Below, in pieces: positions 1 to 64,000 of a DNA stretch of 64,000 bases; positions within the stretch are counted from its first letter, which is position 1; each line of letters opens with the position of its first letter. The notes below the pieces were generated by a model. The model searched no databases. It saw nothing but the letters and a program-made list of their open reading frames with translations, and was not told the DNA's origin. Origin of the DNA: an uncultured Opitutia bacterium (GTDB lineage: Bacteria; Verrucomicrobiota; Verrucomicrobiia; Opitutales; Opitutaceae); contig CAIQQB010000134.1 in NCBI GenBank assembly GCA_903873805.1, forward strand, positions 1-64,000, in the 5' to 3' direction. A program made the position numbers and the translations under genes.

Positions 1-15
1 AGGGGCTTCGCCCCT
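1..15. terminator. Hairpin at window edge
   Basis: A perfect stem (AGGGGC, loop TTC, GCCCCT) lies 26 bases beyond the stop codon of the minus-strand gene that ends at 42. It could end that transcript. The window edge hides any following U tract, so the terminator call is tentative. Confidence 0.4.
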
Positions 16-41
16 CCCCCAGCACCCCCTCCCATATTAAC

Positions 42-3000
42 TTATTTTACCCGATCCGCTGTCCAACGGACGGGGACCACCTCACAGCGGGCGGTAAACT
101 CACCCGCGCGCGGATGCGCGGGGTCGAGCCGGAGAACCTGGGTGAACAGGCGGCGGGCCGCCGCCCGGCGGCCGAGTCCGAGCAGGGCCTGTCCCTGGAG
201 AAATTTCGCGGTGATGGTCTGGCGGCGCTGGAGGTCGTCTTCGAACACCAGCATCGTGGGCAGCGAGGTCGCAAAGTAATCGATCTTGGCCGGGGTGCGT
301 TCGAGGCGGCGCGCGTAGGCGAGCAGATCGCGCAGCAGCTTCCGGGCGGCGGCGCGGCGGCCCAATCGTTCCAGGGCCAGCGCCGAGTAATAAGTGAGCT
401 CCGAAAAGGCGCGCACGCTCATCTCCTGAAAATCACCCTTGAACGTCGCGGCCGTGTCCCAATGGAGGCGCGCCGCGGCCGCGTCGCCAGCGGCGGCGGA
501 AGCCTCGCCGAGCCAGAAGTGGAGGTCGCTCTGATTGGCGAGCAGGTGCTTGGCCTCGCCGAGATTCTCGGGCGAGGTGAGCGCGATCGTGAATAGCCGG
601 CGGGCCTCGGCGGCGTCACCCTGCGCCAGCGCCTGGCGGCCGAGCGCGAGGTGGGTGCGGACGTGCTGGCCGAGCGCCTGGCCCTCGCCGCCCTCCCAGG
701 GCTGGAACCGGCGAGTGGTGACAATCGCCAGCGCCTTCGCGGGCTGGCCAGTCTGGTTGTACAGCGCGCAAAGCTCCACCGACAGGTCGTCGCGCTGCCG
801 GACGAGCGGCCGGCGCCGCGTGAGCTCGTGCAGGCGTTTCGCCGGAGCCACCGCGAGGCGTTTCCACAGCTGATCACGTTCGTAGAGCAGACGGGCATCG
901 GCGGGATTGCACCGCAGCGCTCGATCGTAGGCGGCGCGGGCCCGGTGCGGCCGGTGCAGGATGTTGAAATAGCCGAGGCCGAGGTTGCGCCAGACGATCG
1001 AAAACGACGGGTCGAGGCGGGCCGAGGTTTCCCAGAGCCGGATGGCCTCGCGGTGGCGGCGGCGGTCGTAGAGCAGATTGCCGAGGTAATAAGGCGCGCG
1101 GGCGTCCTGCGGGCTGGCGGCGATGGCCAGCTCAAGAAGCGGAATCTCCTCCAGCCGGGCGGGAAAACTGTAGTCCGGCGAAGCTTTCGCGGCCGCGGCG
1201 AGGGCCCGGCGCTGCCCGCGTTTGTCACCCAGCAGGTGACACAACCAGGCGCGGTAGTAGCCAAGCAGCGGGGCGGTGCCGCTCCGGGGCTCGGCGACGG
1301 CTGCATCCAGCAGGTTCAGCGCGGCGAGGTAAAAACCGGCCCGGGCGAAATCTAGGACCAGATCGAGGCGGACCTGGGTGTCGCAGCTCAACCGATCGCC
1401 CCGCAGCTGACGCGCCCACCAGTCGAGCGGATCGAGCGCGAGGGTCTCGGCGAGCAACACGGTCGCTTCGGCCGGACGGTCGAGCAACCGCAGCACCATG
1501 ACCTTGAGGTTGCGCGCGCGGAGATTGTCGGCGTTGGCTCGCAGCGCGCGCTCCAGATGATCGAGCGCCGCCAGCCAGTCGTGACGGACGCAGTCGATTT
1601 CCGCCAGCGCATGATAACCCGCCCCCTGCCAGGCCTGGTTCCAGGTGGCTTTGAAGAAGGCGGCGTAGGCCGCGTCGGTATTTTTGATTCTGGAATTTGG
1701 ATTTTGGAATTCTGCCGATGCACGTTGGCGGAGGCAGAGGCCGAGCTGGTAATGCGCCTCGCCGTCGGCGGGATTGGGGTTGCGGCTGGTGAGTCGCGCG
1801 ATGGCCTGGCGCAGGTGTTTTTCTGCCGCGGACCATTCGCCGCGGCGCAGGTGCCAGCGTCCCAGCGCAGTGTTGCAGCGGGCGTCAAGCGGATCGCGAC
1901 GAAGGGCCTCCCGCCAATAGAGCTCGGGCTGGCGCGTCGCGTGCCGGTATTGTTCGAGGTGTAGGCCGGTGAGATAAAGTTCTTCGGCCGTCCGGATTTT
2001 CTCCGGCAGCGGAGGCTCGGTGGCGGGAGGTGGCACCCCACCCTTCGTCGGCGGGCGCGGCGAATGGCTGATCAGCACCGCACCGCCGGCGGTGGCAACG
2101 CTGAGAGCGAGGTCGGTGGCGTGCGTGCCGCGCGGGAGCTGAAGGTTTTCGACGAGTGGAGCCGAGGGGGAGAGATCGCGAACGAAGGAAAAAACCTGCG
2201 CACGTTTTTTCCCGCCTCTCCCGAGGCGGGCTATCAGGCGGACGACCGCGCCGGATTGGAGGGAAGTGACGGCGACGCCGATGCGGGCCTCCGACCCGAG
2301 GCTGCCCTCGACGAGCACCAGTGAGACCGCGGCATCGAGATTGGCCTGCTGGACGGGGCCGGTTTCCCGGATGGGATACCAATACTGGCTCCACGACTTG
2401 GTTTCGCCAGGCTGGAGCCAGGAGAAGTCCGGCTGATTGTCGGTGTAGACCCCGGCCATCAACTCGATGTAGGGGGCAAATTCACCATCGGAGTCGGCAT
2501 CGGTCAGGTTGCGATCCCAGGCATAACCGAAGCTGTGATTGCCCCAGGTCCACTGCTTCTTGCCGGGGGAAATATGATGGTTCGCAATATGCACCAGCCC
2601 GGCCATGGCGGCGTGGTCGTAGCCGCCAAAAAAGTTCTCGTCCGTGCCCATGCACATGTAGGACGTCGGCACCGGAATGTTGCCATACCAGCTCAGGTCA
2701 TTGGCGGCCCGGGCCCCCAATTCTGATTTTGGAATTTGGAATTTAGATTTTGGATTGGCGCGGGCGGCGTAGTCGACGCCGTAGTAGTGGCCGGTGCAGA
2801 GGGGAAACGTGCTCATCGCGCGCTTGGCGTGGTCGGCGACGTAATGGACGTCCGGCGGGAAACACGACTGGTAGCGGTCGTGGACGCGGGTGGCGACGTT
2901 GGCCCACCACAGAAACGTCTGCACCTGCGGGGTGCGGTTGGAGACGCGGGCCTTGAGCTCGAGGCAGGCGCGGCCCGGATGCAGGCAGACGCCGTGCATG

Positions 3001-3491
3001 CCCTTCATGCGGCCCATCGGCTCGTGCTCGGAGAGCCAGACAGTCGCGGAGCCGTCGGAGTGCTCCTCGATCTGCACGTCGGCCGGCTGATAGGTCGAGG
3101 GCCGGTGATGCTGCGGCCAGTTGAACTCGATGCCGCCGCTGACCCACGGGCCGGCGAGCCCGACCAGCGCCGGCTTGATGACGGGCTGGTAGTAGATGAA
3201 TTCGTAGCCGTTGGTCTTGTCGGTCGCGCGGTGGATGCGACCGCCCAGTTCGGGCAGGATCATCACCTGGATAAACTCGTTTTCAATGATGACCGCGTCC
3301 CAGGTATGCGGCACCGGCTTTTCGGCGATGCGGTCGGTAAAAGGTAGCGGATAGATGCGTCCGCTCGACCCCTGGTAGACCCGTTTCTCCAGAAACATCG
3401 GGTTGAGATCGGGGGCGTGCGGCTCGTAGGTCGGCAGCACGACGGATTCGCGCCGAACCCGGACCGGTGGGGATGTCGGGGAAGCCGCCAT
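42..3491 (-). CDS. DUF5107 domain / tetratricopeptide repeat protein
   Basis: This is a large two-part protein of 1149 residues. Roughly the first 380 residues match the DUF5107 type, a galactose-mutarotase-like beta fold rich in Trp, His and Asn (GGIEFNWPQHHRP near residue 120). From about residue 500 to the end the protein is built of helical TPR units with recurring A-x-x-x-Y/L-x-x-A patterns (for example ARAAYDRALRCNPADARLL). No signal peptide is visible. The ATG lies 9 bases after the stop of the upstream AsmA-like gene, so the two are probably co-transcribed. Two in-frame heptamer repeats add low-complexity peptides near residues 246-258 and 592-602 (FQNPNSRIKN). DUF5107 proteins are often linked to carbohydrate use, but nothing here shows a substrate. 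Confidence 0.85.
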   Translation of the reverse strand: MAASPTSPPVRVRRESVVLPTYEPHAPDLNPMFLEKRVYQGSSGRIYPLPFTDRIAEKPVPHTWDAVIIENEFIQVMILPELGGRIHRATDKTNGYEFIYYQPVIKPALVGLAGPWVSGGIEFNWPQHHRPSTYQPADVQIEEHSDGSATVWLSEHEPMGRMKGMHGVCLHPGRACLELKARVSNRTPQVQTFLWWANVATRVHDRYQSCFPPDVHYVADHAKRAMSTFPLCTGHYYGVDYAARANPKSKFQIPKSELGARAANDLSWYGNIPVPTSYMCMGTDENFFGGYDHAAMAGLVHIANHHISPGKKQWTWGNHSFGYAWDRNLTDADSDGEFAPYIELMAGVYTDNQPDFSWLQPGETKSWSQYWYPIRETGPVQQANLDAAVSLVLVEGSLGSEARIGVAVTSLQSGAVVRLIARLGRGGKKRAQVFSFVRDLSPSAPLVENLQLPRGTHATDLALSVATAGGAVLISHSPRPPTKGGVPPPATEPPLPEKIRTAEELYLTGLHLEQYRHATRQPELYWREALRRDPLDARCNTALGRWHLRRGEWSAAEKHLRQAIARLTSRNPNPADGEAHYQLGLCLRQRASAEFQNPNSRIKNTDAAYAAFFKATWNQAWQGAGYHALAEIDCVRHDWLAALDHLERALRANADNLRARNLKVMVLRLLDRPAEATVLLAETLALDPLDWWARQLRGDRLSCDTQVRLDLVLDFARAGFYLAALNLLDAAVAEPRSGTAPLLGYYRAWLCHLLGDKRGQRRALAAAAKASPDYSFPARLEEIPLLELAIAASPQDARAPYYLGNLLYDRRRHREAIRLWETSARLDPSFSIVWRNLGLGYFNILHRPHRARAAYDRALRCNPADARLLYERDQLWKRLAVAPAKRLHELTRRRPLVRQRDDLSVELCALYNQTGQPAKALAIVTTRRFQPWEGGEGQALGQHVRTHLALGRQALAQGDAAEARRLFTIALTSPENLGEAKHLLANQSDLHFWLGEASAAAGDAAAARLHWDTAATFKGDFQEMSVRAFSELTYYSALALERLGRRAAARKLLRDLLAYARRLERTPAKIDYFATSLPTMLVFEDDLQRRQTITAKFLQGQALLGLGRRAAARRLFTQVLRLDPAHPRAGEFTARCEVVPVRWTADRVK
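1687..1714. repeat. Heptamer-period repeat inside the DUF5107/TPR gene
   Basis: Four tandem degenerate 7-mers are visible: ATTCTGG, AATTTGG, ATTTTGG, AATTCTG. They are very A+T-rich inside a G+C-rich gene and keep the reading frame open. They share units with the copy at 2719-2753. Confidence 0.75.
2719..2753. repeat. Heptamer-period repeat inside the DUF5107/TPR gene
   Basis: Five tandem 7-mers are visible: AATTCTG, ATTTTGG, AATTTGG, AATTTAG, ATTTTGG. The array is in frame and codes for a Lys/Ser/Pro-rich linker in the N-terminal domain. It shares three unit types with 1687-1714. Confidence 0.8.
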
Positions 3492-3500
3492 GATGCTTCC

Positions 3501-6449
3501 TCAGTGCAGCAGGCCGTTCAAGAGTCCGCCCGCGCCCTTGAGCGCCCCGCCCGCGCCCTTCAGCAGCGAGCCGGCACCGTTGGTGAGTCCCTTCACGGCG
3601 GCCCGCTTGACCAACTCGCCAAAAAACGCGCTGGTGTCGGGAAACTCCAGGGTACCGCCGAGGGCGGGCAGGCTGATGCCGAGCGGCAGATAGCCCAACT
3701 CGTCGGGGGTCGACGAGAGTAGGCTCAGGCTGTCCATCGACTGGGCAAGCTGGCCGCGGACCGCAAGATTGACCTGCAGCGTGAGCGGCTGCGCCAATAG
3801 GGGTTTTCCCGGGACGTTTGTCACCCGGCCCTGGCCGGTCAGGCGCACGGTGGGGCTGATCAGGGTGAGATCCTCCAGGAGCAGGTTTTGCGCGGCATCG
3901 CGCGAAAGTGTGAGCTGGAACTGGTCGTATTTGATCTCGCTGAGGGCGTCGGTAATGTCGACGAGGGCGCGGTTTTTGGCCTCCAAGGAGCTGCTGCCAC
4001 CGGTGAGCGTGCCGAGCAGGCCGACGGCGGTGGAGGACATGGACTGCACCATGCTGGCGCGGTCACTGGTCAGCGCACGGAAGATGCCCTGCTTGCTGGT
4101 CAGTTCGACCTTGCCCTGAGCATGGTCGGCCAGGTTGGCCAGTTCGGGAGCACTGCCGGTCAATTGGGTGGCGATCGTGAGCCGGGCTTCGACCACCGGC
4201 TGGTGGGTGGGATCGGCGGCGTGCAGCAGCGCGCCCAGGTCGAAGTCGGACAGCTTCAGGGCCGAGTTGAGCGCATAGTGGTCGGAGGCGGCCGCCGCAT
4301 AAGTGACGTTGCCCGCCAGCGTGAACGCCGCGTCTTTGCCCAGCGTGGCCTTGCTGTCGAAGGAGACCGCACCGGTGGCCAACTTAATCACCCCGGAGAG
4401 GTCGGACACTGACCAGTCGGGGGAATAGACGATCTTATTGAATTTGAACTGGGCGTCGCCGGTGATGCCGGCCCACGGTGGGCCGGGCGGTTTCGGAGCG
4501 GCGGGCGCCGTGGGATTCGCGGGGGAACTGAGCGCCGAAAATGTCATGAGGTCAGGAATGTAAACGGTGTCGCCGGTGAGTTTCGCGTTGATGACGGTCC
4601 GGGCCTTATCCAGCGTGACGGTGCCGTCGAGCTTGAGGTCGGATTTGCGTCCGTCTTTCGTGACAACCACCGGGGCCGACAGATCGATCCGGCCGCCGGC
4701 GGCGAGCTGGAGGTGCGCGGCCGTAAGGCTGATCTCGGGCAACACCGTCTGGCCCGTGACGGCCACGAGTCCGGTGAGTCCGAGCCCGAGGGTGAGGTCC
4801 TGCACGGCGGCGAGGCTGACAGTGAAATTGCCCTGGGCGGCGCCCTGGGCGAGCAGCCCCGCCGCTTTCGCCGCCGGCTGGGCGAGCAGCGCCGGGAGGT
4901 CGGCGGCGTAGCTGCCGGTGGCCTTGACGGGCTGATTCTTGCCGGTCGCCTGACTCGCCTGGGCGCTCAGTTTGAGCAGCGACTTGCCGCCGCTCTGCAA
5001 GGAAAGATCGGAGACATCCGCCTGCCAGCCCTGCGGCGAATAATTGGCGGTGACGGCGAGCGCAACGTCAACGGCTGCGAGCAGCGGTTGGCCGCCCTGG
5101 GCGAGCGAGAGGCCGGTGATCGACAGCGGGGCGACCTGCCGCACGGCGAAGCCGCCGTCGCGCGCGCTGGCGATGAATTCGCCGCGCAGGTCGCTGCCGG
5201 AAACACTCAGACCCGTCAGGAACGGCTGGGCCCAGGCCAGCGGCACGCCCTGCAGGTTGATGCGGGCGAGGTCGGCGGCGGGGTTGGCCACCTTGATTTC
5301 CCCGCTGGTCGCGTTGAATTCGATGGCCTGCAGGGCCGCAACGGTAAGGACCGGCTGGGCCCCCGAGAGATGGGCGTTCAGCTTGGTGACGCGGGTGACG
5401 TCATCCCGCTGCTGGAGATCGAAGTCGGCCCCGACCTCGACCTTGCCGAGAACGGCCAGTTCCGGCCGGAGGCTGCCGAGCTTGTCCGCCGTGGTGGTGA
5501 GGTTGCCCGTGAGACTGAAGGCTTTGAAGAGCGGATCAGTCGAGACGGTTCCCTGCCCGGCCGCGGTGAACACCGGCAGCGGATGGCCGAGCGCGAAGGG
5601 GGCGATGTCGGTGTCGCTGGCGTTGACGGTCCAGGTGCCGGCGAGGGCCCCGCCGCCGACGGGCAGCGCGAGGGCGAAGCGGGCAAGCTCCTTGGTACCG
5701 GTGCGCAGCACGGCGGTGTAGGTTTCGCCCTGGGCGGTTCGGCCGGTTTCCACCGTCACCTGGGCGGGTGTGCCCTGGGGGAACTGCGGCCCCTTGGCCA
5801 CGGCGTCGACGATGATGCCGACCTTTTCGATTGAGCTGGGGGTGTCCATGCGGACGTTCACGGTGGCGCGGATCGAGACGGTGTTCACCGGCCCGTTGGG
5901 GTCATCGAGCTTGATCTCGCTGTTGACGATGAGCTGGCCGTCGCGGCCGGCGCCGAGCTTGCCGCCGCTCAGGACCAGATGGGTGCGGCCCTGGGGCAGT
6001 ATGATGTCACCCTCGAGCTCGGCGGCCTCGAGCGCGAGATCCACCGGCAGTTTAAGAAACTTGAAAATGCCCTCGAAAGCGGCGCGCGGTCCGGCGGGTT
6101 TGGCCCCGGGGATGACGGGCGCGGGCTTGCTGAAATCGAGCGTCCAGCCCTTGGCGGTAAGCTTGCCGACCTGCACCTGGCCGCGCGCGGCGCTGACGAC
6201 CGGCACCTCGACATCGGCAAAGGGCAGCGTGAGCACCATCCCGGGCTGCTCGAGGCGGATGTTTTCCACGTGGACGTTTTGGAGGCCGACGGCGACACCG
6301 CCGATGTCGGTCCGCCCCGGCTGGCCGGCGACGGCGCGGCGGGCGATCCAGGTCTGCACTCCGGGGGTGAAGGCGAGTCCGACAACGAGACCAACCAGCA
6401 GCGTGCAAGCGCCGAGAACGATGAGCAGGATACGCAGTGGTTTTTTCAT
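3501..6449 (-). CDS. AsmA / DUF748-like envelope protein
   Basis: The predicted protein has about 982 residues. The ATG at 6449 was chosen because it puts a basic residue run and one hydrophobic segment (LRILLIVLGACTLLVGL) at the very N-terminus; an ATG ten codons upstream is possible. The rest is a long run of beta-rich, Thr/Ala/Leu-rich repeats with phrases such as LTLEDLTLIS and VRLTGQGRVTNVPG, typical of AsmA-family proteins that span the periplasm and affect outer-membrane assembly or lipid transport. The C-terminus is a Gly/Ala/Leu repeat tail (LLKGAGGALKGAGGLL). The precise role is unknown. Confidence 0.75.
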   Translation of the reverse strand: MKKPLRILLIVLGACTLLVGLVVGLAFTPGVQTWIARRAVAGQPGRTDIGGVAVGLQNVHVENIRLEQPGMVLTLPFADVEVPVVSAARGQVQVGKLTAKGWTLDFSKPAPVIPGAKPAGPRAAFEGIFKFLKLPVDLALEAAELEGDIILPQGRTHLVLSGGKLGAGRDGQLIVNSEIKLDDPNGPVNTVSIRATVNVRMDTPSSIEKVGIIVDAVAKGPQFPQGTPAQVTVETGRTAQGETYTAVLRTGTKELARFALALPVGGGALAGTWTVNASDTDIAPFALGHPLPVFTAAGQGTVSTDPLFKAFSLTGNLTTTADKLGSLRPELAVLGKVEVGADFDLQQRDDVTRVTKLNAHLSGAQPVLTVAALQAIEFNATSGEIKVANPAADLARINLQGVPLAWAQPFLTGLSVSGSDLRGEFIASARDGGFAVRQVAPLSITGLSLAQGGQPLLAAVDVALAVTANYSPQGWQADVSDLSLQSGGKSLLKLSAQASQATGKNQPVKATGSYAADLPALLAQPAAKAAGLLAQGAAQGNFTVSLAAVQDLTLGLGLTGLVAVTGQTVLPEISLTAAHLQLAAGGRIDLSAPVVVTKDGRKSDLKLDGTVTLDKARTVINAKLTGDTVYIPDLMTFSALSSPANPTAPAAPKPPGPPWAGITGDAQFKFNKIVYSPDWSVSDLSGVIKLATGAVSFDSKATLGKDAAFTLAGNVTYAAAASDHYALNSALKLSDFDLGALLHAADPTHQPVVEARLTIATQLTGSAPELANLADHAQGKVELTSKQGIFRALTSDRASMVQSMSSTAVGLLGTLTGGSSSLEAKNRALVDITDALSEIKYDQFQLTLSRDAAQNLLLEDLTLISPTVRLTGQGRVTNVPGKPLLAQPLTLQVNLAVRGQLAQSMDSLSLLSSTPDELGYLPLGISLPALGGTLEFPDTSAFFGELVKRAAVKGLTNGAGSLLKGAGGALKGAGGLLNGLLH

Positions 6450-6606
6450 GAGAGGACGGACGGTGAGCCGAGGGAACAATCAAGCACCGCCGCCGCCCCC
6501 GCACAAGCCGGGAAAATGCGGCCGAGCGAAAGTGAGGTAAAGGGGGAAGCCGGGAAGCCAAGAGTCGGCATCAGTCGGCAAACGGAAGCGGACTATTCCC
6601 GGATAG

Positions 6607-6765
6607 ACGCCGGCGGGACGCCGACGTCAGCACCCGGTACGGGTGCGCTCCCCGGGTCACCGATGCGGGATGGGCCGAAGCGGCGGCCTGTGGCGGACAG
6701 CTAGGTCGAGGCGTCCCGCCGAGCCGCGGAACGGCTCACCCGGAGGGTTCGCCCTATCTCACAAG
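6607..6765. other. Palindrome-rich intergenic segment
   Basis: The 335 bases between 6449 and 6785 hold no convincing gene. They contain several hairpins: CACCC-GGTAC-GGGTG near 6632, and GAGCCG-CGGAA-CGGCTC near 6719 nested in a longer element bounded by TAGG and CCTA. The second lies downstream of flagellar unit C and may act as its terminator, or may be an extragenic palindromic repeat. Confidence 0.45.
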
Positions 6766-6784
6766 CCTATTTCCCCGGACCGAC

Positions 6785-7108
6785 TCAGTCCTGCGCGAGG
6801 AGGGCGAGGATCTGCGAGGAGGCGGTCGGAGATTGCGCCTGGAGGGCGCCGGCTCCCGGGGTGGTGAACTGCCGGCTGAGCTGGGCGGTGAGCGCAGCGG
6901 CCTCGGCCGGATCCTGAATGGGAACGAGGGCGGCTTCCACGTTGGCCTGGGCGGTGGCCGTCAGGCCGGAGGCGCCGTCTCCGCCGGGGGCGGACCGCCC
7001 GGAAGCGGCGGCCGGGGCGGGACGGGTGTGGTCGGCCAGGGCGGGCTGGAGGCGGGCGAGGCGTTCGGCGAGGGTCGGACCGGAAAGGCTGGAGGCGAGC
7101 GGTGTCAT
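6785..7108 (-). CDS. Small protein with flagellin-C-terminus-like tail
   Basis: This 107-residue protein is the last gene of flagellar unit C, 8 bases after csrA. The N-terminal half is low-complexity Ala/Pro/Gly. Residues about 60-107 are helical, and the end (AGALQAQSPTASSQILALL) resembles the D0 C-terminus of flagellins, whose usual form is AGxxxLAQANQxPQxVLxLL. Because FliW binds the flagellin C-terminus, its place beside fliW and csrA suggests a role in that switch, or a small secreted motility protein. The resemblance is by eye only and the function is unproven. The start is preceded by CCCGCCC with no Shine-Dalgarno. Confidence 0.6.
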   Translation of the reverse strand: MTPLASSLSGPTLAERLARLQPALADHTRPAPAAASGRSAPGGDGASGLTATAQANVEAALVPIQDPAEAAALTAQLSRQFTTPGAGALQAQSPTASSQILALLAQD

Positions 7109-7116
7109 GGGCGGGA

Positions 7117-7365
7117 TCAGGGTTTGGCGGGGACGATGCGCGGGAGGTTGGGCAGCCGCGGCGGGGCGCCCTCGGCGGGCGCGGGCACGGCGGCGCCCTG
7201 GTTGTTGGACGCGATGTCGGTGAGGACCTCCTTGCGGACGATGGGGATCTCGCGCGGGGCGGAGATCCCGATCTTCACGGTGTCACCATCGATCCGCGTG
7301 ATGCGGATCTCGATGTTGCCACCGATGACAATGGCGTCGTTGACCTTCCGGGTGAGGACGAGCAT
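7117..7365 (-). CDS. csrA: Carbon storage regulator CsrA
   Basis: This 82-residue RNA-binding regulator is recognised by its start [20 protein letters not shown] and by the [18 protein letters not shown] block that forms the strands and RNA-binding face of CsrA. In flagellated bacteria with FliW, CsrA represses flagellin mRNA until FliW sequesters it. Here csrA sits directly after fliW, which supports that partner switch. A Pro/Ala-rich tail extends the usual 60-residue core by about 20 residues. Confidence 0.95.
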
Positions 7366-7381
7366 GGCGGGGAGGGTTGGT

Positions 7382-7822
7382 TCAGGAGCCGGTCACCAGC
7401 GGGTGGCGCGCCCGGTAGAGAGCGTGGTTGGCGATGACCACCTGACGGGCCGCGCCGGTGTTGCGGTTGACAATGACCGGACCGACGAGATTGACCGTGG
7501 CGGTGGCATGCTCCTGACCATGGACGGTGACGATGTTGAACACAAGCGCATCGGCGGAACTGACGATGCCCAGCGCGGCGGCATCATCATCGAAGAGCTC
7601 CGGGTTGTAATCGGGGACGATCCCCGCGGGATCGATCACGACGAAATGCAGCGGGTTGGGTCCGTGGAGGCGGAGCCATTGGAACGGGAGCTGGTCGGGG
7701 ATGAAGAACACCTCGCCGCGGCGGTGGTCGGGAAAGCCGACGAGGCCGGCGGCAAACGTGAGCGTGATGGCCAGCGGGCCGGCGGGCGCGAGGGCGGTGG
7801 TGGTTTCGGGGAGAACTTTCAT
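7382..7822 (-). CDS. fliW: Flagellar assembly factor FliW
   Basis: This 146-residue protein matches Fli[18 protein letters not shown] near the N-terminus, then [20 protein letters not shown] and [21 protein letters not shown]. FliW binds either free flagellin or CsrA, so CsrA is released when flagellin accumulates. It lies between flgL and csrA with gaps of about 17-20 bases, as part of the same unit. Confidence 0.93.
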
Positions 7823-7841
7823 GGTGAAAATGGGCGCGGGC

Positions 7842-8738
7842 TTACTTGAGATAGTCGAGCAGCGAGGTGCTCATGAATTTGGACGAGGCGGCGAGCGCGG
7901 CCTGGTAGGCCTGGCTGGTCTGGTTGAGTTTGACAATGGTGGACGGCAGATCGGCGGAGGAGGCGTTGGAAATTTCCTGGCCGAGCTCGGTGAGACGGGA
8001 CTGCTGCTGGGTCTGCGTGATCTGGATCCGGGACTGGACGGCGCCCTGTTCGCTGAGGGCGTTCACAATCGTATCGCTCGAAGTGGTGAGGGGGGCAGCG
8101 GTGGCCTGGGTGGCGGTGGTGTCGCCGGCCTGAAGACCGTTGCGAAGGGCGACGAGCTGGTTCATGAAGGCCGCCAGCGCAGCGTTGGTGGTGCCGTCGG
8201 TGGACGGCTGCACGGAGGCGCCGTTGCCGAGCGGGACGCTGGCGCTGTTGGCGGAGCCCGCGTAGGCGACCGCGGTGATCTGGCCGGAGGCGTCGCGGGT
8301 GACGGTAAAGGGCGAGGTGCTGAGGGCGTTGCCGGCGAAGAGATAATTGCCGGCGACATTGCTGTTGCCGGCGGTGACGGCCTGTTCGAGGAGCTGGTTG
8401 GCCTCGGTGGCGTAGGCCTGCATGCTCGAGGTGCCGATGGTGCCGGAGCCGAGCACGGCCAGCTCGCTGGCGCGGTCGGAGAGGGCCTTGATCTGATTGA
8501 GTCCGGCGGTGGTGTTCTGCGAAGCGGCGAGCGCGGTGTCGGCGTTCTTGCCGGCCTGGGTGAGGGCGCTCTGCTCCATCTGGTCGGCCGCGACCTGGCT
8601 GACCGCGAGGGGATCGTCGCCGGGCTGGAAAATGCGCTGCCCCGTCGAGACCTCGTTTTGCAAGGTCGTCTGCTGGCTGTTGAGCTGCTGCAGCTGGGCG
8701 ATCAGCTGGTCGTTCATGCTGGCGGAGGTCAGGCGCAT
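7842..8738 (-). CDS. flgL: Hook-filament junction protein FlgL
   Basis: This 298-residue protein has flagellin-like coiled-coil ends: MRLTSASMNDQLIAQLQQLNSQQTTLQNEVSTG at the N-terminus with the following IFQPGDDPLAVSQ, and a helical C-terminus ending in SSKFMSTSLLDYLK. FlgL is exported through the flagellar type III system and joins the FlgK layer to the filament. It follows flgK at 34 bases. Confidence 0.92.
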   Translation of the reverse strand: MRLTSASMNDQLIAQLQQLNSQQTTLQNEVSTGQRIFQPGDDPLAVSQVAADQMEQSALTQAGKNADTALAASQNTTAGLNQIKALSDRASELAVLGSGTIGTSSMQAYATEANQLLEQAVTAGNSNVAGNYLFAGNALSTSPFTVTRDASGQITAVAYAGSANSASVPLGNGASVQPSTDGTTNAALAAFMNQLVALRNGLQAGDTTATQATAAPLTTSSDTIVNALSEQGAVQSRIQITQTQQQSRLTELGQEISNASSADLPSTIVKLNQTSQAYQAALAASSKFMSTSLLDYLK

Positions 8739-8772
8739 GGTGGAGGGGAAGAAAAGGCGGCGGGACGCGGGC

Positions 8773-10158
8773 TCAGCTCATGGTGTTGATCACCGTATCG
8801 AGCATGGCGTCGATGGTGCTGATGACGCGGGAGGAAGCCTGGTAGGCGCGCTCGTACTGCATGACGCTGGTCATCTCCTGGTCGAGGGAGACGCCACTGA
8901 CGCTGGAACGCTGCTGGGTAATGACCGCCTGGATACTGGTCTGATCCTGGAGGTTGGCGGCGGTGGCGGCGACCGTGCCGCCGAGGCTGCTGACCACGCC
9001 GGCATAATTCTGGGTGAACGTGCCGTCGATCTGGTCGCCGGCGGCGGTGGAGAACGACTGGGTGGCGAGATTGGCGACCGCGGTCGCGATCGTGTTGTCA
9101 CCGGGCGTGCCATCGGCGGAGGCGACCAGATTGGTCGGGGTGAGGGCCGGATTGACGGTGAGCGTGCCAGCCTCGCTGCCGGCGGTGACCTGGAAGAAGT
9201 TGCCGTTGGCCCCGCCGGGGTTGTAGGCGGAGTTGACGGAGGTGGCGAGCTGGCCGGCGAGGCTGTCCAGCTGGTTGCGGAGCGTCTGGAGCGTGCCGTC
9301 CCGGACGGTGATCAGCCCCTGCATCTCCCCGCCGGCCAGGGCGATCGGGGTGGCCGAGGCGCCGGCCGTGACCTGGGTGCCGTTGAAGTTCACCGGATTG
9401 GTGACGCTGCCGCCGGTGACAAGGTCGACGGGCTGGCCGCTGGCGTCGCGCACATAGACATCGACCTCGGTGGCGCTGCCGGCGGAGGGGGCGGTTTCGA
9501 CGCTCATCTTGCCGGCGAGTTGCTCGAGGTCGGCCTGGCGCTGGTCGCGGAGATCGACGGCGGAGCCCGGGGAATTGAACTCGGCCCGGTTGATCTGCGT
9601 ATTGAGATTTGCGATCGAAGTGAGCAGATTGTTGACGCTGCCGGTGTCGCCGGTGAGCTGGGTGTTGATGTCCGTCTGGACCTGCGCTAGCTGGCTGTCG
9701 GTGGTGTTGAACGTCTGGGTGAGCGTGGTGGCGTTCTGCAGCAGGGTCTGGCGCGCGCCGGTGTCGGTCGGGTTGGCGGCCAGGGCCTGGAAGCCGTTGA
9801 AGAAAGTGCTGAGGGCGTCGCCGAGGCCGGAACCCGTGGCCGTCGTGGTGGAGGCGGTGGCCGAGGTGCTGCCGATGTTTTCACCGAAGGCGGCCTGCGT
9901 CTGGGTGTTGATGTTGTTCTGGGCGGTGAGGCTGGCGGTGAGGCCGACCTCGCGCATGACCTGCTGGTCAAGCAGGGAGTCGCGGACCTGCTGGACGGTG
10001 GCGCTGACGCCCGCGCCATGATCCGACGTGACGATCGTTTCCTCCGCGTAGTTGGAGTTGCTGACGTTGGCCAGATTGCGGCCGGCGATCTGCAGCCCCA
10101 GCGACTGCGCGTTGAGGGCGCTGGCGGACTGGCTGAGGCTGGAAAGGAGGCCGGACAT
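8773..10158 (-). CDS. flgK: Hook-filament junction protein FlgK
   Basis: This 461-residue HAP1 protein has the rod/hook/filament signature SLGLQIAGRNLANVSNSNYA at the N-terminus and the matching C-terminal helix (VSGVSLDQEMTSVMQYERAYQASSRVISTIDAMLDTVI). The middle is a variable Thr/Ala/Gly-rich domain containing PGSAVDLRDQRQADLEQLAG, a well-conserved FlgK block. It is exported and forms the first junction layer above the hook. Confidence 0.95.
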   Translation of the reverse strand: MSGLLSSLSQSASALNAQSLGLQIAGRNLANVSNSNYAEETIVTSDHGAGVSATVQQVRDSLLDQQVMREVGLTASLTAQNNINTQTQAAFGENIGSTSATASTTTATGSGLGDALSTFFNGFQALAANPTDTGARQTLLQNATTLTQTFNTTDSQLAQVQTDINTQLTGDTGSVNNLLTSIANLNTQINRAEFNSPGSAVDLRDQRQADLEQLAGKMSVETAPSAGSATEVDVYVRDASGQPVDLVTGGSVTNPVNFNGTQVTAGASATPIALAGGEMQGLITVRDGTLQTLRNQLDSLAGQLATSVNSAYNPGGANGNFFQVTAGSEAGTLTVNPALTPTNLVASADGTPGDNTIATAVANLATQSFSTAAGDQIDGTFTQNYAGVVSSLGGTVAATAANLQDQTSIQAVITQQRSSVSGVSLDQEMTSVMQYERAYQASSRVISTIDAMLDTVINTMS

Positions 10159-10183
10159 GTGGAAGGAGGGGAGGCTGGGATCG

Positions 10184-10211
10184 GAGCTCTGAGCTTTGAG
10201 ATCTGAAATTT
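10184..10211. repeat. Heptamer-period repeat between flgN and flgK
   Basis: Four tandem 7-mers are visible: GAGCTCT, GAGCTTT, GAGATCT, GAAATTT. They fill much of the 84-base gap between flgN and flgK. This is the same repeat class seen inside genes elsewhere in the window. Confidence 0.7.
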
Positions 10212-10242
10212 AGGTACGGGCGGTGATAAGATCTCCTGGGCG

Positions 10243-10740
10243 TCAGCCGGCGACGCGGAGGCTGACGGCCGGTTCGGCGCCGGGGCTGACGCGGCCGGAG
10301 GCGGCGTAGGTGCGGGGGCGGCGGCCCGGAAGGAGGAGTGCGAGGGTTTCCTGGTGGAGCTCGATGGCGCGGGCGAGGATGATGTGGTTCTGGCGGGCAC
10401 GGCGGCGGACGCGGTGCAGCAGGTGGTTGATTTCCTCGATGAGGGCGGAGAGCAGCGACTGCTGGTCGGCCGGGAAGAGCGGAAGCAACCGGCGGAGGCT
10501 GTGGTCGGCGGGGCAGGCGTGCTGCACGGCGAACTGGCGCACCCATTCCTCGCGGGCGAGGCGCTGGCTGGAAACCTCGGCCGCGAGGGTTTCGATGGCG
10601 AGGGAGGTGTCGGCCACGGGCTGCACCTCGCGGCGCCAGAGCTGGCCCTGCTGCTGGTCGAACAGGGCGAGCAGCCCGCCGTAGCCGGAGAGTTCGGTGC
10701 GGAGCAGATTCACGAGCGGGACAACGGGGGGCGCGTTCAT
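10243..10740 (-). CDS. FlgN-like flagellar export chaperone
   Basis: This 165-residue, mostly helical protein sits directly upstream of flgK and flgL, the usual place of their export chaperone FlgN. It has a long central helix (SLLSALIEEINHLLHRVRRRARQNHIILARAIELHQETLALLL) and a C-terminal tail of the type G-R-x-R-T-Y-x-x-x-G, which is seen in FlgN proteins. Its ATG overlaps the end of flgJ by 4 bases. Assignment rests on context and helix pattern. Confidence 0.75.
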   Translation of the reverse strand: MNAPPVVPLVNLLRTELSGYGGLLALFDQQQGQLWRREVQPVADTSLAIETLAAEVSSQRLAREEWVRQFAVQHACPADHSLRRLLPLFPADQQSLLSALIEEINHLLHRVRRRARQNHIILARAIELHQETLALLLPGRRPRTYAASGRVSPGAEPAVSLRVAG

Positions 10741-11150
10741 GGCAGTTTGGACGATAGGAGGGCGGCGGGGGAGACGGCTCCGGCGGAATTGGCGGCGGCC
10801 GCGGCGGTGAGTGGATTGGCGGGTGACATCTGGCGCTGAAGGACGCGGGCGAGACCGAGTCCCCCACCCTTGCTCATGGCGTTGGAGAGAACGTCGGTGA
10901 GCAGGTAACTGTAGACGCCGCCGCCCGCACCCGCGCCGCCGTCCTTGCCGCCGAGCGCAGAGCCGTTCATCATGGGTTCCACGGCCGGGGCGAGAAACTG
11001 GCGCAGGAGGATGGCCTCAAACTGCTGGGCGGCGCGGGCGACCTCGGCCGGCGAGTTTTGGGTGGCGGGCGCCAGACCGCCGGAGGGCGGCAGCGCGCGC
11101 GGGGCGGGTGAGAGGAGGGAGCCGACGGAGCCGAGGGGAGAAAGGGACAT
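10737..11150 (-). CDS. flgJ: Rod-binding protein, FlgJ N-terminal domain type
   Basis: This 137-residue protein holds the rod-binding domain only: AAQQFEAILLRQFLAPAVEPM, then YSYLLTDVLSNAMSKGGGLGLARVLQRQM. The C-terminal peptidoglycan hydrolase domain found in enterobacterial FlgJ is absent, so wall digestion for rod passage must come from another enzyme. It follows flgI at 7 bases and overlaps flgN by 4. Confidence 0.85.
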   Translation of the reverse strand: MSLSPLGSVGSLLSPAPRALPPSGGLAPATQNSPAEVARAAQQFEAILLRQFLAPAVEPMMNGSALGGKDGGAGAGGGVYSYLLTDVLSNAMSKGGGLGLARVLQRQMSPANPLTAAAAANSAGAVSPAALLSSKLP

Positions 11151-11157
11151 GGCGGGA

Positions 11158-12285
11158 TCAGTCGATGATCAGCTCGGCCTGAAGGGCGCCGGAGCTCTTG
11201 AGCGTTTGGAAGATCGACATCATGTCGCGGGTGCTGACGCCGAGGGCGTCGAGCGCGGCGGCGAGGCGTTCCACGGACGTGACCTCCTTGATGATGGTGA
11301 AGCTGCCCTTGGACTCCTTCACGTCGGTCTGGGTGCTGGGGACGATGGCGGTCTGGCCGCCGCTGAGCGGACCGGGCTGGGAGGCGGTGACGGTGTTGGC
11401 GATGGTGATGGTGAGCGAGCCGTGGCTGATCGCGACCTCGGAGAGGCTGACGGGCGAGGTGGCGACGATGGTGCCGGTGCGCTCGTTGATGATGATGCGA
11501 GCGAGAATGTCGGGGTTGACGTTGACAATGCCGAGGTCGGCGAGGAATTCGACGTCGCGGCCGAGGTAATCGGGCGGCAGGGCGAGATCGACGGTGGCGG
11601 CATCGCGGGCGGAGGCGGCCGAGGCGGGAAAGGCGCGGTTGATGGCGGTGGCGAGCCGGGCGGCGGAGGTGAAGTCGGGGTTGTGCAGCGAAAGGGAGAG
11701 ATGGCCGTCGTGGACGAAGGCGGCGTGGATCTCGCGCTCGACGATCGCCCCGTTGCTGATGATGCCGACCGTGGGGTGGTTTTTCTGAACGGTGGCCCCG
11801 CCCGCGCCGCCGGCTCCGCCGAGAAATCCGCCGACGGCGATCGCACCCTGGGCCACGGCATAGACGCGGCCGTCGGCGCCCATCAGGGGAGTCTGGAGGA
11901 GGATCCCGCCCTGCAGCGACTTGGCGTCGCCGAGGGAGGCGACGGTGACATCGATGCGGCTGCCGGACTTGAGGAACGCGGCGATGTCGGCCGTGAGCAT
12001 GACCGCTGCGGCGTTCTTGGCCTTGATCTGGGTCGGGTCGATGGTGAGGCCATTGCGCTGGAGAATATTGGCGACGGAACGGAGCGTGGTGAGGGCGTTG
12101 GAGTCGCCGTCGCCGGCGAGGCCGACGACGATGCCGTAGCCGACGAGCTGGTTGTCCCGGCTGCCCTCGACTTGGGCAAGATCCTTCACGCGCGCGGCGG
12201 GCGCGGTCAGGACGAAAGCGGCAAGTGGCAGGAGGCAGACCAGCAGCAGCCGGAGCGGACGGAAAAAGAGAAGGAGTGCACGCAT
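11158..12285 (-). CDS. flgI: Flagellar P-ring protein FlgI
   Basis: This 375-residue periplasmic protein builds the P ring in the peptidoglycan layer. It has a clear signal peptide (RALLLFFRPLRLLLVCLLPLAAFVLT) followed by the FlgI hallmark ARVKDLAQVEGSRDNQLVGYGIVVGLAGDGD. The end (DALGVSTRDMMSIFQTLKSSGALQAELIID) is also typical. Its presence shows that the cell has an outer membrane with bushing rings. Confidence 0.97.
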   Translation of the reverse strand: MRALLLFFRPLRLLLVCLLPLAAFVLTAPAARVKDLAQVEGSRDNQLVGYGIVVGLAGDGDSNALTTLRSVANILQRNGLTIDPTQIKAKNAAAVMLTADIAAFLKSGSRIDVTVASLGDAKSLQGGILLQTPLMGADGRVYAVAQGAIAVGGFLGGAGGAGGATVQKNHPTVGIISNGAIVEREIHAAFVHDGHLSLSLHNPDFTSAARLATAINRAFPASAASARDAATVDLALPPDYLGRDVEFLADLGIVNVNPDILARIIINERTGTIVATSPVSLSEVAISHGSLTITIANTVTASQPGPLSGGQTAIVPSTQTDVKESKGSFTIIKEVTSVERLAAALDALGVSTRDMMSIFQTLKSSGALQAELIID

Positions 12286-12306
12286 GGAAATTCGATTGGG
12301 CAGGTC

Positions 12307-12933
12307 TCAGAACGGCCGGAGCTTTTCGTAGAGGTTGGTCAGCCACCCGCGCTTCTGGGCGTCGGTGATGTTGCCATCGGAGATGAACTCGATGCTGGCC
12401 TCGGCGATGTTGGAGGAGACGACGGTGTTGTCGGTGCCGATGTCGGCCGGCCGGATGATGCCGTGGAGAATCACGTTCTGGGTCTCGCCGGAGAAGATGA
12501 GGCGGCGGGCGCCCGCGATGACGAGGTTGCCATTGGGCAGGACGTCGGTGATGAGGACCGCGGCGCTGGCGGTGACCGACTGGGTGTTGCTGATGTCGCC
12601 GCCGCCCTTGAAGCTGCTGGTGTTGGAGAAGCTGGTTCCAGGCAGCTGGCCCTTGAGGGTGCCGAGCCCGCTGACGGTGGAGGGGAACAGAAACTGGGTG
12701 ACGGCCCCGTTCACGTTGGTGGTGCTGTTGGTGTCCTTGGATTGCGAGGACGACTGCGCGGCGTTTTCGGAGACCACGACGGTGAGGATGTCGCCGACGC
12801 GGGCGGCCTTGATGTCCGTGGCGATGCCCTGCTCGCGGCTGCCGGTGGCGGTCCAGAGGGAGTCGGCCGCGAGCGGCAGGCTCAGGACAGGGGTGAGAAG
12901 CAGCAGGACGGTCGGATGGAAGCGGGATTTCAT
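12307..12933 (-). CDS. flgH: Flagellar L-ring protein FlgH, without lipobox
   Basis: This 208-residue protein matches FlgH: SLWTATGSREQG, KAARVGDILTVVVSENAAQSS, and ILPNGNLVIAGARRLIFSGE-type motifs in the second half. FlgH forms the L ring in the outer membrane and is usually a lipoprotein. Here the signal peptide ends LLTPVLSLPLAADSLW with no cysteine near the cleavage site, so it is probably exported without a lipid anchor. It lies between flgA and flgI. Confidence 0.93.
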   Translation of the reverse strand: MKSRFHPTVLLLLTPVLSLPLAADSLWTATGSREQGIATDIKAARVGDILTVVVSENAAQSSSQSKDTNSTTNVNGAVTQFLFPSTVSGLGTLKGQLPGTSFSNTSSFKGGGDISNTQSVTASAAVLITDVLPNGNLVIAGARRLIFSGETQNVILHGIIRPADIGTDNTVVSSNIAEASIEFISDGNITDAQKRGWLTNLYEKLRPF

Positions 12934-12943
12934 GGCGGTGGGT

Positions 12944-13666
12944 TCAGAAGCTCACGCTGGCCTTGGCCTCGGCGGTCACGACGGCGGTGAATTCCTTGTT
13001 GGTGTCGAGATTGCGGACCCGCACGGTATCGCCGCGCGCGGCGTCCTGCAGGGAAAGGGCGCGGAGGGTGACGGTGAGCGATCCCTCGCTGGCGGAGACC
13101 TCCACCGGCTGGCCGCGCCGGACGAGCGGGCGGCGGACCACGTCGTGCCAGGTGAGGAGGCGGCCGGGGGTGACGTTGCGGGCGAAGTTGAGGTCGAGCG
13201 CGGGGTCGGCGGCGAGGATGTCGTGTTCGCGGAGCGCGTCGAAGCGGCGGAGATCGAGCTGGGCGGGACGCACGGAGTCGCCGATGGCCGAGGGCGTGCG
13301 GAGGATCCAGCCGTCGCGCCAGAGCTCGGCGCGGAGCACCAGGGTGTGTTCGGTGACCCGGCCGGCGGCGTCGGTGGCGCGGACGTTGACGAGCAGCTGG
13401 GGGGCGAGTTCGGCCGGACAGTTACCGAGCGCGAGGATGGCGGAGACTGGGGCGGTGGCAGGACGCGGCCGAACCCAGGCGAGCACGAGGTCGCCCGTGG
13501 GCTGGTAGTGCTCGACGAGCAAGGGCGTGAGGGCGGCCAGCCAGGAATCGGCCGGGACGGGCGGTGCGGCCTCTCCGGCGGGCGGGGCCACCGCAGCCGG
13601 GTCGGCGACCGCCAGGCGAACCGCGAGGGCGAGGAGGAGGAACAGCGTGGGGAAATGGCGGCGCAT
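12944..13666 (-). CDS. flgA: P-ring chaperone FlgA (SAF domain)
   Basis: This 240-residue protein has a signal peptide (RHFPTLFLLLALAVRLAVA) and a C-terminal SAF/FlgA domain: NVTPGRLLTWHDVVRRPLVRRGQPVEVSASEGSLTVTLRALSLQDAARGDTVRVRN. FlgA is the periplasmic chaperone for P-ring assembly. It sits between flgG and the ring genes flgH-flgI, as expected. Confidence 0.9.
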   Translation of the reverse strand: MRRHFPTLFLLLALAVRLAVADPAAVAPPAGEAAPPVPADSWLAALTPLLVEHYQPTGDLVLAWVRPRPATAPVSAILALGNCPAELAPQLLVNVRATDAAGRVTEHTLVLRAELWRDGWILRTPSAIGDSVRPAQLDLRRFDALREHDILAADPALDLNFARNVTPGRLLTWHDVVRRPLVRRGQPVEVSASEGSLTVTLRALSLQDAARGDTVRVRNLDTNKEFTAVVTAEAKASVSF

Positions 13667-13671
13667 GGGGT

Positions 13672-14454
13672 TCAGCGTTTCAGCTGGTTGATGTTCTGGA
13701 GCATCTCGTCGGAAGCCTGAATGGCCTTGGAATTCACCTCGTAGGCGCGCTGGGCGACGATGAGGTTCACCATCTCCTCGACGATGTTTACGTTGGAGGT
13801 CTCGGTGTAGCCCTGCATGACGCTGCCGAAGCCCTGGCCGCCGGGCTGACCGGTTTCGGCCGGGCCGCTGGCGGCGTTTTCGGAATAGAGGTTGCCGCCG
13901 AGGCTGCTGAGACCGCTGGGATTGGCGAAGCGGGCGAGCGTGAGCTGAAAGCTCGTGTTGCCGGAGGAAGTCTGGTAGGTGACCTGGCCCGTTTGGGAGA
14001 TCGTGATGTTGGTCGTGCCGGCGGGCACATTCTGGAAACCGCTGAGTACCGGCATGCCGTCGGTGGTGACAACCTGGCCGCTGGCGTTGAGCTTGAAGGA
14101 ACCGTCGCGGGTATAGCCGGTCGTGCCGTCGGGGCGCTGGATCTCGAAGAAGCCATCGCCCTGGAGGGCGAGATCGAGTTGGGCGCCGGTGTTGGTGAGC
14201 TGGCCCTGGGTAAAGTCCTTGGACGTGGCGGCGACGCGGGAGCCGTTGCCGACCTCGATGCCCGTGGGCACCAGGTTGCCGCCGCCGGAATCGGAGCCGG
14301 CGGTGCGCGGCTTCTGATAAAGCAGGTCTTGAAACTGGATCTTGCTCCGCTTGAAGCCGACCGTGTTCACGTTCGCGAGGTTGTTCGCGATGTTGTTCAG
14401 GTTGAGCTGCTGGGCTTCCATCCCGGTGGCGGCGGAGTAAAGGGAAAGGTTCAT
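13672..14454 (-). CDS. flgG: Distal rod protein FlgG
   Basis: This 260-residue protein starts MNLSLYSAATGMEAQQLNLNNIANNLANVNTVGFKR and has the FlgG blocks DFTQGQLTNTGAQLDLALQGDGFFEI and VEEMVNLIVAQRAYEVNSKAIQASDEML. It forms the distal rod and is exported by the flagellar type III system. It follows flgF by 46 bases and is just ahead of flgA. Confidence 0.96.
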   Translation of the reverse strand: MNLSLYSAATGMEAQQLNLNNIANNLANVNTVGFKRSKIQFQDLLYQKPRTAGSDSGGGNLVPTGIEVGNGSRVAATSKDFTQGQLTNTGAQLDLALQGDGFFEIQRPDGTTGYTRDGSFKLNASGQVVTTDGMPVLSGFQNVPAGTTNITISQTGQVTYQTSSGNTSFQLTLARFANPSGLSSLGGNLYSENAASGPAETGQPGGQGFGSVMQGYTETSNVNIVEEMVNLIVAQRAYEVNSKAIQASDEMLQNINQLKR

Positions 14455-14500
14455 GGCGGGAGCGGGCGGAGTTGGCGGTGGCGGAAAGTGGGACCGGTGG

Positions 14501-15250
14501 TCAGGTCAGGGCGTCGAGCGCCTTCTGCATGTTGTCGTCGCGGCTCTGGATCATTTTCTGGTTGGCCTCATAGGCGCGGGAGATGTTGACGAGATCGACC
14601 ATCTCGCGGAGCGGGGCGATGTTGCTGGCCTCCAGATAACCCTGCTGGATCTCGGGGTTTTCCACTGGCTTCATGCCGGCCCCGGGACCGGCGGTATAGA
14701 CGCCGGTGGAGATAGACGTGAGCTGGGATGGCTGGGTGGCCTTGATGATCCCGAGCTTGCCGATGACGGCGTCGCCCTGCCGGACAGTGCCATCGGCGGT
14801 GACGATCGGGTTGCCGCCCTGGGCCTGGAGCACGATGGGATTGCCACCGTCGGAGAGCACTTCGAAACCCTGCGAGGTCACGAGCGTCCGGTCGGAGCGA
14901 ATCTGAAACTGGCCGGCGCGCGTGTAGGCGGACTGGCCGTCGGGCATCTGGACGTTGAAGAAGCCCTCGCCCGAGATGGCGAAATCGAGATCGCGGTTGG
15001 TGGGCTGGTTTTCCCCGGGGATAAAGGAGATGCCGAAACGGGTCTGGGGGGAGATGGCCGGGGTGCCGTCGCCCTGGTCGGGCCGCATCTTTGGGTCGTA
15101 GAGCAACTCCCCCGCATTGACCCCGCTCACCTGCACCGTGCGGCGCTTGTAGCCGGTCGCCTGGCTGGAGGTGATGTTCTGTGACACGGCATCCTGCCAG
15201 CGCTCAAGGGCGTTGAGCGACGCAGCATTTTGGTAGAGGCCGATATTCAC
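14501..15250 (-). CDS. flgF: Flagellar hook-basal body protein FlgF
   Basis: This 249-residue proximal-rod type protein begins at a GTG codon (15250), giving MNIGLYQNAASLNALERWQDAVSQNI, and shows FAISGEGFFNVQMPDGQSAYTRAGQF and the C-terminal VDLVNISRAYEANQKMIQS motif of the rod/hook family. It is the first gene of unit C. No Shine-Dalgarno sequence precedes the GTG, and a sigma-54-like element ends about 12 bases upstream, so its mRNA may be nearly leaderless. Confidence 0.92.
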   Translation of the reverse strand: MNIGLYQNAASLNALERWQDAVSQNITSSQATGYKRRTVQVSGVNAGELLYDPKMRPDQGDGTPAISPQTRFGISFIPGENQPTNRDLDFAISGEGFFNVQMPDGQSAYTRAGQFQIRSDRTLVTSQGFEVLSDGGNPIVLQAQGGNPIVTADGTVRQGDAVIGKLGIIKATQPSQLTSISTGVYTAGPGAGMKPVENPEIQQGYLEASNIAPLREMVDLVNISRAYEANQKMIQSRDDNMQKALDALT

Positions 15251-15261
15251 GCTGCTGGAAA

Positions 15262-15278
15262 AGCATCAGATATGCCAG
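15262..15278 (-). promoter_or_regulatory. Sigma-54-like -24/-12 promoter of flagellar unit C
   Basis: On the minus strand the sequence CTGGCATATCTGATGCT matches the sigma-54 form YTGGCAC-N5-TTGCW at the key GG (-24) and GC (-12) with correct spacing. The expected transcription start is about 15251, one base ahead of the flgF GTG. It is weaker than the flgB copy but shares the TGGCA and TGCT blocks. Confidence 0.55.
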
Positions 15279-15284
15279 TTTTCT

Positions 15285-15322
15285 ATATCGTTGTAGACGA
15301 TATGATAGCGATTGTTGTATCG
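15285..15322. promoter_or_regulatory. Two inverted repeats upstream of the flgF promoter
   Basis: ATATCG-N7-CGATAT (15285-15303) and CGAT-N6-ATCG (15309-15322) lie about 35-70 bases upstream of the predicted flgF transcription start, in a locally A+T-rich patch. This is where an enhancer-binding activator could bind. No regulator can be named. Confidence 0.35.
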
Positions 15323-15465
15323 GCCGGACACCCGCTGGCAGTTCGAGGCGGCAGGAATTGCCCAATCGCGGACACCGGGGCTGGTGGCTGGAGCCTGCCA
15401 ACGGCGACCCGAGCGGACGGAAACCGGACTGGGCGGGAGAGTTGACGCTTCCCGACCACCCGGTT

Positions 15466-15489
15466 GGGGTCACACGCGGAACTGACCCC
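15466..15489 (-). terminator. Hairpin downstream of unit B
   Basis: A 7-bp stem, GGGGTCA with TGACCCC and a 10-base loop, lies 32 bases beyond the stop of the last unit B gene. It has no U tract, so it is only a candidate terminator. The rest of the 270-base gap holds the unit C promoter region and no gene that I can support. Confidence 0.4.
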
Positions 15490-15520
15490 GATCAGGTCCG
15501 GCGTGGTCGCCTCAGCCGGA

Positions 15521-15766
15521 TCACGCGCCGGCGTACAGGCAGTCTATCTCGATCCGTTCACCGCAGCGGCAGGTCACGATGAGCCGGGTGATCTTGTCCC
15601 CCTGGCGGACGCACTCCACTTGTGAGGACGCCCCCTCATCGCCCGAACGGTCCGGTCCGGACTTGCTGCTGCGGATCACCGTGCCGAGCGCCGAGGACGC
15701 GGCGATATGGTTGCGCGGCGGAATCGGGGTGGCAAGGCGCGGACGGTCGGAGAGGAACGGTTTCAT
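15521..15766 (-). CDS. Small cysteine-containing protein coupled to motB
   Basis: This 81-residue protein was placed from its ATG at 15766, which overlaps the motB stop codon as ATGA, implying translational coupling. The longer reading of this frame is out of frame with motB and is not real. The C-terminus contains VTCRCGERIEIDCLYAG, a Cys-x-Cys plus a later Cys that resembles half of a zinc ribbon. The rest is polar with no membrane segment or signal peptide. I do not recognise the family; context suggests a stator or motility accessory protein. Confidence 0.7.
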   Translation of the reverse strand: MKPFLSDRPRLATPIPPRNHIAASSALGTVIRSSKSGPDRSGDEGASSQVECVRQGDKITRLIVTCRCGERIEIDCLYAGA

Positions 15767-16590
15767 TGGGTCGGGGCGGAAAGCAGGCCCGCGGGCACCG
15801 GAGTGGTGACGGCGGCAAGGGCGGGTTTGGCGGCGGCCGGATGCTGGCCGACGCGCAGGCTGAGGGTGACGCGCTGGTTGGCCTCGGATTCGGGCGGAGC
15901 GAGCGGCAGCGGATGGGTGTCGGCGTAACCGGTGACGCGCTCGATAAGGCGCTCGGCGACCGCGTAGTGGGTGAGGGCGCGACGGGCGGCATTGGCGCGG
16001 TCGGCGGACAGTTCCCAGGCGGTGTAGTCGGCCTGACCGAGGTCGAGTCCGCGCTTGGTGTGGCCCTCGATCACGACGCTGAAGCTGTGACGGTCGATCA
16101 ACCAGGCGAGGCTTTGCAGCACCGATTCGCCCCAAGGCGTGAACTTGGTGGTGTTGCCCTCGAACAGGGCCTTGCTGGCGCGGTCGAACAGCGTGATGCG
16201 CAGCCCATCGCTCGTCACCTGCACGTCGACCGGCTTGTCCGCCATGCTCTCGTCGAGATTTAGCATGCGAAAAAGGTCCTTCGCGACGGAATTGAGATAC
16301 TGCAGATCGATGTTCGGGGCGTTGCTGCTGGTGTTCGAAGTGCTGCCGGACTTGTCGCTGCTGCCGGAGGAGTTGGCGGGCTTGTTGCTGTCGAACTTGA
16401 GCAGGCCGGATTTGGAATCGAGCGGGGACTTGAACGGGGACTGAAAGTAGCGGGAGGTGGCGATCAGGATCTCTTTGTCCTGCGCGCAAATCCACAGCAC
16501 CATGAACAGCGCCATCATCGCCGTGACAAAGTCGGCGTAGGCGACCTTCCAGGCGCCGCCGTGATGGGCGGATGCTTTTTTGCGGGCCAT
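15763..16590 (-). CDS. motB: Flagellar stator protein MotB
   Basis: This 275-residue protein has the MotB layout. A basic N-terminus is followed by one membrane helix carrying the proton-binding Asp (AYADFVTAMMALFMVLWI). Then comes a Ser/Asn-rich linker with the plug, and an OmpA-like peptidoglycan-binding domain (FSVVIEGHTKRGLDLGQADYTAWELSADRANAARRAL). With MotA it forms the proton-driven stator. It lies 22 bases after motA. Confidence 0.94.
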   Translation of the reverse strand: MARKKASAHHGGAWKVAYADFVTAMMALFMVLWICAQDKEILIATSRYFQSPFKSPLDSKSGLLKFDSNKPANSSGSSDKSGSTSNTSSNAPNIDLQYLNSVAKDLFRMLNLDESMADKPVDVQVTSDGLRITLFDRASKALFEGNTTKFTPWGESVLQSLAWLIDRHSFSVVIEGHTKRGLDLGQADYTAWELSADRANAARRALTHYAVAERLIERVTGYADTHPLPLAPPESEANQRVTLSLRVGQHPAAAKPALAAVTTPVPAGLLSAPTQ

Positions 16591-16612
16591 GGCAGCGGGG
16601 GGGGCGGTGGGT

Positions 16613-17485
16613 TCAGCCCTTGGCCCCGGTGGGCAGGGCTTTGAGCAGGGATTCTAGCTCCTCGGCTCCGGGTTGCACCGCACGGTCGAGGGAGCGCCGG
16701 GCGATCTCGACGGCGGTGATGGGGGCGAGTCCTTTGGCAAAACCGGTGACAGCCGCCATGATGCAGCGGAGATACTGGATGTCCGCGGCGTTGTTGAACT
16801 TGATCCGGTTGGCGAGCGGGTTGATGAAACCGTAGGCAAAAAAGATGCCGAGCAGGGTGCCGGTGAGGGCGGCCGCGACGCGTTCGCCGACCACCTCGGG
16901 GCCGTCGGAGATCGCGGCCATGGTGTTGATGATGCCGAGCACGGCGGCGACGATGCCGATGCCCGGGAGCGAATCGCCCACGAGCTGGAGCAGGTGGACC
17001 GGGTGCTCCGCCTCGCCTTCCTTGGCCTCGAGCTCGGTGGTCATGAGCTCCTCGAGCTGGTCGGGCTTGATCCGGCCGTCGATCACCGGTTTGAGGGCGT
17101 TGAGGAGAAATTCCCGGCGCTCGGTCTGGGCCAGGAAATCGGGGTGCTTGCGGAAAATGGCGCTGTTTTCGGGGGTGGTGATGTGTTCCTCGAGCGCAAT
17201 GAGGCCGTTGCGGCGGCCGACAAGGAACAGCTCATAGAGGAGTTCCATCAGCTTGATATACTCCGCCTTGCCCACCCCACCCTTCCCGGTGATGGCTCCC
17301 TGGATCTTGTGCATGATTTCCTTCAGCACATGACCCGGACTGGCGATGATCAACACCCCCAGCGCGACCCCGAGGATCACCACAAATTCGGAGAGATGCA
17401 GCAGCACCAGCGGATTCCCGCCGGCCAGCATGAAGCCGCCGAGGGTGGAAAGCAGGACGATGACGCCTCCGACAATGATGAGCAT
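16613..17485 (-). CDS. motA: Flagellar stator protein MotA
   Basis: This 290-residue inner-membrane protein has four hydrophobic segments: two near the N-terminus (LIIVGGVIVLLSTLGGFML and VVILGVALGVLIIA), then a cytoplasmic loop of about 100 residues, then two more (LPGIGIVAAVLGIINTM and ALTGTLLGIFFAYGFINPL). The GSLPGIGI-type loop and the charged cytoplasmic loop that meets FliG are typical of MotA. Confidence 0.95.
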   Translation of the reverse strand: MLIIVGGVIVLLSTLGGFMLAGGNPLVLLHLSEFVVILGVALGVLIIASPGHVLKEIMHKIQGAITGKGGVGKAEYIKLMELLYELFLVGRRNGLIALEEHITTPENSAIFRKHPDFLAQTERREFLLNALKPVIDGRIKPDQLEELMTTELEAKEGEAEHPVHLLQLVGDSLPGIGIVAAVLGIINTMAAISDGPEVVGERVAAALTGTLLGIFFAYGFINPLANRIKFNNAADIQYLRCIMAAVTGFAKGLAPITAVEIARRSLDRAVQPGAEELESLLKALPTGAKG

Positions 17486-17523
17486 GGGGATGGTGGTGGG
17501 GAGAAAGCCGCGGGGTGCGCGGT

Positions 17524-18321
17524 TCAGCGGTTCCGGGCGGTCTGGATGAAGGCCCGCAGCCCGAGGATGGCCTGGGAGTGGATCTGGCTGATGCGGGACT
17601 CGGTGAGGTGGAAGACCTCGGCGATCTCGGCCAGCCGCATGTGTTCGTAGTAGTACATCGCCAGGATACGTCTCTGTATATCGGGCAGTTCAGTAATCCG
17701 TTGAGCGACCAGCCGGCCGAGCTCCTCCTGTTCGAGCTGGGCCTGGACGGGCACGGCCTGCTCATCGGCGATCAGTTCGTGGAGGGAACTGCCGCCGCCC
17801 TCCTCGCCCTCGGTGGTGTCGTCGATCGGCACAAAGGTGATGGGACGGACCTCCGCCATCCAGTGCTGGTAGTCCTTGGGGGAGAGCCCGAGCTCCGCCC
17901 GCGTCTCCTCCTCAGTCGGCACGCGGCCGAAGCGCTGCTCCAGCACCCCGATGGCCGCCTTGATCTTGCGCGCCTTGGCGCGGGCCCGGCGGGGAAACCA
18001 GTCGAGCCGCCGCAGCTCGTCGAGCACGGCGCCGCGGATCCGCGTCGTCGCATAGGCCGCGAAGGTGTGACCCTGCTCGGGATTGTAGCGGCGCACGGCC
18101 GCAATCAGGCCCGTGATGCCGACACTGTGGAGGTCGTCGGCGTCGACATGGGCCGGGAGGTTGAGCTTGATCCGGTCGACGACGTTGCGGACGAGCGGGA
18201 GGTAGCGCTCGATGAGCGAGTTCTCATCGACCGCACCCCCGGCGGACTCATAGGTGCGCCAGACGGAGGAAACGGCAGGGGCGGGATCGTTGGCGGCAAG
18301 GACGGTGGATTCCGAGTTCAT
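17524..18321 (-). CDS. fliA: RNA polymerase sigma-28 factor FliA
   Basis: This 265-residue sigma factor shows region 2 (YLPLVRNVVDRIKLNLPAHVDADDLHSVGITGLIAAVRRYNPEQGHTFAAYATTRIRGAVLDELRRLDW) and region 4 ending in AEIAEVFHLTESRISQIHSQAILGLRAFI. It belongs to the FliA/WhiG group and directs late flagellar genes such as flagellin, which is not in this window. It is encoded in unit B, so its own synthesis is probably under the sigma-54-like promoter ahead of flhB. Confidence 0.95.
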   Translation of the reverse strand: MNSESTVLAANDPAPAVSSVWRTYESAGGAVDENSLIERYLPLVRNVVDRIKLNLPAHVDADDLHSVGITGLIAAVRRYNPEQGHTFAAYATTRIRGAVLDELRRLDWFPRRARAKARKIKAAIGVLEQRFGRVPTEEETRAELGLSPKDYQHWMAEVRPITFVPIDDTTEGEEGGGSSLHELIADEQAVPVQAQLEQEELGRLVAQRITELPDIQRRILAMYYYEHMRLAEIAEVFHLTESRISQIHSQAILGLRAFIQTARNR

Positions 18322-18355
18322 GGCGGTGGTGGTTTGGGAGGGCTAGTGCTTAAAT

Positions 18356-18694
18356 TTAGCGGGCGGGTACGGGCGCCGGAGCGGCCCGGGGGGCCGGCGC
18401 CGGGGCGGACCGAGCCGGGACGGCGGGACGGGACGGGGTGGCCGCCGGAGCCGGCGGGGCGGCCGCGGCGGCGGCCTTTTCCTCGGCGGCGAGCTGATCC
18501 TCGCGGCGGGTGGCGAGCGTGGCGGCGAAGGCGCCGCGGACGACCTGCCAGAACCAGCGGCCGACGAAGGCCGAACCCAGGCAGCCCAGGGCGGCGTCGC
18601 GCAGCACGAGATCGGCCGGGCGGCCGGCGAGCGCACCCGTCAGAACGACGAGGGAGAAACCGGCGGCACCGAAGAGGAGGATGACAAATCTCAT
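18356..18694 (-). CDS. Small membrane protein of unknown function
   Basis: This 112-residue protein has an N-terminal hydrophobic segment (RFVILLFGAAGFSLVVLTGALA), a second weak one near residues 35-50, and a tail made almost only of Ala, Pro and Arg. It lies between flhF and fliA, where many bacteria have flhG, but it has no P-loop and is not FlhG. I do not recognise the family. Confidence 0.6.
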   Translation of the reverse strand: MRFVILLFGAAGFSLVVLTGALAGRPADLVLRDAALGCLGSAFVGRWFWQVVRGAFAATLATRREDQLAAEEKAAAAAAPPAPAATPSRPAVPARSAPAPAPRAAPAPVPAR

Positions 18695-18703
18695 GATGTG
18701 GGC

Positions 18704-19705
18704 CTAGGAACCCGGCAGGGTGCGCCGGAGCAGGGCGCCGATGACTTCGGTTTCCAAGTCGCCGGTCAGGCCGGGACCGGTGCTGAGGAAGAGGGGCGAC
18801 AATTCACCCTCGAGGAGGAATTCCCACAAACGCCCCCAGCGCGGGACCTCGTCCAGGTGGGTGAGCACGAGATGGGTGGCGCCGAGATCGCGGCCGCGGG
18901 CGCAGGCGGCGCGCAGGCCCTCGGCCTCATAGGCGGCGTTGAGCACGAGGATGCGGCCGTCAATGTGCTCGCGGTCGAGAAAGCGCGCCAGTTCACGGGC
19001 GGCGGGAGTGCCCGGCGGCGGCACCCCGGGCAGGTCGACAAGGAGGACTCCCGGGCCGGCGGCGGAGGCGCCGGGCACGTATTGTTCCAACGGGATGCCG
19101 AGTGCCTCGCAGAAGACCTCGAGGGCCGGGGCCGGGTTGGGCCGGTCAAACTCGACCTTCCAGACCTGGCCGCGGGCGGCGCGGGTGAAGACCTCGCGCG
19201 AAAGCCACTTGCACAGGGCGGTGGTCCGGCCGCAGCCGGAACCGCCGAGGAAGGCCGCCCGTTCCGGCAGCGGGACCGCCCGGCGGGTGCTGACGGCGGT
19301 ATGGATCTCGCGGCCGAGATCGGCGAGCGCCTGGGGGAGCGGCCGGGCGGCATGGGCCCGCCAGCCGGGCGAAGCCTCCAGGCGGCCCAGCAGGCGTTCG
19401 GAAAAACCGGCGCGGCGGAGAAAGCCGGCGAGGGGGGAATCCGCGGCCGCGGCCGGTGGCAGCGGTTCGGACGCGAGGGGGGCGGCGGCCGGCGGCGGAG
19501 GCGGCGGAGCGAGTTCAGCCACCACCTCGAAGCGCGGGGCCCCGAGCCAGCGGCCGAGTCCGGGCCGGGGCTGGGGCCGGACCGAGAGCACCCGGGCGGC
19601 GGAACCCAGGCGGGCCTGGATCAGGGTCACCGCCTCGGCGGCCGAACCGACCACAAAGCGGTAGGTGCCGGGTATGGGGGGAAGCGGGGTGGACGGAGGA
19701 TTCAC
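18704..19705 (-). CDS. flhF: FlhF-like GTPase with degenerate G motifs
   Basis: This 333-residue SRP-type GTPase homologue was started at the GTG at 19705, 14 bases after the flhA stop, because that gives the FlhF opening YRFVVGSAAEAVTLIQARLGSAARVLSV. It has a proline-rich linker (residues about 67-90) and a C-terminal GTPase-like domain. The nucleotide motifs are changed. The P-loop reads GGSGCGRTT (Arg160 for the usual Lys), the DTAGR box reads DLPGV, and TKxDE reads THLDE. FlhF normally sets the place and number of polar flagella. This copy may bind GTP poorly or act as a scaffold. Confidence 0.85.
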   Translation of the reverse strand: MNPPSTPLPPIPGTYRFVVGSAAEAVTLIQARLGSAARVLSVRPQPRPGLGRWLGAPRFEVVAELAPPPPPPAAAPLASEPLPPAAAADSPLAGFLRRAGFSERLLGRLEASPGWRAHAARPLPQALADLGREIHTAVSTRRAVPLPERAAFLGGSGCGRTTALCKWLSREVFTRAARGQVWKVEFDRPNPAPALEVFCEALGIPLEQYVPGASAAGPGVLLVDLPGVPPPGTPAARELARFLDREHIDGRILVLNAAYEAEGLRAACARGRDLGATHLVLTHLDEVPRWGRLWEFLLEGELSPLFLSTGPGLTGDLETEVIGALLRRTLPGS

Positions 19706-19718
19706 GGGTGGGCGGGTT

Positions 19719-21887
19719 TCAGGCGGCGCGCAGCGCCGGGGCGGCCGGGACCGGCGCGGTGATGATGCCGGCGTTTTCCACCTCGGTCGCGGGCGGCAGT
19801 TCCTGGTAGGCGACGACGGCCAGTCGCGGGAAGGACGGCTCGAGGAAGCGACGCAGCGCGAGACGAACCTCTGTCCCGACGACCACGACGGCGGGGCCGC
19901 CGCCCTCGGTGAGCTTGGCGGTGCCGCGGGCCAGCTGGTCCAGGAGGTGCCGGCCGAGCACCGGATCGAGCGCGAGGCTGATTTCGCCGGGGCTGCGGTG
20001 GACCTTGGACGCGAGCAGCTGTTCGAGGCGCGGGTCGAGGGTGAGGGCACGCACGAGCCCGGGGCGGGTTTCGTATTCACCGATAAAATACAGACCGAGC
20101 CGGCGGCGGACGAGTTCGCTGAGCTCGTCGGGATTCTTGGTGACGGGGGCGAAGTCGGCGATGCCCTCGAGGATGACGGGGAGGCTGACCACCGGGACGC
20201 CCTCGCGGAGCAGGTTTTGCAGGACGCGCTGGATCACGCCAAGGTTGACCAGGTCCGGCAGGAGTTCCGCGACCAGGGCGGGATGCGCGGCCTTCACATG
20301 GTCGACCAGGGTCTGCACGTCCTGGCGCCCGACCAGCAGGTGGGCGTTGGTCTTGAGCACCTCGGCAAGGTGGGTGATGATGACCGAGGCGGCGTCGACC
20401 ACGGTGTAGCCGTTGAGCTCGGCGGCCTTGCGCTCGGCGTCCTCGATCCAGACGGCGTCGAGCCCGAAGACGGGCTCCTTGCACGGCGTGCCGCGGAGGG
20501 CGACCCGGCTGCCACTCACGTTCATCGCCATCCAGCGGCCGGCAAAGACGCGGGCGCGGCCGACCGGCTTGCCGCGCAGGAGGAACCGGTAGTCGTTGGT
20601 TTCCAGCTCGAGGTTGTCGCGCACGGAGATCGGCGGCACGATCAGGCCGCGCTCGCGTGCCAGGGACTTGCGCACCCCGGTGATGCGGGCCAGCAGGTCG
20701 CCACCCCGCTTTTCGTCCGCCAGCGCGAGGAGGCCGAAGCCAACCTCGACCGCGAAGGTGTCCTGCTCGATGGCGCGGCGGAAATCGTCGGGAATCGCCG
20801 GAGCCGGGGCGCCCGCCTTGGCCCCGGCGGCGCCGCGGGCGGCCCCCTTGGCGCCGGCGGCCGCGGCAGTCGGGCCGGTGTCCAGCGCGTCGGGATAGAA
20901 CTCCTTCATCCGCCGGCCGACGTAGTAGGTGCAGCCGCCGAGGGCGAAGAAGGGGAGCATCGGCATGCCCGGCATGAGGCCGAAGGTGGCGAGCATGGCG
21001 CCGACCATCTTGAGGGCGCGGGGATAGCGGAAGATCTGCCGGGCGATCTGGACGCCGAGATTGGTGTTTTCCGACGCGCGGGTGACGAGCACGCCGGCCG
21101 CGACGGAGACGATCAGGGCGGGGATCTGGGAGATCAGACCGTCACCGATGGACAGGAGGGTGAACTTCTGCAGCGACTCGGGGAGCGACAGTCCCATCTG
21201 GAAGACCCCGATGGCAAAGCCCCCGAGGATGTTCACCAGCGTGATCAGGATGCCAGCGATAGCATCGCCGCGCACGAACTTCGAGGCGCCGTCCATGGCG
21301 CCGTAGAAATCGGCCTCCTTCTGCACCTTGACCCGGCGGGCGGTGGCGGTGGCCTCGTCGATGACGCCAGCGTTGAGCTCGGCGTCGATGGCCATCTGCT
21401 TGCCGGGGAGGGCGTCGAGGGTGAAGCGGGCGCTGACCTCGGCGATGCGGCCGGCCCCCTTGGTGATGACCACAAAATTGATCAGCACGAGGATGATGAA
21501 GACCACGAAGCCGACGATGTAGTTGCCCTGGATGACGAAGTGGCCGAACGAATCGATCACCCGGCCCGCCTCGCCCTGGGTGAGAATCAGGCGGGTGGAG
21601 CAGATGTTGAGCGCAAGCCGGTAGAGCGTGAAGCCGAGCAGGATCGTCGGAAAGGCGGAGAACTCCGGCGGATCCTTGACGTAGATGATGACCATCAGGA
21701 CGAGCAGCGAAATCCCAAGGCTGACGGCGAGCAGCAGGTCGAGCACGATGGACGGCACCGGCACGATCAGGAGCAGCACGGTGGCGAACAGCGCGGCGGT
21801 GAAGATCAGGTCGGCGCGGCGCTGGAAGACCTGTGGAAAACCGGGCAGGACCGAGGGCAGGGCCGGAGACTGGGGGACGGCGCTCAT
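19719..21887 (-). CDS. flhA: Flagellar export gate protein FlhA
   Basis: This 722-residue protein has about eight membrane segments in its first 330 residues, including VPSIVLDLLLAVSLGISLLVLMVIIYVKDP and the FHIPEP-type loop region (VRGDAIAGILITLVNILGGFAIG). The large cytoplasmic domain contains the LVxxxGRQDVQTLVDHVK block. It forms the nonameric export gate ring. An Ala/Gly-rich insert (AAAAGAKGAARGAAGAKAGA) separates the two parts. Confidence 0.97.
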   Translation of the reverse strand: MSAVPQSPALPSVLPGFPQVFQRRADLIFTAALFATVLLLIVPVPSIVLDLLLAVSLGISLLVLMVIIYVKDPPEFSAFPTILLGFTLYRLALNICSTRLILTQGEAGRVIDSFGHFVIQGNYIVGFVVFIILVLINFVVITKGAGRIAEVSARFTLDALPGKQMAIDAELNAGVIDEATATARRVKVQKEADFYGAMDGASKFVRGDAIAGILITLVNILGGFAIGVFQMGLSLPESLQKFTLLSIGDGLISQIPALIVSVAAGVLVTRASENTNLGVQIARQIFRYPRALKMVGAMLATFGLMPGMPMLPFFALGGCTYYVGRRMKEFYPDALDTGPTAAAAGAKGAARGAAGAKAGAPAPAIPDDFRRAIEQDTFAVEVGFGLLALADEKRGGDLLARITGVRKSLARERGLIVPPISVRDNLELETNDYRFLLRGKPVGRARVFAGRWMAMNVSGSRVALRGTPCKEPVFGLDAVWIEDAERKAAELNGYTVVDAASVIITHLAEVLKTNAHLLVGRQDVQTLVDHVKAAHPALVAELLPDLVNLGVIQRVLQNLLREGVPVVSLPVILEGIADFAPVTKNPDELSELVRRRLGLYFIGEYETRPGLVRALTLDPRLEQLLASKVHRSPGEISLALDPVLGRHLLDQLARGTAKLTEGGGPAVVVVGTEVRLALRRFLEPSFPRLAVVAYQELPPATEVENAGIITAPVPAAPALRAA

Positions 21888-21889
21888 GG

Positions 21890-22996
21890 TCAGGCCGCGG
21901 CCTCCGGCATCCGGCGCGAGGGCAGCCGGTAAAAGTAGTAGCGGTGGGTCCGGTAAACGAAGGCGAGGATGGCGGCGACGGCCTGGTAGAGGTCGGCGGG
22001 GATCGGCTCCCCCACCCGGCCGGCGGCATAGAGCATCCGGGCGACCGGCTTGTTTTCGACCATCGGCACCTCGTGTTCCGCGGCCAGGGCCTTGATGCGC
22101 CGGGCCAGCGCGCCCTCGCCCTTGGCGAGCACGACCGGGGCCTGGTCGACCCGCCGCTCGTATTTCAGGGCCACGGCGAAATGGGTGGGATTCGTCACGA
22201 TGACATCGGCGGTGGCCACGGCCTTGAGCATCTGCCGCTGCGCCAACCGGCGGGCCATCCGGCGCAGGGCCATCTTCACGGACGCATTGCCCTCGGCATG
22301 CTTGCGCTCATCCTTCAGCTCTTCGCGCGTCATCATCAGGTCGCGGTGGGTCTTGAATTTCTCGTAGGCGTAGCTCACCGCCGCGATCACCCCGAGCGAC
22401 ATGATGAGGCGGGCCAGCAACCGCAGGGTGCTGTCCTGGATGAAGCGGCCCAGATAGGCGGCCTCGACCGGCGTGGTGAAGAGCGGATCGCTGAACAGGC
22501 TCTGCGCCACACCCCAGAGGCAGCCCCCGATGACGAGGAGCTTGAGAAAGTCGACCGCGGCATGGATCAGGGTGCGCTGGGAAAACAGGCGGCCGAAACC
22601 ATCCATGAGGTTGAGCTTTTCCAACCGGAATCCGATCGCCTCCGTCGTCAGCACAAATCCGCTCTGAATTCCCCCCGCGAGCAGGGCCGCCAGCACCGTG
22701 GCGGCGAGGAACGGGATCAGCGCCACCGCCAGCACCTGGCCGGCGGCCGCCACTGGCGCCGGCACCATCCCCTCCTCAAACCGCACCGTGTGCAACTGGG
22801 AGAGGACTCCGGTCGCATACTCCCCGAGGCTCCGGACTGTTTCCGGGCCGCTCAGGGCGAGGGCGCCCAGCGCGGCCGCCAGGGCAAAGACCACCCCGAG
22901 TTCGGCCGACCGGGCGAACTGCCCGCGCTCGTGGGCATCGTGGATCTTTTTGTCCGACGGGCCCTCGGTTTTCTGGTCTTGATCCTGGTCAGGCAT
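21890..22996 (-). CDS. flhB: Flagellar export switch protein FlhB
   Basis: The predicted protein has 368 residues. The ATG at 22996 was chosen because it gives the usual polar start (MPDQDQDQKTEGPSDKKIHDAHERGQF); a longer reading starts 12 codons earlier. Four membrane segments are followed by the autocleavage site VTNPTHFAVALKYE, where the NPTH motif is intact. FlhB cleavage switches export from rod/hook to filament substrates. It is the first gene of unit B, behind its own promoter-like element. Confidence 0.95.
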   Translation of the reverse strand: MPDQDQDQKTEGPSDKKIHDAHERGQFARSAELGVVFALAAALGALALSGPETVRSLGEYATGVLSQLHTVRFEEGMVPAPVAAAGQVLAVALIPFLAATVLAALLAGGIQSGFVLTTEAIGFRLEKLNLMDGFGRLFSQRTLIHAAVDFLKLLVIGGCLWGVAQSLFSDPLFTTPVEAAYLGRFIQDSTLRLLARLIMSLGVIAAVSYAYEKFKTHRDLMMTREELKDERKHAEGNASVKMALRRMARRLAQRQMLKAVATADVIVTNPTHFAVALKYERRVDQAPVVLAKGEGALARRIKALAAEHEVPMVENKPVARMLYAAGRVGEPIPADLYQAVAAILAFVYRTHRYYFYRLPSRRMPEAAA

Positions 22997-23015
22997 GATG
23001 TGCGACGCCCCAGTT

Positions 23016-23032
23016 AGCACGCCCGCTGCCAA
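23016..23032 (-). promoter_or_regulatory. Sigma-54-like -24/-12 promoter of flagellar unit B
   Basis: On the minus strand TTGGCAGCGGGCGTGCT has the GG and GC elements of a sigma-54 promoter at correct spacing, in the same GTGCTAA form as the flgB promoter. The predicted start is about 23005, 9 bases ahead of the flhB ATG. It lies in the 145-base gap after fliR. Confidence 0.6.
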
Positions 23033-23046
23033 GCATTCCGATGAGT

Positions 23047-23070
23047 TTGCTTACCACTGTTGGCAAGCAA
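23047..23070. promoter_or_regulatory. 24-base dyad upstream of the flhB promoter
   Basis: The arms TTGCTTACCA and TGGCAAGCAA are inverted with a 4-base centre and one mismatched pair. The dyad sits about 42-65 bases upstream of the predicted flhB transcription start and is flanked by an A/T run on its far side. The position and symmetry fit a binding site for a sigma-54 activator dimer. Confidence 0.5.
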
Positions 23071-23141
23071 CATGCGTTTTATATTTTTATCGGCGGCGTC
23101 CGCGGAAACCCGGGTCGGAAACAGCGCGCGGGCGGCGGCAA

Positions 23142-23912
23142 TTATTGCCCGCCGGCCCGGTGCGCGACCAGTTGCAGCATCTCCCATGGCACCCGGTTCA
23201 GGGCCCCGTTGAGGTATTGCACGATCAGGCCGCCCGCCCCGGCCAGCAGCACCAGCCCGAGCAGCGAACGCAGCGCGTAACTTGCGATGAACACATTCAT
23301 CTTCGGGACGGCCCGCCCCAGGATGGCGAAGCCGAGGGTGATCACAAAATTCAGCGCAATGAACGGGGCCGCCATCCGCAGCGCCAATTCGAGGAGCTCG
23401 GACACCGCCTTCACCAGCGTCGCGCCCGCCGCCGGGCTGAAGGTGCCCGCCCCCGCGGGCGCCAGTTCGAAGCTCCGCGCGAAGGCCGCCAGCACCCCCT
23501 CATGCGCGTGCAGCAGGAAGAACAGCACGCCGGCGAACATCCCGACAAACGACGGCAGCGGTTCCTGGGCCGGCACCGGCACGTCAAAACCCGGCGCGGC
23601 GACCAGCCCGATCTCCCCCGCGATGAGCCGGCCCGCCAGTTCCGCGGCGGACAGCACGGTGCGCACGACGAAGCCCATGGCGAGGCCGAGCAGCATCTCG
23701 TGGAACGCACCCGCGGCAATCGGTTCCCAACCACCCCGCAGGACCGTTCCGGCGGGCGGGACGATCGCGGACATCAGGCCGCCGAGCAGGAGCGCCAGTC
23801 CGGCGCGGATCGGCATCGGGACGCCGCGGCCGCCGGGCGCGGGCAGCGCGAGCAGGATGCCGAAGGCCCGCAGCGAACCCAGCAGCATGGCAAGGAGGAC
23901 GTCGAGCGGCAT
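23142..23912 (-). CDS. fliR: Flagellar export gate protein FliR
   Basis: The predicted protein has 256 residues, starting at the ATG at 23912 (MPLDVLLAMLLGSLRAFGILLALP), which has a GGAGG sequence in front, one of the few clear Shine-Dalgarno sites here. Six hydrophobic segments and phrases such as RLIAGEIGLVAAPGFDVPV fit FliR of the FliPQR gate. It is the last gene of unit A. A GC-rich imperfect hairpin overlaps its stop codon. Confidence 0.93.
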   Translation of the reverse strand: MPLDVLLAMLLGSLRAFGILLALPAPGGRGVPMPIRAGLALLLGGLMSAIVPPAGTVLRGGWEPIAAGAFHEMLLGLAMGFVVRTVLSAAELAGRLIAGEIGLVAAPGFDVPVPAQEPLPSFVGMFAGVLFFLLHAHEGVLAAFARSFELAPAGAGTFSPAAGATLVKAVSELLELALRMAAPFIALNFVITLGFAILGRAVPKMNVFIASYALRSLLGLVLLAGAGGLIVQYLNGALNRVPWEMLQLVAHRAGGQ

Positions 23913-23928
23913 GGCGGCCTCCGCCCGG

Positions 23929-24198
23929 TTACGAACCCATGACCCCCATGCGCGTGATGCACTGGATCGCAAACTCGCTTAGGTTGCGCAGCAGCCATGG
24001 CGCGAGCACGATCAGCAGGAGCGCCAGCACCGCCAGCTTGGGGACAAAGGTCAGGGTCTGCTCCTGGATGCTCGTGACCGACTGGAGAAGGCTCATGATC
24101 AGGCCGACGACGAGGATGACGGCGAGAAACGGTGTCATCACAAGGAGGGCGAACATCACCAGCTCCTTGAAGAGATCAATGGCGGCTTCGGGGGTCAT
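23929..24198 (-). CDS. fliQ: Flagellar export gate protein FliQ
   Basis: This 89-residue protein has two membrane helices and the FliQ signature MTPEAAIDLFKELVMFALLVMTPFLAVILVVGLIMSLLQSVTSIQEQTLTFVPKL. It overlaps the end of fliP by 4 bases and precedes fliR by 16. Confidence 0.96.
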   Translation of the reverse strand: MTPEAAIDLFKELVMFALLVMTPFLAVILVVGLIMSLLQSVTSIQEQTLTFVPKLAVLALLLIVLAPWLLRNLSEFAIQCITRMGVMGS

Positions 24199-25049
24199 GG
24201 GTGAAAGCTGGCCACGAGGCTCTGCACCACGAGGTGCCAGCCATCCACCAGCACGAAGAGCAGCAGTTTGAACGGCAGTGAGACGATGGCCGGCGGCATC
24301 ATCATCATCCCGAGTGACATCAGGATGGACGAAACCAGCAGGTCGATGACGAGAAACGGCAGGAAGATGAGGAAGCCCATCTGGAACGCGGTCTGCAGCT
24401 CGCTGATGACGAAGGCGGGGACCACGACGCGGAGCGGGAGGTCCTCCACCTTGGTCGGAGCGAAGCGGCCGAGCTGCAGGAAAAACTCCAGGTCGCGGGT
24501 GCGGGTCTGCTTGAGCATGAATTCCCGGAGTGGCTTGGAGGCGGCGTCGAGGGCCTCGGAGGACTTCAGCTTGCCCTCAAAGTAGGGTTGCGCGCCCTCG
24601 GCGTAGACGCGGTCGAACACGGGGCCCATGACAAACAGCGTGAGGAAGAGGGACAGCCCGACGATGATCTGGTTGGCCGGCGCACTCGGGACGCCGAGGG
24701 CGGTGCGCACAAAGCCGAGCACGATGACAATCCGGGTGAAGCTGGTCATCATCATTAGCAGCGATGGCGCCAGGGTGAGCAGCGTCATGACAATGACGAT
24801 CTGCAGGCCCACGTTGACCTGGCCGGTCTGTTCGGCGCCCTCGAGGTTTACGGCCAAGCGCCAGGGTCCGGCGGCGGCGCCGTTCGCGCCGGGAGCGACG
24901 GCACCCGGGGCCGCGGCGGCGGAGGGCAGCACCAGGGAGGCCGGGTCCGCGGGGGCGGTTTCCTGGGCGCGGCCGGCGGCGAGCGGCAGGAGCAGCAGTC
25001 CGGCCAGCAGCCAGCGGGCAAGCCGCGGTTTAGCGGGCCGGGGGCTCAT
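24195..25049 (-). CDS. fliP: Flagellar export gate protein FliP
   Basis: The predicted protein has 284 residues from the ATG at 25049, with a signal peptide (RLARWLLAGLLLLPLAAGRA). Conserved FliP blocks are visible: TLLTLAPSLLMMMTSFTRIVIVLGFVRTALG, ANQIIVGLSLFLTLFVMGPVFD and the C-terminal DLLVSSILMSLGMMMMPPAIVSLPFKLLLFVLVDGW. It forms the core of the FliPQR export channel. Confidence 0.97.
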   Translation of the reverse strand: MSPRPAKPRLARWLLAGLLLLPLAAGRAQETAPADPASLVLPSAAAAPGAVAPGANGAAAGPWRLAVNLEGAEQTGQVNVGLQIVIVMTLLTLAPSLLMMMTSFTRIVIVLGFVRTALGVPSAPANQIIVGLSLFLTLFVMGPVFDRVYAEGAQPYFEGKLKSSEALDAASKPLREFMLKQTRTRDLEFFLQLGRFAPTKVEDLPLRVVVPAFVISELQTAFQMGFLIFLPFLVIDLLVSSILMSLGMMMMPPAIVSLPFKLLLFVLVDGWHLVVQSLVASFHP

Positions 25050-25479
25050 GGTTGGGCTCCTTCCCTTCCAGCGGGGCGAGCAGCCGGATGCTGCCGGGGG
25101 CGACACCGAGCAGGAAACGTTTGCCGTCGCAGGCGGCGATCAGCAGGAACTGGCGGTTGCCCAGCGCCCGCGTCTCCTCGATCTGCAGGCCGGCGGTGCG
25201 CCGCGCGCCCGCGAGACCGCCGCGGTTTTTCCACCAAAATATTCCGCTGGCCGCCAGCACGACGGCCGCGGCGAACAACCAGGTGCCGCCCGCCCCGCGC
25301 GGCGAATCCTCCGCGGAGGGGGCCGCCGCGCCCGCGGGATAAATGAGGGTCGAGCCGGTGCGCTCATCGGCCGGTGGGGCCGCCGCACTCATCGGCTGCG
25401 CTGTCTCCAAAACAGCGCAGCCGACTACCATTAGCAGCCAGCGTGTAACGCCGGAAAGGGGTCGGGCGGGAGGGTTCAC
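25030..25479 (-). CDS. fliO: Flagellar protein FliO
   Basis: This 149-residue protein has an N-terminal hydrophobic segment, a second membrane helix (GTWLFAAAVVLAASGIFWWK), and the FliO cytoplasmic motif RALGNRQFLLIAACDGKRFLLGVAPGSIRLL. FliO helps FliP assemble. It starts at a GTG that overlaps the fliN stop as GTGA and runs 20 bases into fliP. Confidence 0.88.
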   Translation of the reverse strand: MNPPARPLSGVTRWLLMVVGCAVLETAQPMSAAAPPADERTGSTLIYPAGAAAPSAEDSPRGAGGTWLFAAAVVLAASGIFWWKNRGGLAGARRTAGLQIEETRALGNRQFLLIAACDGKRFLLGVAPGSIRLLAPLEGKEPNHEPPAR

Positions 25480-25724
25480 GTGGCTTTGCCGATCAGCTCG
25501 GTGATCTTCAGCCCGAAGTTCTCCTCGACCACCACGACCTCGCCATAGGCGACGAGCTTGTCGTTGACGTAGAGCCCAACCGGCTCGCTGGCCCGGTGCT
25601 GCAGCTGGATGACGGCGCCGGGAGTGAGGGCGAGGACCTCGTGCATCGGCAGCAGGCAGGAGCCGAGCTGCACGGTGACCTTCACTTTCACATCAAGCAC
25701 GAGATCAAGGGTGGTGGTGTCCAT
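25476..25724 (-). CDS. fliN: Flagellar switch protein FliN
   Basis: This 82-residue protein consists of the SpoA domain only: VLDVKVKVTVQLGSCLLPMHEVLALTPGAVIQL and LYVNDKLVAYGEVVVVEENFGLKITEL. It is one of the shorter FliN forms, without the N-terminal extension. It forms the lower C ring with FliM. Its start lies inside the end of fliM (20-base overlap). Confidence 0.94.
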   Translation of the reverse strand: MDTTTLDLVLDVKVKVTVQLGSCLLPMHEVLALTPGAVIQLQHRASEPVGLYVNDKLVAYGEVVVVEENFGLKITELIGKAT

Positions 25725-26757
25725 GGTGATTGGGGCGGGATTCCTCCGCCGGGGGAAGCTTGCGGTTGACGGTCACGGCGACGCGGTCGCCCTCGAGGCC
25801 GACCGTGCCGCCAAATTTTGGCGTGCCGCTGAGCAGCACGTTGGTCCGGTCGAGGATACCGAGCGGAAGCTCCAGCACGTCGCCGACGCGCAGCGAGGCG
25901 ATCTCCCGCAGCGGCAGGTCCGTCAGGGACCATTCGGCGCGGACCGGGATCTGGATCTGCTCGTAGACGGGGCGCCATTCCGGCGGCAGTGCGGGTGCCG
26001 GGGCCTCGGCCTCCTGGTGCCGGCGGTTCTCGAGGGCCTTGACCAGCGGCTCGATGGTGTAGAACGGCACGCCGATCTGCATCAGCTCCGAGCAGTCGCC
26101 GAAGCTGAACTCGACGGTGAGGGCGAGCACGACGGCGTCGCGCGGCGAGGTCTGGAGAAACCGGCCGTTGCTCTCATGCCCGATGATCTGGGGATGGAGC
26201 TCGGGGGCGCCCTTCCACTGGGAGCACCATTCCTCCAGGACGACGTTGAGAATGTCCTCGAGCAGGGCGGTCTCAATCTCCGTGAGGTAACGCTCGGCCT
26301 TCACCGAGTGCCCGCGCCCGCCGAGCATCCGGTCCACGAGGGTGAGCGCGAGCCGGGGGTTGAGGTCGAGGACCCCCACGCCGAGCAGAGGTTCGGCCTT
26401 GAACAGGCAGATGTGGGTCGGGCTGGGCAAGTTCTCGGCAAACTTGGCGTAGGTGAGGGTCGTCAGCCGCGTCATCTTCAGCCCGCATTCCATCCGCAGC
26501 ATCAGCGCCAGCCGGGCCGCCAGGTAGCGGATGAAGTCCTCGTGCAGGATGCGCAGCCGGCGGAGTTCCGCCTCGGTCAGAAAGGCGGGGTTGCGGAAGT
26601 CGCAGGTCTCCACTCGCACCGTGTCGCTGTCACCCTCGCGCCGGCCGTCGGCCCGCAGGAGGGCCGGCTTCGCGGTCGCGGTGGCGGAGGCGATGAGCTT
26701 GTCGATCTCGCTCTGGTCGAGCATCGCGCCCTCGGGAATGTCGGGATCGTCGGACAT
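25705..26757 (-). CDS. fliM: Flagellar switch protein FliM
   Basis: This 350-residue C-ring protein begins with an acidic peptide ending EGAMLDQSEIDKLIASA, the CheY-binding EIDxL-type segment. The middle domain includes TRLTTLTYAKFAENLPSPTHICLFKAEPLLG, and the end is a SpoA domain (LPLREIASLRVGDVLELPL). I chose the ATG at 26757; a GTG two codons upstream is possible. CheY binding implies a chemotaxis system elsewhere in the genome. Confidence 0.95.
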   Translation of the reverse strand: MSDDPDIPEGAMLDQSEIDKLIASATATAKPALLRADGRREGDSDTVRVETCDFRNPAFLTEAELRRLRILHEDFIRYLAARLALMLRMECGLKMTRLTTLTYAKFAENLPSPTHICLFKAEPLLGVGVLDLNPRLALTLVDRMLGGRGHSVKAERYLTEIETALLEDILNVVLEEWCSQWKGAPELHPQIIGHESNGRFLQTSPRDAVVLALTVEFSFGDCSELMQIGVPFYTIEPLVKALENRRHQEAEAPAPALPPEWRPVYEQIQIPVRAEWSLTDLPLREIASLRVGDVLELPLGILDRTNVLLSGTPKFGGTVGLEGDRVAVTVNRKLPPAEESRPNHHGHHHP

Positions 26758-26759
26758 GG

Positions 26760-27359
26760 TCACTGCACCACGAAGTCGGAGAAGTAGAGGTTTTCGGCCA
26801 CCTTCTGTCCTAGGGTCTGGTTATAGGCGGCGATGAGCTTCTCCCGGATGATGTTTTTGGAACCGGACTCCTCGAGGTCGGCGAGGGTGAGCGAGGCGAG
26901 GACCGCAAGGGTGACGTCGCCGAGCTGGGGCTTGGCCGCCTCAAACTTGGCCGCGAGGGAGGCGTCGGTGCCCGTCACGAGGAAACTGGTCTTCAGGTAA
27001 CGGGTGCCCATGGTGCCCGCCAGGTTTACGACGACGTTGTCGAAGTGGTAGGTCGGACCGGTGGGCGGGGCGTTCTTGTCGCCCTTGCCGGCTGGCTTTT
27101 CACTCTTGGCCGGCGCGGGGGCCGCCGCGGCCGCCGGCTTGGCCTCGTCGCCGGCCAGGGACGTCTGCAGCCGGGGCAGCAGCACGAACTGGGCGACGGC
27201 CCAGGTGACGGCGGGCGCGAGGAGGATGGCCGCGAGTGCCGGCAGCCAGGCCTTGAGGCCGCCCCCGGCGGGGACCGCGGCCGGGACGGCCGCGGCGGGC
27301 GCCGGGGCGTTTTTGTCGGCCGCCGCCGGCGTTTCCTTCTTGTCGGGTTTGTCAGCCAT
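26760..27359 (-). CDS. fliL: Flagellar basal body-associated protein FliL
   Basis: This 199-residue protein has a long Lys/Pro/Ala-rich cytoplasmic N-terminus, one membrane helix (LKAWLPALAAILLAPAVTWAVAQFVLLP), a second low-complexity stretch, and the periplasmic FliL domain (YHFDNVVVNLAGTMGTRYLKTSFLV, ending LYFSDFVVQ). FliL surrounds stator units and strengthens the motor. It lies just ahead of fliM. Confidence 0.92.
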   Translation of the reverse strand: MADKPDKKETPAAADKNAPAPAAAVPAAVPAGGGLKAWLPALAAILLAPAVTWAVAQFVLLPRLQTSLAGDEAKPAAAAAPAPAKSEKPAGKGDKNAPPTGPTYHFDNVVVNLAGTMGTRYLKTSFLVTGTDASLAAKFEAAKPQLGDVTLAVLASLTLADLEESGSKNIIREKLIAAYNQTLGQKVAENLYFSDFVVQ

Positions 27360-27397
27360 GGTGGAGGGGCGCAGGAAAGTCCGGGAGGACGGACGCT

Positions 27398-28270
27398 TCA
27401 GCTGCGCTTGAGATTGACGATTTCCTCGAGCACGGAGTCCGACACGGTGATGACGCGCGAACTCGCCTGGAAGCTGCGCTCGGCGGTGATCATGTCGGCA
27501 AACTGCGTGGTGAGGTCGACGTTGGATTGCTCAAGGGTGCCGGATTCGATGCTCCCGAGTCCGCTGGTCCCGGGGAGGTTGCCGGTGGCCGTCAGCGCGG
27601 TGCCACCGATGGGGCCGGCCGCCGCGAGGCCGGAGAAGAGATTGTTGCCCACGCGGGTGAGGGCCGAGGGATTGCTGTAACTCTGCAGCAGCACGCGGTT
27701 GGTGACGGCGGACGTGCCGTCGGAGTACAACTCGGACACGTTGCCGGAGCTGTCGATGGAGTAGGACTGAAGCTGGGTACCGGCCGGCGGGGTGGAGAGT
27801 TTGATGCTGCCGAGGGTGCCGGGCGGGTTGCCGATGGAGCCGCCGGTCAGGCCCTGCACCTGGTTGCCGTTCGAAGTCACCAGGTAGCCGTTCGCGTCGA
27901 ACTGAAACGTGCCGTCGCGGGTGGCGTACTGACTGGTGTCGGAGGGGTTCATCACGCGGAAGAAACCCTGGCCGGAGACGGCGAGATTGGTGTTGATGCC
28001 GGTGCTGACCAGGGAGCCCTCGTTGAAGTCGCCCGAGATGCCCGCGATGGTGACGCCGGTGCCGGACTGGATCGGCGAGAGGTTGGAGCCGGTGCCGTTG
28101 GTGTTGGAGGCGCTGCTGAGCGTGTTGCTGAAGCTGTCCTCGAAGTTGATGCTGGAGCCCTTGAAGCCCGTGGTGCCGACGTTGGCGATGTTGTTGCCGA
28201 TGACGTTGAGTTCCTGGCTGAAACCCTGCATGGCGCTGACGCCGGTGGAGAGTGAATTGAGGAGGGACAT
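27398..28270 (-). CDS. flgE: Flagellar hook protein, FlgE type (short)
   Basis: This 290-residue protein starts MSLLNSLSTGVSAMQGFSQELNVIGNNIANVGTTGFKG and ends TTQFADMITAERSFQASSRVITVSDSVLEEIVNLKR. It follows flgD by 12 bases, the normal place of the hook gene. At 290 residues it is shorter than many hook proteins, so the outer hook domains are small. FlgG and FlgF are accounted for elsewhere, so FlgE is the best call. Confidence 0.88.
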   Translation of the reverse strand: MSLLNSLSTGVSAMQGFSQELNVIGNNIANVGTTGFKGSSINFEDSFSNTLSSASNTNGTGSNLSPIQSGTGVTIAGISGDFNEGSLVSTGINTNLAVSGQGFFRVMNPSDTSQYATRDGTFQFDANGYLVTSNGNQVQGLTGGSIGNPPGTLGSIKLSTPPAGTQLQSYSIDSSGNVSELYSDGTSAVTNRVLLQSYSNPSALTRVGNNLFSGLAAAGPIGGTALTATGNLPGTSGLGSIESGTLEQSNVDLTTQFADMITAERSFQASSRVITVSDSVLEEIVNLKRS

Positions 28271-28282
28271 GTTGGTGGTGGA

Positions 28283-28738
28283 TTAGTTGGCGGTTGAGGA
28301 GGAGGACGGCTGAACGGCCGGGGGGGCCACGCCAATCACCTGGGACAGGGGATAGAGCGTGCCGTTGACGTTGATCTGCACCGAGCCGGAGCTGCTGTCC
28401 TCGGACTGGACCTGGCCGGTGATATTCCCGGTGGAGGTCTTGAGCGTGACGGTGCTGCCGATCAAACCGGCCCCCGTCTGGAGGGAGTTGTTGGCATTGA
28501 GCGCCGTGATCTGGGTGTCGATGTCGGAGGACTGCTGGAGGGCGGTGAACTGGGCCATCTGGCCGACAAAAGCGGTGTCATCCATCGGCTTCATCGGATC
28601 CTGCTGGGCCAGCTGCACCGTGAGCAGCTTGAGAAAGTCGGCCTGGGTCAGCGTCGTGGCCGGGTTGGAGGCCGGCGCGGTGGATTGGGTGTTGGCGGCC
28701 GTGGCGGCCGCGTAGGGGCTGGGACTGGTGATGGTCAT
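28283..28738 (-). CDS. flgD: Hook assembly scaffold FlgD
   Basis: This 151-residue protein was started at the ATG at 28738, 2 bases after the fliK stop. It has the FlgD core LTQADFLKLLTVQLAQQDPMKPMDDTAFVGQMAQFTALQQ. The C-terminus has a short beta domain (AGLIGSTVTLKT, VQINVNGTLYPLSQVIGVAPP). FlgD caps the growing hook. It is a minimal form without the larger FlgD Tudor/FnIII domains. Confidence 0.93.
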   Translation of the reverse strand: MTITSPSPYAAATAANTQSTAPASNPATTLTQADFLKLLTVQLAQQDPMKPMDDTAFVGQMAQFTALQQSSDIDTQITALNANNSLQTGAGLIGSTVTLKTSTGNITGQVQSEDSSSGSVQINVNGTLYPLSQVIGVAPPAVQPSSSSTAN

Positions 28739-28740
28739 GG

Positions 28741-31089
28741 TCAGGCGGTGGCGTGCAGGTGGTGCCGGGGGTGGAGGGTGGTTGGTTCGGGGGCGGAGAC
28801 CGAAACGGCGACGGGAGAGGTTTCGGAATCGGAGGCCATCCGCGGATGATTGCCGCCGGTGGGCGAACGGCCCTGCTGGGAGTGGCCCCCACCCTGCCCC
28901 GCGGACTGCTGGGCGAACGACGGTCCGCCGGCAGCGCCGGAGGAGTCTGGAGCCGGGGTCGAAGCGAGCGGGGCGAAGGTCGGCTCCGCCCACGTGTGGG
29001 AAGAACCCTCGCGGCCGTCCATGAAACCGTTCCAGGCGGTGGCGAGTGATTCCCGCACTTCGGGGGAGTTGGAGTGAAAGGCGGTCTGAATCTGTCCATC
29101 GCGCAGGGCCACGCGCACCTCGACCAGGCCGAGATCGGGCAGATCGACGCGGACACTGACCTGCTCCGTCGGCTGGCTGGTGGCGAGTTCGGCCGTCCGG
29201 ACCACGCGTTCCACCAGGGCGGCCGCAGCGGACGGCAGCCGCTCGCTGCTCGGCGGAGCGGAGTTGGGCCCGGCGAGGGCGATTGGGCTGGTCGTTGGCA
29301 TTGGCAGGTCCACATTCGCATGTTCAATGCCATGTGCGGAAACAACAGATGTTAGTGCTTGCGGATAAGCTGGTTGTTTCCTGTTTTTATTTTCCATTCC
29401 TGCTACAGCACTGGCGTCGAAGCCCAACGAGGCGGGAGTGGCGGCAATTTGTGCCGCTTCCGGCCAACTCCCAGGTTCACCCGCCGGAAACGTGCTGGTT
29501 GCCGGCACCGCCGGCGGCAAAGTGGGGGCCGCTGAGAGCACGAAAAGATCGGAATTTGGTTGCGGCACCTCTGCGAGGCCAGCGGATGACCCCACCGAGT
29601 TCCATCCATCCGCCACCGCTAACGCTGGACGATTGGCGACGGAAGCCTCCGGTTGGTCCGCAGCCGGCAGTCGGGCGGTCGGATCTGCGGCGGTGATGAC
29701 CGGACAGTTCGGCTGACTCACGGGCGGCGGCAAAGCCTCGGGTCCGTTGGGTTCCAGCGCTGGGAGAGTGGCGCGATTGGCCGGTCGGGAAAGAGGTTCC
29801 GCCGAAACCACGGTGGTGAGCGGCTGCGGCCACGCATTCGCGCAGGTTCCGGCGGCGTTCGGCCGTTCGAAGGGTGACTGGTTCGAAGCGGTGAAACCAA
29901 ACGACGAAGGCAGGTACGCGGCGGCTTCGTCCAGCCGTGCCGCTGGCGGGGAAGGAACTGGATCCGCGGGGCCTGGCGCTGGCGGCGGATTGGCCGCGGA
30001 CGGCTCCGCACCACGCTCGGACACAGCCAGCTGGGCTCCGTCACCGCCGGACACCCCGACTGCAACCCTGGACGCCGGTGTCCGGGAGCTGGCGTGCGGA
30101 CGCGCCGTAAGGCCGGGCTCGTTCGCGACGGCCAGGGCGGCACCGGAGCAAACCCGCGGCGGCTGGTCCCGGAGCGATGTCCCGGCAGCAATCCGCCCGG
30201 TGCCGGCGCGAGACCCGACGGCCCCTCCCACCCGTTCCGGATCCGGAAAGACCGCGGCGGCGGCTGGCACCGACTCCGGCGTACGGTCGGACTGGTGGCT
30301 ATCCAATGTTTGAATACATGATTGTTCCGGCGGCTGGTCGCGTGCGGTCCGTGGGGGCCGGACGGAGCCGGCGGGAACCGGTCCGGAATCCTCCGGCCAC
30401 ATGGGCGGCTGGTTCACCGTCGGGACCGCCGCCGTCGCCTCCGTCCGGTCCGCTCCGACAGCCGGCGGCGGCAACCCGGTTGCAACCGCCTGCGCCGGAG
30501 CGACCGGCTCCCCGGCGGGGGGGAAGCCGCCGGTGGGTGCGGATTCCGGCGCGAAGCATTTGGGTTGAGGCGGGACCGGTGCAGGGCCGGACCGCGAATT
30601 ATTTTCGGGCCGGACGGCATCGGACGGATCCGGATCCTGCACCGCCCCGGGAATGGGGGACGTTGCCGCCAAGGGCGGCGGCATCACTTGGCCTCCGGTC
30701 ACGGGCAGTGTCGGGATCCGCGGCGATGGCGATTCCGCCAGTCCCGCGGGGGTCGATGTCAGGGGGAAGGCGGAGGCGGTGGCTACCGGGCTGGCGGCGA
30801 AGAGACTGTCACCGGCGGAAAGCGGCGCCGACGGCGCAAGCTGACCGCGCCAGAAGGCCGCGAGGGTGGCCGGAATCCCCGACGGTGCCGGGTTTCCTCC
30901 GGAGCCGAGGCGCTCCAGCAAGCCGCCAAAGGGGGAAGAGGCGGGTGCTGATCCCAATCCCGAGTCAGGGACGGACGGAGGACCGCTGCTAACCGGAAGG
31001 CTGGCGGGGATGATGGGACGGGAAGTGGCGGGCGCGAGGAAGGGAAACAAGGTGGCGGGCCCTCTTGGCGGCGACGGCGCGCCGTCCAT
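28741..31089 (-). CDS. fliK: Flagellar hook-length control protein FliK
   Basis: This 782-residue protein is mostly low-complexity Pro/Ala/Gly/Ser, with no clear fold over about 600 residues. The C-terminal Flg_hook domain is clear: ALVERVVRTAELATSQPTEQVSVRVDLPDLGLVEVRVALRDGQIQTAFHSNSPEVRESLATAW. FliK measures hook length and triggers the FlhB switch. The long disordered part fits a molecular ruler. It lies between the motE-like gene and flgD. Confidence 0.88.
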   Translation of the reverse strand: MDGAPSPPRGPATLFPFLAPATSRPIIPASLPVSSGPPSVPDSGLGSAPASSPFGGLLERLGSGGNPAPSGIPATLAAFWRGQLAPSAPLSAGDSLFAASPVATASAFPLTSTPAGLAESPSPRIPTLPVTGGQVMPPPLAATSPIPGAVQDPDPSDAVRPENNSRSGPAPVPPQPKCFAPESAPTGGFPPAGEPVAPAQAVATGLPPPAVGADRTEATAAVPTVNQPPMWPEDSGPVPAGSVRPPRTARDQPPEQSCIQTLDSHQSDRTPESVPAAAAVFPDPERVGGAVGSRAGTGRIAAGTSLRDQPPRVCSGAALAVANEPGLTARPHASSRTPASRVAVGVSGGDGAQLAVSERGAEPSAANPPPAPGPADPVPSPPAARLDEAAAYLPSSFGFTASNQSPFERPNAAGTCANAWPQPLTTVVSAEPLSRPANRATLPALEPNGPEALPPPVSQPNCPVITAADPTARLPAADQPEASVANRPALAVADGWNSVGSSAGLAEVPQPNSDLFVLSAAPTLPPAVPATSTFPAGEPGSWPEAAQIAATPASLGFDASAVAGMENKNRKQPAYPQALTSVVSAHGIEHANVDLPMPTTSPIALAGPNSAPPSSERLPSAAAALVERVVRTAELATSQPTEQVSVRVDLPDLGLVEVRVALRDGQIQTAFHSNSPEVRESLATAWNGFMDGREGSSHTWAEPTFAPLASTPAPDSSGAAGGPSFAQQSAGQGGGHSQQGRSPTGGNHPRMASDSETSPVAVSVSAPEPTTLHPRHHLHATA

Positions 31090-31106
31090 GGCGCGGGAGG
31101 AACAGA

Positions 31107-31715
31107 TCAGACGGCGGGTTTCGGCGGGAGGAACAGCCGCAGCCGTTGGGACAGGTCGGCGGCTCGTTTGGCGTTGGCGTTATTCTCGCCCGGAGTGCGG
31201 CTGAGTTCCTCCAGGAGGGCGGCGGCGATCTCCGGCTTCATCATGGAAAGCAGCTTGGCGACGGTCGGGTCGTCCATCTGCGCGAAGATGGTCACAGCGG
31301 CCTTCGGGGAGAGGAGGCTGTAGGTGCCGGCGAGGGTCTTCAGGTTGGTCACCTCCTGCGCCTGCACCTCGGTGATGCGGCTGCTGATTTCGGCGCGAAG
31401 GGCCTCGATCTGCCGGCGGACCTTGTCGAGCTCCTGGTTTTCCGCGGCGAGGCGGGTCTCACGCTGGGTGACCGCAGTTTCACGCTGGGTGACCGCGGCG
31501 CGCGAATCCCGCAGTTCGCGGGCGAGATTTTCCATTTCGGGGGTCCAGAAATCCCATGGTTTCTCCGGGCGGACGGTCTTGGTCGCCGCGGCGAGCCGGA
31601 GGCGCCGCTGTTCGGCAAGGGGGCCGGCCTGGATCCAGAACCACCCGAGGCCGGTGGCGCAGCCCAGGAGGAGGCCGGCGACGAGCGGGAAGAGGCGCGA
31701 ATGGAACAGCTTCAT
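31107..31715 (-). CDS. MotE-like coiled-coil flagellar protein
   Basis: This 202-residue protein has an N-terminal membrane anchor (LFPLVAGLLLGCATGLGWFW) and a long coiled coil (residues about 60-120, with a tandem AVTQRETAVTQRETR). It ends in a helical MgtE-N-like domain (LLSPKAAVTIFAQMDDPTVAKLLSMMKPEIAAALLEEL). This matches MotE-type proteins, which chaperone MotC in some bacteria and otherwise accompany fliJ. It overlaps fliJ by 4 bases. No MotC is present, so the exact role is open. Confidence 0.75.
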   Translation of the reverse strand: MKLFHSRLFPLVAGLLLGCATGLGWFWIQAGPLAEQRRLRLAAATKTVRPEKPWDFWTPEMENLARELRDSRAAVTQRETAVTQRETRLAAENQELDKVRRQIEALRAEISSRITEVQAQEVTNLKTLAGTYSLLSPKAAVTIFAQMDDPTVAKLLSMMKPEIAAALLEELSRTPGENNANAKRAADLSQRLRLFLPPKPAV

Positions 31716-32164
31716 GGCGCGGCGGCGGTGCGGGCGAGGTTCAGGGTGGCAACCTCATCGATGGCGGCCTGTTCGCCCTTCTCACAGGCCTCCCGGTGCT
31801 CCTGCCGGGCGCGATGCTCCAGCCGGTGGACCATCTCCAACTGGCGGCGCGATTCCATCCAGCGCTCGCGGGCCTGCTCCAGCCGGGTGTTGGCGAGGCC
31901 GCGCGCCTTGGCCGCCTCGGTCTCCGCCTCGACGGCGAGATGGAAGGCGTTGAGCCCCGCCGCGAGCTCGCCCGAGTTGAAGGCGACCGAACGCGCGGCC
32001 ACAATGGAGTCGGTCAGCGCGCGCCGCTGCTCGCGGGTCATGCGCAGGCGGTCCTCGGCCTGTTCGAGGAGGCGCAGCTCGGCGGTGAAGGCTTCACGGG
32101 CCCGCTGTTCGTGCAGGCCACGGACGGTCTTGACGGATTCGAGGGGGAAGCGGAATCTTTTCAT
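31712..32164 (-). CDS. fliJ: Flagellar export protein FliJ
   Basis: This 150-residue, fully helical, charged coiled-coil protein begins MKRFRFPLESVKTVRGLHEQRAREAFTAELRLLEQAEDRL. Its place between fliI and the motE-like gene, with 4-base overlaps on both sides, supports FliJ, the stalk protein of the export ATPase. Confidence 0.85.
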   Translation of the reverse strand: MKRFRFPLESVKTVRGLHEQRAREAFTAELRLLEQAEDRLRMTREQRRALTDSIVAARSVAFNSGELAAGLNAFHLAVEAETEAAKARGLANTRLEQARERWMESRRQLEMVHRLEHRARQEHREACEKGEQAAIDEVATLNLARTAAAP

Positions 32165-33486
32165 GGCGTGAGGAGTTGAGTGAGACGGGAAAAGGAAGCG
32201 GCCCGGGGAGCGGCCTCGTCGACGCCCTGGCGGAGGAAGGTCCGCAGCGGTTCGTGCAGGGCGACGGCGCGGTCGAGGGGAGCGCTGGCCCCGCGCTGCC
32301 AGGCGCCGATGGTGATGAGGTCCTCGTTCTTCCGGTAGAGGGCGAGATGCTCGCGGGCGCGGCCGGCCGCCTCGACCTCAGCCGGCAGGCAGATGTCGCG
32401 CGTGAGCCGACTCACGCTTTCCAGCACGTCGATGGCCGGATAGTGGTTGGCGTGGGCGAGGGAACGCGACAGCACCAGGTGCCCGTCGAGAATGCCGCGA
32501 ACGGTGTCCGCGACCGGTTCGTTCATGTCGTCGCCCTCGACCAACACGGTGTACAGCGCCGTGATGGTGCCGGACTCGCCGGCGCCGGAGCGCTCGAGAA
32601 GGCGCGGCAGCATGGCGAAGACGGAGGGGGTGTAACCGCGGGTGGCGGGCGGTTCGCCGATGGCGAGTCCGATTTCGCGCTGGGCCATGGCACAGCGGGT
32701 GACGGAGTCCATGAGCAGGAGGACATTTTTGCCGGCGTCACGGTACCCCTCGGCCACGGCGGTGGCGGTGAAGGCGGCGCGCAGCCGCAGCGGCGCCGGG
32801 GTGTCCGAGGTCGCGACCACGACCACACTGCGGGCCAGACCGGCGGCCCCGAGATCCTTCTCGAGGAACTCGCGGACCTCGCGGCCGCGCTCGCCCACGA
32901 GGCCGATCACGATCACGTCGGCGTCACAGGAGCGGGCGATCATGCCGAGGAGGGTGGACTTGCCGACGCCGGAACCGGCGAAGAGACCGAGGCGCTGGCC
33001 GCAGCCGAGGGGGGCGAAGACGTCGAGTGCGCGCACGCCGGTGGCGAGCGGGCGGCGGATCCGCTGGCGGCGCAGCGGATGCGGCGGGCGCGCGGCGCCG
33101 GCGGGCGGACGGTGCATCGGCACCGGGCCGAGCTCGTCAAACGGCCGCCCAAGCGCATCGAGGACCCGGCCGAGCAGCGCGGGACCGGTGACCGGCACGG
33201 GCGGACGCTCGCCGGCCACGACGGAACAGCCCGAGTGCAGGCCGGCGACATCGCCCAGCGGCATGAGGAGGACGCGTTCGCCGCGGAAGCCGACGACCTC
33301 GGCCATGACTTCAAACTGCTCGCGCTCGGAACGGAGGGTGCAGAATTCGCCCAGGCCGACATTGGGGCCGTCGGACTCGATTACGAGGCCGGTGACAGCG
33401 ACGACGCGGCCCAGCCGGCGGACGGCGGTGGCGTGGCGGACCTGTCCGCGCAGCGTGTCGAAACATTCGGCGACGGATGGGCTCAT
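32161..33486 (-). CDS. fliI: Flagellar export ATPase FliI
   Basis: This 441-residue protein is an F1-beta-like ATPase. The P-loop is GLFAGSGVGKSTLLGMIAR, followed by VIGLVGERGREVREFLE, the Walker B region NVLLLMDSVTRCAMAQREIGLA, and GEPPATRGYTPSVFAMLPRLLERSG. It powers and organises export of rod, hook and filament subunits with FliH and FliJ. It overlaps fliH and fliJ by 4 bases each. Confidence 0.97.
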   Translation of the reverse strand: MSPSVAECFDTLRGQVRHATAVRRLGRVVAVTGLVIESDGPNVGLGEFCTLRSEREQFEVMAEVVGFRGERVLLMPLGDVAGLHSGCSVVAGERPPVPVTGPALLGRVLDALGRPFDELGPVPMHRPPAGAARPPHPLRRQRIRRPLATGVRALDVFAPLGCGQRLGLFAGSGVGKSTLLGMIARSCDADVIVIGLVGERGREVREFLEKDLGAAGLARSVVVVATSDTPAPLRLRAAFTATAVAEGYRDAGKNVLLLMDSVTRCAMAQREIGLAIGEPPATRGYTPSVFAMLPRLLERSGAGESGTITALYTVLVEGDDMNEPVADTVRGILDGHLVLSRSLAHANHYPAIDVLESVSRLTRDICLPAEVEAAGRAREHLALYRKNEDLITIGAWQRGASAPLDRAVALHEPLRTFLRQGVDEAAPRAASFSRLTQLLTP

Positions 33487-34067
33487 GCGCTGAGAAGTTC
33501 GTGCCGGAGGCCCTCGAGCTTGGCGGAGGCGCGGGCATCGGTGACGCCAAAGCGGCTGCGCACAAGGCAGTCACCGGGATTGAGCGTGTCATCGATGGTG
33601 ACGCGCAGGTTGGTGAAATGCACGCGCCACGCGGGCACGAGGCGCTCGAGTGCCGCCGCGTCGCGGGGCCCGACCACAAGTTCGAGTCCGTCACGCTCGG
33701 GATAGAGCTGATCGAGGGCCTCGCGGCAGAGCTTCTCCACCAATTCGGGAGGTGGCACAAAGCCGGCGAGGACCCGCCGCGCCAGCTCGAGGGCGAGTTC
33801 CGGGAGGGCCTCGCGGACCTGGACCTGCAGCCCCTCATGGGCCTCGGCCAGACGCTGGAGCAGGCCGAGCTGCAGGGTCTGAAATTCGGAGCGAAGTTCG
33901 ACCAGTTGCTGGTTGGAGAACGCGCGGGCGGCGTCCCCACCCTCCTGGTGCCCGGTGGCGCGGGCCGCGGCCAGTTCGGCCGCCGTGTGGATCCGGGGCG
34001 CGCCGGTCGCCGGCTGCATCGCGACCAGCGGGCGGTCGAAGGGGATGATGTGATGCTGGGTGCCCAT
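33483..34067 (-). CDS. fliH: Flagellar export regulator FliH-like protein
   Basis: This 194-residue protein lies between fliG and fliI. It has an N-terminal segment, a helix (NQQLVELRSEFQTLQLGLLQRLAEAHEGLQVQVREALPELALELARRVLAG) and a V/A-ATPase E-type C-terminal domain (LVVGPRDAAALERLV, INPGDCLVRSRFGVTDARASAKLEGL-type end). FliH binds and restrains FliI. Confidence 0.85.
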   Translation of the reverse strand: MGTQHHIIPFDRPLVAMQPATGAPRIHTAAELAAARATGHQEGGDAARAFSNQQLVELRSEFQTLQLGLLQRLAEAHEGLQVQVREALPELALELARRVLAGFVPPPELVEKLCREALDQLYPERDGLELVVGPRDAAALERLVPAWRVHFTNLRVTIDDTLNPGDCLVRSRFGVTDARASAKLEGLRHELLSA

Positions 34068-34077
34068 GGCGGTGGGG

Positions 34078-35100
34078 TCAGGCGACCATGGCGGCTTCGT
34101 CGTTTCCTAGGCTGATGGCGCCCTCTTCCTCGAGGCGCCGCACCACTTGGATGATCGCATCCTGGGCGGTCTCGACATCCTTGAGGCGCACAGGCCCGAG
34201 CATGGCGATTTCCTCGCGCAGCGCCTCGGCGGCGCGCTTGGAGATGGCCGCGTAGATCTTTTCGCGGAGCAGCTCGCTGGCGGATTTCATCGCCGTCGCC
34301 AGGTGGGCGGAATCCACCTCGCGGAGAATGCGCTGCAGATCGGCGGCGGGCAGGCGGCGGATATCATCAAAGCTGAACATCTTCCGGCGCACGGCCGCGC
34401 CCAGCCGGGAGTTGCGCTCCTCGATGTGGTTGAGCAGGGCCTTCGAATTCTCCTTGTCGAGACTGTTGAGCAGGTCGGCGACGGCACGCACACCGCCGCT
34501 AACATGGTAGGACGGCGCGGTCTTTTTGGATACGTAACGGGTCAGGTTTCGGACGATCTTGCCGACCAGATCCCGGGGCGTGCTCTCGATGGTGCCGAGC
34601 CGCTCGAGGACCTCGTCGCGCAGATCCGGCGCGAGCAACATGAAGATGTCGGCCGACTTGGCCGGCCCGAGGTAGGACAGCAGGAAAGCGATAGTCTGGG
34701 GCTGCTCGTCCTTGAGGAGATTGAAAATCTGGCGCCCTTCCATCTCGGCGATGTCGGCGATGAGTTCGGACGAGGTCGCCGGGGTGTCCGCCCCGGCGCG
34801 GCTGAGGAGCAGGCCGGCCTTGTAGTCACCGCGGGCAAGGCCCAGCGTGCGGCGCGCATACTCCATGCCCCCGAGCGTGCAGCCGACGCTGTCGCCGATG
34901 ACCGGCGCGAATTCGTCCAGCACGGTGGCGCGGAAGGCGGGGCTGACGACGGTGACCTGGCCCATCTCGCGGCAGATCTGCTCGATGTCCCCGTCGTCAA
35001 ACTGGCGCAGCACCTCCGCGGCCGTCTCCGGCCCGATGACGATGAGGAACACCGCGAGTTTCTGCAGGCGGGTAAGTTTGCTGTAGTCGGGATCGGCCAT
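34078..35100 (-). CDS. fliG: Flagellar motor switch protein FliG
   Basis: This 340-residue protein has the FliG layout. The N-terminal part (YSKLTRLQKLAVFLIVIGPETAAEVLRQFDD) meets FliF. The middle ARM domain contains LIADIAEMEGRQIFNLLKDEQPQTIAFLLSYL. The C-terminal torque domain is LNHIEERNSRLGAAVRRKMFSFDDIRRLPAADLQRILREVDS. It couples stator movement to C-ring rotation. Confidence 0.97.
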   Translation of the reverse strand: MADPDYSKLTRLQKLAVFLIVIGPETAAEVLRQFDDGDIEQICREMGQVTVVSPAFRATVLDEFAPVIGDSVGCTLGGMEYARRTLGLARGDYKAGLLLSRAGADTPATSSELIADIAEMEGRQIFNLLKDEQPQTIAFLLSYLGPAKSADIFMLLAPDLRDEVLERLGTIESTPRDLVGKIVRNLTRYVSKKTAPSYHVSGGVRAVADLLNSLDKENSKALLNHIEERNSRLGAAVRRKMFSFDDIRRLPAADLQRILREVDSAHLATAMKSASELLREKIYAAISKRAAEALREEIAMLGPVRLKDVETAQDAIIQVVRRLEEEGAISLGNDEAAMVA

Positions 35101-35113
35101 GGCGGGGGGAGGG

Positions 35114-36682
35114 TCAGTTGTTCTTGGTGGCCACCCAGTCGCGGAGGGCGGTGCCGACGTTGGCGGGTTTCTGGCGGATCAGCTCGTTGAGCATGTCCGG
35201 AGTGAAGGCGGCGGGGCTGGCGCCGCGGCCGCCAGCCTGGGCGGCGGGGTTGAGGAGTTCGACCGGAACCGGCTCCGGGCGCTGATTGCGCAGCAGGCGG
35301 TAGAAAAGGAAGAACGCGACCAGCGCGATCGCGACGGCCAGGTAGCGGACTCCGGCCTCGACCCAGCCCTGCACGCGGGTGTCGGTCTGGGTCTTTTCGG
35401 CGATGGCGTCGGCGACCGGGGCCTGGAAGGGCGTTTCCTGGACGCTGACGACGTCGTCGAGATTCTGCCCGGCGGCACCCTTGATGCCGAGCGCGTTGAG
35501 CACGATGCGGCGCAACCGGTCGATTTCCTCCTGGGTGCGCGGGGTGCTGGCGGCGGTGCCGGTGGCCGGGGCGCGGGCGGCCACGAAAATCGCCGCCGTG
35601 AGCGACTTGATGGTGCCGGGGTTGTGTTTCACGCTGCTCGTCGTGCGGTTGATCTCGTAGGCGAGCGTGTGATTCTTGCGGTTCTGGGAATTTGTGACCG
35701 TCGGCGAGGCTTCGGTCGGCGTCGGCGTCGGGCTGTCCGGCGTGTTCGCAGCCACCCCGACCGCGCCGCCGGAACGCCGCGTCTCGGTCGAACTCGTGAC
35801 ATCCTCGGTGTCGGTCTGGGAGCGGATGACGGCGCTGGCGGGATCGAAACGCTCCTCGGTGGTGGTGGCGGCCTCGTTGTCGATTTCGGCGGAGACCCGC
35901 ACGACGGCGTTGCCGGCTCCGACGACAGGCAGCAGCATGGATTCGACCTTGCGGGCGAAATACTCCTCCACCTGCTGGCGGTAGCGGATGAGGCTGGTGG
36001 CGTTGCCGAGGGTGGGATCCTCCTTCAGGTCGGCCGAGAGCACCCGGCCGCGCTGGTCAACGACGGCGACGTCATCGACCGAGAGCCCCTGGACGGAATT
36101 GGCCACGAGGTGGCGGATGGAATTGACGGCCTCGGGCTCGATCCGCGGGGACGACAGCTCGATGAAGACGGAGGCGGTGGTCTTGCTGCCCTGGTCCGTG
36201 AGCAGCAGGCGGTTCTCCGGCTGGACGATCATCACGCGGGCGTGCACGACGCCGTCGAGCTGGGCGATGGTGCGGGCGAGCTCGCCCTGGATCGCGCGGG
36301 TGTAGTTGGTGCGCTGGACGAAGTCGCTCAGGCCGAACTGCCCCTTGTCAAAGATCTCAAAGCCGACGCCGTCACCGCTGGGGAGGCCCTTGCCCGCGAG
36401 GTCCATCCGGAGGCGGTGCACCTGCTCCGCCGGCACGTAGATGCTGCCGCCACCCGGAGAAATCTGGTGCGGAATGTTCTGCGACTGCAGCATCGTGACG
36501 ATAGCCGCGGTGTCCTTGTCCGAGAGTCGGCCGTAGAGCAGCTGGTAGTCGGGCTGGCGCGACCAGAGGACGAGTCCGGTGGCGACCCCGATGACGGCGA
36601 GCGTGGCCAGGACCAGCGAGACGCGCTGGTTGAGGCCGAGGTGGCGCCAGAGTTCGAGCAGGGACTGGAGAAAGGGTTTCAT
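35114..36682 (-). CDS. fliF: Flagellar MS-ring protein FliF
   Basis: This 522-residue protein has a membrane helix near the N-terminus (VSLVLATLAVIGVATGLVLW) and the ring-building motifs (YQLLYGRLSDKDTAAIVTMLQSQNIPHQISPGGGSIYVPAEQVHRLRMDLAGKGLP). A Ser/Thr/Pro-rich loop follows, then a second helix (YLAVAIALVAFFLFYRLLR) and a FliG-binding tail. It is the base on which the flagellum is built. Confidence 0.97.
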   Translation of the reverse strand: MKPFLQSLLELWRHLGLNQRVSLVLATLAVIGVATGLVLWSRQPDYQLLYGRLSDKDTAAIVTMLQSQNIPHQISPGGGSIYVPAEQVHRLRMDLAGKGLPSGDGVGFEIFDKGQFGLSDFVQRTNYTRAIQGELARTIAQLDGVVHARVMIVQPENRLLLTDQGSKTTASVFIELSSPRIEPEAVNSIRHLVANSVQGLSVDDVAVVDQRGRVLSADLKEDPTLGNATSLIRYRQQVEEYFARKVESMLLPVVGAGNAVVRVSAEIDNEAATTTEERFDPASAVIRSQTDTEDVTSSTETRRSGGAVGVAANTPDSPTPTPTEASPTVTNSQNRKNHTLAYEINRTTSSVKHNPGTIKSLTAAIFVAARAPATGTAASTPRTQEEIDRLRRIVLNALGIKGAAGQNLDDVVSVQETPFQAPVADAIAEKTQTDTRVQGWVEAGVRYLAVAIALVAFFLFYRLLRNQRPEPVPVELLNPAAQAGGRGASPAAFTPDMLNELIRQKPANVGTALRDWVATKNN

Positions 36683-36704
36683 GAGTGAAATGGGGCGGAG
36701 CGGA

Positions 36705-37037
36705 TCAGACCGGCAGGCGCATCAGCTCCTGGTACGACTCAACCACCTTGTTGCGGACCTGGACCATGAGGTTGAACGAGAGCGACGCCTCCTGCATGGC
36801 GATCACGCTCTGGTGCAGGTTCTGGTTGTCGCCGAGCAGGACGGAACGGGTGACGGCGGCGGCCTGCGCCTGGCTCTGCTCGACCCCGGTGACGAGGTTG
36901 TCCAGCACGGTGCCGAAGCTGCCCGTCGGCGGCGCGGACAGGGCCGAGGGCGCCAGGGCCGGGCGGTCGGCGACCAGATCGGCCGCGGGGCGGATCGACT
37001 GGGCGGAGACAGACGGCAGGGAGCTGATGAGCGACAT
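36705..37037 (-). CDS. fliE: Hook-basal body protein FliE
   Basis: This 110-residue protein ends with the FliE signature ALLGDNQNLHQSVIAMQEASLSFNLMVQVRNKVVESYQELMRLPV (with the leading residues VLLGDN). FliE joins the MS ring to the proximal rod. It lies between flgC and fliF as usual. Confidence 0.95.
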   Translation of the reverse strand: MSLISSLPSVSAQSIRPAADLVADRPALAPSALSAPPTGSFGTVLDNLVTGVEQSQAQAAAVTRSVLLGDNQNLHQSVIAMQEASLSFNLMVQVRNKVVESYQELMRLPV

Positions 37038-37056
37038 AAGGAGGGAATGGCGGGTG

Positions 37057-37482
37057 CTACTTGCCGATTTCCAGGGCCTTCAGGGCCATCTGGTGGGAGT
37101 TCTTGGCCACCGAGAGGTTGGCCTCGTAGGAACGGGAGGCGGTGATGAGATCGACCATTTCGTAGGCGATGTTGACGTTGGGCAGCGTGACCATGCCGTC
37201 GGCATCGGCATCGGGATGCCCGGGATCGTTGACCTTCTGGCCGGGCGTCGGATCGGTGGTGATGCCGGCGACGCGGACGGAGGTCATGGGCGGGGTGCCG
37301 GGGGCGGCGGAGGGATTCTTGAGCAGTTCGGACTCAAAGCTGACGATCCGGCGCTGGTACGGCCGGCCGTCGGGGCCGCGCGTAGTGTTCGCGTTGGCGA
37401 TGTTCTGCGCAATGATGTCGAGGCGGGTCCGCTGGGCGTTTAGGGCCCCCGAGGTGGCGGCGATGCCGGTGAGAAGTTCCAT
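37057..37482 (-). CDS. flgC: Proximal rod protein FlgC
   Basis: This 141-residue protein starts LTGIAATSGALNAQRTRLDIIAQNIANANTTRGPDGRPYQRR and ends VNIAYEMVDLITASRSYEANLSVAKNSHQMALKALEIGK, both classic for FlgC. It is exported and forms the proximal rod with FlgB and FlgF. Confidence 0.97.
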   Translation of the reverse strand: MELLTGIAATSGALNAQRTRLDIIAQNIANANTTRGPDGRPYQRRIVSFESELLKNPSAAPGTPPMTSVRVAGITTDPTPGQKVNDPGHPDADADGMVTLPNVNIAYEMVDLITASRSYEANLSVAKNSHQMALKALEIGK

Positions 37483-37489
37483 GGCGGGT

Positions 37490-37882
37490 TCAGGTGATGT
37501 TGCCGGTGATGGCGACCTTCAGCTGCCGGAGGTCGTGGCTGATGAGATCGGTGAGATATTCGTAGTCCGCGTGGTTCTTGTTCATCGCGAGCAACTCGCT
37601 CTCCATTTCGACGCTGTTGCCGTCGGGCCGGACGGAGCGGACGGTGGGATCCTCGGCGAGATGCGGCGTGAGGGCGGCGACGTCGTCCGGGCTGGGCATC
37701 CCGCCCGCGGCGAACTGGCTGCGCAGCGCCGTGGCGAAATCCGGGGCGACATCGAGCCGGCGGAAACCCGGCGTCTCCGAGTTGGCGATGTTAGTGGCAA
37801 TGGCCTGCTGCCGGAGCACGGAGGCATCCAGGAGCTTTTGCGCCAACTGGTAGTTGACGGAGTTGGCCACGGGTTCGATCAT
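37490..37882 (-). CDS. flgB: Proximal rod protein FlgB
   Basis: The protein has 130 residues from the ATG at 37882; longer readings upstream run through the promoter and are not real. The motif AIATNIANSETPGFRRLDVAPDFATAL and the C-terminal NKNHADYEYLTDLISHDLRQLKVAI are typical. It is the first gene of unit A. No Shine-Dalgarno precedes the ATG and a strong sigma-54-like element lies only about 14 bases upstream. Confidence 0.95.
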   Translation of the reverse strand: MIEPVANSVNYQLAQKLLDASVLRQQAIATNIANSETPGFRRLDVAPDFATALRSQFAAGGMPSPDDVAALTPHLAEDPTVRSVRPDGNSVEMESELLAMNKNHADYEYLTDLISHDLRQLKVAITGNIT

Positions 37883-37894
37883 CACGACCGATTT

Positions 37895-37911
37895 AGCACT
37901 GTTGGTGCCAG
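37895..37911 (-). promoter_or_regulatory. Sigma-54 promoter of flagellar unit A
   Basis: On the minus strand CTGGCACCAACAGTGCT matches the sigma-54 consensus closely: TGGCAC is perfect at -24 and TGC is present at -12 with exact spacing. The predicted start is about 37884, two bases ahead of the flgB ATG. This is the strongest promoter-like match I see in the window. Confidence 0.75.
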
Positions 37912-38015
37912 CCAGCTTGGTGCGGTTGTTAATAAAACGGGGACAGCAGGATGCGGATGTAATAGTTCGCCACCCCCGGACCGGGTCACCGCCGCCCGCG
38001 CACAGGGGCAAAATT

Positions 38016-38066
38016 TTCCCGGCGGGGAATGACGCGCCAGACGGAATCGGGGTGAATATTTCCCCG
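38016..38066. promoter_or_regulatory. Two dyads in the flgB / HD-GYP divergent region
   Basis: TTCCC-GGCG-GGGAA (38016-38029) and CGGGG-N9-CCCCG (38048-38066) lie in the 252-base divergent gap, 130-180 bases upstream of the flgB promoter. The surrounding blocks AAATTTTCCCGGC and ATATTTCCCCGGC are also near-direct repeats about 45 bases apart. They could bind a shared regulator; no protein can be named. Confidence 0.3.
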
Positions 38067-38134
38067 GCTGCGCCGATTAGGACGGTGGACCGAAGCCCAT
38101 CCATCCGACCGACCTTCCACCTGGCACCCTCTGC

Positions 38135-39406
38135 GTGCAAACAACCGACCCCAGCATCGCTCACCCGTTGCTCATCGTTGACGATGAACCGCGCGTGCTC
38201 GCGTCCCTGAAAGAAGTCCTCGAACGCCAGGGCTACAGTGTCGTGACTTCGAGCGACGCGCTGCGCGCCCTCGAGCTGATGCGCCGCCAGACGTTTGCCG
38301 TCGTGGTGTCGGACCACCTCATGCCCAACATGACGGGCCTCGAGTTTCTGGTCGAGTGCCAGCGCATCCAGCCGCAGGCGAGCCGCATTCTGGTCACCGC
38401 CGTGCTGTCGCTGCCGACCCTGGTCGAGGCGATCAACAAGGGGGAGATCTACCGCTTCATCGCCAAGCCCTGGCTGCGTGAGGAACTCGCCGCCACCATC
38501 CGCAACGCCGTCAACCGCTATGAGCTACTGGTGCAGAACCAGCGGCTGCTCGAGGAGTCGTCCGAGCTCAACCGCCAGCTGCAGGCCGCCAACACCGCGC
38601 TCGGCACCCAGGTGCAGCAGCTCGAATCGCAGCGCCGCGACCTCGACCAGCTCAACCTCGAACTCGGCCGTCGCTATGACCATTCGCTCGAGCTCTGCAG
38701 CCGGATCCTCGCCACCTACGACCCCTTCCTGGCCGGCCAGACCCGGGCCGTGGCGACGGTGGTCGGGCAGATGAGCGCCGACGAACACTTCACCGACGAG
38801 GAGCGCCATGTGCTGAAGACGAGCGCGTGGCTCTGCGACCTCGGGCTCATTGGCGTCTCCCGCGAACTGCTCCGGACCTTCCGCAGCAATCCGGAGCGGC
38901 TGACCGAACGCGAGCTGGATAGCATCCACAGCCACCCGATCTACAGTCAGACCCTGACCTCGCACCTGGACGGCCGCGGTGCCGTCGGTGAAACCGTGCG
39001 CGCCCATCATGAGTGCTTTGACGGCACCGGCTACCCCGACGGCCTCTCCGCCATGGCGATTCCCTGGACCGCCCGGTGCCTCGCCGTCGCCGTCTGGTTT
39101 GTCGAGTGCAGCCTGCCCACCGATGAGGCGGTCGACTCCGTCACCGCGCAATCCGGCAAGGCACTCGATCCCGAGGCCGTCCGGCTCTTCCTCAAGACCA
39201 CCCGGGTCCGGCCCCTGCCGCGCAGCGTGCGGGAGATCATGATCGAGGATCTCCATCCCGGCATGGTGCTGGCCAACGGGCTCTACAGTCCGCACGGCTT
39301 GCTGCTGGTCGGCGAGGGCCAGGCGTTAAGCGCCGCCACCATCATGAAAATCCGCAACCACAACCTCATTACCCCGATCAGCCAGCGGTTGCTGGTGTAC
39401 TCCTGA
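38135..39406 (+). CDS. Response regulator with degenerate HD-GYP domain
   Basis: This 423-residue protein starts at GTG. Residues about 10-125 form a receiver domain with the acid pair D16/D17, acceptor Asp60 (VVVSDHLMP) and Lys111. A coiled coil (residues 130-180) leads to an HD-GYP-like domain. The domain keeps HHECFDGTGYPDG (residues 291-303), but the HD pair reads Cys234-Asp235 (AWLCDLGLIG), and the later VAD motif reads VAV (Val320). Loss of these metal ligands suggests it no longer cleaves cyclic di-GMP and may act as a sensor. It is divergent from flgB and 6 bases ahead of cheD. Confidence 0.88.
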   Translation: MQTTDPSIAHPLLIVDDEPRVLASLKEVLERQGYSVVTSSDALRALELMRRQTFAVVVSDHLMPNMTGLEFLVECQRIQPQASRILVTAVLSLPTLVEAINKGEIYRFIAKPWLREELAATIRNAVNRYELLVQNQRLLEESSELNRQLQAANTALGTQVQQLESQRRDLDQLNLELGRRYDHSLELCSRILATYDPFLAGQTRAVATVVGQMSADEHFTDEERHVLKTSAWLCDLGLIGVSRELLRTFRSNPERLTERELDSIHSHPIYSQTLTSHLDGRGAVGETVRAHHECFDGTGYPDGLSAMAIPWTARCLAVAVWFVECSLPTDEAVDSVTAQSGKALDPEAVRLFLKTTRVRPLPRSVREIMIEDLHPGMVLANGLYSPHGLLLVGEGQALSAATIMKIRNHNLITPISQRLLVYS

Positions 39407-39412
39407 TTCTCC

Positions 39413-39934
39413 ATGGTCAGCTCCCCCACCCTCACGAAGGTGTTCGCCCAGCGCATCGTCGTCGGGGTCGCCGAGTTTGCCGTGGCCAGTTCGCCGCAGG
39501 TCACCCTCAGCACCTTTGCGCTGGGTTCCTGCATCGGCGTGGCCGCCTATGACCCGGAGACGCAGGCGGGCGGTCTGCTGCACCTGATTCTCCCCGATTC
39601 TTCGTCCTCGCCCGCCAAGGCCCGGCGCCAGCCCGGCATGTTCGCCGACACCGGGTTGCCCGCACTCTTTGCGGCCCTCGATGGCGTGCACGCCGACCGG
39701 TCGCGACTCCGCCTCTTTATCGCCGGCGGGGCCTCGCCCCTGGCCGGATCGGATCTGTTCAAGCTGGGTGAGCGCAACCTGGCCGCGGTGCTGCGGTTCC
39801 TCGAGGCCGAGGGTTGCCACCAGTTCAGCTGCCAGGTCGGCGGCACCATCAACCGCACGCTGCATCTCAACATTGGCACCGGCCAGCTGGCCATCAAGCT
39901 CCCGGACCGCACCCTCGATTTCGCCCTCCTCTGA
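39413..39934 (+). CDS. cheD: Chemoreceptor glutamine deamidase CheD
   Basis: This 173-residue protein matches CheD: TFALGSCIGVAAYDPETQAGGLLHLILPDSS carries the catalytic Cys and His, followed by GMFADTGLPALFAALDGVHADRSRLRLFIAGGASPL and LGERNLAAVLRFLEAEG. CheD deamidates receptor glutamines and interacts with CheC-type proteins. No receptor, cheA, cheW or cheC gene is in the window. It is co-oriented with the HD-GYP gene 6 bases upstream. Confidence 0.9.
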   Translation: MVSSPTLTKVFAQRIVVGVAEFAVASSPQVTLSTFALGSCIGVAAYDPETQAGGLLHLILPDSSSSPAKARRQPGMFADTGLPALFAALDGVHADRSRLRLFIAGGASPLAGSDLFKLGERNLAAVLRFLEAEGCHQFSCQVGGTINRTLHLNIGTGQLAIKLPDRTLDFALL

Positions 39935-39960
39935 CCAAGGTGTCGGCGCCGCAGCGCCCG

Positions 39961-40830
39961 TCAGGCGGCGATCGGTCCGGCGCCCAGTTGGGTGCGCAGC
40001 AGCTTGGTCGCCCGCTCCAGCACCTCTGGCATGGCGGTCTCGAGCACCGCGGGCTCCAAGCCCCACTCCGCCAGCAGGGTCGTATTCAAGGCATAGAGAA
40101 AGCCGTCCTCCCCCTGGCCCAGACCCAGCGCCACCGCCAGATGCTGTGCGGCGTGCACATGCGCCGCGAGCGCCCGGTGCTCCGGCGCGAGCAGCCGCTC
40201 ATCCGGCGGGTTGTGCGCCGCAATCGCGATGCAGGCCGCCGGGAAACGCCATTCCTCCAGCAGGCGCGCGCTCACGTTGGCGTGGTTGAAGCCAAGAATC
40301 GCCGTCTCCGCCTCGAGCCATGGGCCACCGTGCTCGAGCTGATGGTTCCGGATCCGCGGGATGTCGCCGCCGCAGGCATGGGCCAGCGCAAGTTTGCCGA
40401 TCTCATGCACCAGGCCGCAGGTGTAGGCGAGGGCCGGATCAGCCCGCCCCGTCTGCTCGGCCAGCACTTCCGCGGCCAGCGCCTTGACCAGCGAGGCCCG
40501 GCAGAAATCCCCGGCCTCCCAGCGGTAGCCCTCCACTTCGATTGTCATCCACCGCGCTCCCAGGGCCAGCGCCGCCAGCCGGTAAATTTCCCGCCCACCC
40601 ATCCGCATGACCGCCTCCGCCACCGACTGCACGGTGGCCCCGCCGGAAAAATAGGCCGAATTGGCCAGCCGCACGGTGGACGCCGCCAGCACGGGGTCGA
40701 GCTGGATGAGCTGAGCCAGGTCCGCGACGTCGGAGTCCGGCTGTTCCAGCAGGCGGATGAGGCGCGGCAGCAACGACGGCGAGCAGGGCAACGTGCGCGC
40801 CTTGGCACAGACTTCGTGGAGGGTGGGCAT
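39961..40830 (-). CDS. HDOD domain signalling protein
   Basis: This protein of about 289 residues (ATG at 40830; ATG 40869 or GTG 40875 are alternatives) is an HDOD domain: LPCSPSLLPRLIRLLEQPDSDVADLAQLIQLDPVLAASTVRLANSAYFSGG, then VAEAVMRMGGREIYRLA and LAYTCGLVHEIGKLALAHA. HDOD proteins are HD-related regulators linked to motility and stress, usually without known catalysis. It ends tail-to-tail with cheD. Confidence 0.85.
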   Translation of the reverse strand: MPTLHEVCAKARTLPCSPSLLPRLIRLLEQPDSDVADLAQLIQLDPVLAASTVRLANSAYFSGGATVQSVAEAVMRMGGREIYRLAALALGARWMTIEVEGYRWEAGDFCRASLVKALAAEVLAEQTGRADPALAYTCGLVHEIGKLALAHACGGDIPRIRNHQLEHGGPWLEAETAILGFNHANVSARLLEEWRFPAACIAIAAHNPPDERLLAPEHRALAAHVHAAQHLAVALGLGQGEDGFLYALNTTLLAEWGLEPAVLETAMPEVLERATKLLRTQLGAGPIAA

Positions 40831-40903
40831 GGCAGGTGGGGCCGCGGCACCGCGCGACACGACCTGCATCGGCACAATGGCGAAAAGCTTGAAGGCCGCC
40901 GGG

Positions 40904-41827
40904 TCAGGGCAGCTGGTTCTTCAGGTCCGTGAGCTTCGCCTCCACCTGCTGGGCTGCGTCAATCGAATCCGGCGTCTCGCTGTTCCGCCCCGCAATCTGC
41001 CCGGCCCGCTTGATCGCCTGATCAAGCGCGGCCCCATAGGTCTTGAGGGTGGCGGCCGTTTCCCCATCGCTCTGGATGGCATGGGCGGCCGCGTCCAGCT
41101 TGGTCAGATCTCCAAAGAGTCCGTTGTGGTTGGACTTGCTCACAAATCCCGGCAGTTCAGCCAAGATCCCTTCGACGCCGGCAACGGTCTGGTTCATGAG
41201 GGCGGTCAGGGGCGCGGAAACGGCGGCCGCGGGGGCCGGTTTTTCCCCATCTGATTTCCCGCCGCCAGCACGCCCGGTTGCCTTTCCTGTCCGATCCGCC
41301 GGGGAAACCGCCGGTACGAGCACGGCGGCCGGCCAGTAACGGGTCACGACTATGGAAGTTGCGACACTGGCCATCACGGAGCAGACCACGGCAGTGATGA
41401 TGATCGCACCGGCGCCGGAGGACGGGGCAGCGGGCGCGGCGGGACGGACAGGCCGGAGGGGGGGACCCGCGGGACGCAGGACCGGACGGGGATTCGGGCG
41501 GGGAAAATCCGGAGAACTCACAGGATGGCTGGGTGGGTTGGCCACACCACGGATCAAATCTTTCGATTCAGGCGGGGGAAAGTTCGGCTCGAGGGCGGGT
41601 CGATACGGGGGTGAAATCGGTGGCGGGGAGAATCCTTCGGGTGGGTAACGACCGTCGAATCGCAGCAGGAGACCACTCGCGTCGCCTTGCCTGGTCAATC
41701 CGAAAGCACTTCGTTCAAACCAGCCCGGCCGCTCTCCCGCCGGCTGTGACGAGCGGCGTACGAGGACCCGCTTAGACGTTGGTGTTCGGAAGGCCGGGAT
41801 TCGATGCCTCTGCGAAGGCGGAGTCAT
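40904..41827 (-). CDS. Proline-rich single-span membrane protein, unknown
   Basis: This protein of about 307 residues has a basic, Pro-rich N-terminal half (EGFSPPPISPPYRPALEPNFPPPE), one membrane helix (GAGAIIITAVVCSVMASVATSIVVTRYW) and a helical C-terminal domain (LTALMNQTVAGVEGILAELPGFV, ending QQVEAKLTDLKNQL). The start is uncertain: ATGs at 41899 and 41827 are in frame, and codons upstream of about 41770 may not be coding. I do not recognise a family. Confidence 0.55.
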   Translation of the reverse strand: MTPPSQRHRIPAFRTPTSKRVLVRRSSQPAGERPGWFERSAFGLTRQGDASGLLLRFDGRYPPEGFSPPPISPPYRPALEPNFPPPESKDLIRGVANPPSHPVSSPDFPRPNPRPVLRPAGPPLRPVRPAAPAAPSSGAGAIIITAVVCSVMASVATSIVVTRYWPAAVLVPAVSPADRTGKATGRAGGGKSDGEKPAPAAAVSAPLTALMNQTVAGVEGILAELPGFVSKSNHNGLFGDLTKLDAAAHAIQSDGETAATLKTYGAALDQAIKRAGQIAGRNSETPDSIDAAQQVEAKLTDLKNQLP

Positions 41828-41963
41828 AATTCTCCAGCGACACCGCAACGTCCCGTTCCGAACCCAACGCGACACCCGACCGTTCATCCGCCTGCCCATC
41901 GAGGGCGGCGGTGCAGCACTGCATCAGGCATCCCAGGAGGATCCGACGGATTACCTGGTTCAT
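41772..41963 (-). CDS. Possible small exported protein (doubtful)
   Basis: A 63-codon frame encodes MNQVIRRILLGCLMQCCTAA, a short basic start and hydrophobic stretch with cysteines like a weak lipoprotein signal, then an acidic polar tail. It overlaps the possible 5' end of the proline-rich gene by 56 bases. Only one of the two overlapping readings need be real. Confidence 0.25.
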   Translation of the reverse strand: MNQVIRRILLGCLMQCCTAALDGQADERSGVALGSERDVAVSLENYDSAFAEASNPGLPNTNV

Positions 41964-42048
41964 GTCAGCCACCCGGCTCGGAACCTCGCCGGCCGATAAA
42001 CGTGCATGGGAAGATGCATGGTAAAGATGCCGGCTGGCAGCAGCACCC

Positions 42049-42063
42049 ATGCCATTCCGGCAT
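42049..42063. other. Hairpin in the leader region of alaS
   Basis: A perfect 5-bp stem, ATGCC-ATTCC-GGCAT, lies about 175 bases ahead of alaS. The 272 bases between 41964 and 42235 hold no gene or recognised riboswitch that I can support. Confidence 0.25.
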
Positions 42064-42235
42064 TAAACCTGCGCATGCCAATGATTAGTAATGGGTTTCA
42101 TGGATAAACGCATTTGTGATGTGGTCAGCATCCACGCCTGCACATCCCGCCCGCGCAGCCTCTATCGGGACCCGACAACGCCAATCTTGCATTCCTCCCC
42201 ACCCTTCGGCGTGATTCGCAGTTTCCTCACCCTTC

Positions 42236-44983
42236 ATGACCTCCGCCGAGATCCGCCAGTCCTTCCTCGATTTCTTTGCCCAGCAGGGCCACACGCTCGT
42301 GCCTTCGGCCTCGCTGCTGCCCGACTCGCCCGGACTGCTCTTCACCAATGCCGGCATGAACCAGTTCGTGCCCATCTTTCTCGGCGACCGCGCCCCGGAT
42401 GTTTCGAAGTGGGCCGGCGTCCGCCCCGCGAAGGACACCCGCGCCGCTGACACCCAGAAATGCATCCGCGCCGGCGGCAAGCACAACGACCTCGAGGATG
42501 TCGGCTTCGACACGTACCACCACACGATGTTCGAGATGCTCGGGAACTGGTCCTTCGGCGACTATTTCAAGAAGGAGTCGCTCACCTGGGGCTGGGAGCT
42601 GCTCACCCAAGTCTGGGGCATCCCAGCCAAACGCCTTTTCGCCACGGTCTATTCCCCCGACAAAACCAAGGGCGATCCGTCTGACTTCGACCAGGAGGCC
42701 TACGACATCTGGGCCGGCATCTTCACCCGCTCGGGGCTCGATCCCAAGGTCCACATCGTCTACGGCAACAAGAAGGACAATTTTTGGATGATGGGTGACA
42801 CCGGCCCCTGCGGCCCGTGCTCCGAGATTCATTTCAATCTGCTCCCGTCCGATGACGAAGCCGCCGGCCGTGCGCTCGTCAATTCCGCCAGTCCGCGCTG
42901 CATCGAGATCTGGAACCACGTTTTCATCCAATTCAACGCCAACGCCGACGGCACCTTCTCCCCGCTCGCCGCCAAGCATGTCGACACCGGCATGGGCTTC
43001 GAGCGCGTCGCCGGCATCCACGCCACGACCAAGGGTTTCAAGGATTTCACCCGCGACCCGTCGAACTACGACGCCGACGTCTTCGCGCCGCTGTTCAACC
43101 AGATCGCCGCGCTTTCCGGCATCGCCTACACCGGCACGGTCCCGACGAAGCGCGAAAACCTGACGCCCGCGGAGCAGACCGACATTGCCTTCCGCGTGCT
43201 GGCCGACCACGCGCGCTGCGTGAGTTGCGCGATCGCTGACGGCATCCTGCCGGGCAACGAAGGCCGCAACTACGTCATCCGTCGCATCCTCCGCCGCGGC
43301 ATCCTCTACGGCACCAAGATCGGCCTGAAGGTCGGCGATTTCTCCAAGCTCGTCGCCCCCGTAGTGGAATCGCTAGGAGATGTTTTCCCCGAGTTAAAAC
43401 AGCAACAGGACATGATCGTTCGGGTGATTCGCGGTGAAGAGGAATCATTCGGACGCACGCTGGACCGTGGACTGGCGAAATTCAACGAGCTCCAAATCGC
43501 GTCCCACGTTGTCAATATTCACGAAAAGGACAAAGTTCGGCTCCAGCAATTCAACGGGGCATTTGCCTTTGAGCTCTACGACACCTACGGCTTCCCGCTC
43601 GACATGACCCAGCTGCTGGCAGCTGAACGCGGTCTCACTGTTGATGTCGACGGCTTCAACAAGGCGATGGACGAGCAGCGCGCCCGCGGCCAGGCCTCGA
43701 CCAAGAAGCACGTCCTCGTCGCCGCCACCGAGGGCGAGGCGACCAACCTCCAGCCGACGGCCTTCCTCGGCTACATGCAGACCCACGCCCACGCGCAGCT
43801 GCTCGAGGTCGTCAAGGCCGACAAGGACACGTTCCTCATTTTCGACCAGACGCCGTTCTACGCCGAGATGGGTGGCCAGGCGGGCGACGCCGGTACTGCA
43901 CTTATCGCCGGCCAGCTCGTTCACCTTTCCGACTGCGTGAAGGACAAAGCCGGCCGCCACCTGCACAAGCTCGATGGCTCGTCATTAGGCATTGGTCATT
44001 CGTCCTTAGTCATTGGCTCGACCGCCGAACTGGCGGTCGACGCCTCCCGCCGCCGCGCGATCTCGCGCCACCATTCCGCCACCCACCTGCTGCACTGGGC
44101 GCTCCGCAAGGTCCTCGGCACTCACGTCCGGCAGGCCGGCACACACAAGACCCCCGAGCGGCTGCGCTTCGACTTCTCCCACTTCGAGGCCGTCACCCAT
44201 GCCCAGCTCCTGGAAATCGAGCAGCTTGTCAACGAGCGCGTCATCGACAACGCGTCCGTCGCAACCTACGAAACCGAGTTCGACCAGAAACCCGAGGGCA
44301 CCCTCGCCTTCTTCGGCGACAAATACGGCAAGATCGTCCGCGTCGTCGACATCGGCGGCTACAGCCGCGAGCTCTGCGGCGGCACGCACGTGACCACCAC
44401 CGGCGAAATCGGCGTGATCAAGATCGTCGCCGAGATGGCCATCGCCGCCGGCACCCGCCGCATCGAGGCCGTCGCGGGCCAGCCCGCGCTCGACTTCATC
44501 GCCCAGCGCGAGGCCGCCTTCGCCGCCGTCAACGCCCGCCTCAACGCCGGTACGCCCGACGTCGCTCACAAGCTCGACGCCCTGCTCGCGTTGCAGAAGG
44601 ACACCGAGAAACAGCTCCGCGTCTTCCAGCAGCGCGCACTCGCGGCCCTCGCCGACGAACTCGCCGCCGGCGCCACCGTGCGTGACGGCCTCAAGTTTGT
44701 CTCCGCGGTCGTTCCGGCCGACAGCACCGAATCCCTCCGCAGTCTCGGCTCGCAGGTCCTCGCCAAGCTCGGCGAGGGCGTGGTCCAGCTCGGCGCCGTC
44801 TTCAACGACAAGCCCAGCCTCGTGGCCTACTGCTCGCCCGCCGCCGTCAAGGCCGGGCACCAGGCCGGAAAAATCGTGCAGGCTTTGAGCGCCAAGATCG
44901 GCGGCAAGGGCGGTGGCAAACCCGATTTCGCGATGGGCGGCGGCAAGGACGCCACCCAGCTCGCCGACGCGCTGAAACTGTAG
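42236..44983 (+). CDS. alaS: Alanyl-tRNA synthetase AlaRS
   Basis: This 915-residue enzyme charges tRNA-Ala. The class II core is clear (IRQSFLDFFAQQGHTLVPSASLLP, FTNAGMNQFVPIFLG, DDLEDVGFDTYHHTMFEMLGNWSFGDYF with the leading N). The editing domain has HHSATH (His613, His617) and CGGTH (Cys714, His718), the four zinc ligands. The C-terminal C-Ala domain ends GGGKPDFAMGGGKDATQLADAL. An in-frame heptamer repeat inserts about 12 residues (SLGIGHSSLVIG) at about 583-594, just before the editing zinc motif. The ATG has no Shine-Dalgarno. Confidence 0.97.
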   Translation: MTSAEIRQSFLDFFAQQGHTLVPSASLLPDSPGLLFTNAGMNQFVPIFLGDRAPDVSKWAGVRPAKDTRAADTQKCIRAGGKHNDLEDVGFDTYHHTMFEMLGNWSFGDYFKKESLTWGWELLTQVWGIPAKRLFATVYSPDKTKGDPSDFDQEAYDIWAGIFTRSGLDPKVHIVYGNKKDNFWMMGDTGPCGPCSEIHFNLLPSDDEAAGRALVNSASPRCIEIWNHVFIQFNANADGTFSPLAAKHVDTGMGFERVAGIHATTKGFKDFTRDPSNYDADVFAPLFNQIAALSGIAYTGTVPTKRENLTPAEQTDIAFRVLADHARCVSCAIADGILPGNEGRNYVIRRILRRGILYGTKIGLKVGDFSKLVAPVVESLGDVFPELKQQQDMIVRVIRGEEESFGRTLDRGLAKFNELQIASHVVNIHEKDKVRLQQFNGAFAFELYDTYGFPLDMTQLLAAERGLTVDVDGFNKAMDEQRARGQASTKKHVLVAATEGEATNLQPTAFLGYMQTHAHAQLLEVVKADKDTFLIFDQTPFYAEMGGQAGDAGTALIAGQLVHLSDCVKDKAGRHLHKLDGSSLGIGHSSLVIGSTAELAVDASRRRAISRHHSATHLLHWALRKVLGTHVRQAGTHKTPERLRFDFSHFEAVTHAQLLEIEQLVNERVIDNASVATYETEFDQKPEGTLAFFGDKYGKIVRVVDIGGYSRELCGGTHVTTTGEIGVIKIVAEMAIAAGTRRIEAVAGQPALDFIAQREAAFAAVNARLNAGTPDVAHKLDALLALQKDTEKQLRVFQQRALAALADELAAGATVRDGLKFVSAVVPADSTESLRSLGSQVLAKLGEGVVQLGAVFNDKPSLVAYCSPAAVKAGHQAGKIVQALSAKIGGKGGGKPDFAMGGGKDATQLADALKL
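43982..44016. repeat. Heptamer-period repeat inside alaS
   Basis: Five tandem 7-mers are visible: TCATTAG, GCATTGG, TCATTCG, TCCTTAG, TCATTGG. The array is A+T-rich against the G+C-rich gene and stays in frame in the editing domain of an essential enzyme. Confidence 0.85.
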
Positions 44984-45002
44984 CCGGGGTCGCCGACCCC
45001 GG
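44984..45002. terminator. Hairpin directly after alaS
   Basis: A perfect 8-bp stem, CCGGGGTC-GCC-GACCCCGG, begins at the base after the alaS stop codon, between convergent alaS and waaA. It has no U tract. A related GCGGGGTG hairpin occurs at 60440, so it may also be a dispersed palindrome. Confidence 0.5.
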
Positions 45003-45069
45003 TTCCGCACGGTCGCAGCTGCACCGTTCCGAGCCACACCCGCCGCTGGATTCCCGCCAGCCCGCGACC

Positions 45070-46359
45070 TTACGCGGGGAGCTTGGCCAGCGCGTCGCGC
45101 AGCACCGCCAACGTGCGTTCGGCCGCGCCCCGGTGCTTCTCGCTCCAGCGCAGGGCCGCGGCGGACATCCGCCCGCGCTGCGCCGCGTCACCCAGCAGCT
45201 CCACCGCGGCGGACACCAGCACGCTGGCGTTGTCCACCAGCCGGCTGGCGCCCACAGCGTCGAGGCTGCGCACGATTTCGCGAAAGTTGGACATGCGGGG
45301 ACCGTGCAGGATGGGCTTGCCCAGGATGGCGGCCTCGACCGGGGTCTGACCGCCCTCATGCGGAGCCAGGCTCTTGCCGGTGAAAACCAGATCGGCGAGT
45401 TGGGTGAACTTCTGCAATTCGCCCGTGGTGTCACCGACCGCCACCGCGACCTCCCCGGGCGCGACCCCATCGGAACGGAAATGGAAGCTCACTCCCGCCC
45501 GCCGGAGCAGCGCCCGCACGTCCTCCCGGCGTTCGGCATGCCGCGGCACGAGCAGGAGCGACAGCGGCAGACCGCGTTCCCGCGCCGCCTTCAGCACCGA
45601 GACCAGCGCGGTTTCCTCGCCCGCCCAGGTGGAAGAGCCGAGCAACACCAGACCCGGCCCGAGTCCGAGCTCCCGGCGGAGCCCCTCTCGGTCGGCGGCG
45701 GCGAGCAGCGGGATGGTGGTGTCGAGCTTGAGGTTGCCCGTCGTGAGCAGCCGGTCCTCCGGCACCCCGAGCGCACCGAAGCGCTCGGCATCGCGTTCGG
45801 AGCAGGGCAGCAGCTGCGTCACGCCGTCAAACAGCAGTCCGGCCATTGACCGCACGCGCCGCAGGCGTCGGTAGCCGCGGTCGCTCATTCGCGCGTTGAT
45901 ACAAATCACCGGCACGCCGCGCCGTCGCGCCTGCGCCAGGTGCTCCGGCCAGCGCTCGCCTTCGGTGAGGATCACGAGATCAGGCTTCACTTTCGCCCAG
46001 GCCCGCCGCGAGAACGGCCAGCTGTCCAGCGGAAAATAACCGATGGCGGCCGTCAGCGAACGGTACCGCTCCAGCGCCAGCTTGTAACCCGTGCTGGTCG
46101 TCGTGGTGAGGTAGACCTCCACTTTCGGATCGGCTCGCAGTCCCGCTAGGATCGGGGCGATGGCGATCATCTCGCCGACGCTCACCGCCTGCAACCACAC
46201 CCGCTTAACGCCCGGCCGGCGCGGCGGCAGCGGCGGCGTAGCACCGAAGCGTTGGGTGAAGTTCGGGCCATACCCCCCGCGCCGCTTCATGCGCAGCAGG
46301 TAATAAGGGGACGCCAGCAGCAGCACGGGCGGAAAAAGCAGCCGGTAGAGCCAGAGCAT
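45070..46359 (-). CDS. waaA: 3-deoxy-D-manno-octulosonic acid transferase WaaA
   Basis: This 429-residue glycosyltransferase adds Kdo to lipid A on the inner membrane. It has an N-terminal anchor (MLWLYRLLFPPVLLLASPYYLL), the family block GGYGPNFTQRFG, VWLQAVSVGEMIAIAPILAGL with the key Glu, then GNLKLDT and LVLLGSSTWAGEETALVSVLKAA, and the C-terminal FTGKSLAPHEGGQTPVEAAILGKPILHGPRMSNF. It indicates lipopolysaccharide. The exosortase gene lies 7 bases upstream. Confidence 0.93.
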   Translation of the reverse strand: MLWLYRLLFPPVLLLASPYYLLRMKRRGGYGPNFTQRFGATPPLPPRRPGVKRVWLQAVSVGEMIAIAPILAGLRADPKVEVYLTTTTSTGYKLALERYRSLTAAIGYFPLDSWPFSRRAWAKVKPDLVILTEGERWPEHLAQARRRGVPVICINARMSDRGYRRLRRVRSMAGLLFDGVTQLLPCSERDAERFGALGVPEDRLLTTGNLKLDTTIPLLAAADREGLRRELGLGPGLVLLGSSTWAGEETALVSVLKAARERGLPLSLLLVPRHAERREDVRALLRRAGVSFHFRSDGVAPGEVAVAVGDTTGELQKFTQLADLVFTGKSLAPHEGGQTPVEAAILGKPILHGPRMSNFREIVRSLDAVGASRLVDNASVLVSAAVELLGDAAQRGRMSAAALRWSEKHRGAAERTLAVLRDALAKLPA

Positions 46360-46366
46360 GGCGGAT

Positions 46367-47383
46367 TCAGCCGGATCCCCGCTTCGGGTCCGGCGGCCGG
46401 CCGCCGAAGGAGATTTTGAGGTTGAACAGCGGCAGCAGGCAAAGCAGCCCCACCACCGTCAGCCCGAGCACTGAGTAACCCGCAATGTCATGCACCTGTT
46501 TTTCCATCGACTCGCTGCCGTAGCGGTAGGCCCAGCCGGTGAGAAACAGCCCGCGCAGCAGGTTGGTGCAGAAGGCCAGGATCAGCGACAGTCCGACGAG
46601 CGCCACCTTCTTCCAGCCCCGGTCCAGAAAGACCGCCGCGAGAAACGATCCCGCAAACAAGCAGCCCGTCAGCGAACGGATCCCCGAGCAGGCCTGCTCG
46701 ACGCCCACCTGGTTGGGCATCCCGTTGAATTCCGGGAGCACCAGCACGTTGCCTTCCTGCTGGATGGGCAAGCCCAGCGTGTCGAAGAAAAAGAACACCA
46801 GCGAGGTCACCCGCTGCAGGAGAAACGAGCTGAGATTCTGCTCGATGATCGAGACCATCGGGGCCGACACCAGCCACACCAGCGCCGGAAACACAAAGAG
46901 CGCCACCAGCCGCACGCGGGCGTCGGCCGAGAGCCCCGCCGGTCCGGGCACCCCCTCGGCTTCCGGTGCAAAAAGAAACAGGCTCGCCAGCAGCAGTGTG
47001 CTCGCCCCCAGCGTGATGGCCAGCGTGCCGGGATATTCCGCCCCGGCCCCGGCCCGGTAGAGGGCGCCGAACAGGAACAGGCCGCCGCCACCCAACAGCG
47101 CGCCATAGCCAAAAATTTGCAGCAGCCAATACGACCAGCCCGCCGCCCGCGGACTGCCCGGAGCCGCGCAGGCCCGCAGTGCCGCGAGGATGCGAGGCCA
47201 GCGGTCATGCACGACAAAAGCCACAAATGCCGGCACCAGCCAGCCAAAGCTGTAATCCTCCTTCAATCGCCACCAGTGATGCTGGTCCCAGGCCACAAAA
47301 CCGAGATAGCCCGCACCCAGCAGCAGCGCCGTGAGAAACGGCGCTGGCACGGAGGCGGTCCATTTTTTCCAGAAGGCGGTCAT
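46367..47383 (-). CDS. Exosortase (PEP-CTERM sorting peptidase)
   Basis: This 338-residue integral membrane protein has about eight hydrophobic segments and the exosortase catalytic set: Cys232 in VGVEQACSGIRSLTG, Arg277 in FCTNLLRGLFL, and His298 in VHDIAGYSVLGL. Exosortases cleave and sort proteins with a C-terminal PEP-CTERM signal, often with exopolysaccharide genes. No PEP-CTERM protein is seen in this window, so its substrates lie elsewhere. The exact subfamily cannot be named. It is probably co-transcribed with waaA. Confidence 0.88.
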   Translation of the reverse strand: MTAFWKKWTASVPAPFLTALLLGAGYLGFVAWDQHHWWRLKEDYSFGWLVPAFVAFVVHDRWPRILAALRACAAPGSPRAAGWSYWLLQIFGYGALLGGGGLFLFGALYRAGAGAEYPGTLAITLGASTLLLASLFLFAPEAEGVPGPAGLSADARVRLVALFVFPALVWLVSAPMVSIIEQNLSSFLLQRVTSLVFFFFDTLGLPIQQEGNVLVLPEFNGMPNQVGVEQACSGIRSLTGCLFAGSFLAAVFLDRGWKKVALVGLSLILAFCTNLLRGLFLTGWAYRYGSESMEKQVHDIAGYSVLGLTVVGLLCLLPLFNLKISFGGRPPDPKRGSG

Positions 47384-47554
47384 GCGGCGGGAAACGATCC
47401 AGATGGCGGAAACCTCACCGCGGAGCCAGCACTTTCGCCAGTCCCGGTGGCGGGACCGTCGCCGAACGCGGCAGTTGACCGCGAGGCCGGCTCCCGGGGG
47501 TATTTGGCCTGTATGTCGGACCGGAAGGAACCGGTGAAAACCGCGGTGCAGCGG

Positions 47555-47911
47555 TCATCGGCGTGCGGCCAGCTGGGCGGCAATGCACTCGCGCAAATCC
47601 GGCTCGATCGTTCCCGCCCGGTCCGCAAACAGCGCCGTCACCAGCTCCCACGGAACCGGACCGCCGGGTTGCAGCACCGGGGTTTCATTCCGGAAGGGCG
47701 AACTGTCACCATTGTCCACCCGGCTGTGAACGAAACCGGTTGCCGCACGCCAGCTCAGCGCCCGCTCACCGTCCGGTAGGAAATAACAAAGCTGAAATCC
47801 CGCCAGCCGGTCACCCCCGTCATACCAGACGATCAGTTCCAGTCCGTCGCATTCAAACCAGCGGCGCCGGTGGTCCGGCTCCTGTTTGACACCGTGGAAT
47901 TCGGTGAGCAT
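47555..47911 (-). CDS. Conserved-looking small protein, unknown
   Basis: This 118-residue protein has a compact mixed composition (RRRWFECDGLELIVWYDGGDRLAGFQLCYFLPDGERALSWR) with no signal peptide or membrane segment, so it is probably cytosolic. It lies 65 bases after fabF and 171 bases before the exosortase. I do not recognise the family. The 171-base gap downstream holds nothing that I can name. Confidence 0.6.
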   Translation of the reverse strand: MLTEFHGVKQEPDHRRRWFECDGLELIVWYDGGDRLAGFQLCYFLPDGERALSWRAATGFVHSRVDNGDSSPFRNETPVLQPGGPVPWELVTALFADRAGTIEPDLRECIAAQLAARR

Positions 47912-47976
47912 GGCGGAAAATGGGCGCGCGGGCTGGTCAAGTCAAAGGCGGACGAACGGTGCGCTCGCCCATCACA

Positions 47977-49299
47977 TCATCCGGCCGCAAAGATTAGCGA
48001 GGCGTTGGTGCCGCCAAAGCCAAAACTATTGGCCAGCGCCGCCCGCACCGGCTGGCGGACCGCCGTATTCGGGGTCACATTGAGGCCGAGCGCGGCCACC
48101 ACCGGATCGAGGTTTTCCAGATTGATCGTCGGCGGGATCACGCCTTCGCGGATCGCCATCACCGCCGCAAACGCGCCCATGGCCCCCGCCCCGCCGAGAA
48201 GATGGCCGGTCATCGATTTCACCCCGCTGACGTGCAGCCGGTCCTTGTTGCCCGCAAACACCGCGGCAATCGCCGCCGCCTCCTCGCCATCGCCGCCGGG
48301 GGTCGAGGTCGCGTGCGCCGACACGTAGTCGATCGCCGCCGGAGCCAGCCCGGCCGAGGCCAGGGCGGATTGCATTGCGCGCTGCGAGCCCTCGGCTCCG
48401 GGCGCCAGCGACGAGAGATGGTAGGCGTCGGCCGAGGCGCCGTAGCCGCTCAGCTCGGCGTAGATCCGCGCGCCGCGGCGGCGGGCGCGTTCGGCCTCCT
48501 CGAGAACAAAGACCACCGACCCTTCCGACAGCACAAAGCCGTCGCGCCCCGCATCATAGGGCCGCGAGGCCTGCGTGGGCGCGTCATTCCGGGTGGACAG
48601 GGCGCGCATCTGCGCAAAGGCGCCGATGGCCAGGGGCGTCACGGTGGACTCCGATCCGCCGGCGATCATGACTTCCGCATCACCCCGTGCGATTGCCGCC
48701 GCCGCCTCACCGAGGGAATGGCCGCTGGTCGCGCAGGCCGAGGCGACCGCCATGTTCGGGCCACGGAAATCGAGCAGCAGGCTGACCTGGCCGGCCAGCA
48801 GGTTGGGCGCGATTTGAAAGATAAAGAACGGCGAGATCTTCCGGTACCCACCGGCCTTCCAGATGTCGTGCATGGCCTCGATCTCCGGCAGCCCACCCAG
48901 GCCGACGCCGAGATTCACCCCGCAGCGTTCGGGGGGGAGTGTGGCGCGATGCGCGTCCAGGCCGGAATCCGCGTAGGCCTCCAGCGCCGCCGCGACGCCC
49001 AGATGGGTGAAACGGCCGAACTTTTTCACGTCCTTGGGCGTAAAAGTGACCGTCAGCGCCTCGGCGTCCGCCCCCCGGGGCCGGAGCGGGACCGGCAGCG
49101 GTTGCGTCGGCTCGAAGCCCTTTACCTCGCCGGCGATCTGCGCGGTGCAACCGGAGGCGTCGAAACGGGTGATCGGTCCGATGCCCGAGCGGCCGGCCGA
49201 CAGCGCCGCCCACGTGGCCGGGGCGGTGAGCCCGACGGGGGTGACGGCGCCGAGGCCGGTGACAACAACGCGGCGGGGCGAAGAAGGGAGTTTGATCAT
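47977..49299 (-). CDS. fabF: Beta-ketoacyl-ACP synthase II FabF
   Basis: This 440-residue condensing enzyme elongates fatty acids. The catalytic triad is visible: Cys189 in VASACATSGHSLGEAA, His329 in YVSAHATSTPGGDGEE and His366 in GVKSMTGHLLGGAGA. The start (RRVVVTGLGAVTPVGL) is typical. It is a little longer than common FabF because of an insert near residues 70-95 (PLPVPLRPRGADAEALTVTF). No acpP or other fab gene is adjacent. The gap to the divergent HIT gene is about 210 bases and probably holds both promoters. Confidence 0.93.
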   Translation of the reverse strand: MIKLPSSPRRVVVTGLGAVTPVGLTAPATWAALSAGRSGIGPITRFDASGCTAQIAGEVKGFEPTQPLPVPLRPRGADAEALTVTFTPKDVKKFGRFTHLGVAAALEAYADSGLDAHRATLPPERCGVNLGVGLGGLPEIEAMHDIWKAGGYRKISPFFIFQIAPNLLAGQVSLLLDFRGPNMAVASACATSGHSLGEAAAAIARGDAEVMIAGGSESTVTPLAIGAFAQMRALSTRNDAPTQASRPYDAGRDGFVLSEGSVVFVLEEAERARRRGARIYAELSGYGASADAYHLSSLAPGAEGSQRAMQSALASAGLAPAAIDYVSAHATSTPGGDGEEAAAIAAVFAGNKDRLHVSGVKSMTGHLLGGAGAMGAFAAVMAIREGVIPPTINLENLDPVVAALGLNVTPNTAVRQPVRAALANSFGFGGTNASLIFAAG

Positions 49300-49511
49300 G
49301 CGTAAAGCCGTCCAGCGTGAAGCAGTGCCGGGGGTTTGTCAGGCGGTTTCTGCGCTTCCCGCAGCCGCCTGGGAACCGTCCGACGCAGACCGGCGAGCCC
49401 CGTTTGCTCCGGGCGGAAGATTGCAAGTATATGGCTGTCAATGGGCCGCGCTGAGGTTGAATCGCCGGTTTTGACATCCCGGGCGGCCCGGTCCTTGCTC
49501 ACCCTTTGAAC

Positions 49512-50054
49512 ATGGAGTCGCTGCACGCCCACTGGCGCATGGAATACATCGAGGCGCCGCGCTACCCGGCCGGAAAACGCCCGTTTACCGAGCTGCCCGC
49601 GCTCGGCGACGACCGCGCTGCGCTCATCGTGCACCGCAGCCCGTTGAGTTACCTGATGCTGAACCGTTTTCCGTACAACCCGGGCCATCTGCTCGCCATC
49701 CCCTTCCGCGAGGTCAGCGACCTGGAGGAGCTGACGTCCGCCGAGGCCGCCGACCTGATGGCGATCCTGACCTTCGGCAAGCGGCTGCTGCGCACCGCAC
49801 TTAAGCCCGACGGGTTCAATCTCGGCTTCAACCTGGGTTCGGCCGCCGGCGGGAGTATCCCGCACCTGCATGCACACATCGTGCCGCGCTGGAGCGGGGA
49901 CAACAACTTCATGCCCGTGCTCGGTCAGACCCGCGTCCTGCCCCAGGCGCTGGAGGAAACGTGGACGAAGCTCGCCGCCGCCGCGGTGCAATTGCGGAGT
50001 GCGGAGCGCGAAGTGCGGTGTTCATCCGCAACGCCGCCTCCTGCCGTCGCCTGA
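49512..50054 (+). CDS. HIT family nucleotide-binding protein
   Basis: This 180-residue protein starts MESLHAHWRMEYIEAP and contains SYLMLNRFPYNPGHLLAIPFREV and the HIT triad GSIPHLHAHIVPRW. HIT proteins hydrolyse or phosphorolyse dinucleoside polyphosphates or nucleotide adducts. I chose the ATG at 49512 over a TTG two codons upstream. The last 25-30 residues (QLRSAEREVRCSS) are encoded by a heptamer repeat, so the natural C-terminus seems to have been replaced or extended by it. Confidence 0.88.
   Translation: MESLHAHWRMEYIEAPRYPAGKRPFTELPALGDDRAALIVHRSPLSYLMLNRFPYNPGHLLAIPFREVSDLEELTSAEAADLMAILTFGKRLLRTALKPDGFNLGFNLGSAAGGSIPHLHAHIVPRWSGDNNFMPVLGQTRVLPQALEETWTKLAAAAVQLRSAEREVRCSSATPPPAVA
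49993..50020. repeat. Heptamer-period repeat in the 3' end of the HIT gene
   Basis: Four tandem 7-mers are visible: TGCGGAG, TGCGGAG, CGCGAAG, TGCGGTG. They encode part of the HIT protein tail. The unit GCGGAG is the complement of CTCCGC in the next array at 50066. Confidence 0.75.
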
Positions 50055-50065
50055 CCGCCGATTAT

Positions 50066-50100
50066 TCTGCATTTCGAAATCCGCGCTCCGCATTCCCTTT
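50066..50100. repeat. Heptamer-period repeat between the HIT gene and phoH
   Basis: Five tandem 7-mers are visible: TCTGCAT, TTCGAAA, TCCGCGC, TCCGCAT, TCCCTTT. The array ends at the probable TTG start codon of phoH. It is inverted relative to the array at 49993, so the two could pair in RNA. Confidence 0.75.
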
Positions 50101-51088
50101 GGCCACGAAGACCCTCCACTTTCCCAGCCCGCGTCACCTGCACCAGCTCTACGCCGGGCGGGATGAAAATCTCACCTTTGCCGAACAGCAGCTCGGGGTG
50201 ACGCTCATCACGCGCGAGGACTGGCTCAAGATCGAGGGACCCGACCTTGGCTCGGTCCGGGCGGAACAGCTTTTCGGCTTCCTCAATGAAGCCCGCGGCC
50301 AGGGGGTTGCGATCCGTACGCCGGACTTCCACCGGTTCGTGGAGATCATCGCCCGCGGCGAGGCGGAGCAGCTCCGCGCCTTGTTCGGCGAACCCCTCGT
50401 CATCGCCACCCAGCGCAAGAGCATTGTTCCCAAAACGCTCGGCCAGAAACTTTACCTCCAGTCGATGCAGCGCAATCCGCTGGTTTTCGGCATCGGTCCC
50501 GCCGGCACCGGCAAAACCTACCTCGCCATGGCCCAGGCCGTGTCCGCCCTCCTCGGCAACCAGGTGCAGCGCATCATCCTCACCCGCCCCGCGGTCGAGG
50601 CCGGCGAAACCCTCGGCTTTCTGCCGGGCGACCTGCGCGAAAAGATCCTGCCCTACCTGCGTCCGCTTTATGACGCCATGCAGGACATGCTCGACCCCGA
50701 GGATATCGCCCGGCTCACCGAAAAGGGCGTGATCGAAATCGCGCCGCTCGCCTACATGCGCGGCCGCACCTTGTCCCAGTCCTTCATCATCCTCGACGAG
50801 GCGCAGAATACCACCCCTGAGCAGATGATGATGTTCCTCACCCGTCTCGGCGAGGATTCGCGGATGGTTGTGACCGGCGACGTCACCCAGATCGACCTCC
50901 CGCGCTCCCGCCAGTCCGGTCTGCTGGAGGTGCAGCGCATCCTGGGCGGCGTGCCCGGCATCGAGTTCCACCAGTTCAGCGGCGCCGATGTCGTCCGGCA
51001 TCCGCTGGTCCTCAAGATCATCGAGGCCTACGAGCGGTACAAGAATCCCATCGGGGTCGAGAACGGGACGGACGAGCAACGGCCATAG
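50099..51088 (+). CDS. phoH: PhoH family P-loop protein
   Basis: This protein of about 329 residues is PhoH/YbeZ-like: VFGIGPAGTGKTYLAMAQAVSALL (Walker A), RIILTRPAVEAGETLGFLPGDLREKILPYLRPLYDAM, and SFIILDEAQNTTPEQMMMFLTRLG (Walker B). I chose the TTG at 50099, giving LATKTLHFPSPRHLHQLY, because codons upstream fall in the heptamer repeat. PhoH ATPases work in RNA metabolism and usually neighbour ybeY, as here (3 kb downstream). Confidence 0.93.
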   Translation: MATKTLHFPSPRHLHQLYAGRDENLTFAEQQLGVTLITREDWLKIEGPDLGSVRAEQLFGFLNEARGQGVAIRTPDFHRFVEIIARGEAEQLRALFGEPLVIATQRKSIVPKTLGQKLYLQSMQRNPLVFGIGPAGTGKTYLAMAQAVSALLGNQVQRIILTRPAVEAGETLGFLPGDLREKILPYLRPLYDAMQDMLDPEDIARLTEKGVIEIAPLAYMRGRTLSQSFIILDEAQNTTPEQMMMFLTRLGEDSRMVVTGDVTQIDLPRSRQSGLLEVQRILGGVPGIEFHQFSGADVVRHPLVLKIIEAYERYKNPIGVENGTDEQRP

Positions 51089-51095
51089 GCATCCC

Positions 51096-51572
51096 ATGAA
51101 ACCTATTCAAAAGCACTGGCGGGAATTCACCCCTCAGGACTTTGAGATCAGTCCGGTTTGGGTGCTCACCCATAAACTGTGTGATAAGGAGATCTTCCAA
51201 CCCTGGCGGGATCAGCTTCCTTTTGAAGATGTCAGGGGCATCAATAATATTGTTGTCAAAGCCACGCTGACTTTTGCCGATGGCTCAACGTTTCCCGGCT
51301 ATATCCAACCCACTGTTACCAGCAAATATCCCTCCATGAGGCCGGCGATCTTCAGCCCGATTGGCGGGCAAATTGATTTCTGGCTCTGGCGCGCGGAACC
51401 GGAGGGGAAACCCGCCGCCTTCTACGCCGTGTTTAACAAGACGGCCAAACAGATTTTTCCCATCAGATTTTCCGCCCACCCCGGGTTAACTAGCCTGCCA
51501 GCCAACGGCGAGATCGCTGGCTTTTACGGTTATACGGATTGGGCCGCCAAAACCCTTAACGTCACCACGTGA
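51096..51572 (+). CDS. Unknown protein between phoH and pgpH
   Basis: This 158-residue protein starts at ATG 51096, 8 bases after phoH. It has an aromatic-rich, beta-looking sequence (EISPVWVLTHKLCDKEIFQPW, ATLTFADGSTFPGYIQPTV, FWLWRAEPEGKPAAFYAVF) and no signal peptide. Its base composition is clearly more A+T-rich than that of phoH and pgpH, and it interrupts the usual phoH-pgpH-ybeY order, which suggests later acquisition. I do not recognise the family. Confidence 0.75.
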   Translation: MKPIQKHWREFTPQDFEISPVWVLTHKLCDKEIFQPWRDQLPFEDVRGINNIVVKATLTFADGSTFPGYIQPTVTSKYPSMRPAIFSPIGGQIDFWLWRAEPEGKPAAFYAVFNKTAKQIFPIRFSAHPGLTSLPANGEIAGFYGYTDWAAKTLNVTT

Positions 51573-51583
51573 GTTTAGTCCCC

Positions 51584-51604
51584 GCTCCGAAATCCGCAAT
51601 TCCC
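51584..51604. repeat. Heptamer-period repeat just before the pgpH-like gene
   Basis: Three tandem 7-mers (GCTCCGA, AATCCGC, AATTCCC) end two bases before the next start codon. They resemble the CTCCGC-type units at 50066. Confidence 0.6.
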
Positions 51605-51606
51605 TG

Positions 51607-53997
51607 ATGCCCCTCCGCCAACAGTTCAAGGTCCTCCTCGTCAGCCTCGGTTTCCGCCCGACCGGGGGTGTGCTGGCCAGCGGCTCCGGCGCGCGCGAAT
51701 TCCTCGAATCCAGCCGGATCATCTCCACCCTGGTTTTCGCCGCCACCGTCGCCGCCATCGTGCTGATCAGCTTCGTCGGGGTGACCACCGCCAACCTGCC
51801 TGTGCTGCCCAACCAACTGGCCGGCGTGCGTATCGTCTCGAGCGCGAACTTCAGCTACGAGAGCGTGGAAAAAACGCAGCAGGCCCGCAACGCGATCCGC
51901 GACCGCGTCCCCCCCGTCTATCGCCTGGAAAGTGAACCGCTCCGCCTCTTCGAAACCCATCTGGACGAACTGCTCGCCGACCTGGAGAAGTTTGAGCAGA
52001 ACCATCCGGCGGGCACCCCTTTCGTGGCCAACCGGCAGGCCGACTTCGCGGCCCTCGTCGATACCTTCAACGCCAAGGGGCCCTACCGCGTCGGCGCCGA
52101 CGATCTCACCGCCCTGCTGGCCGCCGGCGACACCAAGACGCGCCACGACCTCATCGAGAAGGGCCGCGTCATCCTCCGCAACATCTACGCCGATGGCGTG
52201 CACGACGACCGCGCCTTCGGCAGCAGCGGCCCCGGTGAAATTACCGTCTACAAGGTGGTGCAGGCCGGCGGCGAGATCGCCCGCCGCTCCGCCCAGTCCA
52301 TGGAGGACGCCTTTGGCTACCTGCGCGTCAATGTCAGCGCCGAGATGCCGCGGCCGGAACTCGCCCAGGCGCTCTTCCGCCTCCTGCGCAACGGGCTCGT
52401 GCCCAACCTCGTCTTCGACGACGCCGCCACCAAGCGCCTGCAGACCGACGCGATGCAGGGCGTCCGTCCGGTCATCGTCAGCGTGGAAAGCGGCCAGACC
52501 ATCATCGAGCCCGGGACGCGGGTGACGCCGGAGCAGTACGAGATGCTCGTCGCGCTCCGGCGCTACCTCTCCGACCACGGCGACCTCGCCATCGAGCGGG
52601 TCGAACAGCTCTTTTACCGCATCCTGCTGGTGCTGGCGATGGTCATGGCGAGCGTCTTCTATATCCGGCTCGAGGACCGCGCCACGCTCCACAGCAACAG
52701 CCGGCTCGCGCTGCTCGCCCTCGTCGTCATCATCAACCTCGCGTTGGTGCGCCTCACCTACGGGTTGGCCAGCCTGCCGTTTTTTGCCGACGACACCGCC
52801 GCCGCCTCGCTCCTGCCCTACCTCGCTCCGACCGCCATCGCCCCGCTCGTCATCGCCATCCTCATCGACGCCGGCTCGGCCAGCTTCATGGCGCTGTTCA
52901 TCTCGATCTTCACCAGCGTCATCTACGGCAATCGCCTCGACCTCCTGGTCCTGACGTTTCTTGGTTCGATGGTCGCAATCTATTGCAGCCGGCAGACCCG
53001 CAAACGCAGCACCGTCCTCCGGGCCTCCGCCCTCGGCGGTCTCACCGTCGCGGTCTTCGCCCTGTTCCTCGGTGTGGTCGACCAGCTCGACCCCCTCACC
53101 GTCCTCAAACACATGGCCACCGGCCTCGGCACCGGCCTGCTCACCGGCGGCATCGTCGTCGGTCTGCTCCTGCCCGTCCTTGAGCGGCTGTTCAAGCACA
53201 CCACCGACATCACCCTGCTTGAGCTCACCGACTACAACCACCCCCTCCTGCGCCTGATGCAGATGGAGGCGCCGGGCACTTATCACCATTCGCTCATTGT
53301 CGCCCAGCTGTCCGAAAACGCCGCCGGGGCCATCGGCGCCAACCCGCTCCTGGCCCGCGTCTGTGCGCTGTTCCATGACATCGGCAAGACCGCCCGACCC
53401 GGGCATTTCAGCGAAAACCAGCAGGACGGCATCAACCCGCATGACGACAGCGATCCCGTCGCCTCCGCCCTCATCATCAAGAGCCACGTCCGCGACGGGG
53501 TCGCACTCGCCGTCCGCCACCGTCTGCCCCGCGCCGTCACCGATGTCATCCAGCAGCATCACGGCACCACCCTCATCCGTTACTTTTACCAGCGCGCCGT
53601 CAGCCGGACTCGGCCGCCCGGACCCGCCACCGCGCCGCCGTTCACCCCGGCCGGCCCCGATTCCCCGCCGGTGTCCCCGGTCAACGAGTCCCCCTTCCGC
53701 TACGACGGCCCGCGCCCTCGCTTCAAGGAAAGCGCCATTATCCACTTCGCCGACGGGGTCGAGGCCGCCTCCCGCACGCTGCGCACCGTCACCCCGCAGC
53801 ATCTCGCCGAGCTGATCGACGCCATCGTCCGCCAGCGCATCGAGGACGGCCAGATCGAGGAGGCTCCGCTGACATTCAAGGAAATCAGCCTGATCAAGCA
53901 GAGCTTCGCCTTCACCCTGCTGAACATGCTGCACGGGCGCGTCGCCTATCCGCCCGCCGCCCCCTTGACGGTCAAGGCTTCGGAAACACGGAGCTGA
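51607..53997 (+). CDS. 7TM-HD phosphodiesterase, PgpH type
   Basis: This 796-residue protein begins with a cytoplasmic segment and membrane helix (IISTLVFAATVAAIVLISFVG), then a large extracytoplasmic 7TMR-HD domain. Seven hydrophobic segments follow from about residue 335 to 535, and then a cytosolic HD domain: ALFHDIGKTARPGHFSENQ (His590-Asp591) with LPRAVTDVIQQHHG. This layout matches PgpH/YqfF, which cleaves cyclic di-AMP. The HD ligands are intact. A Pro-rich insert (RPPGPATAPPFTPAGPDSPP) interrupts the HD domain near residue 675. It is followed by ybeY. Confidence 0.88.
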   Translation: MPLRQQFKVLLVSLGFRPTGGVLASGSGAREFLESSRIISTLVFAATVAAIVLISFVGVTTANLPVLPNQLAGVRIVSSANFSYESVEKTQQARNAIRDRVPPVYRLESEPLRLFETHLDELLADLEKFEQNHPAGTPFVANRQADFAALVDTFNAKGPYRVGADDLTALLAAGDTKTRHDLIEKGRVILRNIYADGVHDDRAFGSSGPGEITVYKVVQAGGEIARRSAQSMEDAFGYLRVNVSAEMPRPELAQALFRLLRNGLVPNLVFDDAATKRLQTDAMQGVRPVIVSVESGQTIIEPGTRVTPEQYEMLVALRRYLSDHGDLAIERVEQLFYRILLVLAMVMASVFYIRLEDRATLHSNSRLALLALVVIINLALVRLTYGLASLPFFADDTAAASLLPYLAPTAIAPLVIAILIDAGSASFMALFISIFTSVIYGNRLDLLVLTFLGSMVAIYCSRQTRKRSTVLRASALGGLTVAVFALFLGVVDQLDPLTVLKHMATGLGTGLLTGGIVVGLLLPVLERLFKHTTDITLLELTDYNHPLLRLMQMEAPGTYHHSLIVAQLSENAAGAIGANPLLARVCALFHDIGKTARPGHFSENQQDGINPHDDSDPVASALIIKSHVRDGVALAVRHRLPRAVTDVIQQHHGTTLIRYFYQRAVSRTRPPGPATAPPFTPAGPDSPPVSPVNESPFRYDGPRPRFKESAIIHFADGVEAASRTLRTVTPQHLAELIDAIVRQRIEDGQIEEAPLTFKEISLIKQSFAFTLLNMLHGRVAYPPAAPLTVKASETRS

Positions 53998-54076
53998 GGG
54001 ACTGCCACCGCCGCCACTCCCATTTCATCCGCCCCATTGCCGTTCTTGTCCTCGTGCCGGAATCCAATTTTCCCTC

Positions 54077-54601
54077 ATGCCGCCACCCAGCGCATCGGCT
54101 TCCCCCTCCCTGCTCCGCCCCGTCCTGGTCCGCAACGCTCACCCGCGCCTCCGCCTCGACCGCCAGGCTGTTGTCCGCGTCATCCACACCCTCGATGCGC
54201 ACTTCGCCAATTCCGCACTCCCTTCCGCCTGCCCGCCCGGGGAGCTTTCGCTGGTCTTTCTCACCGACCCGGCCCTGGCCCGGCTGCATGCCGATTTTCT
54301 CGGCGACCCGAGCACCACGGACGTGATCACCTTTGCCGGCGATCCCGGCTTTGGGGTTGCGGGAGAAATCTGTGTTTCGGTCGACACGGCCGCCGCCTAT
54401 GCGCGGAAACACCGCCGCAACTTCAGCGCTGAGCTCACGCTCTATCTGGTTCACGGCTGGCTGCACCTCGCCGGCTTCGACGATCTCGTGCCGGCGAAGA
54501 AACGCCGGATGCGCGCAGCCGAGGCGCGCGCGCTGCGCCTGCTCGCCGCCACCGACTGCCGGCCCCGTTTCACATTGCGGGCCGGCCGGCCGGCCCCATG
54601 A
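54077..54601 (+). CDS. ybeY: Endoribonuclease YbeY
   Basis: This 174-residue protein has the YbeY core: ELSLVFLTDPALARLHADFLGDPSTTDVITF, then GEICVSVDTAAAYARKH and LYLVHGWLHLAGFDD. YbeY matures 16S rRNA ends and supports ribosome quality control. The metal motif H-G-x-L-H-L-x-G-F-D-H is changed at its last position: His126 and His130 are present, but the third ligand is Asp136. The C-terminal tail (RLLAATDCRPRFTLRAG) is longer than usual. It sits in the normal phoH-pgpH-ybeY neighbourhood. Confidence 0.9.
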   Translation: MPPPSASASPSLLRPVLVRNAHPRLRLDRQAVVRVIHTLDAHFANSALPSACPPGELSLVFLTDPALARLHADFLGDPSTTDVITFAGDPGFGVAGEICVSVDTAAAYARKHRRNFSAELTLYLVHGWLHLAGFDDLVPAKKRRMRAAEARALRLLAATDCRPRFTLRAGRPAP

Positions 54602-54730
54602 TGGCGAACACCCCATGATCTCCGGGCACCGCCAGACCGAGCCACCGCCGTCTGGTCCGTCCGCTCCCGGAGCGAGTCGGGAGTGTCCCTGGGCTCGGCG
54701 CCGCCCCCGCTGTGGCGCAGGTTTCCGCCC

Positions 54731-56497
54731 ATGAGCGGATCGCCCTTTTCATTTCGCCTCCGGGCCTCGGCCGCTTGGGGGCTTGTGCTGGCCGCCCCCG
54801 CGCTCTGGGTCGGAGTGCTGATCTGGCGCAACGGGGTGGATGTCCCGTTTTGGGACCAGTGGGACGGGATCTGCCCGCTGTTCGAAAAGATGGCCGCCGG
54901 CACGCTCGGTCCCGCCGACTTCTTCGCCCTGCACAACGAACACCGGCCCTTTTTTCCCCGGTTGCTGCTTTTTGGCCTGGCCCGGCTGACCGGCTGGAAC
55001 ATCCGGGCCGAGCTCGGGTTGATCTGGCTCCTCGTCGTGGTCTGCGCCCTGAATCTCCGGCGACTTGCCCAGCTCACCGGCTGGTCCGGCGTCCCCGCCG
55101 GCCGCTGGCTGCTGCTCGCCGCCATCATTCTGCTCTTCACCCCCCTGCAGTTTGAGAACTGGCTCTTGGGCTTTCAGGTCGTGCTGGTGCTGCCGGTGTT
55201 CTGTCTAACCGCCGCCCTGATCGTGGCGCAATTGCGGTCCCCTGCCAGTTTCATCGGCACAATGGTGCTGTCGACGATCAGCACCTTCTCTGTCGCCGGC
55301 GGATTCTTCTGCTGGCTGCTGTGTCTCCCGCTCCTGCTCGAGGGCGACGGGGGTTCCGCCGCTGCGCCACACCGGCGCACCTGGTGGGCGCTTTGGATCG
55401 GCGGCTTCGCCCTCAATCTGATTCTGTATTTCCACGGCTACCACGGACCCGCGGGTCAGGCCGACCCTCTCCTCAGCCTGACTCACCCGGCCCATTTGGT
55501 GGAGTTTGGCCTGGCTTTTCTCGGCGCCCCCTTCGCCTTCGGAAGCTCGCTGGCCGCCACGACCATGGCGGTCGCCGCCGGGTTCACACTATTGCTGCTC
55601 TTCGTGTTCTGCCTTGGCTATGTCGTCCGCCGGCGGGTCGCCAGTGTGCGACGGCGCACTCTGCCGTGGCTGCTGCTCGCCGCGGCGGCCGTGATCAATG
55701 CCGGGCTCTCTGCCTGCGGTCGTTCCGCGACCGGCCTCAGTCAGGCACTGGCTTCCCGCTATGTCATCTTTTCGGTGCTGCTGCCCATCGGCTTGCTATT
55801 TGCACTGGCGGTGGTTTGGGAAGACTGGCGGGGCCGCCATCCCGAACGCACCTCCGGCCCCCGCAACACCCTGATCTGCCTCACGACCGCCTTTGTCTTG
55901 ATGCACCTGTCCGGTGCCTTCGTCTGCCTCCGGGCCTGGACCGATCTCCGTCATGTCCGGTTGCGCGCCAAAGCCCTGGTTGAACTCGTCAACCAGATCG
56001 ACGCCCCCGCCGATCTCGCCCTCTATGTTCACGCTGAGGTTTCCCCGCTCAAAGGCCGGGTCAACCTGCTCGCCGGCCTCGGCTATCTCCGCCCCGGGTT
56101 GATTGGCTCGCCGTTCATCCGTGACCTCACCGACCCCGCTCATCCCGGCGGTGCCGCCAATGGCGAACTGCAGCAGGCGGGGCGGAACTCCGCCGGCCAG
56201 CTGGTCTTGTCCGGCTGGGCCATCCTGCCGGAACGGACCTGGGCCGCCGACGCGGTGCTGCTGACCTATGACGATCCGCAGTACGGCCCGCGGATCTTCG
56301 CGCTCGCGCTTGGCGGCAGCCCGCACCCCGATCTGGCCACCCGGTTTCAGGTGGCCGACTTCGCCCTGGCTGGCTGGACGCGGACTTTTGACCCCGGCCA
56401 GCTTCCGCCCGGGCCGCAAATCCTTCGGGCCTGGGCCTTCGATCCTGAGAACGGTCGCGCCTACGCGCTGGCCGGAAGCGTGCACTGGCAGCCCTGA
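54731..56497 (+). CDS. Multi-spanning membrane protein, glycosyltransferase-like
   Basis: This 588-residue protein was started at ATG 54731, which opens SGSPFSFRLRASAAWGLVLAAPALW. It has about ten membrane segments up to residue 400. An early acidic loop (VDVPFWDQWDGICPLF, then HNEHRPFFPRLLLFGLARL) resembles the catalytic loop of GT-C glycosyltransferases. The last 150 residues form a soluble beta-rich domain (LVLSGWAILPERTWAADAVLLTYDD). GT-C activity is only a possibility. The next gene has similar architecture. Confidence 0.65.
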   Translation: MSGSPFSFRLRASAAWGLVLAAPALWVGVLIWRNGVDVPFWDQWDGICPLFEKMAAGTLGPADFFALHNEHRPFFPRLLLFGLARLTGWNIRAELGLIWLLVVVCALNLRRLAQLTGWSGVPAGRWLLLAAIILLFTPLQFENWLLGFQVVLVLPVFCLTAALIVAQLRSPASFIGTMVLSTISTFSVAGGFFCWLLCLPLLLEGDGGSAAAPHRRTWWALWIGGFALNLILYFHGYHGPAGQADPLLSLTHPAHLVEFGLAFLGAPFAFGSSLAATTMAVAAGFTLLLLFVFCLGYVVRRRVASVRRRTLPWLLLAAAAVINAGLSACGRSATGLSQALASRYVIFSVLLPIGLLFALAVVWEDWRGRHPERTSGPRNTLICLTTAFVLMHLSGAFVCLRAWTDLRHVRLRAKALVELVNQIDAPADLALYVHAEVSPLKGRVNLLAGLGYLRPGLIGSPFIRDLTDPAHPGGAANGELQQAGRNSAGQLVLSGWAILPERTWAADAVLLTYDDPQYGPRIFALALGGSPHPDLATRFQVADFALAGWTRTFDPGQLPPGPQILRAWAFDPENGRAYALAGSVHWQP

Positions 56498-56673
56498 CCC
56501 CGGCTCGCCTGCACTCCGTTTCGGTTTTTCCATCGGCTGACGCAATCCCGTCCGCCGGCCGCGCCCATTTCCGGGGTTGCTTTTCCCGGGACAAATCTCA
56601 GGCATCGAAGCATGCCGTGTCCGCACCAGAACCGCTGTCCGGGATCCCGTTTCGGGATGTCGGGACGCCGCCC

Positions 56674-58158
56674 ATGAATACCCTGGCTAAAGGAGGTTTC
56701 AACCAGCTGTTGCTGTTGTTGCTTTTTCTTTTGGTGACGGTCGGCAAGTCGGGCTTCTGGATCATGCCGAATCTGCAGGAGCAGTTCATGATTTCGCAAA
56801 GCCTGCTGCACAATCCGCTTCCAGCCCCGGAGTCCCATTACCTCCTGACGAACTACCTGCAGCCGATGCTCTTCGGTTGGACCGGGGGCGGTTCGCTGAA
56901 GGCCTATGCCTGGTACGCGTTGGGCACCACGGTCCTGTTTTACGTCGGGTTCGTCCTCTGGTATGTGCGTCGACGCCGGATCAGCCCGGGCTCCTCGTCG
57001 AGTCTCCTGGCCGTGGGTGTCTTCACGGTCTTTGTCACGCCGGCCTATTGGATCGGCATGGACGGTGCGACGCTGCTGCTCCTGTTCCTGACCATGGTCT
57101 TCCTCTACTCCCGCTGGAGCATCCTGTTTGCCGTGCTCCTGGCCTGGCAGCACTTCGAGCACGGTCTGGTTGGTTTCCTGCTGCTCGCGGGCACCCTGGT
57201 GATCATGGCGGCACGCGGCAACGCGCCGGTTCACCTCGCCGCGTTGCGACGGACCGGGGTCGTGCTCCTGGCCCTGTTCGCCGGGAAGGGGCTCCTGCTC
57301 GTGTTCTTCCGGCTGGCGCACCTGCAGCCCGCCGTCGACCTCCCCACGCTCCTCGGCACCGAATTTCCGGAGAACTTCCGCGCCTGGACCGGCAATTGGC
57401 CCGCCATCCTGTTCTCCCTTTTCGGCACCGGCTGGCTGCTCTTGCTCATCCGGGCCCGCAAAATCTGGCCGATCTTTCCCGCGGTCCTGGCGGCGTTCCT
57501 TTTTCTGATGCTGGTCCAGGACAAGACGCGGACCGGAACCCTGATTCTTTTTCCTGTGATCATGTACGCGCTATGCCTGAACCCCGCTTTCTGGGATTTT
57601 TTGACGCCGAAATGGCTCTGCGTCCTGCTCGTGGTTCACCTCGTCACGCCGACGTGTTTCTTCTGGCAGCAGGTGAATGGTGGACTCTGGCATCATTCGC
57701 CCGAGATCGTGACCCGCCTATTCAAACCGGGAGCATCCTTTGATGATTTCGATGGCTGGAAGCCGTTCACGCAGGATCGGTTCGCCCCCACCGTCTACAC
57801 TGCCACGGATCTGTCCTCCTCCACCGGCCAGATGGAGAACGGCGACGTGGTGTCGCAGCCCGGACGGCCAGGCCTGTTGACCGACGGTCCCATGGCCCCG
57901 TTGTCCAAGGGGGCCTATCTGGCGCGGATCTACTATTCGACGGATCCGGGCCCGACCGGCCAGGTGGTCGGCAACTGGGACGTGGAAAGGGCGGCGACCC
58001 CGCGGGTGATCCAGCAGGGGAATCTGCTCAGCGGCTATCACCGGATTGCAATTCTGCTTTTCGCCTGCGACCGTGATCAGGACGTCGCCATCCGGACCTA
58101 CAGCCTTGGCCGGCAGAGGATCTCGATAGACAGAATAGAAGTGCAGCAGCTCTATTGA
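56674..58158 (+). CDS. Multi-spanning membrane protein, unknown
   Basis: This 494-residue protein (ATG at 56674) has about ten hydrophobic segments (LLLLLLFLLVTVGKSGFWIM, VLFYVGFVLWYVRR, FLLLAGTLVIMAARG) and a C-terminal soluble domain of about 140 residues ending in GRQRISIDRIEVQQL. A perfect AGGAGG lies inside the frame at 56691, so initiation from a CTG or TTG at 56707-56712 is also conceivable. The layout of helices plus beta tail repeats that of the preceding gene; perhaps both act in surface polysaccharide formation. Confidence 0.65.
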   Translation: MNTLAKGGFNQLLLLLLFLLVTVGKSGFWIMPNLQEQFMISQSLLHNPLPAPESHYLLTNYLQPMLFGWTGGGSLKAYAWYALGTTVLFYVGFVLWYVRRRRISPGSSSSLLAVGVFTVFVTPAYWIGMDGATLLLLFLTMVFLYSRWSILFAVLLAWQHFEHGLVGFLLLAGTLVIMAARGNAPVHLAALRRTGVVLLALFAGKGLLLVFFRLAHLQPAVDLPTLLGTEFPENFRAWTGNWPAILFSLFGTGWLLLLIRARKIWPIFPAVLAAFLFLMLVQDKTRTGTLILFPVIMYALCLNPAFWDFLTPKWLCVLLVVHLVTPTCFFWQQVNGGLWHHSPEIVTRLFKPGASFDDFDGWKPFTQDRFAPTVYTATDLSSSTGQMENGDVVSQPGRPGLLTDGPMAPLSKGAYLARIYYSTDPGPTGQVVGNWDVERAATPRVIQQGNLLSGYHRIAILLFACDRDQDVAIRTYSLGRQRISIDRIEVQQLY

Positions 58159-58177
58159 AAGGTTCCTGCCCCGGGGC

Positions 58178-58195
58178 CCGTCATCATTCCGTCAT
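58178..58195 (+). promoter_or_regulatory. Pho-box-like tandem repeat ahead of the two-component genes
   Basis: Two perfect 7-base direct repeats, CCGTCAT and CCGTCAT, are separated by 4 bases, giving the 11-base period bound by OmpR/PhoB-type regulators. A possible -10 (TATCCT) follows about 12 bases downstream. The response regulator starts at 58303, so the site may serve autoregulation. Confidence 0.5.
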
Positions 58196-58302
58196 CAATG
58201 CCCTGCTATCCTTTCCGCTCCCGCCCGCACCCAGCATGAGGACCCATCACCGGCATCCCCCCGTTTCCCGGTCGCCGCAGTTTCCGCGCTTCCCGTTTCG
58301 CC

Positions 58303-58977
58303 ATGCGCGTCCTGGTGGTTGAAGACTCGGCGCGACTGCAGCGCACGCTCGGGACCGCCTTGCGCAAGTCGGGCTATGCGGTCGACCTCGCCGGGGACGG
58401 CGAGGAAGGGCTCTGGCTGGCCGAATCCAACCCCTATGACGTGATCGTGCTCGATCTCATGCTGCCCAAGCGCGACGGCCTCTCACTGCTGGGCGAACTG
58501 CGGCGGAAGGGCCGGGACACCCATGTGCTCTTGCTCACCGCCCGCGACACCGTCCAGGACCGTGTCCAGGGCCTCCGCGCCGGGGCCGACGACTATCTCG
58601 TCAAGCCGTTCGAACTCGAGGAACTGCTCGCCCGGGTCGAGGCGCTCTGCCGCCGGGCCTACGGCAGCAAACAGTCGCGGCTCGGCATCGCCGATCTCGA
58701 AATCGACACCCGCGCCCGCACCGTCCAACGCGCCGGCCTCCCCATCGAGCTCACCGCCCGCGAATACCACCTGCTGGAATACCTCGCCCGCCAGCGCGGC
58801 CAGGTCGTCTCCCGCTCGGAAATCGAGGAGCACATCTACGACGGCGAGGTCGATCCGATGAGTAACGTCGTCGACTCCGCCGTCTGCAGCCTGCGCCGCA
58901 AGCTCGGCCAGGCCGGCAGCCTCCCCCTCATCCACACCCGCCGCGGCCTGGGCTACGTCCTGGAGGCCGCGCCGTGA
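58303..58977 (+). CDS. OmpR/PhoB-family response regulator
   Basis: This 224-residue regulator has a receiver domain (MRVLVVEDSARLQRTLGTALRKSGYAVDLAGDGEEGLWLAESNPYDVIVLDLMLPKRDG, with the acceptor Asp in VLDLMLP and Lys in YLVKPFELEELL). Its winged-helix DNA-binding domain is LTAREYHLLEYLARQRGQVVSRSEIEEHIYD followed by SNVVDSAVCSLRRKLG. Its stop overlaps the start of the kinase gene as GTGA. The signal is unknown. Confidence 0.93.
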   Translation: MRVLVVEDSARLQRTLGTALRKSGYAVDLAGDGEEGLWLAESNPYDVIVLDLMLPKRDGLSLLGELRRKGRDTHVLLLTARDTVQDRVQGLRAGADDYLVKPFELEELLARVEALCRRAYGSKQSRLGIADLEIDTRARTVQRAGLPIELTAREYHLLEYLARQRGQVVSRSEIEEHIYDGEVDPMSNVVDSAVCSLRRKLGQAGSLPLIHTRRGLGYVLEAAP

Positions 58978-60389
58978 CGCCTCCGTCCATCCGCCGGCAG
59001 CTGACCCGGCGGTTGCTCCTCGTGCTCTCGCTCCTGCTCTGCGCGGGTCTGGCGGCCATCTGGCTGGCCACGCGTTCCGCCCTCGCGCGCGAATTCGACC
59101 GGGCGCTCGCCGCCCGCGCCGCCGCCGTCGCCACCCTGGTCGAACAGGACGGAGACCGACTCTTCCTCGACAGCACCAATCCGTTGCTGGGTGGCTTCGC
59201 CCACAATCCCCGGGGGGACTTTTTCGAAATCTGGCGGGCCGACGGCACGGTCGCCGCCCGCTCCCCGAGTCTCGCCGGCGGCGATCTGCCGAGAACCGCC
59301 GGGACCTTCGAACGCCCCCGCTTCTTCAACCTCACGCTGCCCAACGGCGAGGACGGCCGGCTGATCGGCTTTGCCTTCACCCCGGAGAACGCCCGCGACG
59401 AGCGCCGCCCGGCCGGCGCGCCCGTCAGCACGCTGGTTGTCGCGGTCAACCGCGAGCGGCTGGATGAAAAGTTCCTTGAGCTCATCGCCATCGTCGGCGC
59501 GGTCGGCGCCCTGCTCCTCGGGGCCACCCTGCTGGTCGTGCCCCGGGTCCTCCGCCGCGGCCTTCAGCCCCTCGACCAGCTCGCGGACCAGGCCGCGCGG
59601 ATCGACGCCGAGACGCTTTCGACCCGCTTCCCGATCGAGTCGCTGCCGATGGAACTCCGCCCCATCGGCGGCCGGCTCAACGACCTGCTCTGCCGGCTCG
59701 AGGGCTCGTTTGAACGCGAGCGTCGTTTCAGCGCCGACCTGGCCCATGAGCTGCGCACCCCCCTCGCCGAGCTCAGCACCCTCGCCGAATGCGCCCTGAA
59801 GTGGCCCGAGACGCGCGATGAGGCCGCCTACCGCGACACTCTCGCCATCGCCCGCCAGATGGAGTCCCTCGTCATCACCATGCTGGCCCTCGCCCGGGGC
59901 GACCGCGGCCAGCTCGCCGGCCACCCCGAACCGACCGACCTCGCCACCCTGATCCCTGAAATCTGGAACCCGTTTACCGCCCGCGCCGCCGCCCGCGGCC
60001 TCGGGTCCTCCGTCGCGGTGAACCCCGCCCCGGTGACGGCCGACCGGACGATGCTCCGCTCCATTCTCGCCAACCTGTTCGACAACGCCGTCGACTATGC
60101 GCCGGCCGGCGGGGAGATTGCCATCAGCGTGGATTCACGGGGGCCCGCGCTGGTGGTCACCGTGGCCAACACCGTGGAGAACCTGAACCCGGAGGATCTC
60201 GACCGGTTCTTCGACCGCTTCTGGCGCAAGGAGGCCGCCCGCACCGGCGGCCGGCATTTCGGCCTGGGCCTCCCGCTGGCCCGCACGTTTGCCAGTGTCA
60301 TGGGTTGGGAGCTGACTGCCCGGCTCGACCGCCCCGGCTGGCTCGTGCTCACCCTCAAAGCACCTTTCCCACGCGCCGGTGTAGCCTGA
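58974..60389 (+). CDS. Sensor histidine kinase with altered G1 box
   Basis: This 471-residue kinase starts at GTG and has two membrane helices (LLLVLSLLLCAGLAAIWLA; LIAIVGAVGALLLGATLLVVP) around a periplasmic sensor. Then come HAMP and the H box RFSADLAHELRTPLAELSTLAE. The ATP domain has the N box (NLFDNAVDYAPAGGEI) and G2 (HFGLGLPLARTFASVMGW). The G1 position, usually D-x-G-x-G, reads VANTVENLNPEDL, so its key Asp is Asn. Some kinases tolerate this; activity is uncertain. It is coupled to the regulator gene. Confidence 0.92.
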   Translation: MTPPSIRRQLTRRLLLVLSLLLCAGLAAIWLATRSALAREFDRALAARAAAVATLVEQDGDRLFLDSTNPLLGGFAHNPRGDFFEIWRADGTVAARSPSLAGGDLPRTAGTFERPRFFNLTLPNGEDGRLIGFAFTPENARDERRPAGAPVSTLVVAVNRERLDEKFLELIAIVGAVGALLLGATLLVVPRVLRRGLQPLDQLADQAARIDAETLSTRFPIESLPMELRPIGGRLNDLLCRLEGSFERERRFSADLAHELRTPLAELSTLAECALKWPETRDEAAYRDTLAIARQMESLVITMLALARGDRGQLAGHPEPTDLATLIPEIWNPFTARAAARGLGSSVAVNPAPVTADRTMLRSILANLFDNAVDYAPAGGEIAISVDSRGPALVVTVANTVENLNPEDLDRFFDRFWRKEAARTGGRHFGLGLPLARTFASVMGWELTARLDRPGWLVLTLKAPFPRAGVA

Positions 60390-60439
60390 CTCGGGCGCAT
60401 CTCCGTCATCTGCAAACTCGGCCGCTTGCTCCGATGTAG

Positions 60440-60478
60440 GCGGGGTGCCCTCACCCCGCGGATTGGGAGCTGCCCAAT
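60440..60478. other. Two adjacent hairpins after the kinase gene
   Basis: GCGGGGTG-CCCT-CACCCCGC (60440-60459) is followed by ATTGGG-AGCTG-CCCAAT (60462-60478). They lie 50-90 bases after the kinase stop and could end its transcript. The first is related to the hairpin after alaS. Confidence 0.5.
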
Positions 60479-60480
60479 GG

Positions 60481-60547
60481 TTCTCCTTCTCGTTCTCGAC
60501 TCGGGCTTTTCGGCATAAAATCCGAGAACGAGTAAGAGAACGAGAAC
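60481..60547. repeat. Inverted hexamer-period repeat
   Basis: TTCTCC, TTCTCG, TTCTCG, ACTCGG (60481-60504) is followed 19 bases later by its near-complement GAGAAC, GAGTAA, GAGAAC, GAGAAC (60524-60547). The two arms could form a long imperfect hairpin. The period is 6, unlike the heptamer arrays. The whole 247-base gap between the kinase and the DUF502 gene is filled by such repeats. Confidence 0.7.
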
Positions 60548-60636
60548 GACATTCAATGAGTGAGTGTGCAGCAAAATGCAGGCTCCCGCAAAAGCCTTGG
60601 CGTCCGGCCGGGTATACCTGATGCTTGCGGCGAACC

Positions 60637-61302
60637 ATGCCCGCCACCAAGTCCCGCCTCGCCATCTTTCGCAACGACTTCTTCTCGGGCCTGCTGCTGC
60701 TTGCCCCGGTCGTCGTGACCGTCTGGGCCCTGGCCAAGATCATCGAGCTGTTTGGCGGCACTTTCTGGTCGGTGTTTTCCTTTCTGCTGCCCAAGTCGCT
60801 GAACAATACGCCCGCGCTCAATCTCGTGTGGGATGTGCTGGCGACCGTCATCATCATGCTGCTGATCGCCGTGCTCGGCCGGCTTTCACGTTACGTGTTC
60901 GGCCGTTACTTTCTCGGCGTCGCCGACCGCACCATCCAGAGCATCCCCGGTGTCAACGCGGTCTACAACACGGTCAAGCAGATCGCGGAGACCTTTGGCC
61001 CGAAAAACCGCCACCTTTTCTCCAAGGTCGTGCTGGTCCAGTTTCCCCGTCCCGGCGTCTGGGCGGTGGGCTTCCTGACCGGCCCCGCCCAGGGCGAGAT
61101 CAAGGCCCGGACGACCGGCGAGCTCTGGAGCGTGTTCGTCCCCACCACCCCCAACCCCACCGGCGGCTTTCTTCTCCTGCTGCCCCGGTCTGAACTGGTG
61201 GAACTGGACATGAGCGTCGGTGACGGGATGAAGCTGATCATCTCCGGCGGCGTCGTTGTGCCGCCCTGGAACGGAAAACACCCCGTCCCGGCGGTCAAAT
61301 AG
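60637..61302 (+). CDS. DUF502 family membrane protein
   Basis: This 221-residue protein (ATG at 60637) has two membrane helices (FFSGLLLLAPVVVTVWALAKII; VWDVLATVIIMLLIAVLGRL) and the DUF502 blocks GRYFLGVADRTIQSIPGVNAVYNTVKQI and VPTTPNPTGGFLLLLPRSELVELDMSVGDGMKLIISGGVV. The family is widespread and its function is unknown, with a link to membrane trafficking suggested in plants. It is followed by the RecO-like gene at 20 bases. Confidence 0.9.
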   Translation: MPATKSRLAIFRNDFFSGLLLLAPVVVTVWALAKIIELFGGTFWSVFSFLLPKSLNNTPALNLVWDVLATVIIMLLIAVLGRLSRYVFGRYFLGVADRTIQSIPGVNAVYNTVKQIAETFGPKNRHLFSKVVLVQFPRPGVWAVGFLTGPAQGEIKARTTGELWSVFVPTTPNPTGGFLLLLPRSELVELDMSVGDGMKLIISGGVVVPPWNGKHPVPAVK

Positions 61303-61322
61303 TCGCTCCGCCGCACGGCCCC

Positions 61323-61940
61323 ATGCCGTCCAAGCTCCTCCAAACCGACGCCTTTATCCTGTTGAAGCGTCCGCCCGCGGACTCGTATCAGGCCTTCACG
61401 GTCTTCGCTCCGGACATCGGCAACCTGCAGGTTCTCCAGCGCCTGCCGAAAAAATCTTCGTCCGGCCAGACCCTGCTCGACCTCTTCGACGAGGCGGCCC
61501 TGCAGTTGGAGAGTTCAAATCAGGGCCGCACGTGGTTTCTCCGCGAGGTGCGACTAATCAACCGGCCCGCCGCCATCGGCCGCAGCTACGACGCCCTGCG
61601 TTTCGCCAGTGCCCTGGCCGCGCTCGTCGCGCGCCATCCGGCCCCCGCCGAAGGCCGCGCGCAACTCTCAGCGCTGCTGCGCACGGCCTTTGCCGCGTTC
61701 GCCACGGCCGGCCGCCCCGACATTGTCTATCTCAAAAGCCTCTACTGCTTTGCCCGCGACGAAGGCCATCCGGTGCGGGAGCAGTGGTTTCCCACCCTGT
61801 CCCCGTCCGATCGTGCCAGCCTCACCACTCTGCTGAATCGCCCCCTGGCCGAGCAGACCGCCGCCCCGGCCGAAGTTGCCCGCCTGCTCGGCCGCCTCGA
61901 AACCTACCTGCGCAGCCACACGGAGATTCTGCTGGAATAA
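61323..61940 (+). CDS. RecO-like protein
   Basis: This 205-residue protein begins KLLQTDAFILLKRPPADSYQAFTVFAPDIGNLQVLQRLPKK, which resembles the RecO OB-fold opening. The rest is helical, like the RecO C-terminal domain (YDALRFASALAALVARH). The zinc-binding cysteine cluster of many RecO proteins is absent; one Cys is seen (YLKSLYCFARDEGHPV). RecO loads RecA at gaps. The call is moderate and rests on the N-terminus. It lies just before a nuclease-helicase gene, which fits DNA repair. Confidence 0.6.
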   Translation: MPSKLLQTDAFILLKRPPADSYQAFTVFAPDIGNLQVLQRLPKKSSSGQTLLDLFDEAALQLESSNQGRTWFLREVRLINRPAAIGRSYDALRFASALAALVARHPAPAEGRAQLSALLRTAFAAFATAGRPDIVYLKSLYCFARDEGHPVREQWFPTLSPSDRASLTTLLNRPLAEQTAAPAEVARLLGRLETYLRSHTEILLE

Positions 61941-61947
61941 AGGTGGC

Positions 61948-61967
61948 GCGCGTTGACCAAAACGCGC
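61948..61967 (+). terminator. Hairpin after the RecO-like gene
   Basis: A 7-bp stem, GCGCGTT-GACCAA-AACGCGC, begins 8 bases after the stop codon. There is no U tract. It is a candidate terminator between the RecO-like gene and the helicase gene. Confidence 0.45.
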
Positions 61968-62141
61968 TGGACTTGGCCTCCCGCCTTTATTCGGCCATAC
62001 GGTTTGCTTTGTAGCGGCGAGCACCAGCGAGCCGATCGCTCCGGCGAGCCGCCCGCCGCCACTGCCCTAGGCCATTGCTCACGTCGTTCCGTTCCGTCTC
62101 CGCCTCGCCGAACTATTTTTTTTCCCGCGGCGATTCGGTTT

Positions 62142-62168
62142 TCCTTCCGGGTGTTCCGTGTGTTCCGT
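62142..62168. repeat. Nonamer-period repeat ahead of the helicase gene
   Basis: Two perfect 9-mers, GTGTTCCGT at 62151 and 62160, follow a diverged copy (TCCTTCCGG). They end 8 bases before the helicase ATG. The 236-base gap holds only this and the hairpin at 61948. Confidence 0.6.
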
Positions 62169-62176
62169 GGGCCCGC

Positions 62177-64000
62177 ATGGATTTTGACCTGGACCAACGC
62201 ACCGCCCGACTTTCGGTCGGCGATCTCGCCGGCTTTGCCATCGGCCCGCGCGACGCCGGCGACGGTCCGGCCGGACTCTGGCGCGCCCAGCTCGGCACCC
62301 GCTGGCACCAGGAACTGCGGACGCAAACGGCCGCCGCCGAGCCCGCCGCGGCCTTCGAGATCGTGGTCGCCGGCCGGATCTTCCACGCCGGCTGGACGCT
62401 CACGCTCACGGGTCGCATCGACCAGATCATTCCCTCCGGCGACACCGTGCTCCTGCGCGAGATCAAGACCACCCTCCGCCCGCTCCCCGCCCCCGAATCC
62501 GAACTGCACGCCGACCACCCGGACTACTTCGCCCAGCTCGCCGCCTACGTCACCCTCGCCCGGCTCGCTCCCGAAAATCTCAAATCTGAAATCTCAAATT
62601 TCAAATCCGCGCCCCCGGCGCGCCTGCACGGCGAGCTCGTCTTCGTCGAGGCCGGCAGCGGCCTGAGCCAGACCATCGCGCTCACCCCGGCGGACGATGC
62701 GCTCTTCCAGGCCCGTCTCACGGCGGTCGTCGATTTTCTCAATCTCCGCCTTCGCGCCCGCGAGCGTCTGCGCACGCTTCGCTTTCAGCCTGCGTTCAGC
62801 GCCCTCCGCGCCGGCCAGGAAACCACGCGAGCCGATCTCGACACCGCCCTGGCCGCCGCCCCCGTGGTGCTCTTCGCCGCCCCCACCGGTTTCGGCAAAA
62901 CCGGCGTTCTGCTCGAATGCGCCCTCACCCAGCTCCGGGCCGGACGCTTCAGCCGGCTCATCTATCTCACCAGCAAATCCACCGGCCAGCTCCACGTCAT
63001 GTCGACCCTGCAGGCCATGACCGCCGTTGACTCCGAAACTCAGAACTCAAAACCCAAAACTCAGAACCGCACCGCGACTCCCGTCGCAGCTTGGCTCATG
63101 CGGCCCAAGCGCGAGCACTGCATCAATCCGATCTTCCACTGCACCCGCGACGCCTGCAGCTACCTCGTGGACCTCGAGTCCCGCTGGCCGAAAAGCGGTC
63201 TCGCGCGTTTCTACCTCGCGGACGACCAGCCCCATGACCTCGAAACCCTGCGCACCGCCGGCCGTGAAGCGCGGCTCTGTCCCTACGAGATCACCCGCGC
63301 CGCCCTCGCGTTCAACGATGTCTGGATCGGCGATTACAACTACGTCTTCGCGCCCGCCAACCGTGGAATTTTCTGCGACCAGCCAGGATTCCTGCCCGCC
63401 GAGACCCTGCTCGTGATCGACGAGGCCCACAACCTGCCCGCCCGCGCCGCCGACGCCCATTCGCACACCGCGCGAGCCGACGACCTGCCCGCGCTGCTCG
63501 CCGAACTTGAGCATCTGTCCGCCCCCGCGCCGCTGACTCGCGCCGTCGACGCCTACGCGCGCCTGCTCGCCGCCCTCACGCCGTGCGACGCACTCGATGC
63601 TGCGCAGGAGGACGATCTGGGCGATGCGCTCGGCGCCGTCGCCCGCGAGGTCGTGGCCCGGCCGCTCGACTTCGCCGCCTTCGGCCCGCATTTTTCCGAG
63701 CTGCTCTGGGAAACCGTCGCGCTCGACGCCTGGTTGCGCGAGAGCGCTTTCCCGCGCCTGCTCTGGTGCCCGCGCGCGGGCGAACTGCGTTTCACCTGCC
63801 TCGACGCTGCCGCACTGATCGGCGAAACCCTGCGCACCTTTGGCGGAGTGATCTTCGCCACCGCTACCCCGGGCCCGGCCAATCTCTTCGCCGAGGCCTG
63901 CGGTCTGGAACCGGTTCCGGTCAATGGGCCCAAACCTGGGGACGGGGCGCTCCCGCCGCGTCAATCCGCCGCAACTGAGGTCCAACCGTCTTGTCGGGTC
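62177..64000 (+). CDS. PD-(D/E)XK nuclease fused to XPD/DinG-type helicase (partial)
   Basis: The frame is open for 608 codons from ATG 62177 to the window end, so the C-terminus is missing. Residues about 70-125 form a RecB/Cas4-like nuclease motif: Asp82 in GRIDQI, Glu95 and Lys97 in LREIKTT, then YFAQLAAY. A helicase follows, with Walker A APTGFGKTG (about 235-243) and DEAH in LLVIDEAHNLPARAAD (414-417). Four cysteines (315, 322, 327, 368) are placed like the XPD iron-sulfur cluster. Two in-frame heptamer repeats insert linkers (LKSEISNFKS near 135; ETQNSKPKTQN near 290). The role is probably DNA repair beside the RecO-like gene. Confidence 0.85.
   Translation, partial: MDFDLDQRTARLSVGDLAGFAIGPRDAGDGPAGLWRAQLGTRWHQELRTQTAAAEPAAAFEIVVAGRIFHAGWTLTLTGRIDQIIPSGDTVLLREIKTTLRPLPAPESELHADHPDYFAQLAAYVTLARLAPENLKSEISNFKSAPPARLHGELVFVEAGSGLSQTIALTPADDALFQARLTAVVDFLNLRLRARERLRTLRFQPAFSALRAGQETTRADLDTALAAAPVVLFAAPTGFGKTGVLLECALTQLRAGRFSRLIYLTSKSTGQLHVMSTLQAMTAVDSETQNSKPKTQNRTATPVAAWLMRPKREHCINPIFHCTRDACSYLVDLESRWPKSGLARFYLADDQPHDLETLRTAGREARLCPYEITRAALAFNDVWIGDYNYVFAPANRGIFCDQPGFLPAETLLVIDEAHNLPARAADAHSHTARADDLPALLAELEHLSAPAPLTRAVDAYARLLAALTPCDALDAAQEDDLGDALGAVAREVVARPLDFAAFGPHFSELLWETVALDAWLRESAFPRLLWCPRAGELRFTCLDAAALIGETLRTFGGVIFATATPGPANLFAEACGLEPVPVNGPKPGDGALPPRQSAATEVQPSCRV
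62575..62609. repeat. Heptamer-period repeat inside the helicase gene, copy 1
   Basis: Five tandem 7-mers are visible: AAATCTC, AAATCTG, AAATCTC, AAATTTC, AAATCCG. They form an in-frame linker between the nuclease motif and the helicase core. Confidence 0.85.
63037..63064. repeat. Heptamer-period repeat inside the helicase gene, copy 2
   Basis: Four tandem 7-mers are visible: AACTCAG, AACTCAA, AACCCAA, AACTCAG. They lie in frame about 25 codons before the first iron-sulfur cysteine. Confidence 0.85.

Follow-up and report, generated by a model that had tools for sequence, protein, structure and literature searches.

A flagellum-linked family of response regulators with a degenerate, probably catalytically dead HD-GYP domain

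The closest described systems to a response regulator with a degenerate HD-GYP domain range from active enzymes to proteins that have lost catalysis, and we summarize them here. In the phosphodiesterase PmGH, changing any of six among its eight metal ligands to alanine essentially abolishes activity, mutants of K225 and D308 behave similarly, and the E185 and D305 mutants retained some activity (PMC4159591). Residue D222 of PmGH bridges two irons, the G-site lies by Y285, which contacts a phosphate, and loop L10/11 positions R314 and K317 against one guanine (PMC4159591). The same source describes Bd1817 of Bdellovibrio as an inactive HD-GYP protein with a di-iron centre, in which the Tyr of GYP is absent. 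DvhD of Desulfovibrio vulgaris, a membrane receptor with a PAS domain, carries SQ in place of HD and binds cyclic di-GMP (c-di-GMP) without metal; a PAS/HD-GYP fragment of it does so with a Kd of about 99 nM (PMC13090378). Its loop holds R650, Y652 and R653, and the R650A or Y652A/R653A changes weakened stabilization by c-di-GMP (PMC13090378).

Two further precedents are regulators rather than enzymes or receptors. HnoD of Shewanella oneidensis is a degenerate HD-GYP response regulator lacking phosphodiesterase activity that acts by protein contact, suppressing the EAL protein HnoB (PMC6335343). The HD-GYP domain of NosR from Burkholderia pseudomallei is also degenerate, reading HG-GTP (PMC12570481). 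In the titles and abstract openings of the literature on HD-GYP proteins in Verrucomicrobia or Opitutaceae, on CheD and chemotaxis, and on Verrucomicrobia flagella and c-di-GMP, we did not meet the family described below; the literature pairing HD-GYP with Verrucomicrobia included a methanotroph genome paper.

The regulator studied here lies in a window of 64,000 nucleotides (the whole stretch of DNA that was analysed) from an uncultured Opitutia bacterium of the Opitutaceae. The gene, its domains and its immediate neighbours are as follows.

38135..39406, plus strand: response regulator gene with a degenerate HD-GYP domain, 423 amino acids, GTG start
38168..38509, plus strand: receiver domain, residues 12-125 (PF00072, Response_reg, 2.5e-21)
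38510..38686, plus strand: helical linker, residues 126-184, which AlphaFold predicts as part of a single helix running from residue 115 to 195
38687..39184, plus strand: degenerate HD-GYP domain, residues 185-350 (PF13487, HD_5, 2.2e-25)
39185..39403, plus strand: C-terminal extension, residues 351-423, mostly within the NosR model match to residues 12-410
37883..38134, no strand: intergenic region of 252 bp common to flgB and the regulator
37490..37882, minus strand: flgB, 130 amino acids, ATG start, divergent from the regulator and heading a flgB-flgC-fliE-fliF-fliG run
39413..39934, plus strand: cheD, 6 bp 3' of the regulator (PF03975, 3.3e-21)
39961..40875, minus strand: gene for an HDOD protein (PF08668, 8.7e-45)

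In layout the protein resembles the NosR family, which likewise combines a receiver, an HD domain and a C-terminal extension, and NosR (NF053512) is its best NCBIfam match, at 308.6 bits over residues 12-410. However, this score falls under the curated cut-off of 400, as do those of four other family members (320.6-344.8), and we reject NosR membership on these scores. The adjoining genes also differ, being flgB, cheD and HDOD, whereas NosR is encoded with nosP (FIST) and nosK. The likeness to HnoD is drawn from its published description, and HnoD differs in its EAL target HnoB and its tie to NO and biofilm. The Pfam scan found neither a DNA-binding domain in the regulator nor any match for the C-terminal extension, which shows a mean pairwise identity of 0.54 across the family; the linker is the least conserved stretch of the family alignment.

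With DvhD the regulator shares an HD-GYP fold without catalytic residues, and with PmGH, PA4781 and other HD-GYP phosphodiesterases it shares fold, GYP and HHE, while the catalytic ligands, the Lys and the loop of those enzymes are lost. Unlike Bd1817, it keeps the GYP Tyr and loses half of the metal ligands (at the H189, H221, D305 and E185 positions). The informative positions, given in PmGH numbering with ligand assignments from PMC4159591, were counted over 32 full-length aligned rows that include the window protein.

38738..38740, plus strand: Q202, at the position of metal ligand H189; His kept in 0/32 rows
38834..38839, plus strand: C234-D235, at the position of the HD pair H221/D222, read off the translation
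39005..39013, plus strand: H291-H292-E293 (HHE), kept (H 29/32, H 28/32, E 32/32)
39029..39037, plus strand: G299-Y300-P301 (GYP), kept (Tyr 27/32 and Phe 5/32 at the Y285 position)
39092..39094, plus strand: V320, at the position of metal ligand D305, the VAD Asp; Asp kept in 0/32 rows
39107..39121, plus strand: about residues 325-329, where eight residues of loop L10/11 are missing by alignment

These readings bear out the first-pass annotation, which had reported Cys-Asp at 234-235, Val at 320, retained HHE and GYP motifs, and an intact receiver (D16 and D17 as the acidic pair, D60 as phosphoacceptor, T88 and K111 are all present). Q202, L238, V323 and the loop deletion had gone unnoticed in that annotation. 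Losses extend to the two non-ligand positions that matter in PmGH: L238 stands at the K225 position, where only 1/32 rows keeps Lys, and V323 at the D308 position, where none of the 32 keeps Asp. At the H221 position Cys occurs in 17/32 rows and His in 5/32; Asp at the D222 position is kept in 21/32, and His at the H250 position in 28/32. Because of this combined loss, hydrolysis is very unlikely, and we reject an active HD-GYP enzyme, the equivalents of the HD pair, H189, D305 and K225 being missing. Catalytic death, proposed by the first-pass annotation from the protein itself, is thus supported by its residues and more strongly by those of the 32-row family, and the comparison with solved HD-GYP structures that it had recommended, here PmGH and DvhD, confirms the losses.

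The loss is a trait of the whole family. We searched 57 genomes (the window's own and 56 relatives) at 1e-20 or better and found a match to the regulator in 25; the G048 match consists of a receiver only. Scanning named genome contigs yielded another set of 24 loci, 7 (L033-L039) with full-length relatives, and the nearest relatives from named contigs were Opitutus and Opitutaceae MAGs at 73 and 70%. Only matches covering at least 380 residues entered the 32-row set, for which full-length open frames were the selection criterion. In a tree of 49 HD domains, drawn from 65 rows after 12 family repeats and 4 fragmentary rows were dropped, all 32 family rows form one clade (support 100/98), apart from nine reference HD-GYPs, in which HD pair and VAD Asp are intact, and from eight degenerate domains. 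Those eight (L030, L059, L061, L064, L066, L069, L072 and L077) form a second degenerate HD clade (100/100), in which HHE is also lost.

The HD domain evolves under purifying selection, with dN/dS of 0.05-0.14 for the HD part in six pairs, synonymous sites being near saturation in some. Since all 32 rows share the H189 and D305 losses and the loop deletion, belong to one clade and show low dN/dS, the residue loss and deletion are a family trait and not chance. A gene decaying towards a pseudogene could account for the catalytic loss, the missing regulator in G005 and the lone receiver in G048; however, the dN/dS values already disfavour it, as do the open frames of all 32 rows, even if rows were chosen for being full-length and open, and we consider decay extremely improbable. 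An AlphaFold model built from eight rows was of low quality over the HD domain; a second one, built from 11 rows and limited to the HD domain and C-terminal extension, improved on it (pLDDT 85.1). In the VIA comparison this second model matched DvhD (Z 20.8, rmsd 3.3, 187 aligned), PmGH (4mcw; Z 20.5, rmsd 2.7, 191 aligned) and PA4781 (Z 20.4, rmsd 2.3, 183 aligned), which are tied as the closest solved folds; Bd1817 gave Z 15.1-16.7 over four entries. The modelling thus shows a predicted HD-GYP fold for the output domain; the structural matches hardly reach into the C-terminal extension, to which we assign no solved fold.

In the 57 genomes searched, the regulator was found only together with a flagellar switch gene. 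It occurs in 25/31 genomes with FliG and in 0/26 without, with p 7.5e-11 in a Fisher's test that treats related genomes as independent. CheB is found in 21/25 genomes with the regulator vs 11/32 without (p 0.0004), and GGDEF, matched at 1e-5, in 17/25 vs 14/32 (p 0.11), two of the 17 (G038 and G045) having a weak match only. GGDEF was not detected at 1e-5 in 8/25 regulator genomes, of which six are 96-97% complete, one 91% and one 64%, and neither EAL nor PilZ was detected in any of the 25 at a threshold of 0.001. EAL occurs in 2/6 FliG genomes without the regulator vs 0/25 with it (p 0.03), a post hoc result that is a hint only. Thus, the regulator tracks the flagellum more closely than it tracks c-di-GMP. 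The flagellar link put forward by the first-pass annotation is supported by this co-occurrence and by gene order: flgB does run divergently on the minus strand, 252 bp away, as that annotation had stated.

Gene order around relatives extends this picture. Upstream flgB is divergent in 20/31 loci, and CheD is present in 15/31 (on the opposite strand in L086). The order typical of Opitutaceae is divergent flgB followed by cheR-cheB-regulator-cheD, often with HDOD; in L094 the CheR and CheB identities were confirmed by Pfam, and 12/24 loci from genomes have a CheB domain no more than about 3 kb from the regulator. In the window, a tblastn search at 1e-3 gave no hit to remains of cheR, cheB or a kinase between flgB and the regulator, and MCP, cheW and cheR sit at the edge of another contig of the same genome. 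One flagellated relative, G005 (L127:3643-7891), has flgB, cheR, cheB, cheD and HDOD in the same arrangement with the regulator missing. The presence of flagellar and cheR-cheB-cheD genes there means that the regulator is dispensable. G005 is also among the two EAL genomes and three PilZ genomes of the 57.

A histidine kinase lies directly upstream of the regulator in 13/31 loci, and in L097 the two are fused. A Pfam scan of eight of these 13 kinases found HATPase_c in all eight and a PAS match in six. Control by phosphorylation, as the first-pass annotation had envisaged, is therefore plausible, since the receiver residues are kept and a kinase adjoins so many of the loci; what weakens it for the window is that a close homologue of the adjacent kinase was not found in its own genome at 1e-45, a search that also missed divergent kinases beside the regulator in G008, G012 and G019. 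The adjacent-kinase query gave 18 kinase matches in that genome, the best-scoring at 30% identity. As a cognate kinase none of these is a close candidate, and a divergent one may exist.

Several observations concern these kinases in their own right. The L097 fusion (L097:7515-10652) places a PAS kinase, a receiver and a dead HD-GYP domain in a single frame of 1046 amino acids. The phosphoacceptor His is kept in 11/13 aligned adjacent kinases and replaced by Asp in L086:5150-7336 and by Gln in L089:8586-10778. In L122, L123 and L124 (from G037, G047 and G053) a relative of the kinase is divergent from flgB, and the regulator was not found beside it.

Since relatives share the loss of both the catalytic residues and the loop and accompany flagella, we suggest that contact with other proteins is the domain's most likely mode of action, and that the HD-GYP output may have been turned into a protein-interaction module. 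Our preferred reading, which we hold to be probable, is that the regulator is a phosphorylation-switched, nucleotide-independent, protein-binding module of the flagellar and chemotaxis system. D60 would be phosphorylated by the histidine kinase in loci that have one next to the regulator, and possibly by CheA in the window's genome, which would change the arrangement of a coiled-coil dimer through the linker. This change would expose or hide a surface, formed by the HD domain and C-terminal extension, for a putative flagellar or chemotaxis partner, and no nucleotide would be needed for the switch. Against this reading, a GGDEF match occurs in 17/25 regulator genomes, among them the window's own. 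Additionally, GYP, HHE and a four-residue set of metal ligands (D222/H250/H276/H277, in 21/32 rows) are kept, which may exceed the needs of a purely structural role, and neither the G005 arrangement nor the lone receiver of G048 fits it easily.

The main alternative is a phosphorylation-gated c-di-GMP receptor that, like DvhD, binds without cleaving, much as the first-pass annotation had supposed. DvhD is the key comparison because it too is dead and yet binds c-di-GMP, showing that a dead HD-GYP domain can do so without metal, and the predicted fold matches it as well as it matches PmGH and PA4781. Tyr 300, the counterpart of Y285, is kept, and the sole GGDEF protein detected in the window's own genome is a REC-GGEEF protein that looks active (L002:1483-2379, minus strand, contig C41). 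However, 32/32 rows lack the loop in which DvhD carries R650, Y652 and R653, and PmGH R314 and K317: the span from the D305 position to a conserved Asp at 345 is 26 residues throughout the family, vs 34 in 9/9 reference HD-GYPs (a set that excludes the fragments L057 and L058, which end before the far Asp) and 33 in DvhD. In those two fragments the VAD Asp is still present, as is an R-P-Y-K loop.

Single PmGH mutants R314A and K317A lowered hydrolysis little (PMC4159591). Losing those contacts alone thus need not abolish binding, and our argument rests on the loss of the whole loop, not of two side chains. Combined with the eight regulator genomes in which GGDEF was not detected (six being 96-97% complete) and the lack of detected EAL and PilZ in all 25, the deletion disfavours c-di-GMP binding through the known site, and the idea of binding without cleavage is not supported. 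We therefore judge the receptor reading unlikely. The nearest database model would point to a c-di-GMP phosphodiesterase, and a reader of the residues might say c-di-GMP receptor. Both assignments sit poorly with the loop deletion and the distribution, and the findings point to a flagellum-linked regulator family. We suggest a simple sequence test, in which 26 rather than about 34 residues after the VAD position would flag HD-GYPs whose binding of c-di-GMP by the known mode is improbable.

A dead domain could instead act as in HnoD, binding and inhibiting a real phosphodiesterase or acting on a cyclase. In favour of this are the suppression of HnoB by HnoD (PMC6335343) and the nearest NCBIfam model, NosR, with its degenerate B. 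pseudomallei member (PMC12570481). However, the window's own genome (94.76% complete) has one HD_5, which is the window regulator, and one GGDEF; neither EAL nor PilZ was detected there at 0.001, and there was no second HD_5. Thus, no phosphodiesterase to inhibit was found, an EAL partner of the HnoD type is rejected for this genome at that threshold, and EAL is absent from the matches of all 25 regulator genomes. A cyclase target could still apply in 17/25 genomes, and overall we regard an HnoD-like role as improbable. Neither an EAL protein nor an intact HD-GYP was found in the window's genome to degrade the product of its REC-GGEEF protein.

Equally improbable, in our estimate, is a metal or redox sensor in which a surviving single metal site gates flagellar output. 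The window protein keeps D235, H267, H291 and H292 beside C234, and these may form one metal site. The D222/H250/H276/H277 quartet is intact in 21/32 rows, including all 17 with Cys at 234, so that the window's clade may still have one metal site. A PmGH subunit with G-site iron only is essentially unchanged in structure (PMC4159591), in line with such a site. Against it, the quartet is broken in 11/32 rows and is thus not a family need.

A broader scenario would join parts of these readings: an HD-GYP phosphodiesterase converted once, in Opitutales and related Verrucomicrobiota, into a nucleotide-free, phospho-switched adaptor of the chemotaxis adaptation operon, with one Cys/Asp/His metal site in the window's clade as an additional redox or metal input for flagellar behaviour. 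We offer this as a long shot.

Two minor observations touch neighbouring subjects. A sigma-54-like -24/-12 candidate motif, TGGCACCAACAGTGC, lies at 37896-37910 on the minus strand, 28 bases before flgB, and similar candidate motifs stand 21-30 bases before flgB in 11/21 loci, the window's own included. On a Vibrio coralliilyticus plasmid (L130:1-5154), genes annotated as CheC, ATP-binding protein, EAL, HD and Hpt follow one another in a row, and the HD gene is degenerate by our reading, with HE replacing HD.
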